Part shown: positions 1 through 64,000 of the stretch, piece by piece
Numbering within the stretch: position 1 is the stretch's first letter
Layout of the letters: the number at the start of each line of letters is the position of its first letter
Assembly: GCF_000299035.1 (NCBI RefSeq)
Contig: NZ_AKCS01000005.1
Coordinates: forward strand, 434,001-498,000
DNA from: Bacillus bingmayongensis
Lineage (GTDB): Bacteria > Bacillota > Bacilli > Bacillales > Bacillaceae_G
Length of the DNA: 64,000 bases
Reading direction: 5' to 3'
Position numbers and translations under genes: made by a program
The notes under the pieces: model-generated
The model's input: only the letters and a program-made list of their open reading frames with translations
The model's database searches: none
What the model was told of the DNA's origin: nothing

Positions 1-632
1 GTTTTGAAATGGTTACTGTTGCCTGCGCAGGCTTCATACAATTTCCATTTGCTTCAAACATCTTATATGTTCCATCCAGTGTTACCGGCAATATAGCCAC
101 ACCCGATTTTACCGCAAGATGAAAACTCCCTGCTTTAAAATCTCCCATTTCACCGCCTTTACTGCGCGTTCCTTCTGGGAAAATTACAATTGAATGACCA
201 TTCTTTAATAATTCGATTCCATCTTTAATAGCTTGAAGAGACTGACGACGATCACTGCGATCCATAAACACACAATTCATCAATTCCATCCAAGTTGGTA
301 CAAGCGGAAATTTCTTAATTTCTGCTTTTGAAACAAATCCAATTGGTTTATTTAAGTACCCAAGTAAAACTGGAATATCCATGTCACTTTGATGATTACT
401 TACAACAAGTACAGGCTTATCTTTCGGCACATTTTCAAGTCCGTTTACTTGTACAGTCGATCCGGCTACACGAACCATTTTCTTACCAAACCAGTTTGTT
501 GTTTTATACACGAGGCGATCTTTTTCTTGTGGCGACATCGTATTTGCTTTACGCTTTATACGCCATAACCTCGGTGTAATACCAATTACAATTAAAATTA
601 AATAAAAGATTTTAAAAAACGTTTGAATCATA
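1..632 (-). CDS. plsC: 1-acyl-sn-glycerol-3-phosphate acyltransferase (3' end outside window)
   Basis: This reading frame starts with ATG at 632 and stays open to the left edge, so the C-terminus is missing. The product should transfer a fatty acyl group to lysophosphatidic acid to make phosphatidic acid at the cytoplasmic membrane. An N-terminal hydrophobic helix (residues about 5-19) is followed by the acyltransferase motif NHQSDMD (H80, D85) and, near residue 150, the substrate-binding motif FPEGTRSKGG. Both motifs are diagnostic of the PlsC/AGPAT family. It is transcribed away from azoR's terminator on the same strand. Only the exact paralogue identity is uncertain. Confidence 0.93.
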
Positions 633-694
633 TAGAACCCCCACCTATTATCACTCCGTCATTCATTATACTAGACAAACGAAGGAAAAAGAAG

Positions 695-730
695 AAAAAA
701 TGTCCAAACGACAAGCGTTTGGACATTTTT
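695..730 (-). terminator. Rho-independent terminator of azoR
   Basis: A perfect inverted repeat (TGTCCAAACG / CGTTTGGACA) is flanked by A and T runs just past the azoR stop at 743. It could work in both directions, but on the minus strand the T run follows the stem directly. Confidence 0.85.
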
Positions 731-742
731 GAGTTTTCTATA

Positions 743-1378
743 TTAGAAACGTTTTGCTACTTCACGTGCATTTGCAATTGCTGCTTCTTTAATTTCCTGT
801 GCTTTTTCAGGATTTGCATTCATTCCTTCAACTGCAAGGTATTCTGTATCAGATACACCCATAAATCCTAATACAGCATTTAGGTGGTTACGACCGAAGT
901 CCATTGCTGCGTAAGGTCCTTCAGAATATACGCCGCCTGTTGCCTGAATGTGAAGTGCTTTTTTACCTTCTAATAAACCAACTGGTCCGTTTTCAGTATA
1001 TTTAAATGTTTTACCTGCGATGGATAAGTTATCTAAGTATGCTTTTACTACTGGTGGATAGCTAAAGTTCCACATTGGTGTTACAAATACATAGCGATCA
1101 GCATTCATAAATGTTTCTAGGTTTGTGTTCATTGCCGCGATTTTTTGTTGTTGACTTTCACTTAATGTTTCAAAACCTTCACCTGCTGCAAATTTACCCC
1201 AAGCAGCAAATACTTCAGCATCAATTGCTGGTACAGTTGTATTAAATAAGTCAATTGTTACTACTTCATCTTGTGGATGTTCATTTTTATATGCTTCGAT
1301 AAAAGCTTCCCCTACTGCCATACCGAAAGATGCTTCTGCAGAGTTTGGATTTGCTGTAATAAATAGTACTTTTGTCAT
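743..1378 (-). CDS. azoR: FMN-dependent NADH-azoreductase
   Basis: The 211-residue product belongs to the flavodoxin-like AzoR/AcpD family, which reduces quinones and azo compounds with NADH using bound FMN. The N-terminus has the phosphate-binding segment after strand 1 (ITANPNSAEASFG), and PMWNFSYPP near residue 100 matches the family's flavin-contacting loop. Length is typical. The start at 1378 is preceded by GGGAGAGAATAA in the minus strand. It stands alone between its own terminator and a divergent AT-rich upstream region. Which azoreductase paralogue it is cannot be told from sequence alone. Confidence 0.93.
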   Translation of the reverse strand: MTKVLFITANPNSAEASFGMAVGEAFIEAYKNEHPQDEVVTIDLFNTTVPAIDAEVFAAWGKFAAGEGFETLSESQQQKIAAMNTNLETFMNADRYVFVTPMWNFSYPPVVKAYLDNLSIAGKTFKYTENGPVGLLEGKKALHIQATGGVYSEGPYAAMDFGRNHLNAVLGFMGVSDTEYLAVEGMNANPEKAQEIKEAAIANAREVAKRF

Positions 1379-1594
1379 TTTTATTCTCTCCCTTAATGAT
1401 TATCTTTAATTTGAGATTTTTAATTAAAAAGTAAATTACTTACCTTATGTAAGTAATAATACAAAAACATCTCCCTAATGTCAATAAAAAATAGCTACTT
1501 TTTTTTCGTAAGTTAATATAATTATTCATCACTTGTTTTTTGCCTCATATAGAAAAAGCTATCTCCTTTCGTGGAGATAGCTTTTTGTTAGCTA

Positions 1595-3580
1595 TTACTT
1601 TTGAAAAATATGTTTCACTTTCTCACCCGGTACGTTACTTCCACCTCGACCTTTTACGTCCTCGATCATCATCGTTACAATCATGTTTGGTGAATTTGCA
1701 TCAAAAGCAGCGAACCATCCAAGTTCTTTTCCCTCTGCTTCTTTTGATTCTTTTAACTCAGCTGTTCCCGTTTTTCCAGCGAGAGTCATTCCATCAATCT
1801 TAGCGATTTTCCCTGTACCATCTTCATCATTAATTACTTTTGTTAACGCATTTTTTAATATATCTTGGTTTCCTTTAGAAATTACATTTTCTTTCCAAGG
1901 TTTAGCTTGTTTATCATCTTTAATTAAGTGTGGAGACGGTATATCACCTTCATTTACAATTGGTGCATATGTTAATGCTAAATGAAGAGGTGTCATTAAT
2001 ACTTGGCCTTGTCCATACCCTGTATCAGCCATTTGAATATCATTTTTAATACCACCTTTTGCAATTTTTGAAACTGGGAATCCATATTCAATTGGTAATT
2101 TTTCATCGAATCCAAATTTCTTTGCTTCACTCATAAATTTATCTTTACCAATTTTTAAAGCTTCTTGTGCAAAGTAAATGTTATCAGAAAACTTCATTGC
2201 TTTGTCAAAATCAATTGGACTCGCATCTTTTACACGTGTTACATAATAATTTCCCCATGAAGAATCTTTTGTCCATTGTAATCCTTCTATTTTCAATTCC
2301 TCTTTTGGATCAATTGTTTTCGTTTCAAGACCGATTGCACCTGTAATTGGCTTAAATACAGATCCTGGTGCGGATGCTTGTGTAAAACGATTCGTCATTG
2401 GTTTTTTCGGATCATTAGCCCATGCTTCACGTTGTGCTTTTGATGCCCCTCTTACCATTACGTTTGGATTATATGCAGGACTACTTACAAGTGCAATTGT
2501 TTCACCAGTTTGTGGATTGATCGCTGCACTTGAACCAGCTTCTCCCTTCATTTCGTTAAAGATTTTTTCTTGAACTGTACTATCAATTGTTAAAGTAATA
2601 TTTTTTCCATCTTTTGCTTCTTTTTTCGCTAAATCTTTTATTTCTTTTCCTTGTGCATCTTCCATGAAGACACGGCCACCCTTTTCGCCGCGCAATTCAT
2701 CTTCAAATATTTGCTCTAAACCAGCTTTTCCAATTGGATCATCTGCTTGATAACCTTTTTTCTGAAGGGTCTTTAAGTCTTCTGCACTTACTTTTCCTAT
2801 GTACCCCGTTAAATGCGCTGCCGCTTCTCCTAATGGATATGTACGAACTTTCACCGGGCGCGATGAAACTCCTGGCAAATCAATATAATCATTTTGCGTT
2901 GCACCTTCTTGTAAAATACCGATTGGCACAAAATAATCTGGTTTCACCCATTTAGCCGCAAGTTTTTGATCAATTTCTTCTACAGACATATTCAGTAGTT
3001 TCGCTACTGTTTCTTTTGTCTGCGGTGCAGCCTCTCCTAATTGTCCTGGAATGATTCCGATTTCAGATGCCGTTCCATTTGTTATAAGCCCTTTTTCATT
3101 ACGATCATATATTTCCCCGCGCTTCGCTTGAAACGTTTGCATACGTATTTTACTGTCTTTTGTCATCCCCGGAAAAATAAAATCTGGAGTCCAATCTATT
3201 TTCCAAGATTCTTTATCTCCATCTCTCTCTTTCACAAGCTTTGCTTCGTGCGAAAAGGAAATTTTCCCACCAACTGTATCCATACTCACTTTAAAAGGAA
3301 CTGGCCCTTTATCTGCTTTATCTTCTTTTACTTCTCCTGTTTCTACCTTCAGATTTTTAACTTCAATACCCGCATAAATCTTTTCGTACTTCTCTGTAAA
3401 ATCTTTTTTTGAAATAGATTTTTTCGCATTTTCTGATAACAAATCATACATATCTGCAAATTTTTGTTTATTCCACGCTTTTGCATATGTATCAAATGCT
3501 TGTTCTGGCTTTTCTTCTTTACCGCATCCTACTAGCATGAGTATGAAGCAAAGAAAAAGCAGCCCCCATAGTTTTTTCAA
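1595..3580 (-). CDS. Lipoprotein penicillin-binding transpeptidase with MecA_N domain (PBP3/PBP2a-like)
   Basis: This is a class B penicillin-binding protein that cross-links peptidoglycan on the outer face of the membrane. The start is TTG at 3580, chosen because AGGAGGAG lies at ideal spacing and the next residues form a lipoprotein signal with lipobox LVGC. Residues about 27-140 match the NTF2-like MecA N-terminal domain, then a dimerisation domain, then the transpeptidase domain. The transpeptidase carries SVFK (about residue 405), SDN (about 463) and KTGT (about 601). The architecture is that of Staphylococcus PBP2a and B. subtilis PbpC. Resistance is not implied; many Bacillus have this as a native PBP. 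Confidence 0.92.
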   Translation of the reverse strand: MKKLWGLLFLCFILMLVGCGKEEKPEQAFDTYAKAWNKQKFADMYDLLSENAKKSISKKDFTEKYEKIYAGIEVKNLKVETGEVKEDKADKGPVPFKVSMDTVGGKISFSHEAKLVKERDGDKESWKIDWTPDFIFPGMTKDSKIRMQTFQAKRGEIYDRNEKGLITNGTASEIGIIPGQLGEAAPQTKETVAKLLNMSVEEIDQKLAAKWVKPDYFVPIGILQEGATQNDYIDLPGVSSRPVKVRTYPLGEAAAHLTGYIGKVSAEDLKTLQKKGYQADDPIGKAGLEQIFEDELRGEKGGRVFMEDAQGKEIKDLAKKEAKDGKNITLTIDSTVQEKIFNEMKGEAGSSAAINPQTGETIALVSSPAYNPNVMVRGASKAQREAWANDPKKPMTNRFTQASAPGSVFKPITGAIGLETKTIDPKEELKIEGLQWTKDSSWGNYYVTRVKDASPIDFDKAMKFSDNIYFAQEALKIGKDKFMSEAKKFGFDEKLPIEYGFPVSKIAKGGIKNDIQMADTGYGQGQVLMTPLHLALTYAPIVNEGDIPSPHLIKDDKQAKPWKENVISKGNQDILKNALTKVINDEDGTGKIAKIDGMTLAGKTGTAELKESKEAEGKELGWFAAFDANSPNMIVTMMIEDVKGRGGSNVPGEKVKHIFQK

Positions 3581-3725
3581 CCGATTCTCCTCCTTTAGCT
3601 AAGCAAAGAAATACTAAATATAAATCTTTCTTTTATGAATTTTTCCTAGGCTACTAATACTTACAGCCTCTACCATTATATCACCAAAAAAGTTCATTCA
3701 TAAAGTTTTATCTTGTTATCCAAAT

Positions 3726-3762
3726 AAAAAGATTGATGTGAACTCCACATCAATCTTTTTTA
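3726..3762 (-). terminator. Terminator of the thyA-folA operon
   Basis: The stem AAAAGATTGATGTG / CACATCAATCTTTT with a T run lies directly after the folA stop codon. Confidence 0.85.
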
Positions 3763-3765
3763 TAA

Positions 3766-4254
3766 TTATTGTTGTTTTTCATATATGTGATAGTAATATG
3801 TGTATGGATTCTTTTCATCCGTAACGCCTTTTTCTACAAAAACTTCTTTCCATTCTTTCATATTCATTTCCGGGAAGAATGTGTCTCCTCCAAATGAATG
3901 GTGAATCTTTGTGATATAAAGCTTGTTTACATATGGTAAAAATAATTCGTAAATTTGTGCTCCACCAAAAATGAAAATTTCTTCTTCATCTTTACAAAGC
4001 TCAAAAACTTCTTCTACAGAATGCGCAATTTCACAACCTTCTACATGATAATTCATATTACGCGTTACGATAATATTCCGTCTTCCTGGAAGTGGTCTTC
4101 CGATCGCTTCATAATTTTTTCTTCCCATAATAAGTGGGTGCCCCATTGTGGTCTTCTTAACATATTGCAATTCACTTGGTAAATGCCATGGTAGCTTATT
4201 ATCCTTACCGATGACTTTATTTTCATCCATTGCGACCATAAATGAAATAATCAT
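3766..4254 (-). CDS. folA: Dihydrofolate reductase
   Basis: The 162-residue enzyme reduces dihydrofolate to tetrahydrofolate with NADPH. The N-terminus shows the classical pattern MDENKVIGKDNKLPWHLP with the conserved W and substrate-binding E/D region. MGRKNYEAIG and IFGGAQIYEL follow at the cofactor-binding positions, and length is typical. It lies 20 bp downstream of thyA on the same strand and shares its terminator, which fits its job of recycling the dihydrofolate that ThyA produces. Upstream AAAGGAGATGAAAAT gives a clear ribosome binding site. Confidence 0.96.
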   Translation of the reverse strand: MIISFMVAMDENKVIGKDNKLPWHLPSELQYVKKTTMGHPLIMGRKNYEAIGRPLPGRRNIIVTRNMNYHVEGCEIAHSVEEVFELCKDEEEIFIFGGAQIYELFLPYVNKLYITKIHHSFGGDTFFPEMNMKEWKEVFVEKGVTDEKNPYTYYYHIYEKQQ

Positions 4255-4274
4255 ATTTTCATCTCCTTTTGCGT

Positions 4275-5231
4275 TTACACTGCGACAGGCGCTTTAATTG
4301 CAGGATGTGGGTCATAACCTTCTAACGTTAAATCTTCCATTTCAAAGTCAAAAACAGACTTTACATCTGGGTTTAATTTTAACATTGGGAATGGGCGTGG
4401 TTCACGAGCTAGCTGCTTTTCCACTTGCTCAAAATGATTTGTGTAAATATGCGCGTCTCCAATCGTATGAACGAACTCCCCTACTTCTAAACCACACTCA
4501 TGCGCAATTAAATGTGTTAACAATGAATAGCTTGCAATATTAAATGGAATGCCAAGGAAAATATCACCGCTTCGTTGATATAACTGACATGATAGTTTTC
4601 CGTCTGCTACGTAAAATTGAAATAGCGTATGACAAGGTGGCAATGCCATGCTTGGCACATCTTCAGGATTCCAAGCAGAAACGAGTAAACGACGAGAATC
4701 TGGTGTTTTCTTAATCATTTCGATTACATCTTTTAACTGATCAATTGTCTCACCTGCTGTCGTTTTCCAAGCACGCCATTGTTTTCCGTATACATCTCCT
4801 AAATAGCCATACTGATTTGCAAAATCATCATCTTCTAGTACATTCTTTTTAAATAATTCCATTTGCTCATCGTATTGTTTCTTAAACTCTTCATCTTGCT
4901 GTGAGCGAAGTCCAAAGTCTGTCATATCTGGTCCTTCGTACGCATCACTTTCTACCCAGCTTTTAAACGCCCATTCATTCCAAATATTATTGTTATTTTG
5001 AAGTAAGTAGCGAATATTTGTATCACCTTTCATAAACCAAAGGAGTTCACTAGCTACTAAGCGGAATGGAACACGTTTTGTCGTTAATAAAGGGAATCCT
5101 TTGCTAAGGTCAAAACGCATTTGATATCCAAATACAGATACAGTCCCTGTTCCTGTACGATCTTCTTTTTTTGTACCATGCTCCATCACATGGCGGCACA
5201 AATTTAAGTATTCATATTCAGCATGTTTCAT
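4275..5231 (-). CDS. thyA: Thymidylate synthase
   Basis: This enzyme methylates dUMP to dTMP using 5,10-methylenetetrahydrofolate. The start was set at ATG 5231 (MKHAEYEYL), giving 318 residues, the length of the long ThyA form with the ~50-residue insertion. The longer open frame begins at 5300 but adds 23 non-conserved residues. Seen motifs are RTGTGT near the N-terminus, the nucleophile region [26 protein letters not shown] and HIYTNH. It is the first gene of a two-gene operon with folA. An alternative start would change only the N-terminal extension. Confidence 0.95.
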
Positions 5232-5488
5232 ATGTAAGAAAAACCCTCTTTCGCATCTATTTCCTATAAGGAGTTTATCATACAAAAAATATTTCTGCAT
5301 GCAAAATTCTCAGTAAGACTTATTGAAAAATATTTCGATATAGTAAGTATTGACAAAAATCTAATATGGAATATCCATTTTAATGATTCTTACAAAATTC
5401 TTAACTTTGCATCTTTTAAGAGGTATTTAACTCCTTATCAAAGAAACTATAGTGCGGAAGTATAAAATAATATTTGGAGGTTAGAAAC

Positions 5489-6946
5489 ATGTCTAAAATC
5501 GAAATCCCTGTTGTTAGTACATTACAATCAACAATTGAAAAAATGATGAAAGATTTAAATGTTCCGGGAGCTGCTGTTGCGATTATAAAAGATGGAAAAG
5601 TCATTGTTTCAGAAGGATTTGGCTATCGTAATTTGGAACAGAAAGAGCCAGTTACACCTCAAACTCGCTTTGCAATCGGCTCTGCGACAAAAGCGTTTGG
5701 TACACTTTCTTTAAGCCTATTAGCAGGGCAGAAAAAGTTTGATTGGGATGCTCCTGTTCAATCTTATATTCCTACATTCTCTTTATCCGATATATTTGCA
5801 AGCTCGCAAATTACAGCGCGGGATTTAGCTTCTCACCGCTCTGGCGTAAGTCGGCATGATGCTCTTTGGTACAACTCTTCCTTAACTCGAAAAGACATCG
5901 TTGAAAAAATAAAGCATTTATCACTCGATGCGCCATTTCGCACTGCTTTCTTATATAACAACTTAATGTATGCAACAATAAGCTATATAGTAGAAAACAT
6001 TACAGATCAGACATGGGAACAATACGTCAAAGAACATATTTTAGAACCACTTCAAATGGAACAAACAAACTTCTCTGTCACTGATTCACAAAATACGAAT
6101 GACTATGCATTGCCTTATGTTGAGAAAGATGAAGAAATAAAAGAGGTACCATTCCGTAATATTGATACAGTAGGAGCTGCTGGATGCATCAATTCTACAA
6201 TCGAAGATATGGCAAATTGGGTGCTTTTCCATCTTAATCAAGGAAAAAGTGGAGAGCATGAATTACTATCTTCCGAATTACTACAACAAATGTATACATC
6301 GCACAACACAATTCCAGATCAACCGTTTTTATCAACACCTGAATCACCATTGAACAATTACGGTCTTGGCTGGTTTATTAGCGCTTATCGTGGCTATAAA
6401 GTGATTCATCACGGCGGAAGTATCGATGGTTTTACAGCACTTGTCTCATTCATTCCAAAAGAAAATATAGGTCTTGTCATATTAACTAACTCTGGAAGTA
6501 CATTACTCCCTAATTATCTTGCAAATCAAATCTATGACGAACTTCTTGAGCTAGAAACCATTGATTGGCATAAGCGTGCTATAGAAGACACCACTAAACT
6601 GAAAGACATGATGAAAGAAGGAAACCAATCACTTCCAGAGCAAGTAAAAGATACCACACCTTCTCATCCATTAAAAGATTACACTGGCACATTCGAACAC
6701 CCTGCTTACGGAACACTAGAAGTATATAAGCAAAATGAAGAGTTATATTTACAATTCACAGAAATGAAAGTACAGCTGAAGCATCATCATTACGACATGT
6801 TTTCTGCAACATTAGACTTATTCCAAATCGAAATGAATGTGCTGCTGTCTTACGAGATGAATACAAGCGGACAGTTCCAAACGATTCAATTACACGTACC
6901 TGCTATGTTAAGTACACAACCTCTTACATTCACAAAAGTGAAATAA
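5489..6946 (+). CDS. Serine hydrolase of the class C beta-lactamase / D-peptidase family
   Basis: The 485-residue protein has the penicillin-recognising serine hydrolase fold: SATK (SxxK) near residue 75, YNN (YxN) near residue 160, and HHGGSIDG (the HxG triad) near residue 310. A further ~130-residue C-terminal domain follows. There is no signal peptide, so it may be cytoplasmic or an esterase/peptidase rather than a resistance enzyme. The start at 5489 was chosen because TTTGGAGG lies 8 bases upstream; an in-frame start 15 bases earlier precedes that site. It is a lone plus-strand gene with a hairpin after its stop. The substrate cannot be inferred. Confidence 0.85.
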   Translation: MSKIEIPVVSTLQSTIEKMMKDLNVPGAAVAIIKDGKVIVSEGFGYRNLEQKEPVTPQTRFAIGSATKAFGTLSLSLLAGQKKFDWDAPVQSYIPTFSLSDIFASSQITARDLASHRSGVSRHDALWYNSSLTRKDIVEKIKHLSLDAPFRTAFLYNNLMYATISYIVENITDQTWEQYVKEHILEPLQMEQTNFSVTDSQNTNDYALPYVEKDEEIKEVPFRNIDTVGAAGCINSTIEDMANWVLFHLNQGKSGEHELLSSELLQQMYTSHNTIPDQPFLSTPESPLNNYGLGWFISAYRGYKVIHHGGSIDGFTALVSFIPKENIGLVILTNSGSTLLPNYLANQIYDELLELETIDWHKRAIEDTTKLKDMMKEGNQSLPEQVKDTTPSHPLKDYTGTFEHPAYGTLEVYKQNEELYLQFTEMKVQLKHHHYDMFSATLDLFQIEMNVLLSYEMNTSGQFQTIQLHVPAMLSTQPLTFTKVK

Positions 6947-6966
6947 AAATATAATAATAGGAACTA

Positions 6967-6999
6967 TATAGAGGGAGGCATAGCTTCCCTCTATTAATT
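6967..6999 (+). terminator. Candidate terminator after the serine hydrolase
   Basis: The inverted repeat TAGAGGGA / TCCCTCTA is followed by a short T-rich stretch (ATTAATTT). The weak T tract lowers confidence. Confidence 0.6.
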
Positions 7000-7013
7000 T
7001 GTACGAGCCTTCA

Positions 7014-7155
7014 TCACATTATCACATTAGGCGTATGAGCTACTTCTACTACAAACCCATTCGGATCATAAAAATCTACTGTAAAAACACATGAATTTCT
7101 CTAAATCCCCCACCCAAAACTCAATATGATGAATACCTGGTTCAAACCGCTGCAT
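7014..7155 (-). pseudogene. Glyoxalase/VOC-family remnant with internal deletion
   Basis: Minus-strand translation from ATG 7155 gives FEPGIHHIEFWVGDLEKF, a typical VOC N-terminal strand. After a frame change it gives FYDPNGFVVEVAHTPN, a typical VOC C-terminal strand, and then a stop at 7014. The middle half of a normal ~120-residue domain is missing, so this is a decayed gene. It lies just downstream of the HAD phosphatase gene on the same strand. Confidence 0.6.
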
Positions 7156-7177
7156 CTCTTTAGCTTCTCCTCTTTCA

Positions 7178-7813
7178 TCATGAATGAACAGATTGTACGA
7201 CTTGTAAAATTTCATTCGGTGTATTCACCATATAATCTGGAGAATCTTCTTTAATCGTTTCCATCACATCATATCCCCATCCAACCCATATGACATTCAC
7301 ACCAACCTTTTTACAAGCAACGATATCTCTCTGTTCATCACCAACATACACCATATTTTTTTCTTCTATTTTTTTAGCCTTTAAAAATTTCTTAATAATT
7401 TTATCTTTACCAAACAGATTTTTCGAACAAAAAACATCTTGAATATTTTCCATTTGATTATTATGTAAAAACGCTCTAATATGTTCTTCTGAATTGGATG
7501 ATATAATCGCTATTTCATAACCTTTTCTATGTAATTCATCTAATACACCCTTCATTCCATTAAACAAAACAAGATCCTTAATAGCAGGCTGATATAACTT
7601 ATAAAACTCTACTGCTAAAAAAGGAAGTTTATAGATTGGTACGTGAAGCTGTTTACATCTTTCAGAAATAGATAATTTTCGTAAAGGTTCAATGTCTTCT
7701 TCTCTTACTGTTTTATATCCATGATTCTCGGCAAGTTGATTATAAATAGGAACAAATATGTCTTGTGAATCTACTAATGTACCATCAAAATCAAACACAA
7801 CATATTTCAACAT
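7178..7813 (-). CDS. HAD-superfamily phosphatase (phosphoglycolate phosphatase-like)
   Basis: The 211-residue product has HAD motif I (VFDFDGTLVDS) at its very N-terminus, motif II around IISSNSEEH, a lysine in the FGKDKIIKKF segment and motif III in VGDEQRDIVACKKVG. This makes it a cap-type phosphatase of the PGP/GPH group. The ATG at 7813 is used because TAAGGGAG sits just upstream; the frame is open to 7885 but those residues precede motif I without similarity. The substrate is unknown. The next gene on this strand is ypjP, from which it is separated by a terminator. Confidence 0.85.
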   Translation of the reverse strand: MLKYVVFDFDGTLVDSQDIFVPIYNQLAENHGYKTVREEDIEPLRKLSISERCKQLHVPIYKLPFLAVEFYKLYQPAIKDLVLFNGMKGVLDELHRKGYEIAIISSNSEEHIRAFLHNNQMENIQDVFCSKNLFGKDKIIKKFLKAKKIEEKNMVYVGDEQRDIVACKKVGVNVIWVGWGYDVMETIKEDSPDYMVNTPNEILQVVQSVHS

Positions 7814-7912
7814 AATGAATACTCCCTTATCCTCTTTTTTAAACAAATCTAAACATATTTTATTCGCTGTTAAGACCTCCTTCACCTTTAATTTTCACAT
7901 CTATAAGAACAA

Positions 7913-7943
7913 AAAAGAACAAGGTCATCCCCCTTGTTCTTTT
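7913..7943 (-). terminator. Terminator of ypjP
   Basis: The stem AAGAACAAGG / CCTTGTTCTT with flanking A/T runs begins three bases after the ypjP stop. Confidence 0.85.
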
Positions 7944-7946
7944 TCA

Positions 7947-8522
7947 TTAAGATAGCCATTTCGGTGGCATATTCGTATTCCAATAAATATCTCCTAGCTC
8001 ATGATGCGCTGTATATCCATCATCAAAGCGATGGTAATGGAAATTAAAATAGTATCCATCTTGCGGTGGGTGATCACGCCTTACATGAAAACGCAGTAAA
8101 TCGTTTCCTGTTTTCGTATCATATACATGAAAAATCTTTTCATTATTTCCACCTGCTGGTTTCTGTGAAATTGCTAATGATTGTAGTGACTCCTCTGGTA
8201 TATCTGTTGCAAGTTCTGCAATTGCTTCTTCTATTTTAGGTAAAATAATATCTTTAAATTCATCTTCAATGACAGGTCCAATTTTAGAACCGAACTTTTG
8301 CATAGATTGTTTTTCGGCCTCTTGCATTGCATAGGTGAGAAAGGTATCTGCGGTTAACCTTTCACGCTCTTCTTCATATGTATAGGACGTCTGCTCCAAA
8401 TTTTGTTGCCTTGTAGGCTTGTCCGCTTTTGCATTATCAAGCAAAATAGAAGGAGGCGTCACTAAGCCAAATGTAAATACAGTAATTAATGCAACTAACG
8501 TCTTTCTAAACCAATTTGGCAT
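7947..8522 (-). CDS. ypjP: YpjP-like protein
   Basis: The 191-residue protein starts with a hydrophobic signal-like segment (residues 5-28). It ends with the YpjP signature: paired histidines in FHYHRFDDG, HHELGDIYW and NMPPKW. In B. subtilis ypjP lies beside thyB and dfrA, and here it is 3 kb from thyA-folA, which supports orthology. Function is unknown. The protein is probably exported or membrane-attached. The start at 8522 has GAGGAGGGAATAAAA upstream. It is monocistronic with its own terminator. Confidence 0.82.
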   Translation of the reverse strand: MPNWFRKTLVALITVFTFGLVTPPSILLDNAKADKPTRQQNLEQTSYTYEEERERLTADTFLTYAMQEAEKQSMQKFGSKIGPVIEDEFKDIILPKIEEAIAELATDIPEESLQSLAISQKPAGGNNEKIFHVYDTKTGNDLLRFHVRRDHPPQDGYYFNFHYHRFDDGYTAHHELGDIYWNTNMPPKWLS

Positions 8523-8700
8523 TTTTTATTCCCTCCTCTTTCACTACTTATATTTTTATAACAGTTGTTTCTTCTATTATACAAAATGATGCTAATTTTT
8601 GCACTTTACAAATTTATTAACTTTCATATTTTTTTCATTTGAATATGGAATAGTAAGATTTCATATAATATAAATACAACAATAGTGAGGGGGATTTTTA

Positions 8701-8778
8701 ATGACTCTAGATGTCATGTACTCCGTTATAAGTATTTTTGTTCTTTTATATTTTATTTATCAGTCGATTACAGACTAA
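8701..8778 (+). CDS. 25-residue hydrophobic peptide
   Basis: A short open frame, MTLDVMYSVISIFVLLYF followed by seven residues, starts at 8701 with GTGAGGGGGATTTTTA upstream. A TATAAT box lies 30-40 bases before the start. The stop codon is followed at once by a strong terminator. It is predicted to be a single membrane-spanning helix with a short acidic end. The dedicated promoter-RBS-terminator unit argues that it is a real gene, though no family is recognised. It could instead be a leader for a small RNA. Confidence 0.6.
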   Translation: MTLDVMYSVISIFVLLYFIYQSITD

Positions 8779-8803
8779 AAAAGAGCCATTACGGCTCTTT
8801 TTT
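8777..8803. terminator. Bidirectional terminator
   Basis: The stem AAAAAAGAGCC / GGCTCTTTTTT lies between the small plus-strand peptide gene and the converging ABC permease gene. The T runs on both sides allow use in both directions. Confidence 0.85.
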
Positions 8804-10000
8804 CTATGGTAAAAATACAATCCAGCCTATTACGATTAATAAGAAGATCCCAATGATGATAGCTGGTAATAAATAAAACTGTGCGAGTATAACTGTTCCG
8901 TAAATGAAAACAGCCGGAATAAACAAGCACATTTCTGCCTTTCCTTTTAACAATAATAGCTTCCCTTGCTCACAATATAATTGAAGAAACATTTTTTTAG
9001 CAAATTCATTCCATTGATCACCTGAATAACGTGCAATTGCAACACAGGCAAAAACAATAATAATAAGTGCAATCCACCAAGGCGTTATTTTCACAGATGC
9101 TGCACTCATAAAAATAATTTTAATATAAAACCCCAGAGAAGCCCCTGATCGAAAATATTCCTTTAAAAATGATTCAATAATACGCGAATCAGATTTTTTC
9201 CCCATTATATGCTTCGAACGTGGAAACAACCATGGTTTCGAGCTATTACTTGGCTTCGTTGTTTGACCACTGAATTGCATGATTTCCATCGTCCAGCGCA
9301 TTCCTTCTTCCTTTTCTTTTTCAACTTCCTTAAAAAAGAAACGTTGATAGTTCATCTTTTGTTTTATCAAAATTACACTAATTCCAATCAATACAATGAT
9401 AAATAGTATTGCATATACTGGATGTTGAAAACCTAAAAACACACCACTTGCCATACAAATAAAACTCATAAAAAATACGATAATCTTTACAATCCATAAT
9501 ATCCAGCGCTTGCCTCCACGTACATCCATATACCTTATTAATAGTGATAACATAAATCGAAAAACGGTAAAGAACAGCCAAAATAATATGACTTGTAAAA
9601 GAGATGCATCCATACTCTTAACCAATATAGGTAACATAATGAGCGTTACAATAATATTTGTTATACTTATTCTAATACATGTATATAACATGCCGTATTT
9701 CATTAACTTTTGCATATGAACTGGATGTTGAATTAAAAATAGGCTATCCGCTTGCTCCAAAAACGAACGCATTCCTCTTGAATATGTAACAAAGGAAAAC
9801 ACAAACAAACCTATTAAAAAATAAGCAGGTTCTTCTGCAGATAATTCTCGCGTCCATAATGAACGATAATAAATTCCACTAAATATAAACGCTGGAATGA
9901 TAATATAGAGAGCTACCGTCCAATCCGTAACAGAGCGAATCGATTTCCATTTCCTCTGCAATTCATGATGTAACCTTTTATAAAATTGTTGTTTCATCAT
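8804..10000 (-). CDS. ABC transporter permease, EcsB-like
   Basis: The 398-residue membrane protein has about ten hydrophobic segments grouped in two blocks (residues 30-200 and 290-398) separated by a cytoplasmic loop with charged residues, as in EcsB-type exporter permeases. It overlaps the upstream ATPase gene by 23 bases, so the two are translationally coupled and form one transporter. Exporters of this kind act at the membrane in peptide or protein secretion, but the cargo here is unknown. The start Met-Met at 10000 follows a GCGGGAA sequence inside the ATPase gene. Confidence 0.8.
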   Translation of the reverse strand: MMKQQFYKRLHHELQRKWKSIRSVTDWTVALYIIIPAFIFSGIYYRSLWTRELSAEEPAYFLIGLFVFSFVTYSRGMRSFLEQADSLFLIQHPVHMQKLMKYGMLYTCIRISITNIIVTLIMLPILVKSMDASLLQVILFWLFFTVFRFMLSLLIRYMDVRGGKRWILWIVKIIVFFMSFICMASGVFLGFQHPVYAILFIIVLIGISVILIKQKMNYQRFFFKEVEKEKEEGMRWTMEIMQFSGQTTKPSNSSKPWLFPRSKHIMGKKSDSRIIESFLKEYFRSGASLGFYIKIIFMSAASVKITPWWIALIIIVFACVAIARYSGDQWNEFAKKMFLQLYCEQGKLLLLKGKAEMCLFIPAVFIYGTVILAQFYLLPAIIIGIFLLIVIGWIVFLP

Positions 10001-10703
10001 GTTGTTCCCGCCTTACGATTGCATCAAAACAATCTAATAATGGACTGTCTGGCATTTCCGCTAGTGATTGAATCGCTTGTAGATTTCCATCCGCTAATAA
10101 TGTGCCTTGTGAAATAAGTAAAAATCGTTCACATATTCTTTCCGCTGTATCTAGTACATGGGTACAAAGTAAAATCCCAGCCCCACGCTCTTTCTCTTTA
10201 TATAAGAAGTTTAAAAATTCTCGTGTTGCTACTGGATCTAATCCAATAAACGGTTCATCGATAATATAGAAATCTGGCTCTGTTAAAAATGCCAAAATTA
10301 ACATGGACTTTTGTTTCATCCCTTTTGAAAACTTCGATAAGTATTCATGCTTATGCTTTTCCATTCGAAATATATGTAATAACTCCCGTGCGTGTTCCTC
10401 CCAACTCCCTGCTTCACATCCACGTGCAGCCATTAACAATTCAATATGTTCCCATAGTGTTAAATAATCATAATATGTTGGTTGTTCTGGCACATATGCA
10501 TACGGATTCTTTTTTTCACCAAACGAAATGTCACCATCTATATTTGCAAGCAAGCCAAGCATTGATTTAATTGTCGTACTTTTCCCGGCACCATTTGCAC
10601 CAATAAGAGCAACCAATTCACCTTTTTCAATTGAAAATGCTATATCATGGATTGTTTTTTCTCCTGTTTCATAACCCGCTGAGCGAATTTCAACTTGTAA
10701 CAA
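9978..10703 (-). CDS. ABC transporter ATP-binding protein, EcsA-like
   Basis: The 241-residue ATPase carries Walker A (GANGAGKST, about residues 36-44), the signature SKFSKGMKQK (about 130), Walker B (FYIIDEPFIGLDP) and the switch histidine (CTHVLD). It energises the EcsB-like permease encoded by the overlapping downstream gene. The start is TTG at 10703 (MLQVEIRSAG), supported by GAAGGGAAG upstream. The complex resembles B. subtilis EcsAB, but the orthologue may be elsewhere in the genome, so no symbol is given. Confidence 0.88.
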   Translation of the reverse strand: MLQVEIRSAGYETGEKTIHDIAFSIEKGELVALIGANGAGKSTTIKSMLGLLANIDGDISFGEKKNPYAYVPEQPTYYDYLTLWEHIELLMAARGCEAGSWEEHARELLHIFRMEKHKHEYLSKFSKGMKQKSMLILAFLTEPDFYIIDEPFIGLDPVATREFLNFLYKEKERGAGILLCTHVLDTAERICERFLLISQGTLLADGNLQAIQSLAEMPDSPLLDCFDAIVRREQHDETTIL

Positions 10704-10882
10704 ATTACTTCCCTTCTTTCCACTTACAGTAAACTTCAGGAAAATTATAACATGTTTTCTATTAAAATGTTATTCTTTATATCTAATTTATTAAATATTG
10801 ATTTTACCAGCAGGAAAAAAAACTTTTTGACAGAATATTTAAAGTTTGAAGTTATTAATTTATTACATATGGAGATGGTTAT

Positions 10883-11314
10883 ATGACATTTCACATTCGA
10901 AAAGCGACTGTGAATGATATAGAAGCACTATGTTCACTAACAAAAGAACTAAAGGGTTCCTCTATTTCTCATGAAGATATGGAAAATCGTTTGCAATTTG
11001 TTGAAATGAGTCCGTTTGATTTCCTATATGTTTACGAAGAAGATAATCATATATATGGGTTTCTCGGATTCCGTATACGAGAGAACTTAGAAGATGTGAC
11101 ACGATATGGGGAAATTTCAATTATTAGTGTTGATTCCACAGCACGCAGAAAAGGAATCGGACAAATTTTAATGGATTATGCTGAGCAATTAGCAAAAAAA
11201 CATAATTGTATTGGAACATGGCTTGTGAGTGGTACACAAAGAAAAGAAGCTCATCCGTTCTATAAAAAATTAGGATACGAAGTAAATGGATATCGATTTG
11301 TTAAATATTTTTAA
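10883..11314 (+). CDS. GNAT-family N-acetyltransferase
   Basis: The 143-residue protein is a complete single GNAT domain. The acetyl-CoA pyrophosphate-binding loop is ARRKGIGQILMDYAEQLAKK near residues 92-111, and a C-terminal aromatic strand (HPFYKKLGYEVNGYRF) is present. Acetyl transfer from acetyl-CoA to an amine is expected, but the substrate cannot be inferred. GGAGATGGTTAT precedes the ATG. It is followed 27 bp later by a HAD phosphatase gene on the same strand and probably shares its transcript. Confidence 0.85.
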   Translation: MTFHIRKATVNDIEALCSLTKELKGSSISHEDMENRLQFVEMSPFDFLYVYEEDNHIYGFLGFRIRENLEDVTRYGEISIISVDSTARRKGIGQILMDYAEQLAKKHNCIGTWLVSGTQRKEAHPFYKKLGYEVNGYRFVKYF

Positions 11315-11341
11315 TCTATTAAGAGGAAGGAACTTATTATT

Positions 11342-11866
11342 ATGACAAACATTCAAGCAATCTTTATCGACCGTGATGGAACAATTGGCGGCGACACCAC
11401 TGTACATTACCCTGGTGAATTCACCTTATTTCCATTTACACAAAACTCCTTACACGCATTAAAAGAACAAAATATAAAACTATTTTCCTTTACAAATCAG
11501 CCTGGTATTGCCGATGGAAAAGCAACCGTAGATGACTTTAGCCAAGAGTTAGAAGCATTCGGTTTTGACGACGTTTATCTTTGTCCTCACAGACATGGAG
11601 ATGGATGCGAATGCCGAAAACCAAGTACAGGCATGCTCCTGCAAGCAGCAAAAAAATATAATCTTGATTTAACAAATTGTATTGTTATTGGTGATCGCTG
11701 GACTGACATCGTTGCAGGTACAAGCGTTAATGCAACAACAATATTAGTACAAACGGGTGCTGGATACGACGCCTTGCATACATATCGTGATAAATGGGCT
11801 CATATTGAACCAAGTTATATTGCAACAAATTTTGAAGATGCTACAAAATGGATATTGGAACGATGA
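11342..11866 (+). CDS. HAD-IIIA family phosphatase
   Basis: The 174-residue product starts with HAD motif I (FIDRDGTIGG). It has motif II in FSFTNQPG, a Cys/His zinc-binding loop (CPHRHGDGCECRKP) and motif III (VIGDRWTDIVAG). The zinc loop and length match the histidinol-phosphate/GmhB-type branch that dephosphorylates small sugar or amino-acid phosphates. The true substrate is unknown. GAGGAAGGAAC lies upstream of the ATG. It is the second gene of a pair with the acetyltransferase and ends before a terminator. Confidence 0.85.
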   Translation: MTNIQAIFIDRDGTIGGDTTVHYPGEFTLFPFTQNSLHALKEQNIKLFSFTNQPGIADGKATVDDFSQELEAFGFDDVYLCPHRHGDGCECRKPSTGMLLQAAKKYNLDLTNCIVIGDRWTDIVAGTSVNATTILVQTGAGYDALHTYRDKWAHIEPSYIATNFEDATKWILER

Positions 11867-11907
11867 ATGCCCACTTGTTGATTTGAAATGAAGTCACGAT
11901 ATTCTCC

Positions 11908-11942
11908 CCCTTTAGATATAATTTCAAAAGGGGATTTTTTAT
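11908..11942 (+). terminator. Terminator of the acetyltransferase-phosphatase pair
   Basis: The stem TCCCCCTTT / AAAAGGGGA is followed by a T run. The remaining ~160 bases up to 12100 show no recognisable feature. Confidence 0.8.
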
Positions 11943-12102
11943 ATTTAAAAGAAAAATATTAAAGAGTATTACAGCGCAGGAACAGTTTGTTTAACAAGGA
12001 AAGCGATACTACAAAAATTCATGTGAAAAATATAATATACCTTGAACTCTCCACAACTTAAGAGCCTTACAAAATGTTTGAAATTGCAATGTTCTTAATA
12101 TA

Positions 12103-12138
12103 AAAGCTCAACATACGAATCTCGTACGTTGAGCTTCT
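12103..12138 (-). terminator. Terminator of the trmO-acetyltransferase operon
   Basis: The stem AAGCTCAAC..TACGA / TCGTA..GTTGAGCTT lies 16 bases past the GNAT stop on the minus strand. Confidence 0.8.
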
Positions 12139-12153
12139 AATATGTATTCATTT

Positions 12154-12594
12154 TTAAAAAGTTAACTCATAATGAAAATAACGATTATCTCTCAAATATC
12201 CATTCTCCGCATATAATCGTTGCGCTGAAATATTATCAATTTCCGTTTGTAACTTCAAACCTTTTGCACCATTTTCTAATGCAAAAGTTCTAGCTGCTTC
12301 TAACAATTTCTTTCCAGTACCTGCCCCACGTTTATTAGCTTGTACAAATAAATCATTTAAAATCCATAATTCCTTCATCGAAACAGATGAAAAAGAGGGA
12401 TATAATTGCGTAAATCCAAGATATTCTCCATCTTCAACAGCTACAAAAATGACAGATTCATTTCTCTCGATACGATTACGCAAAAATGTTTTTGCTTCTT
12501 CTACATTCGATTCTTGCTTATAAAATACACGATAATTGTTAAATACTTCTGCTAATCCATCTAAATCTGCAATTGTTGCTTCATAAATTTTCAT
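12154..12594 (-). CDS. GNAT-family N-acetyltransferase
   Basis: The 146-residue GNAT domain protein carries the acetyl-CoA loop RGAGTGKKLLEAA and the C-terminal pattern LKLQTEIDNISAQRLYAENG. The start was placed at ATG 12594 (MKIYEATIADL) because GGAAAGGGAGCGGAAC is directly upstream. The longer frame to 12642 lies inside the preceding gene. The ATG overlaps the TGA of the TrmO-like gene (ATGA), so the two are translationally coupled. The substrate is unknown. Confidence 0.85.
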   Translation of the reverse strand: MKIYEATIADLDGLAEVFNNYRVFYKQESNVEEAKTFLRNRIERNESVIFVAVEDGEYLGFTQLYPSFSSVSMKELWILNDLFVQANKRGAGTGKKLLEAARTFALENGAKGLKLQTEIDNISAQRLYAENGYLRDNRYFHYELTF

Positions 12595-13064
12595 TTTGTT
12601 CCGCTCCCTTTCCAATACTCTTTCATAAGATCCGTTACCCATTCAGGTTGTGTAATATCTTCATTTGGTAAAAATTCTTTCATAACAGGCTTTATATCCA
12701 ATATAGGAGTACCATCAATTGCATCTAACCCTTTAACTACAATTGATTTCCCTTCTCTCCTTACAACTTTTGCAATTGTCGCTCCCAATCGATTTGGGCG
12801 ATTTTTCCCTCGCTGTGCAAAAATACCTACTTTCGGATATTCCTTATTATTTCGTGGATGTCTAGCCGAATATTGAATCTGTTCATCTGTCACTTTATGA
12901 AAATAAAAGATTACTTCAATATACGAAAAACTTTCAATGCCTTGTATGCTCTCTTCTGCATATGAATCTGTTAATGTAATAAGAGATTGTACATCTCCCC
13001 ATTCATCATCCATTATCATTTTTCTTTCATTATGTACAAAAGCAATTGGCTGAAGTGAAAACAT
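12591..13064 (-). CDS. trmO: tRNA (adenine(37)-N6)-methyltransferase TrmO-like protein
   Basis: The 157-residue protein is a single beta-barrel UPF0066/TrmO domain, which methylates N6-threonylcarbamoyladenosine at tRNA position 37 using SAM. Diagnostic segments are ARHPRNN, VGIFAQRGKNRPNRLGATI and the C-terminal GLDAIDGTPILDIKP. E. coli TrmO has an extra C-terminal domain that is absent here, as in many Firmicutes. The start at 13064 has AAAAGGGGGAGTATGG upstream. It is the first gene of a two-gene operon with the acetyltransferase. Confidence 0.85.
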   Translation of the reverse strand: MFSLQPIAFVHNERKMIMDDEWGDVQSLITLTDSYAEESIQGIESFSYIEVIFYFHKVTDEQIQYSARHPRNNKEYPKVGIFAQRGKNRPNRLGATIAKVVRREGKSIVVKGLDAIDGTPILDIKPVMKEFLPNEDITQPEWVTDLMKEYWKGSGTK

Positions 13065-13162
13065 CCATACTCCCCCTTTTTGTAACCACTTACATTATAA
13101 AATATTTTCTGAATGTTTTCCATCTATACAGTTGCATTAGTTTACATAATAAAGTTATGCTG

Positions 13163-13879
13163 TTAATTTTTATTCTCTTGCACTGCATTCAAATACCTGC
13201 CTAAAGAGATGTTCACAGCTTCAACTGCATGTATAAAAGTTGTATCAAATAAAGGAACTTGAGAATCTTCCTGTTTTACTAATAGCCCTATTTCCGTACA
13301 GCCTAATATAATTCCTTCTGCTCCGTTTTGTACTAAGCGATTTATTATTTCTTTATAGGAATCTCTTGATACTTGATTAATTTCTCCTAAACATAATTCA
13401 TTATATATGATCCCATTTATCAGTTCCCTATCTGCTTCATTTGGTACAATTATTTTTATTCCATTCTGTTCTATTCGAGATTTGTAAAAATCCTGTTCTA
13501 TTGTATATTTCGTTCCAAGTAAACCAACTGATCGAATTCCATGTTTTTTTATTTCTATAGCTGTTGCATCCGCAATATGCAAAATAGGGATACTCACCTT
13601 CTCTTTAATATTACTAATAACTTTATGCATTGTATTCGTGCAAATAACAATGAAGTCCGCTCCAGCTTTCTCAAGAGAATATGCAGCTTCTCCTAATACT
13701 TCCCCCGCCTTTTCCCAATCACCTTCAGATTGATAATATTCGATCTCTGCAAAGTCAACGCTGTATAAAAGACATTTTGCTGAATGTAATCCTCCTAATC
13801 TCTTTTTTACTTGTTCATTTATTATCCGATAATATTCAGCCGATGACTCCCAGCTCATCCCACCGATAAGGCCTATCAT
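13163..13879 (-). CDS. Aspartate/glutamate racemase family protein
   Basis: The 238-residue protein has the two-cysteine architecture of PLP-independent Asp/Glu racemases: IVICTNTMHK near residue 80 and ILGCTEIGLL near residue 190. The N-terminus, MIGLIGGMSWESSAEYY, is the usual family start. ATG 13879 was chosen because AGGAGG lies six bases upstream; the frame is open to 13906. It probably interconverts L- and D-aspartate or -glutamate for the cell wall or for catabolism. It is monocistronic. Confidence 0.87.
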   Translation of the reverse strand: MIGLIGGMSWESSAEYYRIINEQVKKRLGGLHSAKCLLYSVDFAEIEYYQSEGDWEKAGEVLGEAAYSLEKAGADFIVICTNTMHKVISNIKEKVSIPILHIADATAIEIKKHGIRSVGLLGTKYTIEQDFYKSRIEQNGIKIIVPNEADRELINGIIYNELCLGEINQVSRDSYKEIINRLVQNGAEGIILGCTEIGLLVKQEDSQVPLFDTTFIHAVEAVNISLGRYLNAVQENKN

Positions 13880-13958
13880 TTGCATCCTCCTCATCATCCC
13901 CTTCATTTTCTCATTTAAAATTCACATAAAACTATCTTATTATGTAATTTTAACATAA

Positions 13959-13997
13959 CAAAAAGGACATTTGTTAAACAAACAAATATCCTTTTTA
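13959..13997 (-). terminator. Terminator of the downstream GntP permease
   Basis: The long stem AAAAAGGA.ATTTGTT / AACAAAT.TCCTTTTT lies seven bases past the permease stop. It may also serve the converging direction. Confidence 0.8.
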
Positions 13998-14003
13998 TGT
14001 CTG

Positions 14004-15443
14004 CTATACAATTCCAGTTAAACTATAAACCCCAATCACCACAAAAACAGCCAATGTTTTAATAATAGTAATCGCAAAAATATCACGATACGATTGTTTA
14101 TGTGTTAAACCTGTTACAGCTAATAAAGTAATAACCGCACCATTATGAGGTAATGTATCCATTCCTCCTGATGCCATTGAAATTACTCTATGCATGACTT
14201 CAAATGGAATATTATGTTGCTCTGCTGCCGCAATATATTTCTCTGACATCGCACTTAAGGCAATACCCATTCCTCCTGATGCTGATCCAGTAATTCCTGC
14301 AAGGACGTTTGTAGTCACTGCCCCATTAACAAGCGGATTCGTAAATGTTGTAGAAATGCTGTCTCGAATAACACCAAAACCAGGTAATGCTGCTATAACT
14401 CCTCCAAAACCATATTCGGCTCCAGTATTCATAGCTGCAAGCAATGCACCTCCAATACTTGCATTTAAACCAGCTTGAAATCCTGTAAATAGACGTTTCC
14501 AATTTAAAATAATCGTTGTAATAATCCCAATCAACAGTGCCAGTTCTACAGACCATACTCCTAGTACACCCGAAAGTTCTACTTTACCAAACGTATTTAA
14601 TCCAATTGTTGAAAAATCAAATCCCTTCGGATACCATGTCGGAATCGCTACTGTAAAAACTTTATTCATTATCCCTACTAAAATAAGTGGTACAAATGCA
14701 AGCACTTGGCGAAGTGGTGTAATTTCAGGAGCTTGAATAGCTGATTTTACATTTTGTTCTGTTTCTGTTGTGGCAGCCATTTCAGGATTTTCATCTCCAA
14801 ATTCATAATATCCTTCTCCACTTTCCTCTGCCTTTTTTCGTCTTCTTTCTAAATACAACATACCAACAAGGAATACAAAGATTGCTCCGATAATCCCAAG
14901 AAATGGTGCTGCATAAATATCTGTTTTAAAAAACGTGGTCGGAATAACGTTTTGAATTTGCGGTGTTCCTGGAAGAGCATCCATTGTAAACGTAATCGCA
15001 CCAAGAGCAATCGTTCCAGGTATTAATCGTTTTGGGATATTCGCCTCTCGAAATAAATTAGCTGCAAATGGATATACCGCAAAAGCAACTACAAACAAAC
15101 TAACACCACTATAAGTTAATATAGCTCCCATTAGGACAATTGCTAACATGGAACGTTTGACACCAACTAGCTGAATAATTGTCTTTGCAATAGACTCCGC
15201 AATCCCTGACATTTCTACTACCTTACCGAAAATTGCTCCGAGTAAGAAAACAGGAAAATATAATTTAATAAATCCAACCATCTTTTCCATAAAAATATTA
15301 GAGAAAAACGGCAATACGTGACTTGGTTCTGTTAATAAAACAGCAAATAACGCACAAATTGGAGCGAATAAAATAACCGAAAAACCACGATACGCAACAA
15401 ACATAAGCATGCAAAGAGCTAATAAAATAATTACTAATTCCAT
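14004..15443 (-). CDS. GntP-family permease, copy 1
   Basis: The ~479-residue polytopic membrane protein has at least twelve hydrophobic segments and the GntP-type repeats GAIFGKVVEMSGIAESIAK and SASGGMGIALSAM. GntP proteins import gluconate or related hydroxy acids with protons. The start at ATG 15443 follows AAAAGGGGGCAGGAG; the frame is open to 15461. A second, closely related permease lies on the other side of the alcohol dehydrogenase gene. The charged, glutamate-rich cytoplasmic loop (residues about 205-235) is where the two copies differ most. Confidence 0.88.
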   Translation of the reverse strand: MELVIILLALCMLMFVAYRGFSVILFAPICALFAVLLTEPSHVLPFFSNIFMEKMVGFIKLYFPVFLLGAIFGKVVEMSGIAESIAKTIIQLVGVKRSMLAIVLMGAILTYSGVSLFVVAFAVYPFAANLFREANIPKRLIPGTIALGAITFTMDALPGTPQIQNVIPTTFFKTDIYAAPFLGIIGAIFVFLVGMLYLERRRKKAEESGEGYYEFGDENPEMAATTETEQNVKSAIQAPEITPLRQVLAFVPLILVGIMNKVFTVAIPTWYPKGFDFSTIGLNTFGKVELSGVLGVWSVELALLIGIITTIILNWKRLFTGFQAGLNASIGGALLAAMNTGAEYGFGGVIAALPGFGVIRDSISTTFTNPLVNGAVTTNVLAGITGSASGGMGIALSAMSEKYIAAAEQHNIPFEVMHRVISMASGGMDTLPHNGAVITLLAVTGLTHKQSYRDIFAITIIKTLAVFVVIGVYSLTGIV

Positions 15444-15495
15444 CTCCTGCCCCCTTTTCATTTCCGTGGAAATATTTGAAGAAAATTCTGAAATT

Positions 15496-16701
15496 TTATA
15501 AAGTAATTATAGAAGTCTCATATTGATAATCAAAACATATACGATATAATTTTTTCACTTCATGATAAGATGGAATGCGCGGGTTATTGCTTGGACTTCC
15601 ACTAGCAAGTGCATCTTTCGCCATTTTTGGAAGTGCATTTTCAAATTCAATCTGATCAATTCCATACTCCCTCAGATTAGGAATTTGAAGGGCGGAACAA
15701 AGTTGCTTTATTTCAAAAATCGCCTGATTGGCAACCTCTTCATCAGGAAGTGAATATAAATCTGGATTGATGTGCCGTCCGATATCTGCAAGTCGCTTGA
15801 CTGAACAAACCTTTGTGAAATCTAAAACAGCTGGTAATAACATTGCATTAGATATGCCATGAGGCACATGAAATAGCGCTCCAATCGGACGAGACATTCC
15901 ATGAACTAATGTAACCGATGCGTTTGAAAAGGCGATACCAGCTTGTAAAGAGGCAATCATCATCGCTTCTCTCGCTTCCATATTATCTCCATCTTCATAA
16001 GCAATACGTAAATATTTCATAATACTTCTTATCGCTGAAAGTGCTAGTACATCAGTAAGAGGCTGTGAAAATCTAGAAATATAAGCTTCAATTGCATGAC
16101 ATAATGCATCTATTCCTGTTGCAGCAGTAATATGAGGTGGTACAGAACGTGTCAATACAGGGTCAATAATTGCTATTTGCGGGGTAAAGCTTGGGTCCTT
16201 AATCATCATTTTTACATCTGTTTTTTTATTTGTAATAACAGCAACACTTGTCACTTCCGATCCGGTACCAGATGTTGTTGGAATTGCAATGAGCGGTAAT
16301 GGTTGCTTTTCTATTTCCATATGATTTTGGACATAATCTTCAATCTCTCCACCATTTGTAAACAGCACTGCTACAGCTTTCGCCGCATCAATACAACTTC
16401 CCCCACCAAGTCCAATAATAAAATCACATTTTGACTCTGCGCATATCGTTAGCGCTTCCAAAACATGAATATTTGTTGGTTCCGCATTTACATTTTCATA
16501 AGTAATAACATCTATTTTTTTTGCTTTTAGTAGTTTCACACACGCATCGATATAGCCAAGCTTTTTCATAATAGAATCACTGATAATAAAAGCTCTTTTT
16601 CCTAATTTTATTGCTTGTTCCCCTAATTTATCAAGTGAACTTCTCCCATACAAAACATTCTTTGGCATACGAAATTCCGCGATCTCTTGCAAGTAACCCA
16701 C
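15496..16701 (-). CDS. Iron-containing alcohol dehydrogenase
   Basis: The 401-residue enzyme belongs to the Fe-dependent group III ADH family, which oxidises alcohols or hydroxy acids with NAD(P). It shows the nucleotide-binding GGGSCIDAAKA (about residue 95), TTSGTGSEVT, and the metal-binding histidines in GIDALCHAIEAY, VHGMSRPIGALFHVPHG and further on. The start is GTG 16701, or TTG nine bases later; both sit close to AAGGGGTGGG and cannot be separated by eye. Placement between two GntP permeases suggests it acts on a substrate these import, perhaps a short hydroxy acid. Confidence 0.88.
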   Translation of the reverse strand: MGYLQEIAEFRMPKNVLYGRSSLDKLGEQAIKLGKRAFIISDSIMKKLGYIDACVKLLKAKKIDVITYENVNAEPTNIHVLEALTICAESKCDFIIGLGGGSCIDAAKAVAVLFTNGGEIEDYVQNHMEIEKQPLPLIAIPTTSGTGSEVTSVAVITNKKTDVKMMIKDPSFTPQIAIIDPVLTRSVPPHITAATGIDALCHAIEAYISRFSQPLTDVLALSAIRSIMKYLRIAYEDGDNMEAREAMMIASLQAGIAFSNASVTLVHGMSRPIGALFHVPHGISNAMLLPAVLDFTKVCSVKRLADIGRHINPDLYSLPDEEVANQAIFEIKQLCSALQIPNLREYGIDQIEFENALPKMAKDALASGSPSNNPRIPSYHEVKKLYRICFDYQYETSIITL

Positions 16702-16809
16702 CCCTTCTTTCCCTACTAAATATTTTATAATGTGAAACTTCTATTGTATAAATTATCAAATTTAATATTCCACTTCGAATAATTATTTCCTCCCAGACTA
16801 ATAAATTTA

Positions 16810-18258
16810 TTAGTAGATTCCTGTAAATGTATAAAAGGCAATTACTAAAAATACAGCAACCGTTTTCAATATTGTCACCGCAAATATATCACGATACGAT
16901 TGTTTATGCGTTAATCCTGTCACAGTAAGGATTGTAATAATTGCTCCGTTATGTGGCAGTGTATCCATTCCTCCCGATGCCATTGAGACAATACGATGCA
17001 TAACTTCAAGTGGAATATTATATTGTTCAGCCGCCGCAATAAATTTATCCCCCATAGCACTTAAAACGATTCCCATGCCTCCTGAAGCTGAACCTGTAAT
17101 ACCAGCAAGAATATTCGTTGTCACCGCTCCATTCACGAGTGGATTCGTAAATGTTGCAGAAATACTATCTCGCATAATCGCAAAACCTGGAAGTGCTGCA
17201 ATCACACCACCAAAGCCGAATTCTGCTCCTGTATTCATTGTTGCAAGCAAAGCTCCTCCAATACTCGTATTCAATCCTGCTTGGAATCCTGTCACAACAC
17301 GCTTCCAATATAATAAAAAGGTCGCTATAATTCCAATGATGAGTGCTAATTCTACCGACCATATACCAAGTACTGCACTTAACTCTACCTTACCAAATGC
17401 TTTCATTCCAATTGAAGAAAAATCAAAACCATTTGGATACCACTTCGGTATAGTCATCGTAAAAACTTTATTCATAACCCCCACTAAAATAAGAGGTATA
17501 AATGCAACCACTTGCTGTACTCTTGAAATTTCAATACTTTGTAGAGTAGTATGATTCTTTTGCTCTAACTCTAAGGATGCTGCCATTTCAGAATTTCCAT
17601 CTTCAAAACCAAAATATCCTTCTCCAGCTGCTTTTGCCTTCTTACGCCGACTTTCTAAGTAAATTAATCCTAATGTTAAGACAAAAATAGCTCCTATAAT
17701 GCCCAGTATAGGTGCTGCATAAATATCTGTTTTAAAAAATGTTGTCGGGATTACATTTTGAATTTGCGGTGATCCTGGTAGTGCATCCATCGTAAACGTG
17801 ACAGCTCCAAGGACAATCGTGCCTGGTATTAAGCGTTTTGGAATATTCGCTTGACGAAACAATTTTGCAGCAAATGGATATACTGCAAACACAACAACAT
17901 AAACACTGACACCACTATAAGTTAAAACAGCCCCCATTAAAACGATAGCCAAAATTGTTCGTTTTTCACCGACCAACTCAATAATCGTTTTAGCAATTGA
18001 ATCCGCGATACCTGACATTTCTACTACTTTACCAAAAATCGCACCAAGTAAGAAAACTGGAAAATACAACTTAATAAAGCCTACCATTTTCTCCATAAAA
18101 ATATTTGAAAAGAAAGGTAGCACAAAACTAGGTTCTGTTAAAAATACTGCAAACAAAGCAAAAATTGGTGCAAATAAAATCACTGAAAACCCTCTATAGG
18201 CAACAAACATAAGCAAACTAAGTGCTAATAAAATAATGACTAGCTCCAATTCTCTCAC
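16810..18258 (-). CDS. GntP-family permease, copy 2
   Basis: The 482-residue paralogue of the permease at 14004-15443 can be aligned almost end to end with it, with long identical stretches. It has the same twelve-helix architecture and GntP motifs. The start is GTG 18258 after AAAGAAG, or TTG 18249 which aligns with the start of copy 1; the latter may be the true one. It heads a three-gene minus-strand cluster (permease, dehydrogenase, permease). A long hairpin upstream (18423-18473) separates it from the next locus. Confidence 0.86.
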   Translation of the reverse strand: MRELELVIILLALSLLMFVAYRGFSVILFAPIFALFAVFLTEPSFVLPFFSNIFMEKMVGFIKLYFPVFLLGAIFGKVVEMSGIADSIAKTIIELVGEKRTILAIVLMGAVLTYSGVSVYVVVFAVYPFAAKLFRQANIPKRLIPGTIVLGAVTFTMDALPGSPQIQNVIPTTFFKTDIYAAPILGIIGAIFVLTLGLIYLESRRKKAKAAGEGYFGFEDGNSEMAASLELEQKNHTTLQSIEISRVQQVVAFIPLILVGVMNKVFTMTIPKWYPNGFDFSSIGMKAFGKVELSAVLGIWSVELALIIGIIATFLLYWKRVVTGFQAGLNTSIGGALLATMNTGAEFGFGGVIAALPGFAIMRDSISATFTNPLVNGAVTTNILAGITGSASGGMGIVLSAMGDKFIAAAEQYNIPLEVMHRIVSMASGGMDTLPHNGAIITILTVTGLTHKQSYRDIFAVTILKTVAVFLVIAFYTFTGIY

Positions 18259-18693
18259 CTTCTTTTAATTGAAAATTCAATCTTTTTTATCTAGATTTTT
18301 TCTATGTATTCCTTACAAAATATCATTTTTATAACAATCAAATACTGACACCCCTCCTCCTTTTCTAACAAAATTTTTATGATTTAAATAGCATATTTAT
18401 TACTTATTCTATTACATACGAAAAATCCCTTTAAACGAGAACGAATTCGCTATCACTCGTTTTAAAGGGATTTTCTTCTTTTATATTATATTTTTTAATT
18501 TTTATCTTTTGCATACAAGTTCCGTAACTCTTCGACATGTTTCACAACATAGGCCACCCCTGTACTTCGAATTTTCAATTTGTTTTTTCAAACATTAGAT
18601 TCTTCTTAACAGTATGAGTCACGGATAAATATACCCAAAACCATGTTCTTGTTATATTATAAGTATAATTTCATAGAAAAATGGTGACCAAAA
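18259..18693. other. Intergenic region with long hairpin and a gene fragment
   Basis: The region holds a long inverted repeat at 18423-18473 (AAAATCCCTTTAAACGAG / CTCGTTTTAAAGGGATTTT), probably a bidirectional terminator. At 18495-18580 on the minus strand is a C-terminal fragment, STGVAYVVKHVEELRNLYAK, that ends in a stop and has no start. It looks like the tail of a lost gene, family uncertain. The rest shows only AT-rich promoter-like sequence ahead of the amj gene. Confidence 0.5.
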
Positions 18694-19491
18694 ATGACGA
18701 TAACATTAATTTTCATAATGGCTTTTACAATCATCATCCATGCAGTCGAAACTAGTTCTTATAGTATTCGACTTGCAGGAGTTCGTTTAAAGAAAATCGC
18801 CGTTGCATTATCCGTAGTTGGGATGGTATTACTCATTTCACGAACATCCAACTTACTACAAGCTTTTTTACTTGGTGGTATTATCGATCAGGCGAAGAGT
18901 GGTGCTTCAATTAATTTAGAAAGTACGATGCGCCTTGTTTTATTATCCGCTTCTATCGGTACACTGCTCGCGATTATTTTATATCCAACTTTAACGAAGC
19001 TATTTGGATATGTCATTCAAAACTTTGAAACAGATGGTTCATTTATTCGAATGATGAAAACAAACAATATGCAAAAATTGAAGTATACAAAAAAGTATGT
19101 TCGTTTTCCAAAATTTGAAATGATTCATCGTATGCGAGTTGGCGGCATTCCAAAACGAATTATGCTCATTAATATGTTTGCAACCGCAATTTATACTGCG
19201 GGGGTTCTTTCCGCCTTATATGCTTCTTATTTAAATCCAACTTATGCAACGAAAGCAATCACGGCTTCTGGCCTTATTAATGGATTTGCTACAATCTTAT
19301 TGACTGTACTGCTAGATCCGCGTATTGCCCTTTTAACAGAACGTGCGCTTCAATCAGAAAATGGTGCAGATACAATGAGTAAGATGTTCGGTTGGCTTAT
19401 GATTTCAAGATTCCTCGGTACATTATTAGCGCAGCTTTTATTTGTACCTGGTGCACATTGGATTTTATGGATTATTAAACTCACACAATGA
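18694..19491 (+). CDS. amj: Lipid II flippase Amj family protein
   Basis: The 265-residue integral membrane protein begins with the Amj/YdaH pattern IHAVETSSYSIRLAGVRLKK and continues with about six hydrophobic segments and the basic loop KLKYTKKYVRFPKFEMIHRM. Amj can replace MurJ in moving lipid II across the membrane in B. subtilis, where it is induced when MurJ fails. A GGTGACC element precedes the ATG. It is monocistronic on the plus strand. Confidence comes from the conserved N-terminal signature and length. Confidence 0.85.
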   Translation: MTITLIFIMAFTIIIHAVETSSYSIRLAGVRLKKIAVALSVVGMVLLISRTSNLLQAFLLGGIIDQAKSGASINLESTMRLVLLSASIGTLLAIILYPTLTKLFGYVIQNFETDGSFIRMMKTNNMQKLKYTKKYVRFPKFEMIHRMRVGGIPKRIMLINMFATAIYTAGVLSALYASYLNPTYATKAITASGLINGFATILLTVLLDPRIALLTERALQSENGADTMSKMFGWLMISRFLGTLLAQLLFVPGAHWILWIIKLTQ

Positions 19492-19604
19492 GGAACTACT
19501 ACATCATTCATAATAGTAGCAATACTTGATGAAGCGAAAGGTCATATTATATTCAAAACTTTTTAAATCAATCAAATAAAAAAGCACATTTTATAAGGAG
19601 GCAT

Positions 19605-20279
19605 ATGTCTATCAAAACCGAACAAGATATTATTAAACTCATACAAAACGATAGTTGGATGATGGAAATATTACAGACAGCAAGATCCCTACAACTACCT
19701 GATTGGTGGATTTGTGCTGGATTTGTTCGTTCTAAAATTTGGGATGTTCTTCATGGATATGAAGTAAGAACTCCAACGCCAGATATAGATATCATCTATT
19801 TTGACCCGTTACATATTAGTGAAGCCACCGAAAAAGAATTAGAAAATAAGCTTAAAAGTATAGATTCTACTATTCCATGGTCCGTGAAAAATCAAGCTCG
19901 TATGCATGTAGTCAACAACATGCCACCTTATTCATCTTCAGTCGATGCAATATCTAAATTTCCAGAAACTGCAACCGCTCTTGGTGTTACATTAGATGAA
20001 GAAGAAAACGTTGTGTTAACAGCGCCTTGCGGAATTGAGGATGTTCTCGCATTACAAGTGAAACCAACACCTCATTTCCTCGAAACGAAAGAGCGCACTA
20101 ATATGTATGAAAAAAGGTTACAAAAAAGAACTGGCAAAGTAAATGGCCTAACATTACAATCTTCCATCCTGAAATTTAACATGAAGAAAGAAGGTGCTTC
20201 TCATTTTATGAAGCACCTTTTCCTAATTTATTTCAAAAAATCAATCATAGTTTCTGCAAAACGATCTGCCGCTTCATAA
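19605..20279 (+). pseudogene. Nucleotidyltransferase family protein, frameshifted near the C-terminus
   Basis: The first ~170 residues match the small nucleotidyltransferase family with WWICAGFVRSKIWD and PTPDIDIIYFDP (the DxD metal site). Start ATG 19605 follows AAGGAGGC. After the A6 run at 20122-20127 the frame diverges. Adding one A restores KNWQSKWPNITIFHP, the family's normal ending, with a stop at 20179 just before the hairpin at 20190. As sequenced, the protein gains about 50 foreign residues and runs through the hairpin into the converging hydrolase gene. Either a recent deletion or a sequencing error is possible. Confidence 0.75.
20190..20223. terminator. Bidirectional terminator
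   Basis: The stem GAAGGTGCTTC / GAAGCACCTTTTCC separates the converging nucleotidyltransferase and alpha/beta hydrolase genes. It lies inside the frameshifted extension of the former. Confidence 0.8.
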
Positions 20280-21142
20280 TGTGGTGTATGCCCACTCTCT
20301 TCAAAAACAGTCATCTCACCATTTTGAACCTCTCTTTGAAATATTTCAATTTGTTTTTCACAGGTTACCACATCATGTTTTCCTACAATTAGCAACATCG
20401 GATTCTCCACATCTTTTAATTTTGATAATAATGATTGATGAATTTCCCCTTCCTCTTTCAATCTTGTAAAATGAATTTCGGAACGATTATAAAACTCTTC
20501 CCACTCTTCCTCGCTATATAAACTATAATCCGTTTCATCCTCAACATTATTATAGAGTTCCATTCTGTGTTCTTCTAATTCATCACTCAATCTTAAATAC
20601 GCTTCTAGTAATTCCTCTGAACTAGCATTACTCTCTGAAATAGCTATACATTTGTTCCCCTGTTTTTCTTTTCCGTACTTTTTTAATAGAACTCCTGTCT
20701 TTTTTAATAAAGCTCTACTTGTTAAGGCAAAATCAAAAGTAGGTCCTTCAAAGATGATCTTTTGAATAGATTGTGGATACTCTGCTGCATATAACAATGC
20801 TAAAAATCCGCCAAAAGAATGTCCAATAACAGACCATTGTTCAATTCGTAACATCTTCCTTAACTCTTCGCAGTCCTCAATAATATCTCGTAATCCAAAT
20901 TGCTCTTCTTGCCTAATTTCCTCCGAACGTCCTACTCCGCGTTGATCAATGGCGATGAGCCAGAGAAAATCTTGTAATCTATGTGCTTGATGATAGGAAA
21001 AATCAAAACACATCTCACCAGGACCTCCATGAAGAAACAATACAGGATGATTTTCTCGTGATCCATACATCTCCACATATAGCTTTTTCCCACGCACTTC
21101 CAACAATCTACCTTGTAAAAGTACTTCTTTGTCTTGTTTCAT
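20228..21142 (-). CDS. Alpha/beta hydrolase (proline iminopeptidase-like)
   Basis: The 304-residue protein has the complete alpha/beta hydrolase catalytic set: oxyanion-hole segment LFLHGGPGEM, IDQRGVGRSE, the nucleophile elbow GHSFGG (about residue 105), an acid in VGKHDVV and the histidine in ESGHTPHYE. The order and HGGPG motif match the proline iminopeptidase group. There is no signal peptide, so it is cytoplasmic. ATG 21142 is preceded by AGGAGGAGAAAAAG. It is monocistronic and uses the bidirectional terminator at 20190-20223. Confidence 0.87.
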   Translation of the reverse strand: MKQDKEVLLQGRLLEVRGKKLYVEMYGSRENHPVLFLHGGPGEMCFDFSYHQAHRLQDFLWLIAIDQRGVGRSEEIRQEEQFGLRDIIEDCEELRKMLRIEQWSVIGHSFGGFLALLYAAEYPQSIQKIIFEGPTFDFALTSRALLKKTGVLLKKYGKEKQGNKCIAISESNASSEELLEAYLRLSDELEEHRMELYNNVEDETDYSLYSEEEWEEFYNRSEIHFTRLKEEGEIHQSLLSKLKDVENPMLLIVGKHDVVTCEKQIEIFQREVQNGEMTVFEESGHTPHYEAADRFAETMIDFLK

Positions 21143-21277
21143 CTTTTTCTCCTCCTATTTTCATATTTTAACCCTTTATACAAATAGGAGGACCACGAAT
21201 CTGAACACGTTATATATCTGTTGCGTAATAATTCATTTTATCCACCACTTTTTTACTGAATATTATAACATTTCAAG

Positions 21278-22618
21278 TTAAATAATCCCTATCACATTCA
21301 AAAATACAATGACAATCGCAATCGGAGCGACAAATCGAAGCAAGAATACCCAGCAAGTAAATACTGATTTCCCGTAATTCCCACCAACAAAGAATTCTGC
21401 TTCTAATACCTTTTTCTCCATTTTAAATGAGACGAAAATACTTATAAATAAAGCTCCAAGTGGCATTAAAATATTACTAGATAAAAAGTCTACCGCATCA
21501 AAAATGTTTTTACCAAAGATTGTAATATCACTCCATACACCAAATGAAAGTGCAGATGGGATACCTATTAAGAAAATTAAAAATCCAATAATCCATGACA
21601 ATTTCTTTCTTCTTTCCTGCTGTCCATTTGCTAGTGCTGAAACAACTGTTTCAAGTAAAGAAAATGCAGATGTTAACGTTGCAAATGTAAATAGTGCAAG
21701 AAATACTGTTAAGAAGAAATTTCCAAATGGGATTTGACTAAATACAGATGGTAATACGATAAATAACAAACCTGGTCCTTCAGTTGGCTCCATTCCTAGT
21801 GAAAATACTGCTGGAAAAATAGCAAGCCCTGCGAATAGAGAAACAAATAGGTTCAGTCCAACAATCGTTACCGCTGAACGTGGTAAACTTTCTTTTTTAT
21901 TTAAGTATGAACTATACGTGACCATGATTGAAATCCCTATACTAATTGCAAAAAATGATTGTCCCATTGCAAACAAAATACTTTCTGATGTAATTTTTGA
22001 GAAATCAGGCTGTAAGAAGAATTTGACTCCTTTCATCGCATCATCAAGTGTTAGTGATCGAACAATAAGAGCGACAAATAAAACAAACAATGCTGGTAAC
22101 ATATATTTGCTTGCTTTTTCAATTCCATTTTGTACCCCTTTTGATACAACCCAAATCGTAATAAACATAAAAGCAAAATGACCAACAATTGCCCAAACTG
22201 GATCCCCGATTGTTTCTGTAAATAAAGAAGCGTAATTTTGCTGTGGTGTAATAAGTTGTCCGGTAATACCTCTAAATAAATAGATTAATACCCAGCCTCC
22301 AACAACACTATAAAATGATAGCAAAATAAAACAAGTTCCAACGCCAAGACGCCCAATCCAATGCCAACCTGTATTTGGTGCGATACTCTTAAATGCCCCA
22401 ATCGCTTGCTTCTGTGTACTACGCCCTATCATAAATTCCGCTAATAGTAACGGAAGTCCGATTAATACAGTAAACAATATAAAGATTAAGAAGAATGCTC
22501 CTCCCCCGCTCTTTCCAGCAATATAAGGAAATTTCCATATTGCTCCAAGTCCAATTGCAGAACCTGCTGCTGCCATTATAAAACCTAATTTCGAAGTCCA
22601 TTGCTCCGTCTGCTTCAT
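21278..22618 (-). CDS. Sodium-dependent amino-acid transporter (NSS/SNF family)
   Basis: The 446-residue membrane protein starts with the NSS signature [21 protein letters not shown], the sodium- and substrate-binding unwound part of TM1, and has 11-12 hydrophobic segments. NSS proteins such as LeuT and MhsT import hydrophobic amino acids with sodium. ATG 22618 follows AGGAGGAAAAGAAG. A T-box riboswitch with a perfect promoter precedes it, so uptake is induced when a particular tRNA is uncharged. This strongly supports an amino acid as substrate. Confidence 0.9.
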
Positions 22619-22709
22619 CTTCTTTTCCTCCTAATTATATCCTTTTATATCAATAAACAAATATTATTGACCAATCCAAATAAAACCTCCATTTCTTCCT
22701 ATATATAAT

Positions 22710-23015
22710 AAAAAATGGCCCAGCATCTCTTTATATAAAGAGACGCTAAGCCATTTACTTAACGCGGTACCACTCTTATTGATTCCATTATGAATCCACC
22801 TTAGCAGTAATCGTTTGATTACAAACCTGTTATCGAAGGTTAACCGTTAAGATTTACTAAGAATTAGACTTCTGTTCCACCTTACTGCTCCTAGGCGAGT
22901 TCAGGATGTTATTTGACTATGTCGCACCAACCCATAGCTCTCTGTACAAACACATGACCTTACTACTCCTATTCAACACACTTTAATATTCTGAATATAA
23001 TTCCTTTTGAAATTA
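22710..23015 (-). promoter_or_regulatory. T-box riboswitch controlling the NSS transporter
   Basis: Read on the minus strand, the leader has a stem I with an AGTAGTAAG loop segment and GAACTCGCC at the specifier position. The T-box core AGTGGTACCGCG (plus 22763-22775) follows, then a terminator hairpin with a T run at 22710-22756. Compared with the aspS and ileS leaders in this window, the specifier is most likely CTC (Leu), because it is then followed by a purine. UCG (Ser) cannot be excluded. Confidence 0.88.
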
Positions 23016-23021
23016 CTACGA

Positions 23022-23050
23022 ATTATATCGGTTATATGTAAGACTGTCAA
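23022..23050 (-). promoter_or_regulatory. SigmaA promoter of the T-box/NSS transcript
   Basis: TTGACA (23045-23050) and TATAAT (23022-23027) are both perfect, with 17-base spacing. They lie just upstream of the T-box stem I. Confidence 0.85.
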
Positions 23051-23190
23051 GCAAGATATTTATTTTTTTGTCGAAAAAAGTTTTAAAACCAAAAGATTAC
23101 GTTAATATATTAATTAAAATACATTAATGTCTAAACAGGGATTCGATTCTTTACTTATGTAATACTAGTAATCATTTCAATTCCTGTTTT

Positions 23191-24312
23191 TTATACGTTT
23201 TTTTTCTGTTTTCGCAACGCTTTTGGAATGTATACACAGAAAGGTTCACTTTCCATGTAATCTCCGGTCATCGCAAACGCTCTGGAACGAGATCCTCCGC
23301 AAACATATCGAAACTCACAAACTCCGCACTTTCCTTTATACTTGTCCGGATTACGCAAGTCTTGGAAGACAGGGGCGTTTCGATAAATATCAGCTAGTGG
23401 TGTTGTTCTAACGTTCCCTGCTTTGATAGGTAATAACCCACTTGGATATACATCTCCAATATGAGAAATAAATACAAAACCGTTTCCATCATTCACCCCT
23501 TTTGGAGCACGTCCAAGCCCATCTATTTGCCCCGTCATTCCATTCATCAATACATCCTGATATTGAATAGGCTGATCCATTTTTTTATTTTCTTTCATTT
23601 TTTGTTGAATAACAACGCGTCTATAGTGCTGAGCAGCAGTTGTTTTAATATCAAAAGAAACCTTTTTACTTAGTTGATATAGCCATTGGAATACCCTTTC
23701 ATGCTGAGCTGGTGAAATCATATCTGTTTCCTTGCCGCGCCCCGTTGGAACTAAGAAAAATACACTCCACAGCACACAATCTAATTCTTCTACTAAAATT
23801 GCCATATCTTCAAGTACATTCACATTATAATTAGAAACAACAGTATTAATTTGAATAGGAATTTTTAATTCATGCAAGTAACGAATCGCCTTCATTGTTA
23901 ATTCAAATGACCCATCTGTCCCTCTAAAATGATCGTGTATTTCAGCTGTTGGTCCATCTAAACTAAATGCCCATCTAGCAAGTCCTATTTCTTTTGCTTT
24001 TCGAATCGTTTCTTTTGTAACATTTGGGGTAGCACTTGGTGTCATGGATACCCGAACACCTTTTTTTACCGCATAATCCGCAATATCATATACATCCGGA
24101 CGCATTAACGGATCTCCGCCAGTAAAAACAAGCATTGGATTATCCATTTCATATATATCATCAATTAGTTTTTTCCCCTCTTCAAATGTTAGCTCAAGAG
24201 GATGACGATGATACTGAGCTTCCGCACGACAATGAATACATTTTAATTGACATGCTCTTGTTAACTCCCATATTACAATAAATGGATTTTTATTAAAATC
24301 ACGATTAATCAA
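23191..24312 (-). CDS. Radical SAM/SPASM protein
   Basis: The 373-residue protein has the radical SAM cluster motif CQLKCIHC (CxxxCxxC, residues about 20-27), FTGGDPLMRPD and a C-terminal SPASM cluster region (CGVCEFRYVCGG ... C). This architecture is shared by peptide-modifying enzymes and by heme-pathway enzymes of the Ahb/NirJ type; similarity to the latter group seems greater. The start is TTG 24312, chosen because AGGAGG lies at perfect spacing. No precursor peptide gene is visible nearby. An Fnr-like box upstream suggests anaerobic expression. Confidence 0.87.
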   Translation of the reverse strand: MINRDFNKNPFIVIWELTRACQLKCIHCRAEAQYHRHPLELTFEEGKKLIDDIYEMDNPMLVFTGGDPLMRPDVYDIADYAVKKGVRVSMTPSATPNVTKETIRKAKEIGLARWAFSLDGPTAEIHDHFRGTDGSFELTMKAIRYLHELKIPIQINTVVSNYNVNVLEDMAILVEELDCVLWSVFFLVPTGRGKETDMISPAQHERVFQWLYQLSKKVSFDIKTTAAQHYRRVVIQQKMKENKKMDQPIQYQDVLMNGMTGQIDGLGRAPKGVNDGNGFVFISHIGDVYPSGLLPIKAGNVRTTPLADIYRNAPVFQDLRNPDKYKGKCGVCEFRYVCGGSRSRAFAMTGDYMESEPFCVYIPKALRKQKKNV

Positions 24313-24342
24313 GATTAAAACCTCCTATCGATTTATATTCTA

Positions 24343-24385
24343 ATTGTAAAGTTATATAAGCATTTATGTTGTGAGATACATCACG
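24343..24385 (-). promoter_or_regulatory. Fnr/Crp-type box and promoter of the radical SAM gene
   Basis: TGTGA-N6-TCAC lies at 24370-24385. A -10-like TACAAT (minus strand, 24343-24348) places the likely start of transcription about 41.5 bases from the box centre. That is the class II activator geometry typical of Fnr. Confidence 0.6.
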
Positions 24386-24741
24386 CATGAAATTTCAAGT
24401 ATAAAGAAAAACTTTTATCCGTGGAGGGTTCTTCATCCTTCACTGATTATTAGCCTGCTTCTCACCTATCTTTTTTGTTTTCACTGAAATTTGAGGTTTT
24501 GGGGGCTTACTACCCAAAAACAGTGGGATAAAAGAATGTGCAGTCACTTCACATTTCTAACACTGCTGTTAATCTCTTTTATTGACATGTTATTTTGTCA
24601 GCGCCCAAAGAATTCGCAAAATAATAACAATCCTTATTCTCTCAAACAATTTATAGATTAACATGTCCACCGTTTAGACTAGCCTTTTATCTTGTCCCTT
24701 TAAAAATTCTTTACCCTCAAAAATCTAGCAAAATAGCAATT
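24386..24741. other. Intergenic region at the left end of the toxin array
   Basis: No gene is recognised. It contains a hairpin TTTTGGG / CCCAAAA at 24497-24519 and, at 24541-24589, a ~49-base sequence that recurs imperfectly at 36477-36525. The T-rich stretch before the CdiI-like gene's stop shows no clear terminator. Confidence 0.5.
24541..24589. repeat. Imperfect direct repeat, left copy
   Basis: CAGTCACTTCAC, TTCTAACACT, CTGTTAAT and TTTTATTG.CATG are shared in order and spacing with 36477-36525. The two copies lie 12 kb apart near the ends of the orphan toxin array. Confidence 0.7.
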
Positions 24742-25155
24742 TTACATTTCTTCCAATTCTTTTTTGAATCTTTTGTATATATCATAAAAATCTTGTTTTT
24801 CAACATCGTCTTCCCAAGTTATATTTTTTATATATTTTTGTATACTCTCTTCTAATTCAAAAAACTCGTTCCTATGAACATTACTACAGTCAGACATGTT
24901 CTCTGATAATATTTCTAGTAATTGAGAAGGATACATTTCTCCTGCTAAAGGATTTTCTTTAATAAAATATATAGCTCTTTTTATGGCTAAATCTTTTAAA
25001 ATATCTTGCCTTATCAAAAAATATATATCACTTACTGTTAAATCATCTACCGTCTTGTTTAAAATCTCTTTATATTTTTTATCATATTTACAGTTAACAC
25101 CAAAATCATCGTTAATTCTAAATATATCCTTTATTACGTTTTTATCACTCATCAT
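24742..25155 (-). CDS. Contact-dependent inhibition immunity protein, CdiI-like
   Basis: The 137-residue acidic protein has the pattern of the CdiI_2-type immunity family: a leading LTVSDIYFLIRQ, then ALxxL-like helix and ENPLAGEMYPSQLLEIL. It should bind and neutralise a cognate toxin in the cytoplasm. The start Met-Met at 25155 follows GGAGGAAT, and the ATG overlaps the TGA of a degraded toxin C-terminus upstream, as expected for a coupled toxin-immunity pair. The toxin partner has lost its N-terminus, so this gene probably protects against neighbours. Confidence 0.72.
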   Translation of the reverse strand: MMSDKNVIKDIFRINDDFGVNCKYDKKYKEILNKTVDDLTVSDIYFLIRQDILKDLAIKRAIYFIKENPLAGEMYPSQLLEILSENMSDCSNVHRNEFFELEESIQKYIKNITWEDDVEKQDFYDIYKRFKKELEEM

Positions 25156-25345
25156 TTTATTCCTCCAAAAGGTTTAAATAAATCTTCAATTCTCCTAATC
25201 TTAGTATCTGCCATATCTAAAGTTTCTTGTAAAACCTTTCTAATTGCCAGATAAGAATCATAATTTTTTAGGTATTTAATCGAATTTTTTTGAATTTAAT
25301 CAATCCATCGTACACCCCTTCTGTATTTTCTAAATAATATAAATT
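25152..25345 (-). pseudogene. Toxin C-terminal fragment paired with the CdiI-like gene
   Basis: Minus-strand translation gives NYDSYLAIRKVLQETLDMA and more, ending KPFGGIK at a TGA that overlaps the immunity start. Upstream, after a one-base frame change in an A run near 25287, ENTEGVYDGLIKFKK continues the protein to about 25345, where stops appear. No start or RBS is present. This is the broken end of a polymorphic toxin of unknown activity. Confidence 0.6.
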
Positions 25346-25539
25346 AATTTATATGGATTTTACAATTTAATTTCTTTATAAATCTTTAAGTGTTCCACTA
25401 AGACCTATATCAGTTAAATACTTCGCTTAATTTTTCATTGATCCAATAGTATGTTTTTCTGTATAATTTTTTTATAAATAGAACTTTAACCATTGTTTTT
25501 AGATAGACTGAAGATATAAAGGTTCAAGGTATTTTACAG

Positions 25540-25701
25540 ATGGAGAGCGAAGTTTCTAGACCGTCTATCGAAAGACTTATAAAACATAGTAATACTCTCA
25601 ATGTAACACCTAACAATATTCTGATGAAAGACTACGATTATTATTTAATGAAAGGGGAAATGACTTTCTCTTATATTATGAATACTGTAGAAGATTTATA
25701 A
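25540..25701 (+). pseudogene. C-terminal half of an XRE-family regulator
   Basis: The plus-strand frame reads MESEVSRPSIERLIKHSNTL then NVTPNNILMKDYDYYLMKGE and ends at a stop. The first part matches helices 3-5 of a Cro/CI-type helix-turn-helix (the usual G.S...ESG.R.PS.E.L.KLA..L.V). The DNA-recognition helix and N-terminus are missing, so it is a remnant, and it is on the strand opposite to the toxin genes. Confidence 0.55.
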
Positions 25702-25799
25702 GCCAACTACAAGGCCTGCTAGAGAAAAGAAAACCCATAGAAGGATTAATTCCTTTGATTCTCTTTCTTTTGTTTACGTGCAGCACAATCCTTATATTA

Positions 25800-26213
25800 C
25801 TATGATTGAATCTTACTAAGAAAGTCTTCTAATATTTTTCTAGTTGCAACGCCAGCTTGTGGAATTAGATCATTTACTCGCTGTATAATTGAGGGGTTTT
25901 CCAATATAAGCTGTTTACTTTCTGAACTTGAAAAGCTTCTTAACGTATCTACGCATATTTCGAATAGTTCTTTGTCGTCTGTATCCAACATTATTAATAG
26001 CACTTTCAACTCATTCATACTACATTCATTATCCAGCAAATAGGCTAATTTCCGCTGCCACTCTAAAGGTTTAGTTACTGCCATATTAAGTAATTCTTCC
26101 CAATCATGAGATGAGAATTCCAGTAACATTTCTTGTGCAATTAAACACCCTTCATCATACCAATAGTCAACTGTAAAATACCCAAAAAGATAATCTTCAA
26201 ATTCTTTATACAT
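25800..26213 (-). CDS. Putative immunity protein (all-helical)
   Basis: The 137-residue acidic protein appears entirely alpha-helical with repeated leucine-rich helices, and no family was recognised with certainty. It starts at ATG 26213 after GGAGGTTTTTAA and lies 22 bp downstream of a toxin C-terminal fragment. Position, size and acidity are those of an immunity protein in a polymorphic toxin cassette. It is intact although its partner is truncated. The conserved aromatic segment FGYFTVDYWYDEGC at residues 10-23 could be used to define the family. Confidence 0.55.
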   Translation of the reverse strand: MYKEFEDYLFGYFTVDYWYDEGCLIAQEMLLEFSSHDWEELLNMAVTKPLEWQRKLAYLLDNECSMNELKVLLIMLDTDDKELFEICVDTLRSFSSSESKQLILENPSIIQRVNDLIPQAGVATRKILEDFLSKIQS

Positions 26214-26234
26214 TTAAAAACCTCCTTTAATTAT

Positions 26235-26429
26235 CTATAACATTGATGTAGTAAAACCGTTTAACAGCAGTGTAGCACCTACACTAGTTGGATATCCAGA
26301 TACAATTTCATCACCTATTGTAATCACTTCTATTTGAACGCCATTAATTGTCTTTCTTTTGTAGATAGCTCTTTCCCTATCTCCGATGGGGTCGTTTATA
26401 CCGATAATCTCAGCGGATTGATAAAACAT
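26235..26429 (-). pseudogene. Orphan toxin C-terminus (BECR/EndoU-like ending)
   Basis: A 64-residue frame reads INDPIGDRERAIYKRKTING and then VQIEVITIGDEIVSGYPTSV. The last part resembles the final strands of BECR-fold RNase toxins such as EndoU, with the terminal YPT. No RBS, start or N-terminal delivery domain is present, and a repeated hairpin lies directly upstream. It is a displaced toxin tip, probably inactive, paired with the immunity gene at 25800-26213. Confidence 0.5.
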
Positions 26430-26475
26430 TTAAACAATGCATTGTAATTTTTCTAGATTTCCATTTTTCACTTCT

Positions 26476-26552
26476 TTTAATTGTATCTATTTTTTCATTT
26501 CAAAAAAAACTGGAAGACTAATTATATCTTCCAGTTCAGATCATATAGACAA
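26476..26552 (-). repeat. Repeated terminator element, copy 1 of 4
   Basis: The core hairpin AACTGGAAGA / TCTTCCAGTT with conserved flanks (TATCTATTTTTTCA on one side, ATATAGACAAA on the other) recurs at 27584, 34681 and 36370. It sits between an immunity gene's 3' end and the next orphan toxin fragment, and on the minus strand the hairpin is followed by T's, as in a terminator. Confidence 0.8.
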
Positions 26553-26631
26553 ACTCTTCAACAAATAACATTGTGAGGAGAGTTGAACATAACCACTACC
26601 TCCTACTAAAGTATCATTTTTTTTGCATAGT

Positions 26632-27150
26632 CTATTCTCCCTTAAATTTTTCTTTTTCTTCCTCAAAAACCTTGCTAATAATGTCCTCTTCACAAACTAT
26701 CCAATACCTATCCTCTTCGTAGATACAGTGGCAAAATTCTTCACAACTACCATACCAATTATCTGGTACATACTTTTCATAAGGTAATGGTTCCGGGTAC
26801 ATAGATAGCAGCTTTTTCTCAGTAAAATCTAAGAATAATGATGGTTTTAATTCTAAAATGGTAGTATCATACTCTTTTTTTAAAATCAATTCTCTTAAAT
26901 CAGATGACGATACAATATTATTTGAATAATCATCTAAATATATCTTATAATTATTCTCGTTAACAACAGAAATATTATTTCTCAACGAAAGAGCAAACTC
27001 CATATTAAATTCATATCCATTACTTCTATAAGCTATACTATATTTATTAATATCTAGTATCCACACATCTCTTTCTGTTATATACCAAGAAAAATCATCA
27101 GAAGTTTTTATACCAACAATTATATTTTGCGCATACTTTGGTTTTAACAT
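26632..27150 (-). CDS. Putative immunity protein
   Basis: The 172-residue acidic protein of unknown family has alternating beta-rich segments and a Trp/Tyr/Cys-rich stretch (DNWYGSCEEFCHCIYEEDRY) near its C-terminus. ATG 27150 follows GGAAGGTTAGAAT. It lies 19 bp after a toxin-like gene on the same strand and before a repeated terminator, giving the toxin-immunity-terminator order seen throughout this region. The function as an immunity protein is inferred from context only. Confidence 0.55.
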   Translation of the reverse strand: MLKPKYAQNIIVGIKTSDDFSWYITERDVWILDINKYSIAYRSNGYEFNMEFALSLRNNISVVNENNYKIYLDDYSNNIVSSSDLRELILKKEYDTTILELKPSLFLDFTEKKLLSMYPEPLPYEKYVPDNWYGSCEEFCHCIYEEDRYWIVCEEDIISKVFEEEKEKFKGE

Positions 27151-27169
27151 TATTCTAACCTTCCATCAT

Positions 27170-27517
27170 TTATTCTATTCTTCTAGTAGTGTATTTCTCT
27201 AACCATTGAATCCATGATTTAGCAGGTAATTCATAACTTAGTACCAGGAATCGTAGGATCAACCAACTTCGAAGCTGTTCCACCCTGATTTTTAACTTTT
27301 TTTGAGTAACCATACTGATCAACTTTGGTTTCTTTAACCAAGTCAGCCAACTGTTTTTGAATTCTACTATTTCTTCTTCAGGTCTAGCAACATCTCTATA
27401 ATATAAAGCATGTTCTAAATCATATGCACTTATATTTAAATCCGCATTTTTATTTGGTATGGAAATAATCCCATCTTCACTTACCTTAATTCTATATTGA
27501 CTTGTATTTCTTTTCAA
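27170..27517 (-). pseudogene. Orphan toxin C-terminus with two compensating frameshifts
   Basis: The open frame encodes 115 residues, but the middle third is read out of frame. In the next frame the same bases give QLADLVKETKVDQYGYSKKV, then NQGGTASKLVDPTIPGT, which joins naturally to YELPAKSWIQWLEKYTT in the original frame. One A is missing in the A5 run after GAATTC, and one base is extra just before TATGAA. A 50-residue block is therefore scrambled. The toxin fold is not recognised. It pairs with the immunity gene at 26632-27150. Confidence 0.65.
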
Positions 27518-27583
27518 ATGACATATTTTTAACCTCTTACATGATTTACAATTTCATATATAACCGGTTATTTCCGAATAAAT

Positions 27584-27632
27584 AAAAAACTAGAAGACTA
27601 ATTACATCTTCCAGTTCAAATCGTACAAGCAA
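27584..27632 (-). repeat. Repeated terminator element, copy 2 of 4
   Basis: It has the same hairpin core (AACTAGAAGACTAATTACAT / CTTCCAGTT) as copies at 26476, 34681 and 36370. The left flank is less conserved than in the other copies. Confidence 0.75.
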
Positions 27633-27744
27633 ATCCTCTCCAAAAAACACACAATAATTGATTACCATATTTATAAGAGTTCGAAGGCTTGGAACATTTT
27701 ACTTTGGAATTTGAAAAAATAAATTCACTATTATAGGAAACGGC

Positions 27745-27770
27745 AAGCGGGTACACTCCGCTTGCCGATT
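27745..27770. terminator. Terminator hairpin after the lipoprotein gene
   Basis: GGCAAGCGG / CCGCTTGCC is a nine-base perfect stem with ATTTTT on the plus side. On the minus strand only a short T run follows. Confidence 0.65.
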
Positions 27771-27772
27771 TT

Positions 27773-28153
27773 TCATAGCTTCGTATGTATTTGAATTCCT
27801 TTCGCTTTCTCTTCTTCACCCTTCACGCGTACAATTAAATCATATGATCCGGATTTTGGCGCTTCAAAAGAAAGCAAACCTTCTTTTTGAGAAGTGACTT
27901 CTTCTTCATAAATGACCTTATCGTCTTTTGTGACTTGCAATAAAATCGTACCTTCTTCAACGGCTGCCTCATAAGGAATTTCCACATTTCCTTTTTCAGC
28001 TTTAATCGTTTGCACATCGTGATACCCTTTCAGGGAGCCAATTTTTAAAGTCGTTTCGCCATTGTTTTGAACCTTTGTGACTTTTGTTGCTGTATTGCAT
28101 GCGCTTAACAATACAACAAGAGTGAGAATGAGAACTGAACGTAGCAATTTCAT
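27773..28153 (-). CDS. Small lipoprotein
   Basis: The 126-residue protein starts MKLLRSVLILTLVVLLSAC, a signal peptide with lipobox LSAC, so it is anchored to the outer face of the membrane. The rest is beta-rich (VTKDDKVIYEEEV, FEAPKSGSYDLIVRVKG) and resembles a small Ig-like domain. ATG 28153 follows AGGGGGATCTCT; the frame open to 28192 has no RBS. Function is unknown. It and the cupredoxin gene upstream interrupt the toxin array and are probably native genes around which toxin cassettes were placed. Confidence 0.75.
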   Translation of the reverse strand: MKLLRSVLILTLVVLLSACNTATKVTKVQNNGETTLKIGSLKGYHDVQTIKAEKGNVEIPYEAAVEEGTILLQVTKDDKVIYEEEVTSQKEGLLSFEAPKSGSYDLIVRVKGEEEKAKGIQIHTKL

Positions 28154-28613
28154 AGAGATCCCCCTTTTTTTATCATGATAAAATTTTACCATTGCGGTAA
28201 CTATTTTATCATTTTTTGATAAACCAATATACTCATCAAAATTAAAAATTGTTATTTACTGATAACCTGTGTGACATCCGCATCCATTCAGCCTAATAAA
28301 CTCCCGTAAATTTACTTAATCTACATTTCTTTTTGTAAATTTTAATACAGATTCTCTTGAACGTTCGATTTCATTTTTATTTTCATTATAGAACTTTGAC
28401 ACATACTTTTATAAACAGTTGTAACATTGAAATAAAGTTTGATTAAATTAACTTAATAAACCTTGATAAAAGAGCAAATAGAAAAAGCGTGTTTTGAAAA
28501 ATAGATTGATCAAAACACGCTTTTTCTATAATCAATTAAATCATCCTTTTATAAAAAAGTTTGATGATTTTTGCGATCCTTACTCAATTAATGTGCCCGA
28601 TTGGCCCTGCTTG
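28154..28613. other. Intergenic region with a strong hairpin
   Basis: Apart from the cupredoxin gene terminator at 28480-28531 (GAAAAAGCGTGTTTTGA / TCAAAACACGCTTTTTC), no gene or element is recognised. The terminator resembles the hairpin at 62925-62978 in both stem and loop (AGATTGAT.AAAACAC). Confidence 0.55.
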
Positions 28614-29003
28614 TTATTTGACTATTACTTTTCCATCCATCCCTTTCTGGAAATGGTACCGACATATCAGTTCATATGTACCGGGCTTTTTAGGTTTTAC
28701 GGTAATGTTTTTTTCTTTTCCCGGCTGGACTTCGACATCAATTCTAAGCTTTTCCACTGTGAAGGTGTGCTCTTTATTACCTTGGTTTTTCAATATCAAT
28801 GTTGTCGTTCTTCCAATCGGAAGAGTGATGACTTTCGGATTAAAGTAATCATCGTTCAACTCGACCTCAATCACTTTCACTGACTCAATAGGCTGTGTTA
28901 TGACGCCGGATTCGGCAAATACACTGAGAGAGCCTGGAGTTGTCACAACCACAATCATCGCAAGCAAAACGACCAATCCAGTTAACCACTTTTTCATAGA
29001 CAT
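28614..29003 (-). CDS. Secreted cupredoxin-domain protein
   Basis: The 129-residue protein has an N-terminal signal peptide or anchor (residues 4-32) and one cupredoxin domain. The copper ligands appear complete: His in KEHTFTVEK, then Cys, His and Met in LICRYHFQKGMDGK. It should bind one type-1-like copper outside the membrane, for electron transfer or copper handling. ATG 29003 follows GGAGGGATTGCGA; the frame to 29090 has no RBS. It is followed by its own hairpin terminator. Confidence 0.82.
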   Translation of the reverse strand: MSMKKWLTGLVVLLAMIVVVTTPGSLSVFAESGVITQPIESVKVIEVELNDDYFNPKVITLPIGRTTTLILKNQGNKEHTFTVEKLRIDVEVQPGKEKNITVKPKKPGTYELICRYHFQKGMDGKVIVK

Positions 29004-29137
29004 TCGCAATCCCTCCTTTCCTAAGTAATCATTATTGTTTTCCAATTCATAAAATATTATCACTATAAATGGGGCTCCAATGTGCTTCAAATAGTAACTC
29101 TTTTATCTGAAGCAGTAACAAAGAAAAAAGATCGACT

Positions 29138-29262
29138 CTAATAACGATCTTCTGGAATCCATTCTTCTTCAATTAACCTGCACCATTAGTTTAGGTGTAA
29201 TACTTCACATTCAAACAAAATATTTTCATCATCTTCGTACTTGTAAATCTAGAGCGATGGTT
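29138..29262 (-). pseudogene. Short gene remnant
   Basis: Minus-strand translation gives YKYEDDENILFECEVLHLN, a stop, then LIEEEWIPEDRY and a final stop. The conserved look of the acidic ends suggests the tail of a lost gene with a nonsense mutation. No family is recognised and confidence is low. Confidence 0.3.
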
Positions 29263-29515
29263 GCGGCAGATTACGCTATTCAAGTCGTGGGTCTGGAATC
29301 TCAAGAAGAGAATACAGAAAATAAACAAAGTGTACCTACTACTCAGACGTCGGCGCAACAACAACCTAAGAAATCAGCTCCCCCATCTACACATGATCCG
29401 AAGAAAGATTCAGCTAATTATGATAAAAATGGTAACTATAAACCGGTAGATAAAATGACACCTGATGAAATAAAAAAAATTAAAAGGTTTCATTGAGGAT
29501 ACGTTAGAACAATAA
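29257..29515 (+). pseudogene. Fragment of a secreted or surface protein, frameshifted
   Basis: The plus frame gives a Gln/Thr/Pro-rich linker (SVPTTQTSAQQQPKKSAPPS) and a compact tail with MTPDEIKKIK. A one-base shift near 29484 restores GFIEDTLEQ and a stop at 29515, the more natural ending. There is no RBS or signal peptide. It looks like the C-terminus of an exported protein whose N-terminal part is gone. Confidence 0.45.
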
Positions 29516-29542
29516 ATCATACAAAATACTAATTAAATCGAA

Positions 29543-30088
29543 ACAATTCAAAGAAACTTCTAAAGAAATTAAAGGCATTAAACGAAAAGATATTATTGTA
29601 AATGTCTTACAGACGACGGGCAAGCTGTAGTTGGCATCCCTGTAAATAAGAATTCTAAGGGACTAACATTAGTTAGCTATATAATAAACTTCAAAACCAA
29701 TGAAATAGGACTTGAACAAAAATTTTATGTCCAACAAGCCGAAAATGATAAAGTGAATTTCAAATGGGTTACTAACAACAGTGAGGTTATGAACGTTCCA
29801 CTTACAAAAGATGGTAAAATAGTTGATTCTAACGGGAAAGAATTTTCACCTGATGAATATTTAAAAATCAAAAAAACTGAAATCGAAAAAAACCTAATAC
29901 AATCTAGCAACTCCCTATGTACTTGGGCTTTAGGATTAATGTGTGCAGCAGTTGGTATTATAGATTGCTATTATGTATGTATAGATAAACTACTAAGTGA
30001 TTTCTTAGGCGGTTTAGGATACTCACTCGTCTGTGGATTGATATGGGAAATTGGTTGCGTAATGGCAACTACTAAAGTTTGCGGATAA
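29543..30088 (+). pseudogene. Cys-rich bacteriocin-like precursor, frameshifted
   Basis: The C-terminal 111 residues (from 29753) end in a hydrophobic, glycine-rich tail with seven cysteines (LCTWALGLMCAAVGIIDC and onward to KVCG), preceded by a hydrophilic pro-region. The layout recalls halocin C8-like bacteriocin precursors of Bacilli. Upstream the frame continues to about 29606 as GQAVVGIPVNKNSKGLTLVS, then needs a one-base shift to join SKEIKGIKRKDIIVNV. No signal peptide remains. A small membrane protein gene follows, as expected for an immunity partner. The family assignment is tentative. Confidence 0.5.
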
Positions 30089-30123
30089 AGCAAGTCAAAA
30101 TTTAATGAGGTGAATTAATTACA

Positions 30124-30310
30124 GTGAGTGACAAGAATATTACATCGCTGTCAATAGTTATCTCAATTCTAGCTTTAGCCATTACCATGCATTTATTTTT
30201 TATTAATAATTGGATCACTGAATATTAAAGCTATAATTTATTCTGTAGTCACTTCAATTGTATTTGGCTTAAGTTTCAAATTACTATATTCTCTTATAAA
30301 TAAAAAATAA
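30124..30310 (+). pseudogene. Small two-helix membrane protein, frameshifted
   Basis: A GTG start at 30124 follows GAGGTGAATTAATTACA and gives 34 residues (ITSLSIVISILALAITMHLF) to a stop at 30228. A one-base shift near 30212 opens GSLNIKAIIYSVVTSIVFGL, a second membrane helix, ending KLLYSLINKK at 30310. Together they would form a ~60-residue two-helix protein. Its place directly after the Cys-rich precursor suggests a former immunity protein. Confidence 0.5.
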
Positions 30311-30370
30311 CGGGTGTACCCTCACATAAGAATTTGCTGCACAAGAGTTCCTATATGAAAGTAAACAAAA

Positions 30371-30413
30371 AACAACTCCAAAATCAACTTTTATTGTATA
30401 TTTTGGAGTTACT
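30371..30413 (+). terminator. Terminator after the bacteriocin-like pair
   Basis: The stem AACTCCAAAAT / ATTTTGGAGTT is followed by ACTTT. It lies downstream of the plus-strand gene pair. Confidence 0.65.
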
Positions 30414-30465
30414 TTACGTTTACTTATAAAATTATAGTGTATCTACTTGTTTCTACACCAAAACG

Positions 30466-30800
30466 CAAAAAAGCACTCATTGTTGTAGTTGACAATCAAG
30501 TGCTTTAAGTTCATGTATTTTCTAAGTTTTCACGGTTGGTTCTAAGTTTCTACTTCTTATCACGTCGTAAAAACAGTATGACACCTTTCGCTTATCGTGA
30601 CAAATAATCCCTTTAAAACGTACGAGCTTGTGTTTATTCATTAGTTTATTATACTGTACCCGCCATACAGTAAAATGTCATCTCGCCTAAGCTCATGTGT
30701 CTTATTTTATCGTGTCGAGATATGGGGGGTATAAACGATAGTCCATTATGGTAAACCATTATAAGGTCACGACTTCAAAATGACCTTTTCTTTTTCTATA
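30466..30800 (-). repeat. Structured direct repeat, copy A (candidate ncRNA or recombination site)
   Basis: It shares ordered islands with 32818-33150: AAAAAGCACTCATTG, GACAATCAAGTGCTTTAA, ATGACACCTTT, CGTGACAA, ACGAG.TTGT and AAAATGTCATCTCGCCTAAG. On the minus strand the element starts with a variable hairpin (CATTATGG / CCATTATA) and ends in a terminator-like stem AAAGCACTTGATTG / CAATGAGTGCTTT followed by T's. This explains most of the otherwise gene-free stretch 30311-30860. Confidence 0.7.
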
Positions 30801-30860
30801 TACTTCACATATGCTTTATGTGTCATTCATAATTAGTAAAACAATATCAATCTCTCTTAC

Positions 30861-31370
30861 TTATTCTTTTTCTCCCATCTTCATCTTTAAATATTCAGCA
30901 ATTTCTGTTTGCCCTCTTTCAATAGCAAATTCATAAGCTCCCATATCTTTCATAGTATCCCCTGTATACTTAACAGTAATATCAATACCATTCTGAACAA
31001 GATACTTTACAATATCAAGGTGCCCACCATAAATCGCTGAGAATAGAGGATTTCTATTTGGGTCACTAACATCTAATATTGCACCATTATCAAATAAGTA
31101 CTCTACAATACTAATTTCACCTTCACTAGCTGCATGTGCAATAGGCGCTGACTTTGGTACACCTTCGTTTATGTTAATATCCATACCAGATTCAACTAGA
31201 AATTTTATCATATCCAGTTTACCAGCTCTAGTCGCAACATGTAGCCACGTTCCAAAAGGTGTTACAAAATCAAGCAAACTTTTATCAGTAATAATTATCT
31301 CTTTCGCTTGTTCTATATCACCATTCTTAATTAAATCATAGATTTTTATTGCTTTTTCCTTATTATCCAT
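30861..31370 (-). CDS. Ankyrin-repeat protein, likely immunity protein
   Basis: The 169-residue protein consists of four to five ankyrin repeats, recognised by the pattern G...IVKYLVQNGID and A...G...IVEYLFDNGA. ATG 31370 follows AGGAGGATTCT. It starts 20 bp after the end of an AHH-type nuclease toxin remnant, and ankyrin proteins are known as immunity partners of such nucleases. It therefore probably binds and blocks the AHH nuclease in the cytoplasm. The gene is intact while the toxin is not. Confidence 0.75.
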   Translation of the reverse strand: MDNKEKAIKIYDLIKNGDIEQAKEIIITDKSLLDFVTPFGTWLHVATRAGKLDMIKFLVESGMDININEGVPKSAPIAHAASEGEISIVEYLFDNGAILDVSDPNRNPLFSAIYGGHLDIVKYLVQNGIDITVKYTGDTMKDMGAYEFAIERGQTEIAEYLKMKMGEKE

Positions 31371-31390
31371 AGAATCCTCCTAAAATATCT

Positions 31391-31920
31391 TTATTGCTTT
31401 GATACTGCTTCTTCACCTAGTAGCTTAAGCATTTCAACCATTTTTTCACGAGTTCCACCAAAACTATCTACTTCTTTCAACTTATCAACAATATGTTGAA
31501 GACGTTCTATACCGTGTTGTCCTGTAATTCTATTTGGTGCCCAAACAAGATTTTCTTTACCAATTATCGGTTCTATTCCATACCTTTTTAATATTTCTTA
31601 ACCCTCTCGAACTAGTTCTTGTTGCTTCTGGCCAAGACCTTTTTTAAATAGAATATGATGTGCATGTGGATTTATCATAGCAGTATGTGGATCACCTATT
31701 AGTCCTCTAAGATACTTACCAAAATCAATTTTAATTAATGCTTCATTATATTCTTTAGTAATGCCTAAATCAGACATCTTTTTACTAATCTCAGACAACT
31801 CATCTACACTAAAAGTATTATTTTGAATAGCATTTTTAAGCTTATTCATCTTAGTGGCATTAACACTACCAACCTCGACATATCATCAAGATAATCGCTT
31901 ACGGTGTTACCCGTACCCTA
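31391..31920 (-). pseudogene. AHH-family nuclease toxin C-terminus with nonsense mutation
   Basis: From the junction GTGNTVSDYLDDM at 31920 a frame change near 31880 leads into MNKLKNAIQNNTFSVDEL and the nuclease core NPHAHHILFKKG, the AHH motif of the HNH/endonuclease VII superfamily. A TAA at 31598-31600 replaces what should be CAA (Gln) inside VREG*EILKRYG. The frame then continues to a natural stop at 31391 through VWAPNRITGQHGIERL. Loss of the delivery domain, the frameshift and the stop make this a dead toxin tip. Confidence 0.78.
31907..31918 (-). repeat. Toxin junction motif, copy in AHH module
   Basis: GGGTACGGGTAA codes Gly-Thr-Gly-Asn. The same bases in the same frame mark the start of toxin domains at 34084, 36587 and 38566. 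Confidence 0.65.
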
Positions 31921-31989
31921 TGTTGTAATCTTAAACCTTCACAACAAAAAAGCAAACCATGTAAAACCTTATTAAACTACTTCCTTCTC

Positions 31990-32577
31990 TTATACTACCG
32001 GCAACTCATAAGCTGTTTTATATTTCATCATGCCATATACAATGTTTACAAGTCTTCTCATAATACACACCAAAGTCTGTCCTTTTGTTGCCTTGTAGCC
32101 AAACAGTACACCGCCACCTGCATACCCACCTTGTTCCGCCTTCTTCTTTCTGCCCCTACTTAGCTTTAATGCAATCTCAAGACGTTGATATTGGTCTAAT
32201 AGCTCTAACATGCCATTTACTAAAAAATCATTTGGGTCATGTGCATATATACTGTAATTGGGTTGTTCAATTGATTTCACATCTACCTCATATTTCTTTA
32301 GCTCTCGTTGTATTAACACTTTTGCCATGTCTGAGCGCCATAAACGAGATGTATTTAGTACAACAATTTGACTCACTTGTTGATACGCCATATCCGACAA
32401 TAGCTCTTGTAGACCTTCACGTTCAACTGTTAATCCATCTTCGTATATGTGAAGCAGTTGTAGTTCATTCTCGTTACTGTACCGTTCAATTTCTTCTACT
32501 TGATACGCCAAGCTGTACCCTTCACGTACTTGTCCTTCTGTTGAAACTCATACATAACCAACTACTTTCTCTTCCAT
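31990..32577 (-). pseudogene. Serine recombinase remnant
   Basis: From ATG 32577 (RBS GGGAGGGGG) the frame reads MEEKVVGYV then TGA at 32548-32550 where Arg (CGA) is expected, followed by VSTEGQVREGYSLAYQVEEI, which contains the catalytic Ser of large serine recombinases. Resolvase-domain motifs follow (NTSRLWRSDMAKV, RGRKKKAEQGGYAGGGVLFG). After GYKATKGQ the sequence loses similarity and ends at 31990. Both the nonsense codon and the missing recombinase/zinc-ribbon domains show it is non-functional. Confidence 0.8.
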
Positions 32578-32817
32578 ATCGAACCCCCTCCCGTTACAGC
32601 AATTACAGTCCCTGTAACGTTTACCCGTTTTTTACGGATAACTTGTGCATAACATGCATCCATTAAAATGTACTTTACGATGACTTCAAAAAATAATACA
32701 ACCCTTTATTTTTTCTCTACTATCGTCGTACACTGTTCACAGCCATTACAATCTATAAAATTTAACAATTAATACACTTATAAAATTATAATTCTCTTTA
32801 AAACTTTCACGTTAAAA

Positions 32818-33150
32818 CACAAAAAGCACTCATTGCCTTTTATAGACAATCAAGTGCTTTAAATTCATCTGTTTTTAAGTAGCATAAATTTGTAAGTTTT
32901 AAAGTAACAATATGACACCTTTTATATGTCGTGACAAGTGTTATGTTAAAACTTACGAGTTTGTACAAGTTCGTTAGTTTAATGTCCATTCCATGTGTTT
33001 ATATTCATCGCCATGTAAAATGTCATCTCGCCTAAGCTCGTACTTCGTTTTCTATTCTATCATTGCACATAATACTCTATGGTGGTACAACCATCATGGA
33101 GTATGTACTTTCAAACACCCTGTCACTTTCCTATCCCACTCAAAGATTCT
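32818..33150 (-). repeat. Structured direct repeat, copy B (candidate ncRNA or recombination site)
   Basis: This is the partner of the element at 30466-30800, in the same orientation, about 2.35 kb away. The terminal hairpins differ in sequence but keep pairing: here ATACTC.ATG.TGG / CCATCATGGAGTAT. It lies between the SUKH immunity gene and the serine recombinase remnant. Apart from it, the stretch 32578-33216 holds no recognisable gene. Confidence 0.7.
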
Positions 33151-33216
33151 AACTTTCTTTTCATATTGCTTGTTCCATACAATTTTGTGTTTTTATTTTT
33201 AGTATCACGTTTTTTG

Positions 33217-33714
33217 TCACTCTTGATCATCATAAGCATCTCCAAGTGATTCAAATTCACTCTTTAGCCAATACCAATATTGTCCTTTATTCTTAATAAG
33301 TTTTTCAAGTAAGTCAGTGAATGAAGTTGCGATAATTTGCGACTCCCCAACAATTCCATGTCGATCAAAGAAACTATCATAACATCTCCCTAGTCTTTCT
33401 TCACTAAGATCTATTGTTAAATACTCATCCTTACCATCATTGCATATAATATACCAATTTGATGAAATATCTTCTTCACATAACTCTCCTACAATTACGG
33501 GATTAGCCAAAATAAGCTCCTCTGGGGTAACAATATGAATAGGATATTCCTCATTTTCAAATAAAGTAAGACCACCACAAAGACTATAAAACCCCTTTAA
33601 ATCACCTGGTAGCATATGCTTATTCTTATCAATTATCGGTAATTCTGTAGGCTCCTGAACTCGACAATTAGGTAATGATTTTACTTTTTTAATCAACTGA
33701 TTAATATTTTCCAT
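33217..33714 (-). CDS. SMI1/KNR4 (SUKH) family immunity protein
   Basis: The 165-residue protein shows the SUKH-1 signature: an N-terminal helix, LPGDLKGFYSLCGGLTLF (the pLP..y..fl...nGg pattern) and later ICNDGKDEYLTIDL. SUKH proteins neutralise many nuclease toxins of CDI, T6SS and T7SS. ATG 33714 is five bases after the toxin stop, with the RBS AGGGAG overlapping the toxin's last codons, so the two are coupled. It should protect against the HH-motif nuclease encoded directly upstream. Confidence 0.85.
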   Translation of the reverse strand: MENINQLIKKVKSLPNCRVQEPTELPIIDKNKHMLPGDLKGFYSLCGGLTLFENEEYPIHIVTPEELILANPVIVGELCEEDISSNWYIICNDGKDEYLTIDLSEERLGRCYDSFFDRHGIVGESQIIATSFTDLLEKLIKNKGQYWYWLKSEFESLGDAYDDQE

Positions 33715-33719
33715 CTGAA

Positions 33720-34600
33720 TTACTCCCTAAAATTATATTGATTAAAAGCCCTATAATACTCTTGTCTAGCTAAACGTGGTACATTCGCAGCATCAAACAT
33801 TTTTTCCGTCAATTCTTGTATTTCTTTTGGTGAAACAGATTTCCAAAAAATCGTTTCTACTTTACCTCCAACTTTTTTCCCTGTTTTATCAAATAGCCAT
33901 TGTCTATAAACAGCTTTAGTAGCATTGTGTTGCTCTTGAGTTAAAGCTATAGTTGGAGTATTCGCCCCTCTACTTACATAATCGGGGACATTATGTTTAG
34001 CCCAAACATCCATAACGTCATGATGATTTTCTAGTGGTGAATTGCTTGGTCTATACGGTACTACATCGTAAGGTTCTGTAGTCTTACCCGTACCCTTACC
34101 AAAAACCTTCTCCCCAGTCTCTTTCATAAACTGAATTACATCATCTTTCAGAGACTGCTTTCCTCCACCAGAAATCGCACCTACACCTTCCATTACAGGA
34201 GAAGGCCCTCCACCAAATTCCGGTACATACTCTCCTAATTTTTTGATAGCATAACGGAATGCCTTATCTGCTTCTATAAAATCGTTTTTAACTTTCGTTT
34301 TCCCTTTATTCCACATGTCTCCTACTTTATTAACGAGACTTTTCGTTTTAGAAGCGACGAAAGATACGCCTTCTTTTACTTTACTTGATACTTTCTTCGC
34401 TCCATCAAGAAGGGCTTTTCCGCCTTTCTCTACTGCTTCTACGACCTTTTTCCCAATATATTTAATTCCTTTCCCTCTGAGACTCGTGACTTTTCCAATT
34501 GGTACAAAGTTTAGTAGCGTCCACCCTGCCGCAATGAGTCTTTCTTTGGATTTTTTGCCTGTGATAGGGTCCTTTACCTGTATATACCCTGATATTGGTG
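33720..34600 (-). pseudogene. Orphan toxin module: pre-toxin block plus HH-motif nuclease domain
   Basis: The frame is open from about 34600 (KDPITGKKSKERLIAAGW) to the stop at 33720 but lacks an N-terminal WXG100 domain and an RBS. Its first ~150 residues repeat the pre-toxin region of the full-length effector at 38049-39461 almost exactly. After the Gly-Thr-Gly junction a new domain begins: SPLENHHDVMDVWAKHNVPD, TPTIALTQEQHNATKAVYRQ. The paired His and later QH suggest a His-Me/HNH-type nuclease. It cannot be exported as is, but it could be swapped onto the full-length gene by homologous recombination. Confidence 0.72.
34084..34095 (-). repeat. Toxin junction motif, copy in HH-nuclease module
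   Basis: GGGTACGGGTAA codes Gly-Thr-Gly-Lys at the border between the shared pre-toxin block and the unique nuclease domain. Confidence 0.65.
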
Positions 34601-34680
34601 TTTACATATAAAAATTTATTTGCTAGTTAAAACTTCTTAACAATTTTCCATCGTTTTTCTAACTATCTTACATTTCCTTT

Positions 34681-34759
34681 TTTAATTATATCTATTTTTT
34701 CAGTTCAATAAAAAACTGGAAGACTAATAACATCTTCCAGTTCAGATCGTATAGACAAA
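34681..34759 (-). repeat. Repeated terminator element, copy 3 of 4
   Basis: It is nearly identical to copy 1, including the flanks (TATCTATTTTTTCA, AACTGGAAGACTAAT, CTTCCAGTTCAGATC, ATAGACAAA). It lies between the immunity gene at 34881 and the orphan nuclease module. Confidence 0.8.
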
Positions 34760-34880
34760 GGCTTCATTAAATAACCCTGTAAAGTGGATATGGTTCTTTA
34801 CCAATGATCGAGAAACTCACAAAATTGCATAATAACGATTTATTCTATTTATAAAACCCTATACTAAACTAATAATTTTA

Positions 34881-35345
34881 TTAATCTTCAGTATCCTCAT
34901 CATTCATAATATATTCGATATCTTCATCCGTAAATTCATTTCCTTTAAATACTGGATGTCCGTTTGGATCAAGCATTCCCATCACTTTTTTATCTTTATC
35001 AGACACAATCAATGTATAGTCCTCCATAAGAAAAGGGTTTGCTGGTAAATCTACTAATACTCTCCATGCCGTTCTTACATCATCATTATTTCTATTTTCT
35101 TTATCAATTTTGAATGTATAAGCCTCATCAAATCGTAAATTCCGAATATCTTCATCGATTATTCCATCCAGTTCATATTCTTGATGATATTTTTTAGCAA
35201 TTTCTATAACTTCTTCTGGCTTCAATATTACATTAATCGTAATTTCCTCTAATTTACGATAATGTCTTGGAAAATCCTTGTCAACAGACTCTAATAAAGC
35301 GTCTAATTCCTCTTTAGTCCTATTGTGATAATTTTTTTTTCTCAT
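34881..35345 (-). CDS. Putative immunity protein of the metallopeptidase module
   Basis: The 154-residue, strongly acidic protein of unrecognised family has helical and beta segments (LKPEEVIEIAKKYHQEYELD, TAWRVLVDLPANPF, YTLIVSDKDKKVMGM). ATG 35345 follows GAGGAGGAGAAAA, 16 bp after the toxin stop. The gene order toxin, immunity, repeated terminator is the same as for neighbouring modules, so it should inhibit the zinc peptidase toxin. This is a contextual inference. Confidence 0.6.
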   Translation of the reverse strand: MRKKNYHNRTKEELDALLESVDKDFPRHYRKLEEITINVILKPEEVIEIAKKYHQEYELDGIIDEDIRNLRFDEAYTFKIDKENRNNDDVRTAWRVLVDLPANPFLMEDYTLIVSDKDKKVMGMLDPNGHPVFKGNEFTDEDIEYIMNDEDTED

Positions 35346-35361
35346 TTTTTCTCCTCCTCAA

Positions 35362-36262
35362 TCACTTATATTTCATTCGCAATCTGTTTATATATTCTCT
35401 TGAATGTTGAATTGATGCTTCATCAAATAAATGCTGATTTTTCATAATTTGTTCAAATACATATTCTTCTCTTTCCAATCTGCTAAGATTCATATATTGC
35501 TCTTTTCCTATATCTAACCACTGCTCTGCATGGAATCCCTCATGATGTATGTTTATAACTGACGGATTTTTCCTTAGATATATCTCCCCATTAACAAAAT
35601 CAAATGCTGCTTCCACATTTTCTGGAAGAACGTTTCCTTTTTTATCTATATTAACCTTGATGCCCTGTTCTCCCCATTGTTTTTTATATGCTCTAATTTC
35701 TTTTCGAGAAGCTAAGGTTTCTCCAATCTCATTAATCTGAACATTTACTTTTCTAAAATCCAAATCAGCTCCACTGTTTTTCTTAACAACATCCTTCTCC
35801 CCAGTATCCTTCACATACTGATACGCATCTTTCAGCAGGTTCTTTCCTCCACTAGGGATCTTGCCTGCAGCTTCTGTCGCAAGAGAAGGCCCTCCACCGA
35901 ATTTCGGTACATACTCTCCTAATTTTTTGATAGCATAACGGAATGCCTTATCTGCCTCTATAAAATCGTTTTTAACCTTTGTCTTCCCTTTATTTCACAT
36001 GTCTCCTACTTTATTAACGAGACTTTTCGTTTTAGAAGCGACGAAAGATACGTCTTCTTTTACTTTACTTGACACTTTCTTCGCTCCATCAAGAAGGGCT
36101 TTTCCGCCTTTCTCTACTGCTTCTACGACCTTCTTTCCGCCATACTTAATTACTTTTCCACCAACACTGACGACTTTTCCAACTGGAATAACGTTCAGAG
36201 CCGTCCACCCTGCCGCAATGAGTCTTTCTTTTGTGGATAGTTCTTTACCTGTACAAGGATTT
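35362..36262 (-). pseudogene. Orphan toxin module: pre-toxin block plus HExxH metallopeptidase domain
   Basis: The coding homology runs from about 36262 (TGKELSTKERLIAAGWTALN) through the shared pre-toxin block to the stop at 35362. A TGA at 35995-35997 replaces the Trp of DMWNKGK, splitting the frame. The C-terminal ~130 residues form a zincin-like toxin with IHHEGFHAEQW, a HEGFH zinc-binding motif, as in metallopeptidase toxins of polymorphic systems. No WXG100 domain or RBS is present. The toxin domain itself appears intact and could be reactivated by recombination. Confidence 0.75.
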
Positions 36263-36369
36263 TTCCCATAATTCCTCTGATTTCATCATCCACACTAAAG
36301 ATTCAGCTGTTTGATGCAGCTTTTAAACGATATTTCGTTATTTTTTCTAGCTTTTTATATTTTTCTTCT

Positions 36370-36447
36370 ATTAATTATATCTATCTTTTCTTTCAAATAA
36401 AAAACTGGAAGATATAACTAATCTTCCAGTTCAAATTATATAGATAA
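36370..36447 (-). repeat. Repeated terminator element, copy 4 of 4
   Basis: AACTGGAAGAT / ATCTTCCAGTT with the TTAATTATATCTAT flank matches copies 1 and 3. It lies directly upstream of the metallopeptidase module. Confidence 0.8.
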
Positions 36448-36476
36448 ACCAACGAGTAACACAATAAAACTGCTAA

Positions 36477-36525
36477 CAGTCACTTCACTGTTCTAACACT
36501 ACTGTTAATTTATTTTATTGGCATG
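36477..36525. repeat. Imperfect direct repeat, right copy
   Basis: It matches 24541-24589 over about 49 bases with a handful of substitutions and no indels. Confidence 0.7.
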
Positions 36526-36600
36526 TGAATCAGATAGTTTAGTTCTTACGACTCTAAACCTATCTTCTAAAACTTCTCCAATAAGGTTACCCGTACTCTA
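36505..36600 (-). pseudogene. Tiny toxin-domain stump after a junction motif
   Basis: From the junction (Ser-Thr-Gly-Asn) the minus strand reads STGNLIGEVLEDRFRVVRTK, LSDSHANKIN and a stop at 36505. It keeps the junction frame but lacks both the upstream pre-toxin block and most of a toxin domain. It may be a leftover of a replaced C-terminus. Confidence 0.45.
36587..36598 (-). repeat. Toxin junction motif, copy in stump
   Basis: GAGTACGGGTAA encodes Ser-Thr-Gly-Asn, in the same frame as the other copies at 31907, 34084 and 38566. Confidence 0.6.
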
Positions 36601-36625
36601 AATAATAAAGTCAAGCCCACTAAAG

Positions 36626-36664
36626 AAATGGTGGCAGTCGGATTTTCCAACTACCACCATTTTA
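36626..36664 (-). terminator. Hairpin ending the T7SS effector operon
   Basis: AAATGGTGG.AGT / ACT.CCACCATTT lies 125 bp after the PoNi immunity stop. It would separate the expressed toxin-immunity pair from the silent modules downstream. Confidence 0.65.
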
Positions 36665-36788
36665 TCATTTATTCAATTCAACTTAGTTTACACACATTTA
36701 TTAACAGATCCCTTAACAGTACTCGATTGATTGAAAAGTTACTCATTAAAACCAATAAAATAGATTTTTTACTGATTTCTAAATATAT

Positions 36789-38021
36789 TTACTTTACATC
36801 TTTAACAATAACTTCATACATATCCCCAATATTTCCATCTATTGGTACCAATGCATAATAATTCTGATCATTATTTAATATAAATTGAACTAATTTTGTT
36901 TCTGATTCATTCCAGAAATTTTTGATACTATCAACGTAGTCCTCTAAATCCTCTTTATAGTCCAATTGCAATATATATCCTTTTTCGGTCATTGCAAAAA
37001 CAATTAAACTTCCTAAGAGATTTTTTTGCTCATTTTCTTTTTCATACTCTTGTAATAAAAACCAGATTTGGTTTATTCCTATAGTTTTTTTGTATTTTTC
37101 ATAAAAACTACTATCATCCATATTCTCATAATCATGTATCAATTCATTAACAAATGAGTGCCATCTTGAAGGAATAATCTTTTCCAATAAAGGATTATTT
37201 TCAATTCCTTCTATTATTTCATCTATCTCTTCAATCTCATGCTCATTGTTGTATTCACTTAGGGAGATGTGTTTGAATTTCATTGAATTCTTGTAATGTG
37301 CCAATTCATATGGATAGTGATTATTATTTATTAGGCTTGTATCATCAAGTTCTAGTATCTTTGCTAGTGCTGCTGTCTCGAAGCTCCAAAACCCTACATA
37401 TCCAGGTTCTTTATGCGCATTTTTCCATTCATAATCATAATGGCCTTTAAACCATTCTTTCTCCATATACGTTTTCAATCTTTTAGATGCTTCTTTCTTA
37501 TCTGTTTGTGCAAGTTCTATAATCTCTCTTGTTTTTGCATATGGATTTTCTTTAAAATAAACATTGGTGATTTTTGTGTATCCAATATCACTAGCACATA
37601 ATAAAAAATCAATCACTGAATCATTCATATTTTTTTTCTCAACTAACTTATTTAATCTTTCTATATTCTTTTTATCCGTTTCTAATAATATTCCTAAGGA
37701 AATCATCCAAAGCAGATTTATATATCCAACTTCCCTACTCCCTGTATGCTCTAAATCATCAATTGCATTATGAAAATATGCTTCTATTGCACTAATGTCT
37801 TCTCCTAAAGAATACATTGCCCTAATATCATTCGTCTCATGTATAAAATTTCTTAAATATCTTCCTTCTATAATACTTTTATTATCTTTAGGTTTTCTTT
37901 GAATACCATTTTTTTCATCTTCTTCCAAACTTTTAATATCTTCTCTATTTTCTTCAATAAACTTTTTATGATATTCTATTCCTTTTTTACATTTTTCTTC
38001 TATACATAAATGATCTCTCAT
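36789..38021 (-). CDS. PoNi-type immunity protein with C-terminal extension
   Basis: The 410-residue protein has a helical N-terminal half and a PoNi/DUF1911 C-terminal core with PGYVGFWSFETAALAKILEL, DDTSL and HYPYELAHY. PoNi proteins inhibit PoNe DNases, and the gene directly upstream encodes a PoNe domain. ATG 38021 follows AGGAGGAATC, 25 bp after the toxin stop. About 130 extra residues follow the DUF1911 core (from EEIDEIIEG on), longer than the typical PoNi; their role is unknown. Confidence 0.82.
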   Translation of the reverse strand: MRDHLCIEEKCKKGIEYHKKFIEENREDIKSLEEDEKNGIQRKPKDNKSIIEGRYLRNFIHETNDIRAMYSLGEDISAIEAYFHNAIDDLEHTGSREVGYINLLWMISLGILLETDKKNIERLNKLVEKKNMNDSVIDFLLCASDIGYTKITNVYFKENPYAKTREIIELAQTDKKEASKRLKTYMEKEWFKGHYDYEWKNAHKEPGYVGFWSFETAALAKILELDDTSLINNNHYPYELAHYKNSMKFKHISLSEYNNEHEIEEIDEIIEGIENNPLLEKIIPSRWHSFVNELIHDYENMDDSSFYEKYKKTIGINQIWFLLQEYEKENEQKNLLGSLIVFAMTEKGYILQLDYKEDLEDYVDSIKNFWNESETKLVQFILNNDQNYYALVPIDGNIGDMYEVIVKDVK

Positions 38022-38048
38022 TCTATTTGATTCCTCCTAGCTTCTAAA

Positions 38049-39461
38049 TTATGGCCATTCTCCAATGTTGTTACCATCTGCATCTATCCTATATGTTTTT
38101 ACATTTCCACTACTATCGATTTTTGATAATACTCTTTCAACTTCACCATCTTCCAATGCATTCGTAATCTTTTCTGCTAATTCTTCATCTCCATCAACAG
38201 CTTTCAATATTCTACTTTTTCCAGTTTCAGAACCTGTCAACCAATTATCTGACATTTGTGGTCCATCTTTAGTTTTTCCTAATTGTGAACTACCAAACTT
38301 AGATTCATCAATAACATATTTGATCTTTGATTCTGCATTTGTATTTTCGTATAATCCGTCAATCCCTTTTACTATTTTATCATCTATGGTTGATGGTAAA
38401 TCCCTGCCTATTACCTTTAAGTCATATCCAGCATCTTTTATACTTTGATTGTTTAATAAATTATCACCTGATTTTATTTCACCAAAATTACCTTTTTGTT
38501 TAGCTGTAGCTGTTTCCGCATTAAAGTCATCCACATTTGTTTTTTTACTTCCACCAGAACTATCTTTACCCGTATCCTTACCAAAAACCTTCTCCCCAGT
38601 ATCCTTCACATACTGATACGCATCTTTCAGCAGGTTCTTTCCTCCACCAGAAACGGCGCCTACACCTTCCATTGCGAGAGAAGGTCCTCTACCAAATTTC
38701 GGTACATACTCTCCTAATTTTTTGATAGCATAACGGAATGCCTTATCTGCTTCTATAAAATCGTTTTTAACCTTTGTCTTCCCTTTATTCCACAGGTCTC
38801 CTACTTTATTAACCAGACCTTTAGTTTTAGAAGCGACAAAAGATACGCCTTCTTGTAGCTTACTTGACACTTTCTTCGCTCCATCAAGAAGAGCTTTTCC
38901 GCCTTTCTCTACTGCTTCTACGACCTTCTTTCCGCCATACTTAATTACTTTTCCACCAACACTGACGACTTTTCCAACCGGAATAACGTTCAGAGCCGTC
39001 CACCCTGCCGCAATGAGTCTTTCTTTTGTAGATAGCTCTTTACCTGTGACAGGGTCTTTACCTGTAACTGCTCTAATCGCATCGTTTACACCGAAAAATT
39101 CCGCTGCTTCATCGCGTGCCTTTTCCCACCACGATTTTTCTTTTTTCTTTTCTTTTTTAGGTGCTTCTTTTACTTTTTCTGCTTGTTTCTTTTTATATTC
39201 ATCATCTGCTTGACGAAACTTTTGGGCAATGCGCCGTAAATCCTTTTCTGTCTCTTGTAAGTTATGTATATACCCTTCCATTAGTTTCGTCGATTTCATA
39301 TACTCCCCATAAAAACGCTGACTCGTTGCTCCTTGCCACTGCATTTGAATACTGAACATCGCTTGATTGAGATTCTGTTGTACATTCTGGCTGTGTCTCT
39401 GCATTTCTGAGATGTTTTTGGCAATTTGTTCGAGTTGTTCGGGTTTGACTTTAATCTCCAA
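38049..39461 (-). CDS. Type VII secreted toxin: WXG100 domain, pre-toxin domain, PoNe DNase
   Basis: The ~470-residue effector starts with a fused WXG100 domain (LEIKVKPEQLEQIAKN, central MQWQGATSQRFY), which directs export by the adjacent T7SS. A Lys-rich linker and a pre-toxin TG-type domain follow (VTGKDPVTGKELSTKERLIA), then the long shared block and a C-terminal PoNe nuclease domain (KGNFGEIKSGDN, IVKGIDGLYEN, YVIDESKFGSSQ, DGPQMSDNWL) with PD-(D/E)xK-type acidic residues. TTG 39461 fits GGGAGAAGG and the usual WXG100 N-terminus; GTG 39473 is possible. It probably degrades DNA in target cells. Confidence 0.85.
   Translation of the reverse strand: MEIKVKPEQLEQIAKNISEMQRHSQNVQQNLNQAMFSIQMQWQGATSQRFYGEYMKSTKLMEGYIHNLQETEKDLRRIAQKFRQADDEYKKKQAEKVKEAPKKEKKKEKSWWEKARDEAAEFFGVNDAIRAVTGKDPVTGKELSTKERLIAAGWTALNVIPVGKVVSVGGKVIKYGGKKVVEAVEKGGKALLDGAKKVSSKLQEGVSFVASKTKGLVNKVGDLWNKGKTKVKNDFIEADKAFRYAIKKLGEYVPKFGRGPSLAMEGVGAVSGGGKNLLKDAYQYVKDTGEKVFGKDTGKDSSGGSKKTNVDDFNAETATAKQKGNFGEIKSGDNLLNNQSIKDAGYDLKVIGRDLPSTIDDKIVKGIDGLYENTNAESKIKYVIDESKFGSSQLGKTKDGPQMSDNWLTGSETGKSRILKAVDGDEELAEKITNALEDGEVERVLSKIDSSGNVKTYRIDADGNNIGEWP
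38566..38577 (-). repeat. Toxin junction motif, copy in full-length effector
   Basis: GGATACGGGTAA encodes Asp-Thr-Gly-Lys at the border between the shared block and the PoNe domain. Confidence 0.65.
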
Positions 39462-39521
39462 ACCTTCTCCCACCTTCCTCTATTTTATACCAAAAAGAGC
39501 AGGAACTGCATCTATTATTGC

Positions 39522-39956
39522 TTATACTTCTTTAGAAAAAATATCAAAGATACTCCCATCACAAATGGCTTCGATTTCTTCTTTTACAAACAATTTTTGA
39601 AATGGTGTCCCTAGATTTAAAATCACATTCGCCTCTAAATCTACTGTTTGTAATAATTCAACAGCATTCATACAAACATACGGACAGTCTTCTGGAATCA
39701 CCATTTCTAAATGCTTTAAATCAGAATAAAGCGGTAACATTAATCCTTCTTTCATTTCAAAATAATGAATTTGCAATTGTGTATTTTCTGTAGAAATCAA
39801 ATTGCCGTCTTCATCCGTATTTGTATCCCCCTCTACAGAAGCGACAACGTATAAATTTGACTTTTGTAAAATATCGTAAAAGTGTCCTCTTTTTTCTTCA
39901 TTCTGTAATGCTTCTACTAGCGCCTCATCTAACGGACAAATTTCTAGTAAACTCAT
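39522..39956 (-). CDS. SseB-family protein
   Basis: The 144-residue acidic protein is a single SseB N-terminal domain, seen from FYDILQKSNLYVVAS and MLPLYSDLKHLEMVIPED. Its C-terminal part has VILNLGTPFQKLFVKEEIEA. SseB-type proteins often occur next to polymorphic toxins and WXG effectors and may act as chaperones or adaptors. ATG 39956 follows AAGGAGTGAAAGAGA. It lies between the large membrane protein and the toxin gene and is transcribed with both. Confidence 0.8.
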   Translation of the reverse strand: MSLLEICPLDEALVEALQNEEKRGHFYDILQKSNLYVVASVEGDTNTDEDGNLISTENTQLQIHYFEMKEGLMLPLYSDLKHLEMVIPEDCPYVCMNAVELLQTVDLEANVILNLGTPFQKLFVKEEIEAICDGSIFDIFSKEV

Positions 39957-39982
39957 TCTCTTTCACTCCTTAATGAGAATAG

Positions 39983-40015
39983 GTTCGCCATCTTACCTGA
40001 GATAAGATGGCGAAC
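39983..40015 (-). other. Perfect 13-bp intercistronic hairpin without T tract
   Basis: GTTCGCCATCTTA / TAAGATGGCGAAC with a seven-base loop sits between the 40027 gene and sseB. With no T run it is more likely an mRNA-stabilising or processing structure than a terminator. Confidence 0.6.
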
Positions 40016-40026
40016 TTCACAAATAT

Positions 40027-42822
40027 TTACTTTTTAGCATCCATGGCTTTAATTTCGTTTGCTTTATCCATTGCCTTTTTACGTGTATTCTCGTCAATAG
40101 CGGTTGCATATTGATCACGAGTTAAAAATTCAAAACACTTATATGCTGCATCAAAATTCTTTCCTTCAAAGGCCTTTTCTCCCGTCTCCAACATAAGAGT
40201 AGAGTACTCATTCATTAATTCCTTTGCAGGAGTTTGTTGATATCCTAGTTTCATTGATTGATATGTTAATTCAATTGCTGCTGCTAAATCTTCAATAGTT
40301 TTTACATCTTTTGCCTTTTTATTCGCAGCATCAAATGTACTTAAATACTCAATCGCCGCTTTTACTCCATCCTTAACCCCAGTTTTTTCAATTTCTGGTG
40401 TTTTATATAGAACTTGATAGATCTTTAAAGCTGATAGATAATTAGTTTTTTCTGCCTGTTTTGCTTCTTCTAATACATCATTAGCGGCCTTTGTAAATCC
40501 TTTGGTGTCAATTACGTCACGGGAAGCTGCCTGACCATAATAATGTAAAGCGTTATAAAGTGAATCTTTTCCTTGTTTATTTGCTTCACCACTCGCTACT
40601 TGGATAAGTTGAATTCCTTCTACTTTTTTAGAAGCTCGATCAATCATACTCATGCCACTAATTTGTCCAATTGTTTTATCGATATCTTTTAACTGTGCGA
40701 GTAATGTGTATGATGGTAGCACCGTTTCCTCTACCTTATTTTGCCATCCTGCTGTTCCATTCATTTCATTCCAGTCTTTCTCTGTGCTTTCCCATAGTTT
40801 ATTCGCATAACTTACCATTTCTTCTCTAGAGCGCTCTAATGGATGTTTGGTACGGATTGCATTTGCGATATTTAATACAGCAGTATAATATTCTTCTTTA
40901 GCTGCTGCCTCATTTGCTTTCTTTTCAAACATAAGTGACATCAATAATTTATTCGCTTCATCTCGAACAGATTTTTCTACTCTTGCTGTACCAAATAACA
41001 AATTCGCTTTCTTTAGGGCGTCATCAATGGAAACGTTAGGGTCTTTCATTTGTCCTCGAAGTCCCTCTACAGCCGCGTTAAATTGCTGATTTAATTTATC
41101 TTGCTGCTCACCTTTTGCCCCATCAATCCATTGATTTGCTAATAATAGAGCATTTTCATATTGTAAACTTTCAGGATGTAAGTATGTTTCAATCTGCTCA
41201 ATTACTTGATGAATTGGATCTGGTTTTTCTGGTTTCTTTTGATCACTCGTGCCTTTGTTATCCTTTTCTTTCTTAGTATTTACAGTGTCTTTACTTTCTT
41301 TATCTTCTTTATTTTCTTTACTCTCTTCGCTCTCTTTGCCCTCTGTATTTCCTTTCACCAGTTCCTCTTTTGTCCATTGCTCACTAGGCGCTTCGATTGC
41401 TTCTGTTTTTTCGGTATTATCTTCTTTTGTTTTTGTTTCTTCCTTACTACCAGTTTCTTTTGCAGCTTCTTTTGAAGTTTCTTCTGTTCCCGTTGTAGAT
41501 GCTACCACTGGCGTTTGAATGTCCATATTCTTCAATTCTTCTTGGAGCAGCTTATAGAAAATCTCCTCTACACGTTGATTTGCATCTTCTACTAATTTAG
41601 AATCCACACTTTCAAAAACTGATGTAATTAAATAATATTTACTTAAAGCTTGTTCTAAAGATGCTGTATCCCCTTCATTAGACCAAATCTGTTCTTCTTC
41701 TATCGCTGTTTGATACACTTTTTCTGCTACTGATTGAATATACTCTTTCTGTTTTTCACTTAAATATGTTTGTAACTCTTCTTGTGTTGCAACTGATTCA
41801 TGCAGTACATTAATTTGATTACGGAAATAGAATAACTCTCTCTGATTTGAATAATCGTTATTTGATGGGTTCAGAATTTGGTCTAAATTATCTAATGCTA
41901 ACTTATGTTCGGCTACCGCCTTTGCTTCTGATGACGTATTCAATTGGCTAACAAGCGTCCAGTCATTCTTTTCTTTAGAATATTTAGTCAGACCATTTAA
42001 TACATTTGAATCCTGTCCATTTTGACTACCATAATAATCATTAAAGAATACAGATGAGTAATATTCTCCGTTTCCAGCATACCACTCAACCAAAATATCA
42101 CCTGTTTTCGGTGATACTGTTATTATTGGGCGCATAGGATCTGGTTTTGGATCTGGTTTTGGTTTTGGATCTGGATCTGGTTTTGGATCTTGGTCTTTTC
42201 CTGAATCTTGGTCTTTTCCTGGATCTTGGTCTTTTCCTGAATCTTGGTCTTTTCCTGGATCTTGGTCTTTTCCTGGATCTTGGTCTTTTCCTGAATCTTG
42301 GTCTTTTCCTGGATCTTGGTCTTTTCCTGGATCTTGGTCTTTTCCTGGATCTACTGGTGGCTTTGGATCCACTGGTGTACCCGGATCTACTGGCTTACCT
42401 GGATCCACCACCGGCCCCCCCATATTAGTTGGTAAGTCAAGCTTTGGCGGTGCTGGTGCATCAGATAATTTAATTTCAGGATCTTTTTTTGCAATCTGCA
42501 CTTCATCTGGACTATAAGTTACTGGCGTGATTGGAGATTTATTATTTCCAATTAAATCTGCTAGATTAATGTTTGGTTTTTCACCCGGCTTTGCATCTTT
42601 TTTTGCTGGATCAGCAAGTAAATTAGGAAACATAGATTGCAGGCCGTTTCCTCCTGTAATACGATCATCTTTTTTCTCTTCTGTATTACTTGCTAATTTT
42701 ACTGTTTCTTTTCCAGCTGTATTAAAGCCTTTATCATAGATAAGATAACCAGATGTACCTAATAAAGCTGCTGACATAACAGATATTGCAACTTTCTTAC
42801 CTAAATTATTATTTTCTTCCAT
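40027..42822 (-). CDS. Large single-pass membrane protein of the T7SS locus
   Basis: This ~931-residue protein is not recognised as a known family. An N-terminal membrane helix (VAISVMSAALLGTSGYLIY) is followed by a Pro/Asp/Lys-rich linker with nine GKDQD(P/S) repeats (about residues 150-215). Long helical segments with TPR-like spacing and a Lys/Glu-rich low-complexity stretch (KESEESKENKEDKESKD) follow. ATG 42822 was preferred because GGGGAG precedes it; an in-frame ATG at 42846 lacks an RBS. It starts next to the kinase-TPR gene and might replace EsaA/EssA-type components that are missing here. Confidence 0.65.
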   Translation of the reverse strand: MEENNNLGKKVAISVMSAALLGTSGYLIYDKGFNTAGKETVKLASNTEEKKDDRITGGNGLQSMFPNLLADPAKKDAKPGEKPNINLADLIGNNKSPITPVTYSPDEVQIAKKDPEIKLSDAPAPPKLDLPTNMGGPVVDPGKPVDPGTPVDPKPPVDPGKDQDPGKDQDPGKDQDSGKDQDPGKDQDPGKDQDSGKDQDPGKDQDSGKDQDPKPDPDPKPKPDPKPDPMRPIITVSPKTGDILVEWYAGNGEYYSSVFFNDYYGSQNGQDSNVLNGLTKYSKEKNDWTLVSQLNTSSEAKAVAEHKLALDNLDQILNPSNNDYSNQRELFYFRNQINVLHESVATQEELQTYLSEKQKEYIQSVAEKVYQTAIEEEQIWSNEGDTASLEQALSKYYLITSVFESVDSKLVEDANQRVEEIFYKLLQEELKNMDIQTPVVASTTGTEETSKEAAKETGSKEETKTKEDNTEKTEAIEAPSEQWTKEELVKGNTEGKESEESKENKEDKESKDTVNTKKEKDNKGTSDQKKPEKPDPIHQVIEQIETYLHPESLQYENALLLANQWIDGAKGEQQDKLNQQFNAAVEGLRGQMKDPNVSIDDALKKANLLFGTARVEKSVRDEANKLLMSLMFEKKANEAAAKEEYYTAVLNIANAIRTKHPLERSREEMVSYANKLWESTEKDWNEMNGTAGWQNKVEETVLPSYTLLAQLKDIDKTIGQISGMSMIDRASKKVEGIQLIQVASGEANKQGKDSLYNALHYYGQAASRDVIDTKGFTKAANDVLEEAKQAEKTNYLSALKIYQVLYKTPEIEKTGVKDGVKAAIEYLSTFDAANKKAKDVKTIEDLAAAIELTYQSMKLGYQQTPAKELMNEYSTLMLETGEKAFEGKNFDAAYKCFEFLTRDQYATAIDENTRKKAMDKANEIKAMDAKK
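42187..42348 (-). repeat. 18-bp tandem repeat coding GKDQD(P/S)
   Basis: Nine consecutive copies of an 18-base unit (GATCTTGGTCTTTTCCTG, with A/G variants giving Ser or Pro) lie inside the large membrane protein gene. Copy number variation by slippage is likely. Confidence 0.9.
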
Positions 42823-42848
42823 ACTGTCTTTCTCCCCATTTCCCATCT

Positions 42849-45524
42849 TTATTGAATCCAGCCATTCGTTTTCATTTCTGATAGTTTGTCTTGTGCTGTT
42901 TTTACTTCAGCTTGGTTTTCATTTGCTTGTACGGTTTTTCTTAAGAATCGGCTTGCTTCCTCATATTTCTTTTGTTTAATTTTAAACATGCCATATGCAA
43001 AATTCACATGCGGGTCTTCATCATTCTGTGCAAATGCCTCAGAGAAAAACCTTTCTGCTTCATTTCCTTGTCCCACTTTATCGTATAAAATCCCTATATT
43101 TACAAGCGTATTTGTGTCGCGTGTACCACTATTGACAACACTGTTATAAGCTTGCAGTGCTTGTTGGTAAGCTACTGTACTTTTGCCCCCATCACGCGTT
43201 TCGTAAAATTGACCAGCTTCGTAATACACAATTCCTAATTGATTTAATAGCTCTATATTATTTTGATCCTTTTGGATTGCAGTTTGTAATACTTGTGATG
43301 CTTGCTGGTAGTTTCCTTCTTTTTTCGCACTATCAATTAAGTTCGTCTTATTCCAAAGTACATATAGGTTAGAAAGTTCAATTACATAAGTAGCATTTTT
43401 GTCATCTTCTTTAATGGCTTCTTTAAAAAAGGACTCTGCTTTGTCTAATTGCACAGTTGCTGTTGCCAATTGACCTTTTAGATAAGAAACAATTGCCTTA
43501 TCCTCATCTGTTTTTGTGCTCATTTTAACAATGACATCTTCTGCTTTTTCAAATTCTTTCATTTTCATATGGCTCACAGCTAAATCACGCATCGCATCTT
43601 TTTTATATATTTCGATTCCCTTTGCATTATTCGCAAGTGCCTGCTCGAAATTCGGTACTGCTTCTTGGAATTTCCCAACTCGAAAATTTGCTGAAGCTAA
43701 TAAATACGCTGCTTCTTTGTTGTCTTTATCAATTTCTTTATCTTTTATTAGCTTCGTAAGGTAATCGATAGCGATTTTATTTTTTCCTTCCGCAATATAA
43801 ATTGTTGCTAATTGCAAATGTGCTTCATCTTTCCCCTTCACGACAATCGCCTGAGCTACAGCTTCTTCAGCCAGTTTATATTTTTTATCGTGATATGCTT
43901 GCCGAGCTTGATCCATGAACTGTTGATATTTCTTATTTGTTGTATAGAAATAATAAGACAGTGAACCTGCTGTTACTACAATTACAATTGAGCCAATGAT
44001 TAAAATACGTTTTTTATTTTTTCCCCACCACTTTGAAAAAGCAGATGGTTCTCTTTGTTCATGCGTTAAAGTAAGAGGCTGATTCGATGCTTTCGCATTT
44101 AATATTTCATCATCTATATCATATTCAACTTGTTTCTTTGTCTGTTTACGGTTTTGCAAAATGCTATTTGGAACCGTCACAGCAGCGGCTACTTCTTCAG
44201 TAGGGTATGTTCCTTGTTGTTCTTTTATCTCTTCAATGATGCTCTCAATTTCCTTTTTTAACGCTTGATCAATGTTTGGAAATTGTATGATTCGCGAATA
44301 GACGAAACAAGCAAATTCTGCATTGTTTTCTCTCTCCAATTCAGTAGCTAATTCCAAATAACCTTGCAGCACCTGTTTTTGATTCATTTCAGGTTCTTGA
44401 CTCTCTATCGCCTTAATCAAATATGTTAGTTCTTGTTTTAGAGCAGTTGATGGATGTGATGAATTGAGAATGGTTTTATATTCAAATAAAGCTGCTTGTT
44501 TAAAGCCTTTCTCTTCTAGTAATCTTGCAATTTCCAAACATTTCGATACAAAAAGAGAGTGCTCTTGTTCTGATTTTCTTTCCGCATCAATTTTAATCAT
44601 CTCTCTAATACTATTGAATGCATCATACCACTGTGCAAAACTCGGACATTCTGCAAAACTTTTACTATGCCAAGCCTTCTCAAATAATTGTGCAACCTTA
44701 CTATTCCAGTCTTTATGTAATGTTTGTTTGAGCAATACATAACGCTCGCACTCTGTCTGCATTTCTTCTGTTTTAAAATAACTTGCATCTGTCCATTTCT
44801 TATTTCGAACTTCTTCACTGCACCAACTTAATATTTCGCCTAATAAAATGGCTCCAGCAAAACGATCCGCTTCTTTTTGCCATACTCCGCCTTTTAGAAA
44901 TGTTGGCGCATAGCCAGCTGAGCCTGCTGGTAATAACGAAGGTCTTTTACTTTTCGGACCATACATTTGTTCAACGTCAACGAGTTCAATATTATGTTGA
45001 CCTTCAATTGGATTATCACTTAAAAAAGGAATTAATATGTTACTAGATGATAAATCATTATGTGCAATTTCATTCTCTTCCATTGTTTTTAGCGTTGTAA
45101 GAAACGCCTCGGCAATCGAAAAACATTGTTGCTTTGATAAGAATTTTTGTTCTTGTAAAATATCTGCCCAAGTTGGTCCTTCGATCCACGGCATCACAAT
45201 ACTATTAGCAAGTTCTTCTGATTTTTCAATCGCAGCTGTATGTTCTTCTTTTGTAACAATATAGCGCGAACATACTTTAAGCCCTACTAGGTGAGAAAGC
45301 GGTTTTAAAAATGCCAGTTGGTGTTTTTCATCACGATAGCGTTCTTTAAAAACTTTTAAAGCTATTCTTTCTACGCTATTTTCATGTTGTAATTGATAGA
45401 CAATCCCTTGTCTACCCTCTTGCCCATATGGCATTTCAATACCGATAACTGCTGGATGTTTTGTAAAGCTATAAACATCTGTATGAAAAGATATTTTTTC
45501 TCCTACTTCTGGTCGAAATCCCAT
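42849..45524 (-). CDS. Ser/Thr kinase-TM-TPR protein of the T7SS locus (EssB-like role possible)
   Basis: The 891-residue protein has a protein-kinase domain (residues about 1-290), a linker, one membrane helix near 500-525 (ILIIGSIVIVVTAGSLSYYF) and TPR repeats to the end. Kinase motifs are largely present: Gly-rich GQEGRQGIVYQ, Lys in IALKVFKERY, catalytic HNDLSSSNIL and Asp in LVDVEQ in place of DFG, so it may be active. EssB of classical T7SSb has a pseudokinase plus TM, so this may be its counterpart. ATG 45524 follows AAGGGGATAAA. TPRs may face outward or recruit substrates. Confidence 0.8.
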   Translation of the reverse strand: MGFRPEVGEKISFHTDVYSFTKHPAVIGIEMPYGQEGRQGIVYQLQHENSVERIALKVFKERYRDEKHQLAFLKPLSHLVGLKVCSRYIVTKEEHTAAIEKSEELANSIVMPWIEGPTWADILQEQKFLSKQQCFSIAEAFLTTLKTMEENEIAHNDLSSSNILIPFLSDNPIEGQHNIELVDVEQMYGPKSKRPSLLPAGSAGYAPTFLKGGVWQKEADRFAGAILLGEILSWCSEEVRNKKWTDASYFKTEEMQTECERYVLLKQTLHKDWNSKVAQLFEKAWHSKSFAECPSFAQWYDAFNSIREMIKIDAERKSEQEHSLFVSKCLEIARLLEEKGFKQAALFEYKTILNSSHPSTALKQELTYLIKAIESQEPEMNQKQVLQGYLELATELERENNAEFACFVYSRIIQFPNIDQALKKEIESIIEEIKEQQGTYPTEEVAAAVTVPNSILQNRKQTKKQVEYDIDDEILNAKASNQPLTLTHEQREPSAFSKWWGKNKKRILIIGSIVIVVTAGSLSYYFYTTNKKYQQFMDQARQAYHDKKYKLAEEAVAQAIVVKGKDEAHLQLATIYIAEGKNKIAIDYLTKLIKDKEIDKDNKEAAYLLASANFRVGKFQEAVPNFEQALANNAKGIEIYKKDAMRDLAVSHMKMKEFEKAEDVIVKMSTKTDEDKAIVSYLKGQLATATVQLDKAESFFKEAIKEDDKNATYVIELSNLYVLWNKTNLIDSAKKEGNYQQASQVLQTAIQKDQNNIELLNQLGIVYYEAGQFYETRDGGKSTVAYQQALQAYNSVVNSGTRDTNTLVNIGILYDKVGQGNEAERFFSEAFAQNDEDPHVNFAYGMFKIKQKKYEEASRFLRKTVQANENQAEVKTAQDKLSEMKTNGWIQ

Positions 45525-45560
45525 TTTATCCCCTTACTCTCATATGACGAATTTTAAAGA

Positions 45561-45590
45561 AAAGGCCAGGAACAATAGCTCCTGGCCTTT
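45561..45590 (-). terminator. Terminator/attenuator after the WXG100 gene
   Basis: AAAGGCCAGGA / TCCTGGCCTTT is a near-perfect stem followed on the minus strand by TTCTTT. Partial readthrough into the kinase gene is likely. Confidence 0.8.
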
Positions 45591-45606
45591 TGCAATTGTT
45601 CTGCTA

Positions 45607-45879
45607 TTAATATGAGTTATCCACGTTACGGAAGTTAGTAGCAATCTTTTTCAATTCGTCAGAAATGTGTTGTAGAATTGGAATGTATTGTTGCATTGCT
45701 TGTTTAGATTCATTAAAGTTCCCTCTGAACTTTGCTTGTGTTGCCCCAGCCCATTGACCTTCAAGACCATTGATATCGCCTTCAAGTCTAGTAATTTGTT
45801 GTTGAGCTTCACTTGCTGCGTTTGTAAAGTTACCAGCGATTCGCTCAAGTTCTTCAGGTGTAATTTTAATTTCTGCCAT
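45607..45879 (-). CDS. WXG100-family secreted protein (EsxA/YukE-like)
   Basis: The 90-residue protein is a canonical WXG100 helical hairpin: AEIKITPEELERIAGNFTN, the turn GQWAGATQ and a second helix ending DELKKIATNFRNVDNSY. These dimers are both substrate and co-export partner of type VII machines. ATG 45879 follows AAAGGGGAAATACAGG. It sits between essC and the kinase gene and is bracketed by hairpins, with a TATAAT box upstream (45922-45927), so it can be made in excess over its neighbours. Confidence 0.93.
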   Translation of the reverse strand: MAEIKITPEELERIAGNFTNAASEAQQQITRLEGDINGLEGQWAGATQAKFRGNFNESKQAMQQYIPILQHISDELKKIATNFRNVDNSY

Positions 45880-45952
45880 CCTGTATTTCCCCTTTCAATC
45901 TATTAATATTGTAACAATTAGATTATAAACTATATTCACACTGTTTTTAAAG

Positions 45953-45993
45953 GGGTAATTTACAAAAAAATACTATTTTTTTGCAAATTACCC
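45953..45993 (-). terminator. Terminator of the essC gene
   Basis: GGGTAATTTGCAAAAAAA / TTTTTTTGTAAATTACCC lies just after the essC stop on the minus strand. A -10-like TATAAT follows it, marking a new promoter for the WXG100 gene. Confidence 0.7.
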
Positions 45994-45998
45994 AAGTT

Positions 45999-48900
45999 TT
46001 ATATTCTTTCTGCCGATTCTAACCATTTTCTAGCAATTTTTTTTGTTAAATCTTGCAGTAAATGTAGTGGTGTAAAAGCACATTTTACTTTCATAGGTTG
46101 CCTGCGTACAAAATATCCTTCCCCACTCTGGAATTCCTGATCCATTTCTGCATGCTTAAGCTTTATATTAAAGAAATACACATCATTATTTTGCGTGGTA
46201 CCTAATAAATAACTAAAGCTTCGTTTTCTGATTTCCGCAAACCATTTTTCATGTGAATAATTAGTTACACTTGAAGTTGTAGCCGCTGCAACAAAATGGA
46301 TCCCTTTATTTCTTCCGTTTTGAACAATTTGCTCCATTTTATTTTTCGCATCAAAATCAGTAGATAATAACGCCAGGATTTGATCAATATCATCAATAAC
46401 AATCATAATCCTCGAATATGGAAACTTCATTTTTTCATTTGGATTTAAAGACGGCATGACCACTTCTCTGTTATTTATTATTTCTAGCAACTCATCTAGC
46501 ATTTCTTTTAATTGCATTCCATCTGTAATTCGCTTTTTAACATGAGGTAATTCTCCAAGAGCCAAAATACCCGTTGTTTTTTCGCTTAAATCAATCATGA
46601 GTAATTCAATTTCTTCAGGTGCATGTTGATAGGTAAGAGAAAAAATCAGTGTTTGTAATAAAGATGTCTTACCACCTTCAATTCTTCCACCAATGAAAAT
46701 ATTTGTCATTTCCTCCAATGAAAAGTTTTGCAAGCGAATATCTTCTGTTTCGATACCTACACAAATTTGTGACGATTCCGATTGCTCTAGCATGTCTTCA
46801 ACAAACAGCTCTTTCGGAACCATTGGAATTGATTTTGCTTTCTCTCCAGTCCATGCTCCATTCATTTTTTGAATAATTGTTTTTAATTGCTGAGAATATT
46901 CCAATTCATTTTCCCCAATGAAAGGTAATGCTGCTTGGAATAGTTCTGGGGGCTGTCCTTTCGCTAAACCACGACCAGATGGTACATCAATTAATGGGAA
47001 GTTTGGTCTTCCGACTAAGCTATAATATTCTGTTCTATCTTGCAATTCAAACGAAATTGCCATCGGAATATTGTTACGAACACGGTCAAACATATCAGTT
47101 GTTTGGTTGAGTGAAAAATGAAAATAAATACCGTACGTACTTGACTCACGTAATAATTGCTCTAAAATTTCATTTTCCTTCTCATATTCACTTCGGAACC
47201 TAATATAACCATCTATCATTACGACAATAGCTGGAATCTTTGTTTCTACCATTCGGTTATACATCGCGAAAGATTTTGCTCCCATATCAGAAAAACATTC
47301 TTTTCGATATGTGACTTCCTTCTTCAAAAAGCTGAACAACCGTTTCATTTTTTCAATTTCGTCTTCTTGTACAATTCCACCCACATGTGGTAAATCTCTA
47401 AAGTCTAAAAACATGCGACCAAAATCAACCACATAGAAGTTTACTTCCTCTGGTGTATGAGATAATGCAAGCGACATAATTATTGTTTGTAGTAGAGTCG
47501 TTTTTCCTGTACCTGGCATACCGTAAATATTTAAATGTCCCTCTTGTACATCTAATTTCAAAGGATACTGCGCTTGATTTGCCACATCGTCGATTAGCCC
47601 TACCGTTAGCTGCAATTCTTCTTCTCTTTGCTTCCATACATCCGCATTCCAATTCTCTATTTCATAGAATTGATTTAATAATAGTTTCTCTGGTAAAGGC
47701 GCTAACCAAGGTCCTGGTAATGGTTTAATATTTTCTTTCTCAGATATTGTTTGTATATATTGAATAAATGCTTGTAATTGCTTTGGACTATTCGTCATAG
47801 GTTTCGGACGCTTTTTCACTTTTATTCGTTTACCCGAAAGTTTTACTTCTGTGAAATCAACAATATCTACAACCTTCTCTTCATCTGGATTATATGGCGC
47901 TCCACTCCAAGCTGATTGAAATAGTTCTAGTATCTCATTACTACCGACTTGTAAATACCCACGTCCAGGAACATTTATTTTAGATGCATCTGGAATTTTT
48001 AGCATTTCACGGCTATCTGCATCATCTTGTACTCGCAAACAAACTCGAAAACGAGAGTTACTCCAAATTTTATCATTGACAACCCCGGAAGGCTTCTGCG
48101 TTGCCAGTAATAAATGTACCCCTAACGTTCTACCAATTGCAGCAACACTTATCAGTTCATCCATAAATTCTGGTTGTTCCTTTTTCATTTGGGCAAACTC
48201 ATCAATAACAATAAATAAATGTGGCAGAGGTTCTTTCTCACGCCAAGTTGTTTCATAATATTCATCAAGATGTTGGACATTTCCAGCTTGAATGAACAGT
48301 TTTTGTCTTCTCTCTAACTCTGCTTTCAACGAAATCCTTGCACGTTCTATTAAATTTGGATCTTCTAAGTTCGTAATCGACGCAATGATATGTGGTAGCC
48401 CTGCAAATGTATTTGACATTCCCCCACCTTTATAGTCAATTAGCATAAATGCCATTTCATGAGGGTGATATGTAAGAGCTAATGCTGCAATTATAGATTG
48501 GATAACTTCACTTTTCCCTGATCCTGTCGTACCAGCCATTAGTCCATGTGGACCGTGTCCTTTTTTCTCAATTTTGTCATGAATGTTTAGAAAAACAGGT
48601 TTACTTCCTTCTCTTACTCCAATTGGAACAGGTAATGAAGTTGGATAGCGATTTTCATTCCAGCGATCTAACACTTGTAACTCTTCCATTTTCTTTACTT
48701 GGAATAGATCTAAAAATGTTAGTACTTTAGGTATGTTAGCTGCTGTAGAGCTTTTCATTCGAATCGGTGCGATACTACGAGCACCTAATTCACAACGTTC
48801 AAATGAAAGGCGATCCACTTTAAAACTAGCACGTGTCGTTCCACTAGTTTCAGCCGAGCTCGAAAATGTTTCTACTAATTCGCCGTATTCTCCATTTAAG

Positions 48901-50009
48901 CTAATAACAATATCACATTCCATTGGTAATCGTTCTTTTTGTTCTGCAAATATGAATGTAGAAGCGCCCACACTTTCTCCTTCTCTGAGCAACATAGGAA
49001 TAAGAGGATCATCTTCCAAAAATTCTCTTGCAGATAAGAAGAAAATATACATCGGGATTAATGGTACTTTTGCATCCGCTTGTGCTGAGGAATTATAGAT
49101 TCTGCGCATATTAAGCGGTGTAAATAATGATTCTGCCAACTTTTGTGCATCCTGTTCATTCTCTGCTAAAAAACGCATGCTTCGTTGCTCATCCCATACA
49201 TGCGGAAGCCATCTCATCCAATCCCATTGTTTTTTCTCCCGCTCATGATAAAAGGCTGCTATTTTCACTTCATTTGGAGCATGATGCGTCATAATTTGTG
49301 TCGTTACAGTTCGAATAAAGTTCAATCTATCTTCTTTATTCCCAACTACACCAATTACATCATTTTTTTTCAGAGAGATTGAAATATGCCCATTAGGAAT
49401 TGTTGTAAAATCCCTTTTCACATTTTGCGCTTCTGTAACTAATGCATTTTCTTCATATCCCCTTTGTTCTGGAACTTTTAATTCAACTAGAAATGGTCTG
49501 GATCCTGTTCCAATACGAATATCTAAAAAGTCAGGACTTTCCGGAGTTCTTTCCCATAAATTACTTTCTCGATTTTCAATTCGTTGCACACTTTTTAAAG
49601 GACTTGGATTTTGAGTAATCAAATACTTCGCTTGTTCAACCTTTAATGTATCTAACTCTACTCTGTGTTTTTGAATTTGTTCTAAGTATCTTGTTTTCAA
49701 TTGTTCAACTATTTGACGATGTTCTTTCTTATTGCGTATATACCCCATTGCTGTGAATATATAGGAGCCTAGCATCGGGATACTAGAAACCATCATAAGT
49801 GGCATATAACTTGAGTTCATCTTCATAACCTTCATCATCACGAAGTATAATACGAGTGTTAGAATTGTCATCGCCGCTGGTAATATGATTGTTTCAATTG
49901 AAAATTTCGGTTCTTCCGGTATATTTGGCGGATCATGAATGACGATATTTCCAGTTGGTATATCTACTTTCATACGCGGAGAGCGCTGAAAATATGGTGA
50001 TTTTTGCAC
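45999..50009 (-). CDS. essC: FtsK/SpoIIIE-type ATPase of type VII secretion (EssC/EccC-like)
   Basis: The 1336-residue motor protein has two N-terminal membrane helices (about residues 38-90) and three ATPase domains with Walker A sequences GTTGSGKSE, GMPGTGKTT and GGRIEGGKTS, the last degenerate. It should drive export of WXG100 proteins and the fused toxin. Classical EssC/YukB has two FHA domains at the N-terminus; here they are absent and the start (FQRSPRMKVDIPTGNIVIHD) is more like actinobacterial EccC. The start is GTG 50009 after AAGGAG. The upstream yukD-like gene is 34 bp away. Confidence 0.9.
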   Translation of the reverse strand: MQKSPYFQRSPRMKVDIPTGNIVIHDPPNIPEEPKFSIETIILPAAMTILTLVLYFVMMKVMKMNSSYMPLMMVSSIPMLGSYIFTAMGYIRNKKEHRQIVEQLKTRYLEQIQKHRVELDTLKVEQAKYLITQNPSPLKSVQRIENRESNLWERTPESPDFLDIRIGTGSRPFLVELKVPEQRGYEENALVTEAQNVKRDFTTIPNGHISISLKKNDVIGVVGNKEDRLNFIRTVTTQIMTHHAPNEVKIAAFYHEREKKQWDWMRWLPHVWDEQRSMRFLAENEQDAQKLAESLFTPLNMRRIYNSSAQADAKVPLIPMYIFFLSAREFLEDDPLIPMLLREGESVGASTFIFAEQKERLPMECDIVISLNGEYGELVETFSSSAETSGTTRASFKVDRLSFERCELGARSIAPIRMKSSTAANIPKVLTFLDLFQVKKMEELQVLDRWNENRYPTSLPVPIGVREGSKPVFLNIHDKIEKKGHGPHGLMAGTTGSGKSEVIQSIIAALALTYHPHEMAFMLIDYKGGGMSNTFAGLPHIIASITNLEDPNLIERARISLKAELERRQKLFIQAGNVQHLDEYYETTWREKEPLPHLFIVIDEFAQMKKEQPEFMDELISVAAIGRTLGVHLLLATQKPSGVVNDKIWSNSRFRVCLRVQDDADSREMLKIPDASKINVPGRGYLQVGSNEILELFQSAWSGAPYNPDEEKVVDIVDFTEVKLSGKRIKVKKRPKPMTNSPKQLQAFIQYIQTISEKENIKPLPGPWLAPLPEKLLLNQFYEIENWNADVWKQREEELQLTVGLIDDVANQAQYPLKLDVQEGHLNIYGMPGTGKTTLLQTIIMSLALSHTPEEVNFYVVDFGRMFLDFRDLPHVGGIVQEDEIEKMKRLFSFLKKEVTYRKECFSDMGAKSFAMYNRMVETKIPAIVVMIDGYIRFRSEYEKENEILEQLLRESSTYGIYFHFSLNQTTDMFDRVRNNIPMAISFELQDRTEYYSLVGRPNFPLIDVPSGRGLAKGQPPELFQAALPFIGENELEYSQQLKTIIQKMNGAWTGEKAKSIPMVPKELFVEDMLEQSESSQICVGIETEDIRLQNFSLEEMTNIFIGGRIEGGKTSLLQTLIFSLTYQHAPEEIELLMIDLSEKTTGILALGELPHVKKRITDGMQLKEMLDELLEIINNREVVMPSLNPNEKMKFPYSRIMIVIDDIDQILALLSTDFDAKNKMEQIVQNGRNKGIHFVAAATTSSVTNYSHEKWFAEIRKRSFSYLLGTTQNNDVYFFNIKLKHAEMDQEFQSGEGYFVRRQPMKVKCAFTPLHLLQDLTKKIARKWLESAERI

Positions 50010-50042
50010 AAAACATTTCTCCTTCCTCTTTCACAAAACATT

Positions 50043-50408
50043 CTATTCAATCATTTTCCATACATAACCTTCTCCTTCATCAGAAGGCACATCAGGTATG
50101 ACAGATTCGTTATGTTGATCTTTTGCTGGTAACATTTCAAAAGAAGGAATGATTGCTCCTTTTTTATGCAACATAATATATTGACCATCCCAGACATCAT
50201 TATCTCGCAAAGTCTCATCGTTACGAATAGAATGCCATTCTTCTTTATCCTTTGCTGCTCGAATTTCATAGATTCCACTTAATGTTTCATCTATCTTTTC
50301 ATGATGTAAAATCGCTTCAATAATTTGTTCCGCTTTTACATCATTTGGAATCGCAATATCTATTTCTTCATTTGACTGCTTTATATACGTCACAATAATT
50401 TCTTCCAA
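50043..50408 (-). CDS. YukD/EsaB-like ubiquitin-fold protein
   Basis: The 121-residue protein begins with a ubiquitin-like beta-grasp pattern (EIIVTYIKQSNEEIDIAIPN, DVKAEQIIEAIL) as in YukD/EsaB, small cytoplasmic regulators of type VII secretion. About 35 extra C-terminal residues are rich in acidic and polar residues. ATG 50408 follows GGTGAATAAAGTTGG, 27 bp after the phosphatase gene. It is directly upstream of the ATPase gene, as in other T7SSb operons. Confidence 0.8.
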   Translation of the reverse strand: MEEIIVTYIKQSNEEIDIAIPNDVKAEQIIEAILHHEKIDETLSGIYEIRAAKDKEEWHSIRNDETLRDNDVWDGQYIMLHKKGAIIPSFEMLPAKDQHNESVIPDVPSDEGEGYVWKMIE

Positions 50409-50435
50409 CTTTATTCACCTTTTTCCATCATGTTC

Positions 50436-51209
50436 TTACCAAGAAATATCAAGGAATGAAATATCATCACTTGTTGGAGAGCTCTGCGCCCGTTTGATTT
50501 CCTCTGTTACTTCTTCAAAATTATAATGAAGGAGTGGCATCAAACCATCCGAATGTATGACAATACGATTTGCTTCTTTTCTAGCTAAGGTTTTCGAAAT
50601 AATTTTCAACTCCCCACCAAGTATTCCGCGATGAGTAGACCATCTATTTTCTGTATTTCTCTCATACTCTATCAAATCAAAACACTTCTTATTCTCCTGA
50701 AACAACTGCAAGAATGAATCGCCATGTGCAACTAACATTAAATTGACTTCATCTCGATTTGGAATTACTTCAATTGTTCCACCAATAAACATGGATTCAC
50801 TGCCATGATTTCGTTTTTCTTCCAATACATCACGAAGTAACCAAGGAGTGTCTTTTGGTAACTGAAACGCTTTCACTTCCTCCATCGCTTCTTTTTCCCA
50901 ATCTTGTAAATTATCGTATAAAAAACTAGAAAAATCTTGCTCCTTATCCAAGCAAGTTCCAAATAGCTTTAATAATTTTGTTCCAAGAAATCGGGCTGCT
51001 ATCTCTCCATGAAAAGACATACCTACACCATCGCAAAGTGCAAATATAAAACGATTTCCACTTACCCGAAATGCTAAAAAATCCTGTCCCATTTCATTTA
51101 ATTCCTGTGTTTCTTTCGCTCTAAAATAGCTATAACGATATGTAAAAATTCCAGTAGTCTCTTCTTGCAACGGTGTTTCTTTCAATTGTGGCAAAGCATG
51201 TATCAACAT
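50436..51209 (-). CDS. PP2C-family Ser/Thr phosphatase
   Basis: The 257-residue protein contains PP2C motifs: FALCDGVGMSFHGEIAARF (metal-binding Asp-Gly), ESMFIGGTIEVI, VAHGDSFLQLF and IVIHSDGLMPLL. It should remove phosphates from Ser/Thr residues, perhaps those added by the kinase-TPR protein of this operon. ATG 51209 follows a GGGGGATAGCG sequence, 11 bp after the VWA gene. The VWA, PP2C and kinase combination resembles the TerY-P phosphorylation triad. Confidence 0.85.
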   Translation of the reverse strand: MLIHALPQLKETPLQEETTGIFTYRYSYFRAKETQELNEMGQDFLAFRVSGNRFIFALCDGVGMSFHGEIAARFLGTKLLKLFGTCLDKEQDFSSFLYDNLQDWEKEAMEEVKAFQLPKDTPWLLRDVLEEKRNHGSESMFIGGTIEVIPNRDEVNLMLVAHGDSFLQLFQENKKCFDLIEYERNTENRWSTHRGILGGELKIISKTLARKEANRIVIHSDGLMPLLHYNFEEVTEEIKRAQSSPTSDDISFLDISW

Positions 51210-51220
51210 TCGCTATCCCC

Positions 51221-51985
51221 CTATCGAACAGGCGTCGCAGCAGACATCTGAAAACCAAGTGATACTAAATCTGCGTTTGTGCCAGGTAGCATCATAAGCG
51301 CCCCATCTGCAATATGAAATCCATGCTCAATCATCATTTCACGATAACTTTCAGGAATAGGTGATGAAAGACGCTGGAGCTTTGCACCATATTCGTCCGA
51401 AATGTTTGTATCTGGCATAATGCCTTTCCATTGTTTTATATTTGAAATCGGCTCTTGTATAATTTCATCTGAAATAAAAATATTTTCAACGAGAACCTTT
51501 CCATCTGGTACTGACATATTCATAATCCGCTGTACGATTGGTTCTGGATCTTCACCTGTTGATGCTCCATCTGTCATATGACAAACAACAGGAGCTGGTC
51601 CTTCTTGTAAATTTGGTAATTCATTTTCCAATAACTTTTCTACTACTGAAAAAGCTTTTGCTGTATCTGTTAAACGATGCGTTTGAATTTTTTCTAACGG
51701 ACGTAATCTTGCGACTTCATCAATTGTTTTCACACCACCTAATAAATCAAAGACATGATCGCTATAAGCTAAAATAGATAAACGATATCTCGGCAACAAA
51801 CGACTGCCTTTCGTAGAACGAAACACCATTTGACGAATTGCTAAGGAAAGAGCATCTGTCACAATATCAATACGTCGCTTCTCCTCTCCTCCTGCATCCA
51901 TCATCTGATTCATCGATGCACTCACATCAAGTAAATAAATAATATACGCTGGTGTTTGCTGTGTTGCTTGTGTTTGATATAACAT
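51221..51985 (-). CDS. VWA-domain protein of the T7SS locus
   Basis: The 254-residue protein is a single von Willebrand factor A domain with the MIDAS motif LLDVSASMNQ (DxSxS), the Thr-containing loop LTDTAKAF and an Asp in MTDGAST. Such proteins bind partners through a metal ion and act as scaffolds; TerY-like members work with kinases and phosphatases. ATG 51985 follows GAAAGGGTATGGAAC. It is the first gene of the T7SS operon, with a sigmaA-like promoter about 60 bases upstream. Confidence 0.85.
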   Translation of the reverse strand: MLYQTQATQQTPAYIIYLLDVSASMNQMMDAGGEEKRRIDIVTDALSLAIRQMVFRSTKGSRLLPRYRLSILAYSDHVFDLLGGVKTIDEVARLRPLEKIQTHRLTDTAKAFSVVEKLLENELPNLQEGPAPVVCHMTDGASTGEDPEPIVQRIMNMSVPDGKVLVENIFISDEIIQEPISNIKQWKGIMPDTNISDEYGAKLQRLSSPIPESYREMMIEHGFHIADGALMMLPGTNADLVSLGFQMSAATPVR

Positions 51986-52041
51986 GTTCCATACCCTTTC
52001 TCATAAAAAAATTATACAAGAATTCTTTATATTCATAGTTT

Positions 52042-52071
52042 ATTATAACGTATGAATTTTCGTTTTCTCAA
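52042..52071 (-). promoter_or_regulatory. Promoter of the T7SS operon
   Basis: TTGAGA (52066-52071) and TATAAT (52042-52047) with 18-base spacing lie upstream of the VWA gene on the minus strand. A second TATAAT-like box is closer to the start (about 52012). Confidence 0.6.
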
Positions 52072-52201
52072 TGTATTATAGAATTTTTTTCCTATTATTT
52101 ATACAATGTTATTATTTATGATTAAAAGAATACCTCTCCAATATTCCTTCACGAAACGAATATTGTTTTTCATTCTCTACTTCTTCCTATATATACATAA
52201 T

Positions 52202-52230
52202 AAAAACTCTCCATATATGAAGAGTTTTTA
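52202..52230 (-). terminator. Terminator of aspS
   Basis: AAAAACTCT.CATATATG.AGAGTTTTT lies just past the aspS stop, with T's on both sides. Confidence 0.8.
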
Positions 52231-52236
52231 TTATGG

Positions 52237-53535
52237 TTATGGCACAAGACGCGTACAATCCCTCGGAAACGCACTCGCCTCTCGAACATTTGATAGTTCT
52301 AAAAACTTATAAACAAGCCTTTCTAGACCGATTCCAAAACCACCATGCGGCGGACAGCCATATCGGAATGTGTCAATATAAGACTGAAAATTTTCAGGTT
52401 GTAGCCCTTTTTCTTTAAAAGAAGCAAGTAACATACCATACTCATGAATGCGCTGCGCACCTGACGTAATTTCTAACCCTTTATACAATAGGTCAAAAGA
52501 ATCCGTAACAGCTTGATTTTCTTTATTCGGCATCGTATACATCGGTCTCGCTTCTTTCGGATAATGTGTGATGAAGACAAAATCACTACCGTATGTTTCC
52601 ATCACATATTTTCCAAGTAGTTTTTCCCCTTCTGTATCTAAATCGCCAGCTGGTGATTCTTTTTGGTACTTTGTTTTTAAAATACGCTGTGCCTCTGCAA
52701 GTGTAATCTTTGGAATTTCTGTAATGATAGGAACCGTAACTTGCAAGAGCTCTAATTCTTTTTCACATTTCTGTCCTACTTGTTCAAACATATAGCGTAA
52801 AACATCTGCCTCTAATGTCATCACTTCATGAAAATCATGAATAAACCCAAGTTCTACATCTAAAGATATATATTCATTCAAATGGCGGGAAGAGTTGTGA
52901 TGTTCTGCTCGATAAACTGGAGCAATTTCAAAAACACGTTCCAATCCGCCTGCGACCATCATTTGTTTATAAAATTGCGGTGACTGTGCTAAATATGCTT
53001 CTTTCTGAAAATAAGGTAGTTTAAAAACATTCGCTCCACCTTCCGCTCCTTGTGAAACAATTTTCGGTGTAAATATACGTGTGAAATCGTTCTCTATTAG
53101 AAATTCACTAAATGCCTGTACGAGTGTCGATTGAACCGTGAAAATTGCCTGTATCCGTTCATGCCGAAGTGATACCACGCGCTCATTTAACATTTGATCT
53201 AAACCAACTTGCAGCTTTCTTTTGTTCACTTCAAATGGAAGTGGATCAGAGGTATTCAATAACTGTATTTTACGCACAAGCACTTCCACGCCTAATTCTG
53301 TTTTCGTTGTCTCTACTAGTTCTCCCGTAATTTGAACAACACTTTCCACATCAACTTTATAGCCGGCCAAGTCTTTTTCTAACACACATTGGATGACACC
53401 TGTTCGGTCACGTAATAATAAAAAACTGATATTCCCCAAGTGACGAATTTTTTTCACCCAACCTTGTAGTAAAACCACCTTTTTACTAGACGTTTTACAT
53501 TCACGAACGAGTGACCGCTTCATTGTTTGATCCAT
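52237..53535 (-). CDS. aspS: Archaeal-type aspartyl-tRNA synthetase (likely tRNA Asp/Asn)
   Basis: The 432-residue class II synthetase has an N-terminal OB fold (VLLQGWVKKIRHLGNISFLL) and a catalytic domain with GAEGGANVFKLPYFQKEAYL, AQSPQFYKQMMV, the motif 2 Arg in APVYRAEHHNSSRHLNEY and motif 3 GFGIGLERLVY. This is the short archaeal/eukaryotic AspRS form, not the ~590-residue bacterial one, so it is probably a second, acquired AspRS, possibly non-discriminating. ATG 53535 follows AGGAGGAAACAATA. A T-box with specifier GAC (Asp) and an Asp/Asn-rich leader ORF precede it. Confidence 0.9.
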   Translation of the reverse strand: MDQTMKRSLVRECKTSSKKVVLLQGWVKKIRHLGNISFLLLRDRTGVIQCVLEKDLAGYKVDVESVVQITGELVETTKTELGVEVLVRKIQLLNTSDPLPFEVNKRKLQVGLDQMLNERVVSLRHERIQAIFTVQSTLVQAFSEFLIENDFTRIFTPKIVSQGAEGGANVFKLPYFQKEAYLAQSPQFYKQMMVAGGLERVFEIAPVYRAEHHNSSRHLNEYISLDVELGFIHDFHEVMTLEADVLRYMFEQVGQKCEKELELLQVTVPIITEIPKITLAEAQRILKTKYQKESPAGDLDTEGEKLLGKYVMETYGSDFVFITHYPKEARPMYTMPNKENQAVTDSFDLLYKGLEITSGAQRIHEYGMLLASFKEKGLQPENFQSYIDTFRYGCPPHGGFGIGLERLVYKFLELSNVREASAFPRDCTRLVP

Positions 53536-53596
53536 TATTGTTTCCTCCTATATTCTCATATTTATTTACATTATTGTTGTCATCGTCATCATCCAC
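53501..53596 (-). CDS. Asp/Asn-rich leader peptide ahead of aspS
   Basis: Between the T-box terminator and aspS lies a 31-codon frame with start GTG 53596 after a near-perfect AAAGGAGGTGA ribosome binding site. It reads MDDDDDNNNVNKYENIGGNN and ends in a TGA at 53501, 35 bases inside aspS in another frame. Five of the first six codons are Asp (after the start) and the next three are Asn; ten Asn occur in all. The aspS ribosome binding site lies inside this frame, so its translation should affect aspS translation. This looks like an attenuation-type sensor of charged tRNA Asp/Asn. Confidence 0.7.
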   Translation of the reverse strand: MDDDDDNNNVNKYENIGGNNNGSNNEAVTRS

Positions 53597-53621
53597 GGTC
53601 ACTCACCTCCTTTCAAAGAAT

Positions 53622-53859
53622 ACAAAAATCCGCCCCTATAAATAGGGACGGATTTTTTCCGCGGTACCACCCAAATTGCCATACTGACCATCTTAGACCT
53701 GATAACGGTAGGTACCGTTTGCTTTTACTAATCATCACGTTCAAAGCAACGCTCACAGGTGTCTTTCCATCATGCGGTATCGCAATCTTCCCAGCAACCG
53801 ATTGCTCTCTGGAGACCCTTGCATCATGTACTTTTCCTGTTCATCACTTTTTATATTTA
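53622..53859 (-). promoter_or_regulatory. T-box riboswitch of aspS, specifier GAC (Asp)
   Basis: Stem I ends with GATGGAAAGACACC, where GAC occupies the specifier position after GAA-A. The T-box core GGGTGGTACCGCGG lies at 53659-53672 and a terminator hairpin with T run at 53624-53658. Uncharged tRNA Asp should allow readthrough into the leader peptide and aspS. Confidence 0.9.
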
Positions 53860-53865
53860 CAGAGT

Positions 53866-53894
53866 ATTCTATTCCTTTAAAAGAGAAAACGCAA
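53866..53894 (-). promoter_or_regulatory. Promoter of the aspS T-box transcript
   Basis: TTGCGT (53889-53894) and TAGAAT (53866-53871) with 17-base spacing lie just upstream of the T-box stem I. Confidence 0.6.
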
Positions 53895-54069
53895 GTGTTT
53901 TTTCGTTATTTTCTGATTTTTTATTTTAAACTCATTCTGCAATCCTTTCTTCAAGTTTTTGAAATGCTTTTGAATCATAACCTCCCCATCTCAAAAACAT
54001 CTCATTCTATTACATAGCAATTGATTGTTTCACGCATATTATTAGTAAATGTATTCTGGAGGTCTATAC

Positions 54070-54549
54070 ATGAGAAAAATTGTAAGTTCCACACTGTTAC
54101 TATTATGCATGATAATGACAAATCAAGTATACGCGTATTCCCCACAATCATTACCCATCTCGCAAAACTCAAAACAATGGAAAGTCAATATTGATGAAGT
54201 AAAGAAAACAGACAAGGACATGTTGCAACCTAAAAAAGGTGTCTTTCACACGTATCACTTCTCAGTACAAAACATTGGAAAAGACGAAGTATATAACGTC
54301 CATGTGGAAGTTTTCCGAAATGAACCGAACACAGAGACAAAACATGAACTGTTTTCTTTAAAAGAAGCTCGATTAGCAAGTGGGAAAACAGGATTTGAAC
54401 ATGCGAATTTTCCTGTTTCCGTAAAAGCAAATGAAGTAGATGTCATGATTACATGGCAAGAGCATCCTTTCCTTGCAATGCGAAATGGTCAAAAAGTGGA
54501 AGGTAGAAAGTTTAAAGAGCATTTTGTGTTTAAAGAAGCTAAAAAATGA
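54070..54549 (+). CDS. Small secreted protein
   Basis: The 159-residue protein starts with a clear signal peptide (MRKIVSSTLLLLCMIMTNQV, cleavage after YAY) and is then beta-rich (TYHFSVQNIGKDEVYNVHVE, VDVMITWQEHPF), like a secreted Ig-type domain. ATG 54070 has GGAGG seven bases upstream; an in-frame ATG at 54049 precedes that site. No family was recognised. It is a lone plus-strand gene ending at a bidirectional terminator shared with the protease gene. Confidence 0.75.
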   Translation: MRKIVSSTLLLLCMIMTNQVYAYSPQSLPISQNSKQWKVNIDEVKKTDKDMLQPKKGVFHTYHFSVQNIGKDEVYNVHVEVFRNEPNTETKHELFSLKEARLASGKTGFEHANFPVSVKANEVDVMITWQEHPFLAMRNGQKVEGRKFKEHFVFKEAKK

Positions 54550-54564
54550 ATATTTATCCCTCTG

Positions 54565-54602
54565 AAAAGAGCCGTGATTGAATGAAAAATCACGGCTCTT
54601 TT
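54565..54602. terminator. Bidirectional terminator
   Basis: AAAAGAGCCGTGATT / AATCACGGCTCTTTT separates converging genes and has T runs on both sides. Confidence 0.9.
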
Positions 54603-54615
54603 CAGATTCATAATA

Positions 54616-56124
54616 TTAATTCATACTAATTCCCCGTGCTGCCCAAATCCGGTCAATTTCCGCTGCATGTTGTCCTCCATATAGAAGAGCATCGGCCTGT
54701 TTAATTGCTTTTGCTCCATCACGGAAGTTAGCATTTGGCGTTAATGACCAGTGCGATTGTAAAATGATTTTTGTCGCTACATCACGCCCAAAGGATTGTG
54801 CCATTTCATATTCTCCTTGCGCCCAAATTTCTCCATCTGCATGTACCTCGTTCTCAATATCCCTTGGATACACTTTATTGTTATCTAAACGTCGTAAGCA
54901 TGTTGGGTTGGAACTGGAATAAGAAGTCGCATCCCATTCTCCTACACATGCCTTTCCATATCCTGTCGTTGATGTAGTATCTTCATAAGTAGCACCTAGG
55001 AAATCTCCAAATCCCTCTCCCATCGCTCCACCTTCTGCCGAATTTCCGAACCCTGGAACTTGATTATCTTGAATCGAATGCCCATATTCATGCGCGATGA
55101 TTCCTGCATCTTCGGCGTCATCTACTCCACCGGTTCCAAATGTTAAAGCTTTCGTTGATGGAGAGTAGAAAGAATTATCAGCTGTCGTTCCATTTACATT
55201 TACTTTAATAGAACGATTATTAATATTTTTAAAACCTATTTGTTGGATGTAACGTTGTAAAGTGTCAATATGATAATATGCCATCACATCTTCAAAACTA
55301 TCATTTGAACGAGTGTAATTAAATTGAAGAGTTGGCGATTTTGTATTTGCCTTTGAAGAAATTGTGACGTAATCTCCAACTAAAGAACCTGTCCCATTTA
55401 AGCCTTTTAACGTAACTGTTTTTAATTGATTATTTAGTGCAGTGGAATCTGCATCATTATTATCCTTTAATCCAGTTAAACTACCACTGGATACGACAGG
55501 ATTAGGCATAAACACTTTTCCCGTTCCCTCCGCTTTCCTGTTTATATCAACCTTTTTAATTAACTTTCCACTCTCAGCATCAATGAATGTTTCCCACGCA
55601 CCAAATGGTTGATTGGAATGGACTACAACTCGGTATACCGGAATAGCAACTCCTTCTTCAATGACATACCCAAATTCATTCATTGTTGGAGCCCATAAAT
55701 TTTGTTCACTTTCTCCTCCAACGTATGCCTTTGATTTTTGTTCTGCATCTTTTTCACTAATCTTTTGCTTTATTTCTTTCACACTCTGAACAGGCTGATA
55801 ATCAGAAACTGCAAGTAATCCTTGACCTTTTCCATTAAGAGTCACGGTTATTTGTCTTGAAAATACAGGAGCACCATTTACCACTTGTTGAAATCTAACA
55901 TATGAAGCTACCTGTGTATCCGTTGTTGAAATATACTGTAAGTCTGATAGATCTGGCTTTAATGAATATTGCGCGGCATTCGTTTTTAAATATTCGGCTG
56001 CTTTTTCCTGAGGAGAATACCTATCTATCTTTACTTGTTTCTCTTCTACCGCTGAAGCAGTAGATACTGTACCAAGTACTAACGGTATCGCTGTAGCAAT
56101 TGCCACTACTCTTTTTTTGAACAT
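54616..56124 (-). CDS. Secreted zinc metalloprotease (M36/fungalysin-like)
   Basis: The 502-residue exported protein has a signal peptide (MFKKRVVAIATAIPLVLGTV), an FTP/PepSY pro-region and a peptidase domain with AHEYGHSIQDNQVPG, the HEYGH zinc motif, and the third ligand Glu in GAMGEGFGDFLGATYED. The GEGFGD sequence fits the M36 fungalysin family better than thermolysin-type M4 proteases. ATG 56124 follows GGAGAGTGGTTCTA; the GTG nine bases earlier is less likely. It is monocistronic and should act outside the cell. Confidence 0.85.
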   Translation of the reverse strand: MFKKRVVAIATAIPLVLGTVSTASAVEEKQVKIDRYSPQEKAAEYLKTNAAQYSLKPDLSDLQYISTTDTQVASYVRFQQVVNGAPVFSRQITVTLNGKGQGLLAVSDYQPVQSVKEIKQKISEKDAEQKSKAYVGGESEQNLWAPTMNEFGYVIEEGVAIPVYRVVVHSNQPFGAWETFIDAESGKLIKKVDINRKAEGTGKVFMPNPVVSSGSLTGLKDNNDADSTALNNQLKTVTLKGLNGTGSLVGDYVTISSKANTKSPTLQFNYTRSNDSFEDVMAYYHIDTLQRYIQQIGFKNINNRSIKVNVNGTTADNSFYSPSTKALTFGTGGVDDAEDAGIIAHEYGHSIQDNQVPGFGNSAEGGAMGEGFGDFLGATYEDTTSTTGYGKACVGEWDATSYSSSNPTCLRRLDNNKVYPRDIENEVHADGEIWAQGEYEMAQSFGRDVATKIILQSHWSLTPNANFRDGAKAIKQADALLYGGQHAAEIDRIWAARGISMN

Positions 56125-56364
56125 TAGAACCACTCTCCACTCTCTTAATAAATTTTGAATGTACGAGTAATTCTATAAGCCTTGTTATATTACCTTTCTC
56201 TTTTTTGTATCGATAGATAAAGTAATATTTTCTCAATATTTGTGCATCAAAGTAATAAATACTTTCGAAAGATACTATCCGTTATACTTATTGAATTTAA
56301 ACAAAATAGTAAAGAAAGTCCGAATCATCTAGCATTCGAACTTTCTGTTTACATCCTATTCTTT

Positions 56365-59300
56365 TTAACTTGCTGGACTCAGCTTAATACGAAGCGTTTT
56401 GTCACCTAAAGAAATTATATCATCCTCCTGTGACAATGCCTCAAATGTAAATTGCCTCGCTAACAAGTTTTCTTCTAGTAAACCTTTATGTTTTGTTAAT
56501 GTTCTCTGTAATTCATCTTCTGTATCAAGAATTACATCCACTCGCAAATTAACAGGTAAGTTCAACTGTTTTCGATACTCTTGAACAGCTCGAATAAATT
56601 CACGTGCTACCCCTTCTTGTAACAATTCATCTGTCACATTTGTATCTAACATAACTGTATATTGTCCATTTGTCGTATTAGAAAACCCTGCTTTCGGCAC
56701 TTGTTCTACCAATACATCTTCAAGTGTTACTGTAATTTCTTCTCCTGAGACAAGCTTACACATTGCTTTTTCATCTACAACAAAGTTTTGTACTGCTTCT
56801 TGCGATAATTGTTTTAGCCATTGATTTACAGCATTTACGTTCATTCCGAACTTCGGTCCTGCCGTCTTAAAGTTTAGCTTTAATTGATACGATGTATACT
56901 TTGTTTCATCTAATTCTACATGAAATGCTTTTACGTTCAGTTCATCCATGACAATGTCACGATAGGATTCCCAATCCACTTTCTGTTCATGATGCTCGAG
57001 TAATACAAGTTCTGCTAATGGTTGTTTTACTTTTAAGGCATGTTGATTTCGATTGCTACGTCCGAGCTCGACAACTTGTAAAACAGCATCCATTTCTTGT
57101 TCTAGTTTTGTTTGAATAACAGTTTCATCCGCTGCTGGATAATCCGTTAAATGAACACTACTTCCTTCTAAGTTAAGATGAATATCTTCCGCTACAAATG
57201 GAGTAAACGGAGCGAGTAACTTACTAACCGTGACAACCACTTCATGAAGAGTTTCATATGCCGCTGCCTTTTCAGGATTCATACCAGACTCCCAAAAACG
57301 ATTGCGTGAACGTCTTACATACCAGTTACTTACCTCATCTACAAGATAAGCAATTTCACGAGCTGCATTTGTAAATTGATACTCTTCTAATGCGCTCCTT
57401 ACTTTTTTCGTTGTACTATGAAGGCGTGATAATACCCACTCATCTAGTTTCGTTTTCTTAACCTCGTACTTCCCTTTTGGGTTGTATTCATCTAAGTTTG
57501 CATATAAAACATAGAAGCTATATACATTCACAAGGGTATCTACTAGTTTTGATTTTGCCTCTTGGACAGTTCTTTCAGAAAAACGTTTTGCATTCCACGG
57601 TGCACTATCAACAAGGAGAGCCCATCTTAGTGCATCTGCACCAAATTTTTCAACTAACTCTACTGGATCTAATGCATTCCCTTTACTTTTTGACATTTTC
57701 TGTCCTTGTTCATCTAGCACATGTCCAAGAGATAATACACGTTTGTATGGCACTTTTCCAGTATATAAAGCCGCTACTGCTAATAAGCTATAAAACCAAC
57801 CACGCGTTTGATCAACACCTTCAGCAATTACATCAGCTGGGAATTGTTCCTCAAAAAGCTCTTTATTTTCAAAGGGATAATGATACTGTGCAAATGGCAT
57901 CGAACCGCTATCAAACCAAACATCGATTACTTCTGGCGTACGAGTCATCGAACTGCCGCATTTTTCACAGCATACTTTCACTTCATCTACATACGGTTTA
58001 TGCAGTTCTGAATTTTCAGCTGTATGTCCTACGCTATGACTTCTTAATTCATCAATACTCTTCGGCGCAAATTGATGATCACAGTTTTCACATTCCCATA
58101 CATTTAACGGTGTTCCCCAGTATCGTTTCCGGCTAATATTCCAGTCTACCATATTCTCTAAAAATTTCCCGAAGCGTCCGTGTTTCATATGGTCCGGATA
58201 CCATGTGACTGCATCATTATTCTTTAAGAAAGTCTCTTTGATCTCAGTTGTCCGAATGAACCAGCTTTCTCCAGCATAATACAGGAGTGGTGAATCACAG
58301 CGCCAGCAATGCGGATAACTATGCTCATATTTCTCTTTATGGTATAGCAAGCCTTCCCCAGCTAAATAACGAACAATATCAACATCACATTCTTTCACAA
58401 ACTTCCCTTGTAAAAACGGAACAGCTTCCGTATACTTACCTTGCTCATCCACAACATGAAGAAACGATAACCCTTGATTTTGTACCACTTTATAATCATC
58501 TTCTCCATAAGCTGGCGCGATATGAACAAGTCCAGTCCCACTATCTCCCGTAACAAAATCCGCTGAAATAACATGGTATCCATTTGTCACCTCAGCCATA
58601 GGAAACGGCGCTGTGTAGGAAATACCTACCAATTCTTCTCCTTTATGAGTAGATAATACTTGATGTCCTTCTTTTAACACATCATTTGCACGCTCTTTTG
58701 CGACAATATAAACCGTTCCACCTTTCTCTGCTTTCACGTATTCCATATCCGGATGTACAGCAAGTGCTACGTTAGCAGGCAGTGTCCACGGCGTTGTTGT
58801 CCATCCAAGAAAATATTCATTTTCACTATTCAACACTTTAAACTTTACCGTTGCACTTAAATCCTTTACTGTTTTATATCCTTGCGCTACTTCATGTGAA
58901 CTAAGTGATGTTTGGCAACTTGGACAGTATGGTGAAACTCGATGACCTTTATATAAAAGCCCTTTTTCATGAATCGTTCCAAGAATATGCCATACACTCT
59001 CGATATAAGGATTTTCCAACGTTACATACGGGTCATCCATATCGACCCAATATCCGATGCTCTCAGTAAATTCACGCCACTGCTTCTCATACGTAAATAC
59101 ACTTTCTTTACATTTTTGGATAAACGGTTCAATTCCGTATTCTTCAATCTCATGTTTACCGGAAATACCAAGCTGTTTTTCAACTCCTAATTCTACCGGT
59201 AATCCGTGCGTATCCCAACCAGCTTTTCGAAGTACTTTATACCCAGTCATTGTTTTATATCTCGCTACTAAATCTTTAATCGTCCGTCCGAGCGCATGTC

Positions 59301-59466
59301 CCACGTGCGGCAGTCCATTTGCAGTTGGTGGCCCTTCATAAAAAACGAAAGATTGTGCACCTTCACGATTTCGAATGGATTGCTCAAAGATATTCTGCTT
59401 GTTCCACTGCTTGCGAATTCGTGTTTCTCTCCCTACAGCTGATTCTTTTACATCTACCTTCTCCAT
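56365..59466 (-). CDS. ileS: Isoleucyl-tRNA synthetase, second (eukaryotic-like) type
   Basis: The 1033-residue class I synthetase has the HIGH motif as LPHVGHALG in [15 protein letters not shown], the KMSKS motif in [10 protein letters not shown], the CP1 editing domain ([14 protein letters not shown]) and an anticodon domain ([14 protein letters not shown]). Length and the absence of a C-terminal zinc tail place it in the IleRS type that includes eukaryotic and mupirocin-tolerant enzymes. Bacilli with this form often also have the shorter bacterial ileS. ATG 59466 follows AAAGGAGTGATTGTAA. A T-box precedes it. Confidence 0.93.
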
Positions 59467-59499
59467 TTACAATCACTCCTTTGAAATTTTGTAAAAGCA

Positions 59500-59772
59500 C
59501 ACAAAAAACCCGTCCCTAAAAGTAGGGACGGGTTTACCCGCGTTACCACCCTAATTCTATTAGCCTTTTAACTAATAGCGCTTAGCAACGTACTAACATA
59601 CGCGTTCTTTGTAACGGTAGACATCCGTCCGAGCTTACTCTATTCAGCCACGGCTCCTCGGAGATGATTTTCAAATAAAGTCTGTACACCGGCTTTCAGC
59701 ATAGCACCGGCTCTCTGGGGAACAATACGATATTTTACTCTTTCTCGTCTTCAGATTTGTATACTTTTATTA
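59500..59772 (-). promoter_or_regulatory. T-box riboswitch of ileS, specifier ATC (Ile)
   Basis: The leader contains stem I with TTTGAAAATCATCTCC (specifier ATC after GAA-A), the T-box core GGGTGGTAACGCGGG at 59537-59551, and a terminator AAACCCGTCCCTA / TAGGGACGGGTTT with T run at 59503-59535. Confidence 0.92.
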
Positions 59773-59778
59773 ACAGTT

Positions 59779-59808
59779 ATTTTATTCCATGAAACAGATA
59801 ATTGTCAA
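59779..59808 (-). promoter_or_regulatory. Promoter of the ileS T-box transcript
   Basis: TTGACA (59803-59808) and TAAAAT (59779-59784) with 18-base spacing lie upstream of stem I. Confidence 0.65.
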
Positions 59809-59862
59809 TCAATTCAAAAATATATTTTTATTTTTGTCCTGATTTTCGAATTTTATACATCG

Positions 59863-60182
59863 TGAAAAACTTCTATTTCTTTATCGTTTCCCATACCGCC
59901 TTTGAAATATTTGTACTTGCTATCCTCGGAATTAGTTTTAGCCTTCTACTAGCACCAGCCCTGCCAGAACTCACATATTTTGCAGATCAAAATGGAATTC
60001 ATGCGTATGGTATACTTTTTGCTATCTATAATACAGCATACTCAATTGGTATGTTTTTCGGGCCAATGCTTAGCGGAGGTTTATCAAATTTATTTGGATT
60101 AACAAACGCTTTCTACATATTTAGTGTTTTTCTTTTATGCTACCTTTGCTTGTTTTTGTGGAAAATGAAAAAACGACATTAG
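59863..60182 (+). pseudogene. C-terminal remnant of an MFS transporter
   Basis: The plus frame encodes only the last three helices of a major facilitator transporter: FVLAILGISFSLLLAPALPE, GILFAIYNTAYSIGMFFGPM and the final helix FYIFSVFLLCYLCLFLW, ending KMKKRH. About 300 N-terminal residues are missing and there is no RBS. The loop GGLSNLFGLTNAF is typical of drug exporters. It is a decayed gene. Confidence 0.7.
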
Positions 60183-60223
60183 GTTATAGCTATGTATACA
60201 GAATCTAAGAACTAGAACATCAA

Positions 60224-60250
60224 AAAACCCGTGAATTATTCACGGGTTTT
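60224..60250. terminator. Terminator shared by the DegV gene and the MFS remnant
   Basis: AAAAACCCGTGAAT / ATTCACGGGTTTT overlaps the degV-like stop codon; T runs lie on both sides. Confidence 0.75.
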
Positions 60251-61063
60251 CCCTTTCGAAAAGCTAATCGCAATTGTTCCAGCTCCTGCATGAACAGCAA
60301 AAGATATAGGAATTGGGTAAAGTAGAAACTTCATTTCAGGAAATGTTTCTCTGAAATCGGCAATCCATTCTTCTGCCCCTGCTTCATCATTAGCGTGAAA
60401 AACATGTACTACATTCGGAGTTACTCTTTCAAGTTCGTTTTGCATATATTCTTTACATTTTTGTATTTTACGAACTTTCTTTTTCATCACAAGTTCGCCA
60501 TGGTGTACTTCTAGAATTAGGTTTACGCTTAGTAGACTACCTAGTATAAATTGCACACCCTTCACACGTCCACTTGCATATAAACCTTTCAAATCTTTTG
60601 GAAATACATAGTAAGGACTACGTTCAACGTGTTGTATTGTTTTTTGTATATCTTGTAAAGTCATACCCTCACGGTATAACGTTTGTGCTTTTGTTAAAAG
60701 TTCATCCATTGGATAACTTGTTGTTTCACTATCTATTACAATTAAAGGAAATCCTGCCATTTCTGCTGCAAGTATCATATTTTGATAGGTACCACTTACT
60801 TTGCCGCTAATTGTGACAGCAAATCCTTCTTCATATTCTTCTTTACATTTCGAGAAAAGAGCAACCATCTCTCCTAAATTAGGTTGTGACGTAGTTACGG
60901 TTACGCCTTCTTTTAACGCATCGTAGACACGTTCACGAACACCTTCTTCATAGTCTTTATAGGCCGTTCCATTAATAACAATTTCAATAGGTATAACAAA
61001 ATTATCTTCACTTGTTGTAAAGCTTGCAGTTGTACTATCAGTAAACCAAGCAACACGCTTCAT
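60236..61063 (-). CDS. DegV-family fatty-acid-binding protein
   Basis: The 275-residue protein shows the DegV fold: WFTDSTTASF at the N-terminus, VTTSQPNLGEM, ISGKVSGTYQNM and LKGLYASGRVKGVQFILGSL. DegV proteins of the FakB type bind a fatty acid and present it to the FakA kinase, feeding host or recycled fatty acids into phospholipids. ATG 61063 follows AAGGGAGGAACAAC; the frame continues to 61252 without a start signal. The gene is monocistronic. Confidence 0.88.
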   Translation of the reverse strand: MKRVAWFTDSTTASFTTSEDNFVIPIEIVINGTAYKDYEEGVRERVYDALKEGVTVTTSQPNLGEMVALFSKCKEEYEEGFAVTISGKVSGTYQNMILAAEMAGFPLIVIDSETTSYPMDELLTKAQTLYREGMTLQDIQKTIQHVERSPYYVFPKDLKGLYASGRVKGVQFILGSLLSVNLILEVHHGELVMKKKVRKIQKCKEYMQNELERVTPNVVHVFHANDEAGAEEWIADFRETFPEMKFLLYPIPISFAVHAGAGTIAISFSKGKTRE

Positions 61064-61287
61064 GTTGTTCCTCCCTTGTGTGCATCCTTTTTCTTGAACT
61101 TCTCTCACAAATCTATCCATGCGAGTTATAAAAAGGACTATGCTTGCTATCATAACAAGACTAGATCTATTATTCCATAAGAGATGGATTATTTGAGCAA
61201 ATTTTTCAAAATTAATATCGAATCTATTCGCATTCATACACAATTTCGACATATTTACTTTTCGTAAATACTATCAAACTAAAAAAC

Positions 61288-61322
61288 AAGGCTTCTAACA
61301 CGTATACGAAGTTAGAAACCTT
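61288..61322 (-). terminator. Terminator of the methyltransferase gene
   Basis: AAGG.TTCTAAC / GTTAGAA.CCTT lies 21 bases past the stop. Confidence 0.65.
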
Positions 61323-61342
61323 ATCTCATTACTTTATTTACA

Positions 61343-62224
61343 TTATTTGTTTTTCACTATGCCAAAAGTAATTTTCATACTTGGAGCATAAACTAAAGAA
61401 GAATCTATAGTAAACTCTTTAGAGAATCTTAATTCTGCCTCGTACTGTGTTATTGCTTCATTATATGTCAGTCCTCGATTTATTAAACGTCCAATAAAAT
61501 CATCCTTTTCAGCAGGTGTATTACCGATCCCCTCTTCCTTAAGTAAGTGATACAATTGTTGTTTATCTCTTTGCATCTCATTCGTATTAAGAAAATTAAC
61601 TTTATCGCTAACCCTGCACTCGATTTTTTCTACACCTAGCTCACTTAAATATATCGGTAATTTCATTCCAATGTTACCATCTTTTCCATTTCGCTCTGCA
61701 TCTTTTTCAAACAATTTTTGAAGAACACCAAGCTGGATCATTTCAGATTGCTCTAGATTATTCAAATAGTACGAAGACATATTCGAGATCCAGTGCGGCT
61801 CAAAACATATAATATTACCTCCATCTACCACTGAATCTATCATTTTTTGTAACACTGTCTTCGGATTGTTCATATGTAATAAAAAAGCATGGCAGATTGC
61901 TATATCATACTTACTCTCTAATTCTATTTCAGTAACATCTGCCTCATTAAACTCTGCTTCATACGGAAGAGGATGAAACAAGTTTCTCGCTTCATTGAGT
62001 AACTGCTTTCCTTTATCAATGCCAGTATATCTTGATCCTACCGGTAACAAAGGTAATAGTTTCAGACCTAAATAGCCGTATCCACAACCATAGTCAACAA
62101 TATGAACTGGTTTAGAAATTTTCCAAACTGAATTTACTAAAAAATCTAGATAGTCGTCATTATAGTATAGATCTCTTGTATTTCTTAAATACTCTAACCT
62201 ATTATCCCATTCATACTCTTTCAA
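61343..62224 (-). CDS. Class I SAM-dependent methyltransferase
   Basis: The 293-residue protein contains the SAM-binding motif I HIVDYGCGYGYLGLKLL, the acidic motif II YTGIDKGKQLL, EADVTEIELESKYDIAICHA and a PHWISN segment. A methyl group is transferred to an unknown small molecule. The start was set at TTG 62224 (LKEYEWDNRLEYL) because AAGGAGGTAGCTCGA is immediately upstream; an ATG at 62269 precedes that site. No clear operon partners exist. Confidence 0.82.
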   Translation of the reverse strand: MKEYEWDNRLEYLRNTRDLYYNDDYLDFLVNSVWKISKPVHIVDYGCGYGYLGLKLLPLLPVGSRYTGIDKGKQLLNEARNLFHPLPYEAEFNEADVTEIELESKYDIAICHAFLLHMNNPKTVLQKMIDSVVDGGNIICFEPHWISNMSSYYLNNLEQSEMIQLGVLQKLFEKDAERNGKDGNIGMKLPIYLSELGVEKIECRVSDKVNFLNTNEMQRDKQQLYHLLKEEGIGNTPAEKDDFIGRLINRGLTYNEAITQYEAELRFSKEFTIDSSLVYAPSMKITFGIVKNK

Positions 62225-62481
62225 TCGAGCTACCTCCTTGTGTTTATAAAGAATGTTAAGTTGTCGCAATGCTACGAAGTACTAATAGATTGTTTTAAAA
62301 AGGGATATGAATTTTAGTTCTTAATCTTGAGGCAGCACTTCATGTTATGATTCTTTCTAGTCATTATTTTTAGTGACAATCTAAAGGTCATTTTATTAAA
62401 AAATAAATAATCCTTCTCATCATATTTGAATGATATGATATTAAAGTGTGGGATAATAGATATGTTGAGAGGTGAAACTTA

Positions 62482-62814
62482 ATGAAAAAATATTTAAAAC
62501 TCGTAATCATAGGGAGTCTTATTTTTATTGGTGTTACATCTTGTACAGCTATCGAATTCATAAATGCGGCTCATCCTTTACTTACAAAGTCTCCTCAAGA
62601 AGAAGAAGCAATAAAAGCAAAAGCGGTAAAGGCTACTATCGATTATTTTAAAAAAGAAAAAAATTTAGATGTTACAATCACACACGCTGATTTTTCTAAT
62701 GAATTGGGAACGCATTCAATTTATATACGTGGATACCTTTCTAGTGATAGAAACCAAGAAATTTTTGCAGATGTTTCCTGGAGAAAAGAGTATATTGTTA
62801 ATGTTGAGGAATGA
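62482..62814 (+). CDS. Small lipoprotein
   Basis: The 110-residue protein has a lipoprotein signal (LVIIGSLIFIGVTSC, lipobox VTSC) and a mature part with a helix (IKAKAVKATIDYFKKEKNLD) and a beta-rich tail (SIYIRGYLSSDRNQEIFADV). ATG 62482 follows GAGAGGTGAAACTTA. The arrangement resembles small Gram-positive lipoproteins of unknown function. It would sit on the outer face of the membrane. It is followed by a hairpin at 62925-62978. Confidence 0.75.
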   Translation: MKKYLKLVIIGSLIFIGVTSCTAIEFINAAHPLLTKSPQEEEAIKAKAVKATIDYFKKEKNLDVTITHADFSNELGTHSIYIRGYLSSDRNQEIFADVSWRKEYIVNVEE

Positions 62815-62924
62815 ATTAACACTTTAGGAAATAGTTACAGCTGGTATTTTTATACTGTTATATATTGCTTTAGAATGAATTTTGTTCAAATTGATACTAA
62901 TAACCTTGATAGACAATCAAAAGA

Positions 62925-62978
62925 GAGAGTATGTTTTTTGAAGAAAAGATTGATTAAAACACACTCTTACTATATTGA
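62925..62978 (+). terminator. Hairpin after the lipoprotein gene
   Basis: AGAGTATGTTTT / AAAACACACTCT with loop GAAGAAAAGATTGATT resembles the terminator at 28480-28531. The T tract is weak. Confidence 0.5.
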
Positions 62979-63009
62979 ATTGGAACATATTTTTATAAAA
63001 AATATACCT

Positions 63010-63414
63010 TTAATCATACATCTTTTCTAAACTTATTAAATTCTTTCTTTGATTTGACAATCCAATTGTGAAACTATTTGATTTTATTACAATATCTCCT
63101 CTGTTACCTGTCAATGTAACAGTTATTTTAGTCTTAAACCACCCTCTCTTAACTTTCACGCTTTCTACATCTTTCATGTCTATATACTTCTTATTACCGT
63201 TGAACTTACCCTGTAAAGGCGTTATCTCTAATAACATTATTCTTTTATTTGTAAAACATATTATTTGATGCTCATTCTCTAGCAACGCTCCAAAACCTAA
63301 CTTGAAATACTCTGATGTTGATGCCATTTTCATTGTGTAGAAATAATAAAAGTATGTTTCGCCTTCGATTTTTAACTCGTCAAATAATTCATCTAAATAC
63401 TGATTTGTTAACAT
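63010..63414 (-). CDS. PH-like domain protein
   Basis: The 134-residue protein has the seven-strand/helix pattern of bacterial PH or GRAM-like domains: IICFTNKRIMLLEITPLQGK, KYIDMKDVESVKVKRGWF, KITVTLTGNRGDIVIKS and a final helix. Such domains often bind lipids or proteins at the membrane. ATG 63414 has AAGAGGTATTAAA upstream. Function is unknown and no partner gene is evident. Confidence 0.65.
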   Translation of the reverse strand: MLTNQYLDELFDELKIEGETYFYYFYTMKMASTSEYFKLGFGALLENEHQIICFTNKRIMLLEITPLQGKFNGNKKYIDMKDVESVKVKRGWFKTKITVTLTGNRGDIVIKSNSFTIGLSNQRKNLISLEKMYD

Positions 63415-63550
63415 TTTAATACCTCTTATTATGAAATTTACTAGTTGTTTACTACATTACCTCTGTTTTCTCTACTATATAAACCTTCTAATTTAATTAA
63501 GTTCTTTCTATGTGTAATTGGACAATTTTCAAGTTATAAAATTGTTTTGC

Positions 63551-64000
63551 TTACATCTCTTCCGGAGCCCCCATACCAAGCAAGCGCAATCCTTCTTTTA
63601 ACACAATCGTTACTGCATAAACAAGTGCCAGTCTACTTTCCTTCTCTTCATTCTCTTCAAGAATACGAACATTTCCATAGTATTTATTAAATGCTTGTGC
63701 AACATCTAATAAATACTTCGCAATATGTGAAGGTTCATTTTTTGAAAAGGCTGTTTCAATGATCTTTGGGAATTTATTTAATAATTTTATCGTACTCCAA
63801 CTATGATCATCGCTTAACGCAAATGATTCTGTTTCAAATTTGGCATTTTCTTTTCGTAAAATGGAGCAAGCACGTGCATGTGTGTATTGGACGTACGGTC
63901 CTGTTTCACCTTCAAATTTCAGCATTTTTTCTAAAGAGAATTCAATATTGTGCATACGTTCATTTTTTAAATCATGAAAAATAACTGCCCCAACACCAAC
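63551..64000 (-). CDS. argS: Arginyl-tRNA synthetase (5' part outside window)
   Basis: The frame is open from the right edge to the stop at 63551. It covers the end of the catalytic domain (GVGAVIFHDLKNER, MLKFEGETGPYVQYTHARAC) and the DALR anticodon-binding domain (EPSHIAKYLLDVAQAFNKYY, ending LRLLGMGAPEEM). These are characteristic of ArgRS, which charges tRNA Arg. At least the N-terminal ~400 residues lie beyond the window, so the start cannot be judged. Confidence 0.93.
   Translation of the reverse strand, partial: VGVGAVIFHDLKNERMHNIEFSLEKMLKFEGETGPYVQYTHARACSILRKENAKFETESFALSDDHSWSTIKLLNKFPKIIETAFSKNEPSHIAKYLLDVAQAFNKYYGNVRILEENEEKESRLALVYAVTIVLKEGLRLLGMGAPEEM

Follow-up and report, generated by a model that had tools for sequence, protein, structure and literature searches.

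A conserved Asp/Asn-rich leader reading frame between a T-box and the aspS2 gene of Bacillaceae and Paenibacillaceae, a candidate translational attenuator

Why should a gene for an aspartyl-tRNA synthetase (AspRS) that already stands under the control of a T-box be preceded by a short reading frame of Asp and Asn codons, which runs across the start of the synthetase gene? The question is raised by a locus of Bacillus bingmayongensis within a stretch of 64,000 nt (contig NZ_AKCS01000005.1, positions 434,001 to 498,000), which is called the window here. On its minus strand, a T-box is followed by its terminator, the Shine-Dalgarno sequence AAAGGAGGTGA, a reading frame that begins with GTG, and aspS2, the gene of an extra AspRS of archaeal type (Table 1). 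The sequence confirmed what an earlier note on this DNA had described: a GTG start behind a strong ribosome-binding site, a run of five consecutive Asp codons, ten Asn among 31 codons and an overlap with the start of aspS2 in another frame. The leader ends 35 nt past the aspS2 ATG at 53535, and a second in-frame GTG is found at 53602, merely 3 nt after the GGAGG of the leader site. The description of the leader as Asn-rich stood in part. The ten Asn codons are indeed present, but only the block from codon 2 to about codon 12 is shared with relatives; the later Asn codons of the window, absent for instance in the relatives L003 and L004, are not conserved and arise where the leader frame reads through the A-rich aspS ribosome-binding site.

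Table 1 Features of the aspS2 leader region; positions are those of the window
Feature	Position	Strand	Basis or remark
T-box leader (RF00230), specifier GAC (Asp)	53641..53853	-	Rfam 141.7 bits, gathering score 93
Intrinsic terminator of the T-box	53624..53657	-	terminator scan of 53300-54050
Leader ribosome-binding site AAAGGAGGTGA	53603..53613	-	sequence; GGTGA-type site in 33/33 relatives
Stem 5' arm GAGUGACCG (inverted-repeat half GAGTGACCG)	53596..53604	-	reaches to base 1 of the leader start codon
Leader reading frame	53501..53596	-	GTG start, 31 codons and stop; reads VDDDDDNNNVNKYENIGGNNNGSNNEAVTRS
Asp/Asn block, codons 2-11 (DDDDDNNNVN)	53564..53593	-	conserved in composition: codons 2-12 of 33 leaders
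aspS2 Shine-Dalgarno GGAGG	53544..53548	-	within the leader frame, 8 nt before ATG
Stem 3' arm CGGUCACUC (inverted-repeat half CGGTCACTC)	53509..53517	-	aspS codons 7-9 (Arg-Ser-Leu)
aspS2, extra archaeal-type aspartyl-tRNA synthetase, 432 aa	52237..53535	-	NCBIfam TIGR00458 and NF003483 above cut-off

Relatives were collected by scanning a genome collection with the AspRS2 protein. At least 595 stretches matched, 589 of them relatives, from which the best 80 were kept; no record of the B. cereus group is among these best 80 of 589. Whole-genome searches, which overlap one another, found a close AspRS2 in 2 of 19, 7 of 104, 6 of 397, 10 of 392 and 12 of 193 genomes. Repeats were dropped (L081–L085, L089–L095, L097, L100, L102, L103, L105, L108, L110, L118, L119, L122–L124, L126–L129 and L131–L139), as were L104, in which the contig ends inside the leader (the overlapping L130 shows the leader), the decayed copy L125 and the AsnRS genes L086–L088. 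The final set consists of 33 distinct Bacillaceae/Paenibacillaceae loci, the window included. The start of aspS was set by hand for L013, L015, L108, L109, L114, L116, L120 and L121.

All 33 loci have a T-box that reaches the gathering score (the window plus 16/16 and 16/16 relatives), and at each of them the specifier, located by the Rfam alignment and read by eye, is GAC and fits the regulated gene. All 33 carry the leader between this Asp T-box and aspS2, behind a Shine-Dalgarno sequence of the GGTGA type. A crude test for an Asp run, requiring a start codon followed by at least 4 Asp in codons 2–11 and lying at most 250 nt upstream of aspS2, was positive for 33/33 of these loci vs only 1 of 64 other aspS2 loci (L014 and L018–L080, mostly clostridial); the sole positive among the latter, L070, reads MDKILRRDSDD and is unlike the leader. 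Codons 2–12 of the 33 leaders encode Asp 217, Glu 5, Asn 68 and Lys 15 times (raw counts that ignore kinship), as compared with 512, 1358, 513 and 770 times, respectively, in the AspRS genes. Pairwise differences per site in leader codons 2–8 amount to 0.21, 0.15 and 0.46 at codon positions 1, 2 and 3. The Asp:Glu ratio of 217:5 together with the variation at third positions therefore indicates that what is conserved is the amino acid Asp, rather than acidity or the bare RNA. The earlier note had left a choice between conservation and drift of the Asp/Asn codons, to be decided within the B. cereus group; in our set of more distant relatives the codons are conserved at 33/33 loci, and the leader is kept at the amino-acid level.

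The manner in which the leader meets the gene varies among relatives. At 32 of the 33 loci it passes the aspS start; in 28 of these the two frames differ, and in four (L005, L111, L006 and L114) the leader reads straight on into aspS. In L109 the leader stop lies 14 nt before the aspS start. A fixed frame relation or a conserved fusion to AspRS was rejected, as the frame relation is 0, 1 or 2 among the relatives. A fixed leader end as a signal was likewise rejected, since the leader ends anywhere between 14 nt ahead of the aspS start and 194 nt beyond it, or is fused. In the four continuous loci the leader is open into aspS, so that an AspRS with an acidic N-terminal extension is possible there.

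Furthermore, genomes were scanned with a pattern consisting of a Shine-Dalgarno sequence, a start codon and an Asp run. Of 392 Paenibacillales genomes, 9 had matches, 10 in total, and each of these lies at aspS2: eight adjoin AspRS2 hits, one (G770) lies on a contig that runs into AspRS2, and one is at L125 (G004). The backward control pattern gave no match in the same 392 genomes. A second form of the pattern, used for another family, matched 8 times, in 8 of 193 genomes and always adjoining aspS2, against 1 match of its backward control. The patterns miss true leaders, with no match in 1 of 10 and 4 of 12 aspS2 genomes, and a search for copies on plasmids gave no match. The locus L125 of Paenibacillus hemerocallicola (contig C35 of G004, near 23968–24620) is a second copy of aspS2 that has decayed and is interrupted by stops and shifts of frame; T-box motifs and the leader MDDGDDNNN are still present. 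Within the 5.3 kb around aspS2 of Paenibacillus solanacearum (L010), a Guanidine-I riboswitch was found at 4676–4780 on the minus strand.

Additionally, we report a new observation made on the sequences, namely that the region of the leader start is complementary to early aspS codons and that the two arms of this long-range stem co-vary. The 9-base arm motif has just these two matches in the window, where 0.13 would be expected. Over the 33 loci the native arms pair with a mean of −17.7 kcal/mol vs −12.4 kcal/mol for cross-species combinations, and none of 20,000 permutations, which fit mismatched arms in the same way as native ones, reached the native mean. The result was 0/20,000 also for permutations within two supergroups and for 12 hand-picked representatives. 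Within eight narrow clades, likewise chosen by hand, the native value was reached in energy by 390 and in run length by 517 of 20,000 permutations, with the register fitted per sequence, which favours pairing. Because kinship alone might produce an advantage of native pairing, we ran the same test after moving one arm to 12 other positions; there, 624 to 3985 of 4000 permutations matched the native pairing, vs 0/4000 at the true place. On the AspRS2 tree, and again with a register fitted per sequence in favour of pairing, the core pairs R3, V1, V2 and V3 are formed in 31, 32, 33 and 33 of the 33 loci and show 5, 8, 7 and 5 changes of pair type, respectively, and the outer pairs R1, R2, L1, L2 and L3 are formed in 29, 26, 29, 25 and 29.

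The stem is part of the predicted fold at 31 of the 33 loci (exceptions L001 and L009), and the weakest arm duplex is that of L109 (−10.7 kcal/mol). The centroid structure of the window segment is essentially this stem; as a whole, the segment folds no better than its shuffles (z −0.57; 51 of 200 shuffles fold as well). A transcription attenuator with a codon leader was considered and rejected, as there is no terminator-like site on the minus strand between the T-box terminator and 53300 (from 53623 down).

The aspS Shine-Dalgarno sequence lies in the loop closed by the stem. Predicted opening costs average 15.6 kcal/mol for the leader start vs 9.4 kcal/mol for the aspS site. When the leader start is occupied, the mean for the aspS site falls from 9.4 to 6.9 kcal/mol, and the cost is lower by more than 0.5 in 27/33; with a ribosome on codons 8–11 the mean is 5.0 kcal/mol, with a rise in L003 and L010. 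An exception is L116, for which occupation of the leader start raises the cost from 3.9 to 10.1 kcal/mol. In the Paenibacillus-type loci, the 3' arm starts 24–39 nt past the aspS ATG and thus lies outside the footprint of an initiating ribosome. As to the idea of the earlier note that stalling exposes or hides the aspS site, a moderate computed effect on that site was obtained; the stem hides mainly the start of the leader itself.

In agreement with the same note, the leader frame contains the aspS ribosome-binding site. By geometry, a ribosome that has any leader Asp codon in its A site has its leading edge short of the aspS Shine-Dalgarno sequence at 33/33 loci, leaving the site free. When every Asp and Asn position in the block is considered, the site stays free in 30/33. 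L099 was read by hand; its last Asp codon (11) puts the edge at +43, and the Shine-Dalgarno sequence is at +58. The leader start codon marks the end of the 5' arm, so that a ribosome at the first Asp codons, with a footprint of the generally known size, covers this arm.

Compared across the loci by sequence, the T-box, the strong leader site, the Asp/Asn block and the co-varying stem are kept together. We consider it fairly probable that they form a translational attenuator below the T-box, in which ribosomes read whether Asp codons, and probably Asn codons, are decoded; the direction, the size and the signal of the control are what we infer. When Asp-tRNA is short, a ribosome would wait on the first Asp codons (2–8) and cover the 5' arm, so that the stem could not form; with the stem open, the aspS ribosome-binding site downstream would be free and aspS2 would be translated. 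If the ribosome were held at the Asn codons (about 8–14) instead, the arm would be released, but another ribosome could fit behind it on the leader start and act likewise. With ample charged tRNA, ribosomes would traverse the leader and pass over the aspS start, the stem would close between passages, and translation of aspS2 would go down. The T-box would thus set whether the mRNA is made, and the leader how well it is translated. The main difficulty for the attenuator comes from the four in-frame loci, because run-through would still make an (extended) AspRS there instead of shutting it off. Further points against it are the early leader stop and weak pairing of L109, the opening cost that is far higher for the leader start than for the aspS site, the rise in L116, the position of the 3' arm in the Paenibacillus-type loci, and the predicted folds of L001, L009 and the window segment. 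With more hesitation, and as less likely than not, we suggest that the layout may be one not seen before. In it, the leader initiation site would form one arm and early aspS codons the other; ribosomes on aspS would re-open the leader, and leader ribosomes at Asp, or queued by Asn, would keep aspS open. Charging of tRNA-Asp would be sensed by the T-box at transcription, and decoding of both amino acids that a non-discriminating AspRS attaches, Asp and Asn, by the leader at translation.

The main rivals of the attenuator are an interference of ribosome traffic without the stem and a sensor of acidity. According to the former, leader ribosomes block the aspS start, scarcity of Asp-tRNA thins this traffic, and the stem, which is not needed, trims leader initiation. 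Such interference draws on the strong leader ribosome-binding site and on the passage across the aspS start in 32/33; however, leader ribosomes would make AspRS themselves in 4/33 and stop before the aspS start in 1/33, and the co-varying stem would have no main function, so that we regard this explanation as unlikely. An acidity sensor appears somewhat less likely again. Here, the early acidic run would make ribosomes pause or drop off, by intrinsic destabilization or in a manner that an ABC-F protein (EttA, for example) relieves, and Mg2+ or energy would be sensed instead of tRNA charging. Such effects of early acidic residues occur in E. coli, where the MgtL leader depends on them, as described in an excerpt of PMC11282234, and the Asp run of our leader does start at codon 2. 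Charge alone, however, would accept Glu, which therefore makes its near-absence (Asp:Glu 217:5 in codons 2–12 vs 512:1358 in the AspRS genes) speak against this explanation. Asn is enriched as well, with 68:15 over Lys, and in the two pattern scans (392 and 193 genomes) the leader was met only at the gene for the Asp-tRNA synthetase.

That the stem hides mainly the leader start, at a predicted cost of 15.6 kcal/mol, and lies beyond the aspS initiation footprint in Paenibacillus-type loci would also suit a coupling in the reverse direction: the stem would shut the leader unless aspS is translated and the 3' arm thereby opened, and the peptide or its translation would serve another end, such as mRNA stability. 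As this leaves unexplained why Asp/Asn codons are kept ahead of an AspRS gene, we think it quite improbable. A chance reading frame in a purine-rich 5' region has hardly any probability left. Part of the Asn codons in the window are indeed a by-product of the aspS ribosome-binding site, but the presence at 33/33 loci, the variation at third positions and the permutations of the arms led us to reject it.

The type of AspRS2 bears on whether Asn may be sensed as a product of this enzyme. The protein of the window reaches 452.5 bits against TIGR00458 (cut-off 368.4) and 613.6 bits against NF003483 (cut-off 353), both of which represent the non-discriminating type, and its best solved relative is the non-discriminating Thermus enzyme (1n9w/3kfu). 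At two positions where 1n9w has His and Pro, which we take to be anticodon-binding positions with a role in the non-discriminating type, the window protein has Lys (GWVK) and Glu (TKTELG). Lys occupies the His position in 16 and His in 12 of the 30 relatives parsed by script; Pro is found at the second position at 12 of the 33 loci (read by eye), 10 of these among the 12 Paenibacillus-type loci. The earlier note's assumption of an AspRS able to charge tRNA-Asn is supported in part: two NCBIfam cut-offs for this type are passed, but the enzyme of the window lacks the His and Pro of the Thermus enzyme. Because Pro occurs mostly in the Paenibacillus type and the window type has Lys/Glu instead, sensing of Asn as the second product of AspRS2 is plausible for the Paenibacillus type. 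An AsnRS is also encoded in the two leader-bearing genomes tested with NCBIfam (G001 and G003).

How does this arrangement compare with known systems? In the ermC and cat attenuators, a ribosome held in the leader by an antibiotic opens a structure that holds the ribosome-binding site of the gene. The likeness lies in a held leader ribosome that opens an RNA structure limiting translation of the next gene; in contrast, their signal is an antibiotic and the site of the gene is in the stem, whereas here the arms are the leader start and early coding sequence. The trp, his and pheM-pheST transcription attenuators carry cognate codons in a row within a short leader. This they share with the present leader, which, however, overlaps its gene and is not followed by a terminator in the window; his leaders are among the examples of amino-acid codon leaders in an excerpt of PMC9413887. 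Other T-box-controlled AspRS genes of Bacillota are under the same control, yet 63 of the 64 other aspS2 loci (L014 and L018–L080, mostly clostridial) are without the leader according to the crude test.

A close parallel is the rtpA gene (anti-TRAP, at operon) of B. subtilis, where a short leader ends just before the Shine-Dalgarno sequence. Both systems combine T-box control with a reading frame of cognate codons between T-box and gene (here at 33/33 loci). They differ in that rtpA concerns Trp and a regulator gene and this locus Asp/Asn and AspRS, and in that the leader stop precedes the Shine-Dalgarno sequence there, whereas here the leader passes the aspS start in 32/33 and its start pairs with aspS codons. 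T-box control of rtpA and a translation that responds to uncharged tRNA-Trp, with a leader peptide coding region, are cited in excerpts of PMC4027176 and PMC11255114. The statement of the earlier note that no such case had been described therefore does not hold, and the principle of joining a T-box and a leader peptide is already known, since the rtpA operon has both. With MgtL and other acidic leaders, the present one has early acidic residues in common, but here Asp is kept against Glu (excerpt of PMC11282234). The literature searched (titles and the beginnings of abstracts) contained no report of an Asp leader at aspS, and in PMC2965389 none of the terms 'aspS', 'aspartyl' and 'aspartate' occurs; as far as this search reaches, the Asp/Asn leader at aspS is unreported. 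Our results suggest that a T-box and a codon-reading leader are combined on the same gene outside the Trp system as well, and that the pair is kept across Bacillaceae/Paenibacillaceae for an aminoacyl-tRNA synthetase, in a compact layout in which one co-varying stem ties the leader start to the gene start. They also raise the question why an extra AspRS should have two sensors of tRNA charging.

Two further T-box genes were seen in the window, both on the minus strand. At 56365–59760, an isoleucyl-tRNA synthetase is by score most like MupA/MupB, below the cut-offs for these; the T-box at 59521–59760 precedes its gene, and no leader reading frame was seen between them. At 22640–22985, a T-box (22736–22985) stands before a putative SNF-type amino-acid transporter (assigned by eye), and a possible TTG-started mini-ORF, MDWSIIFVY, lies between the two.
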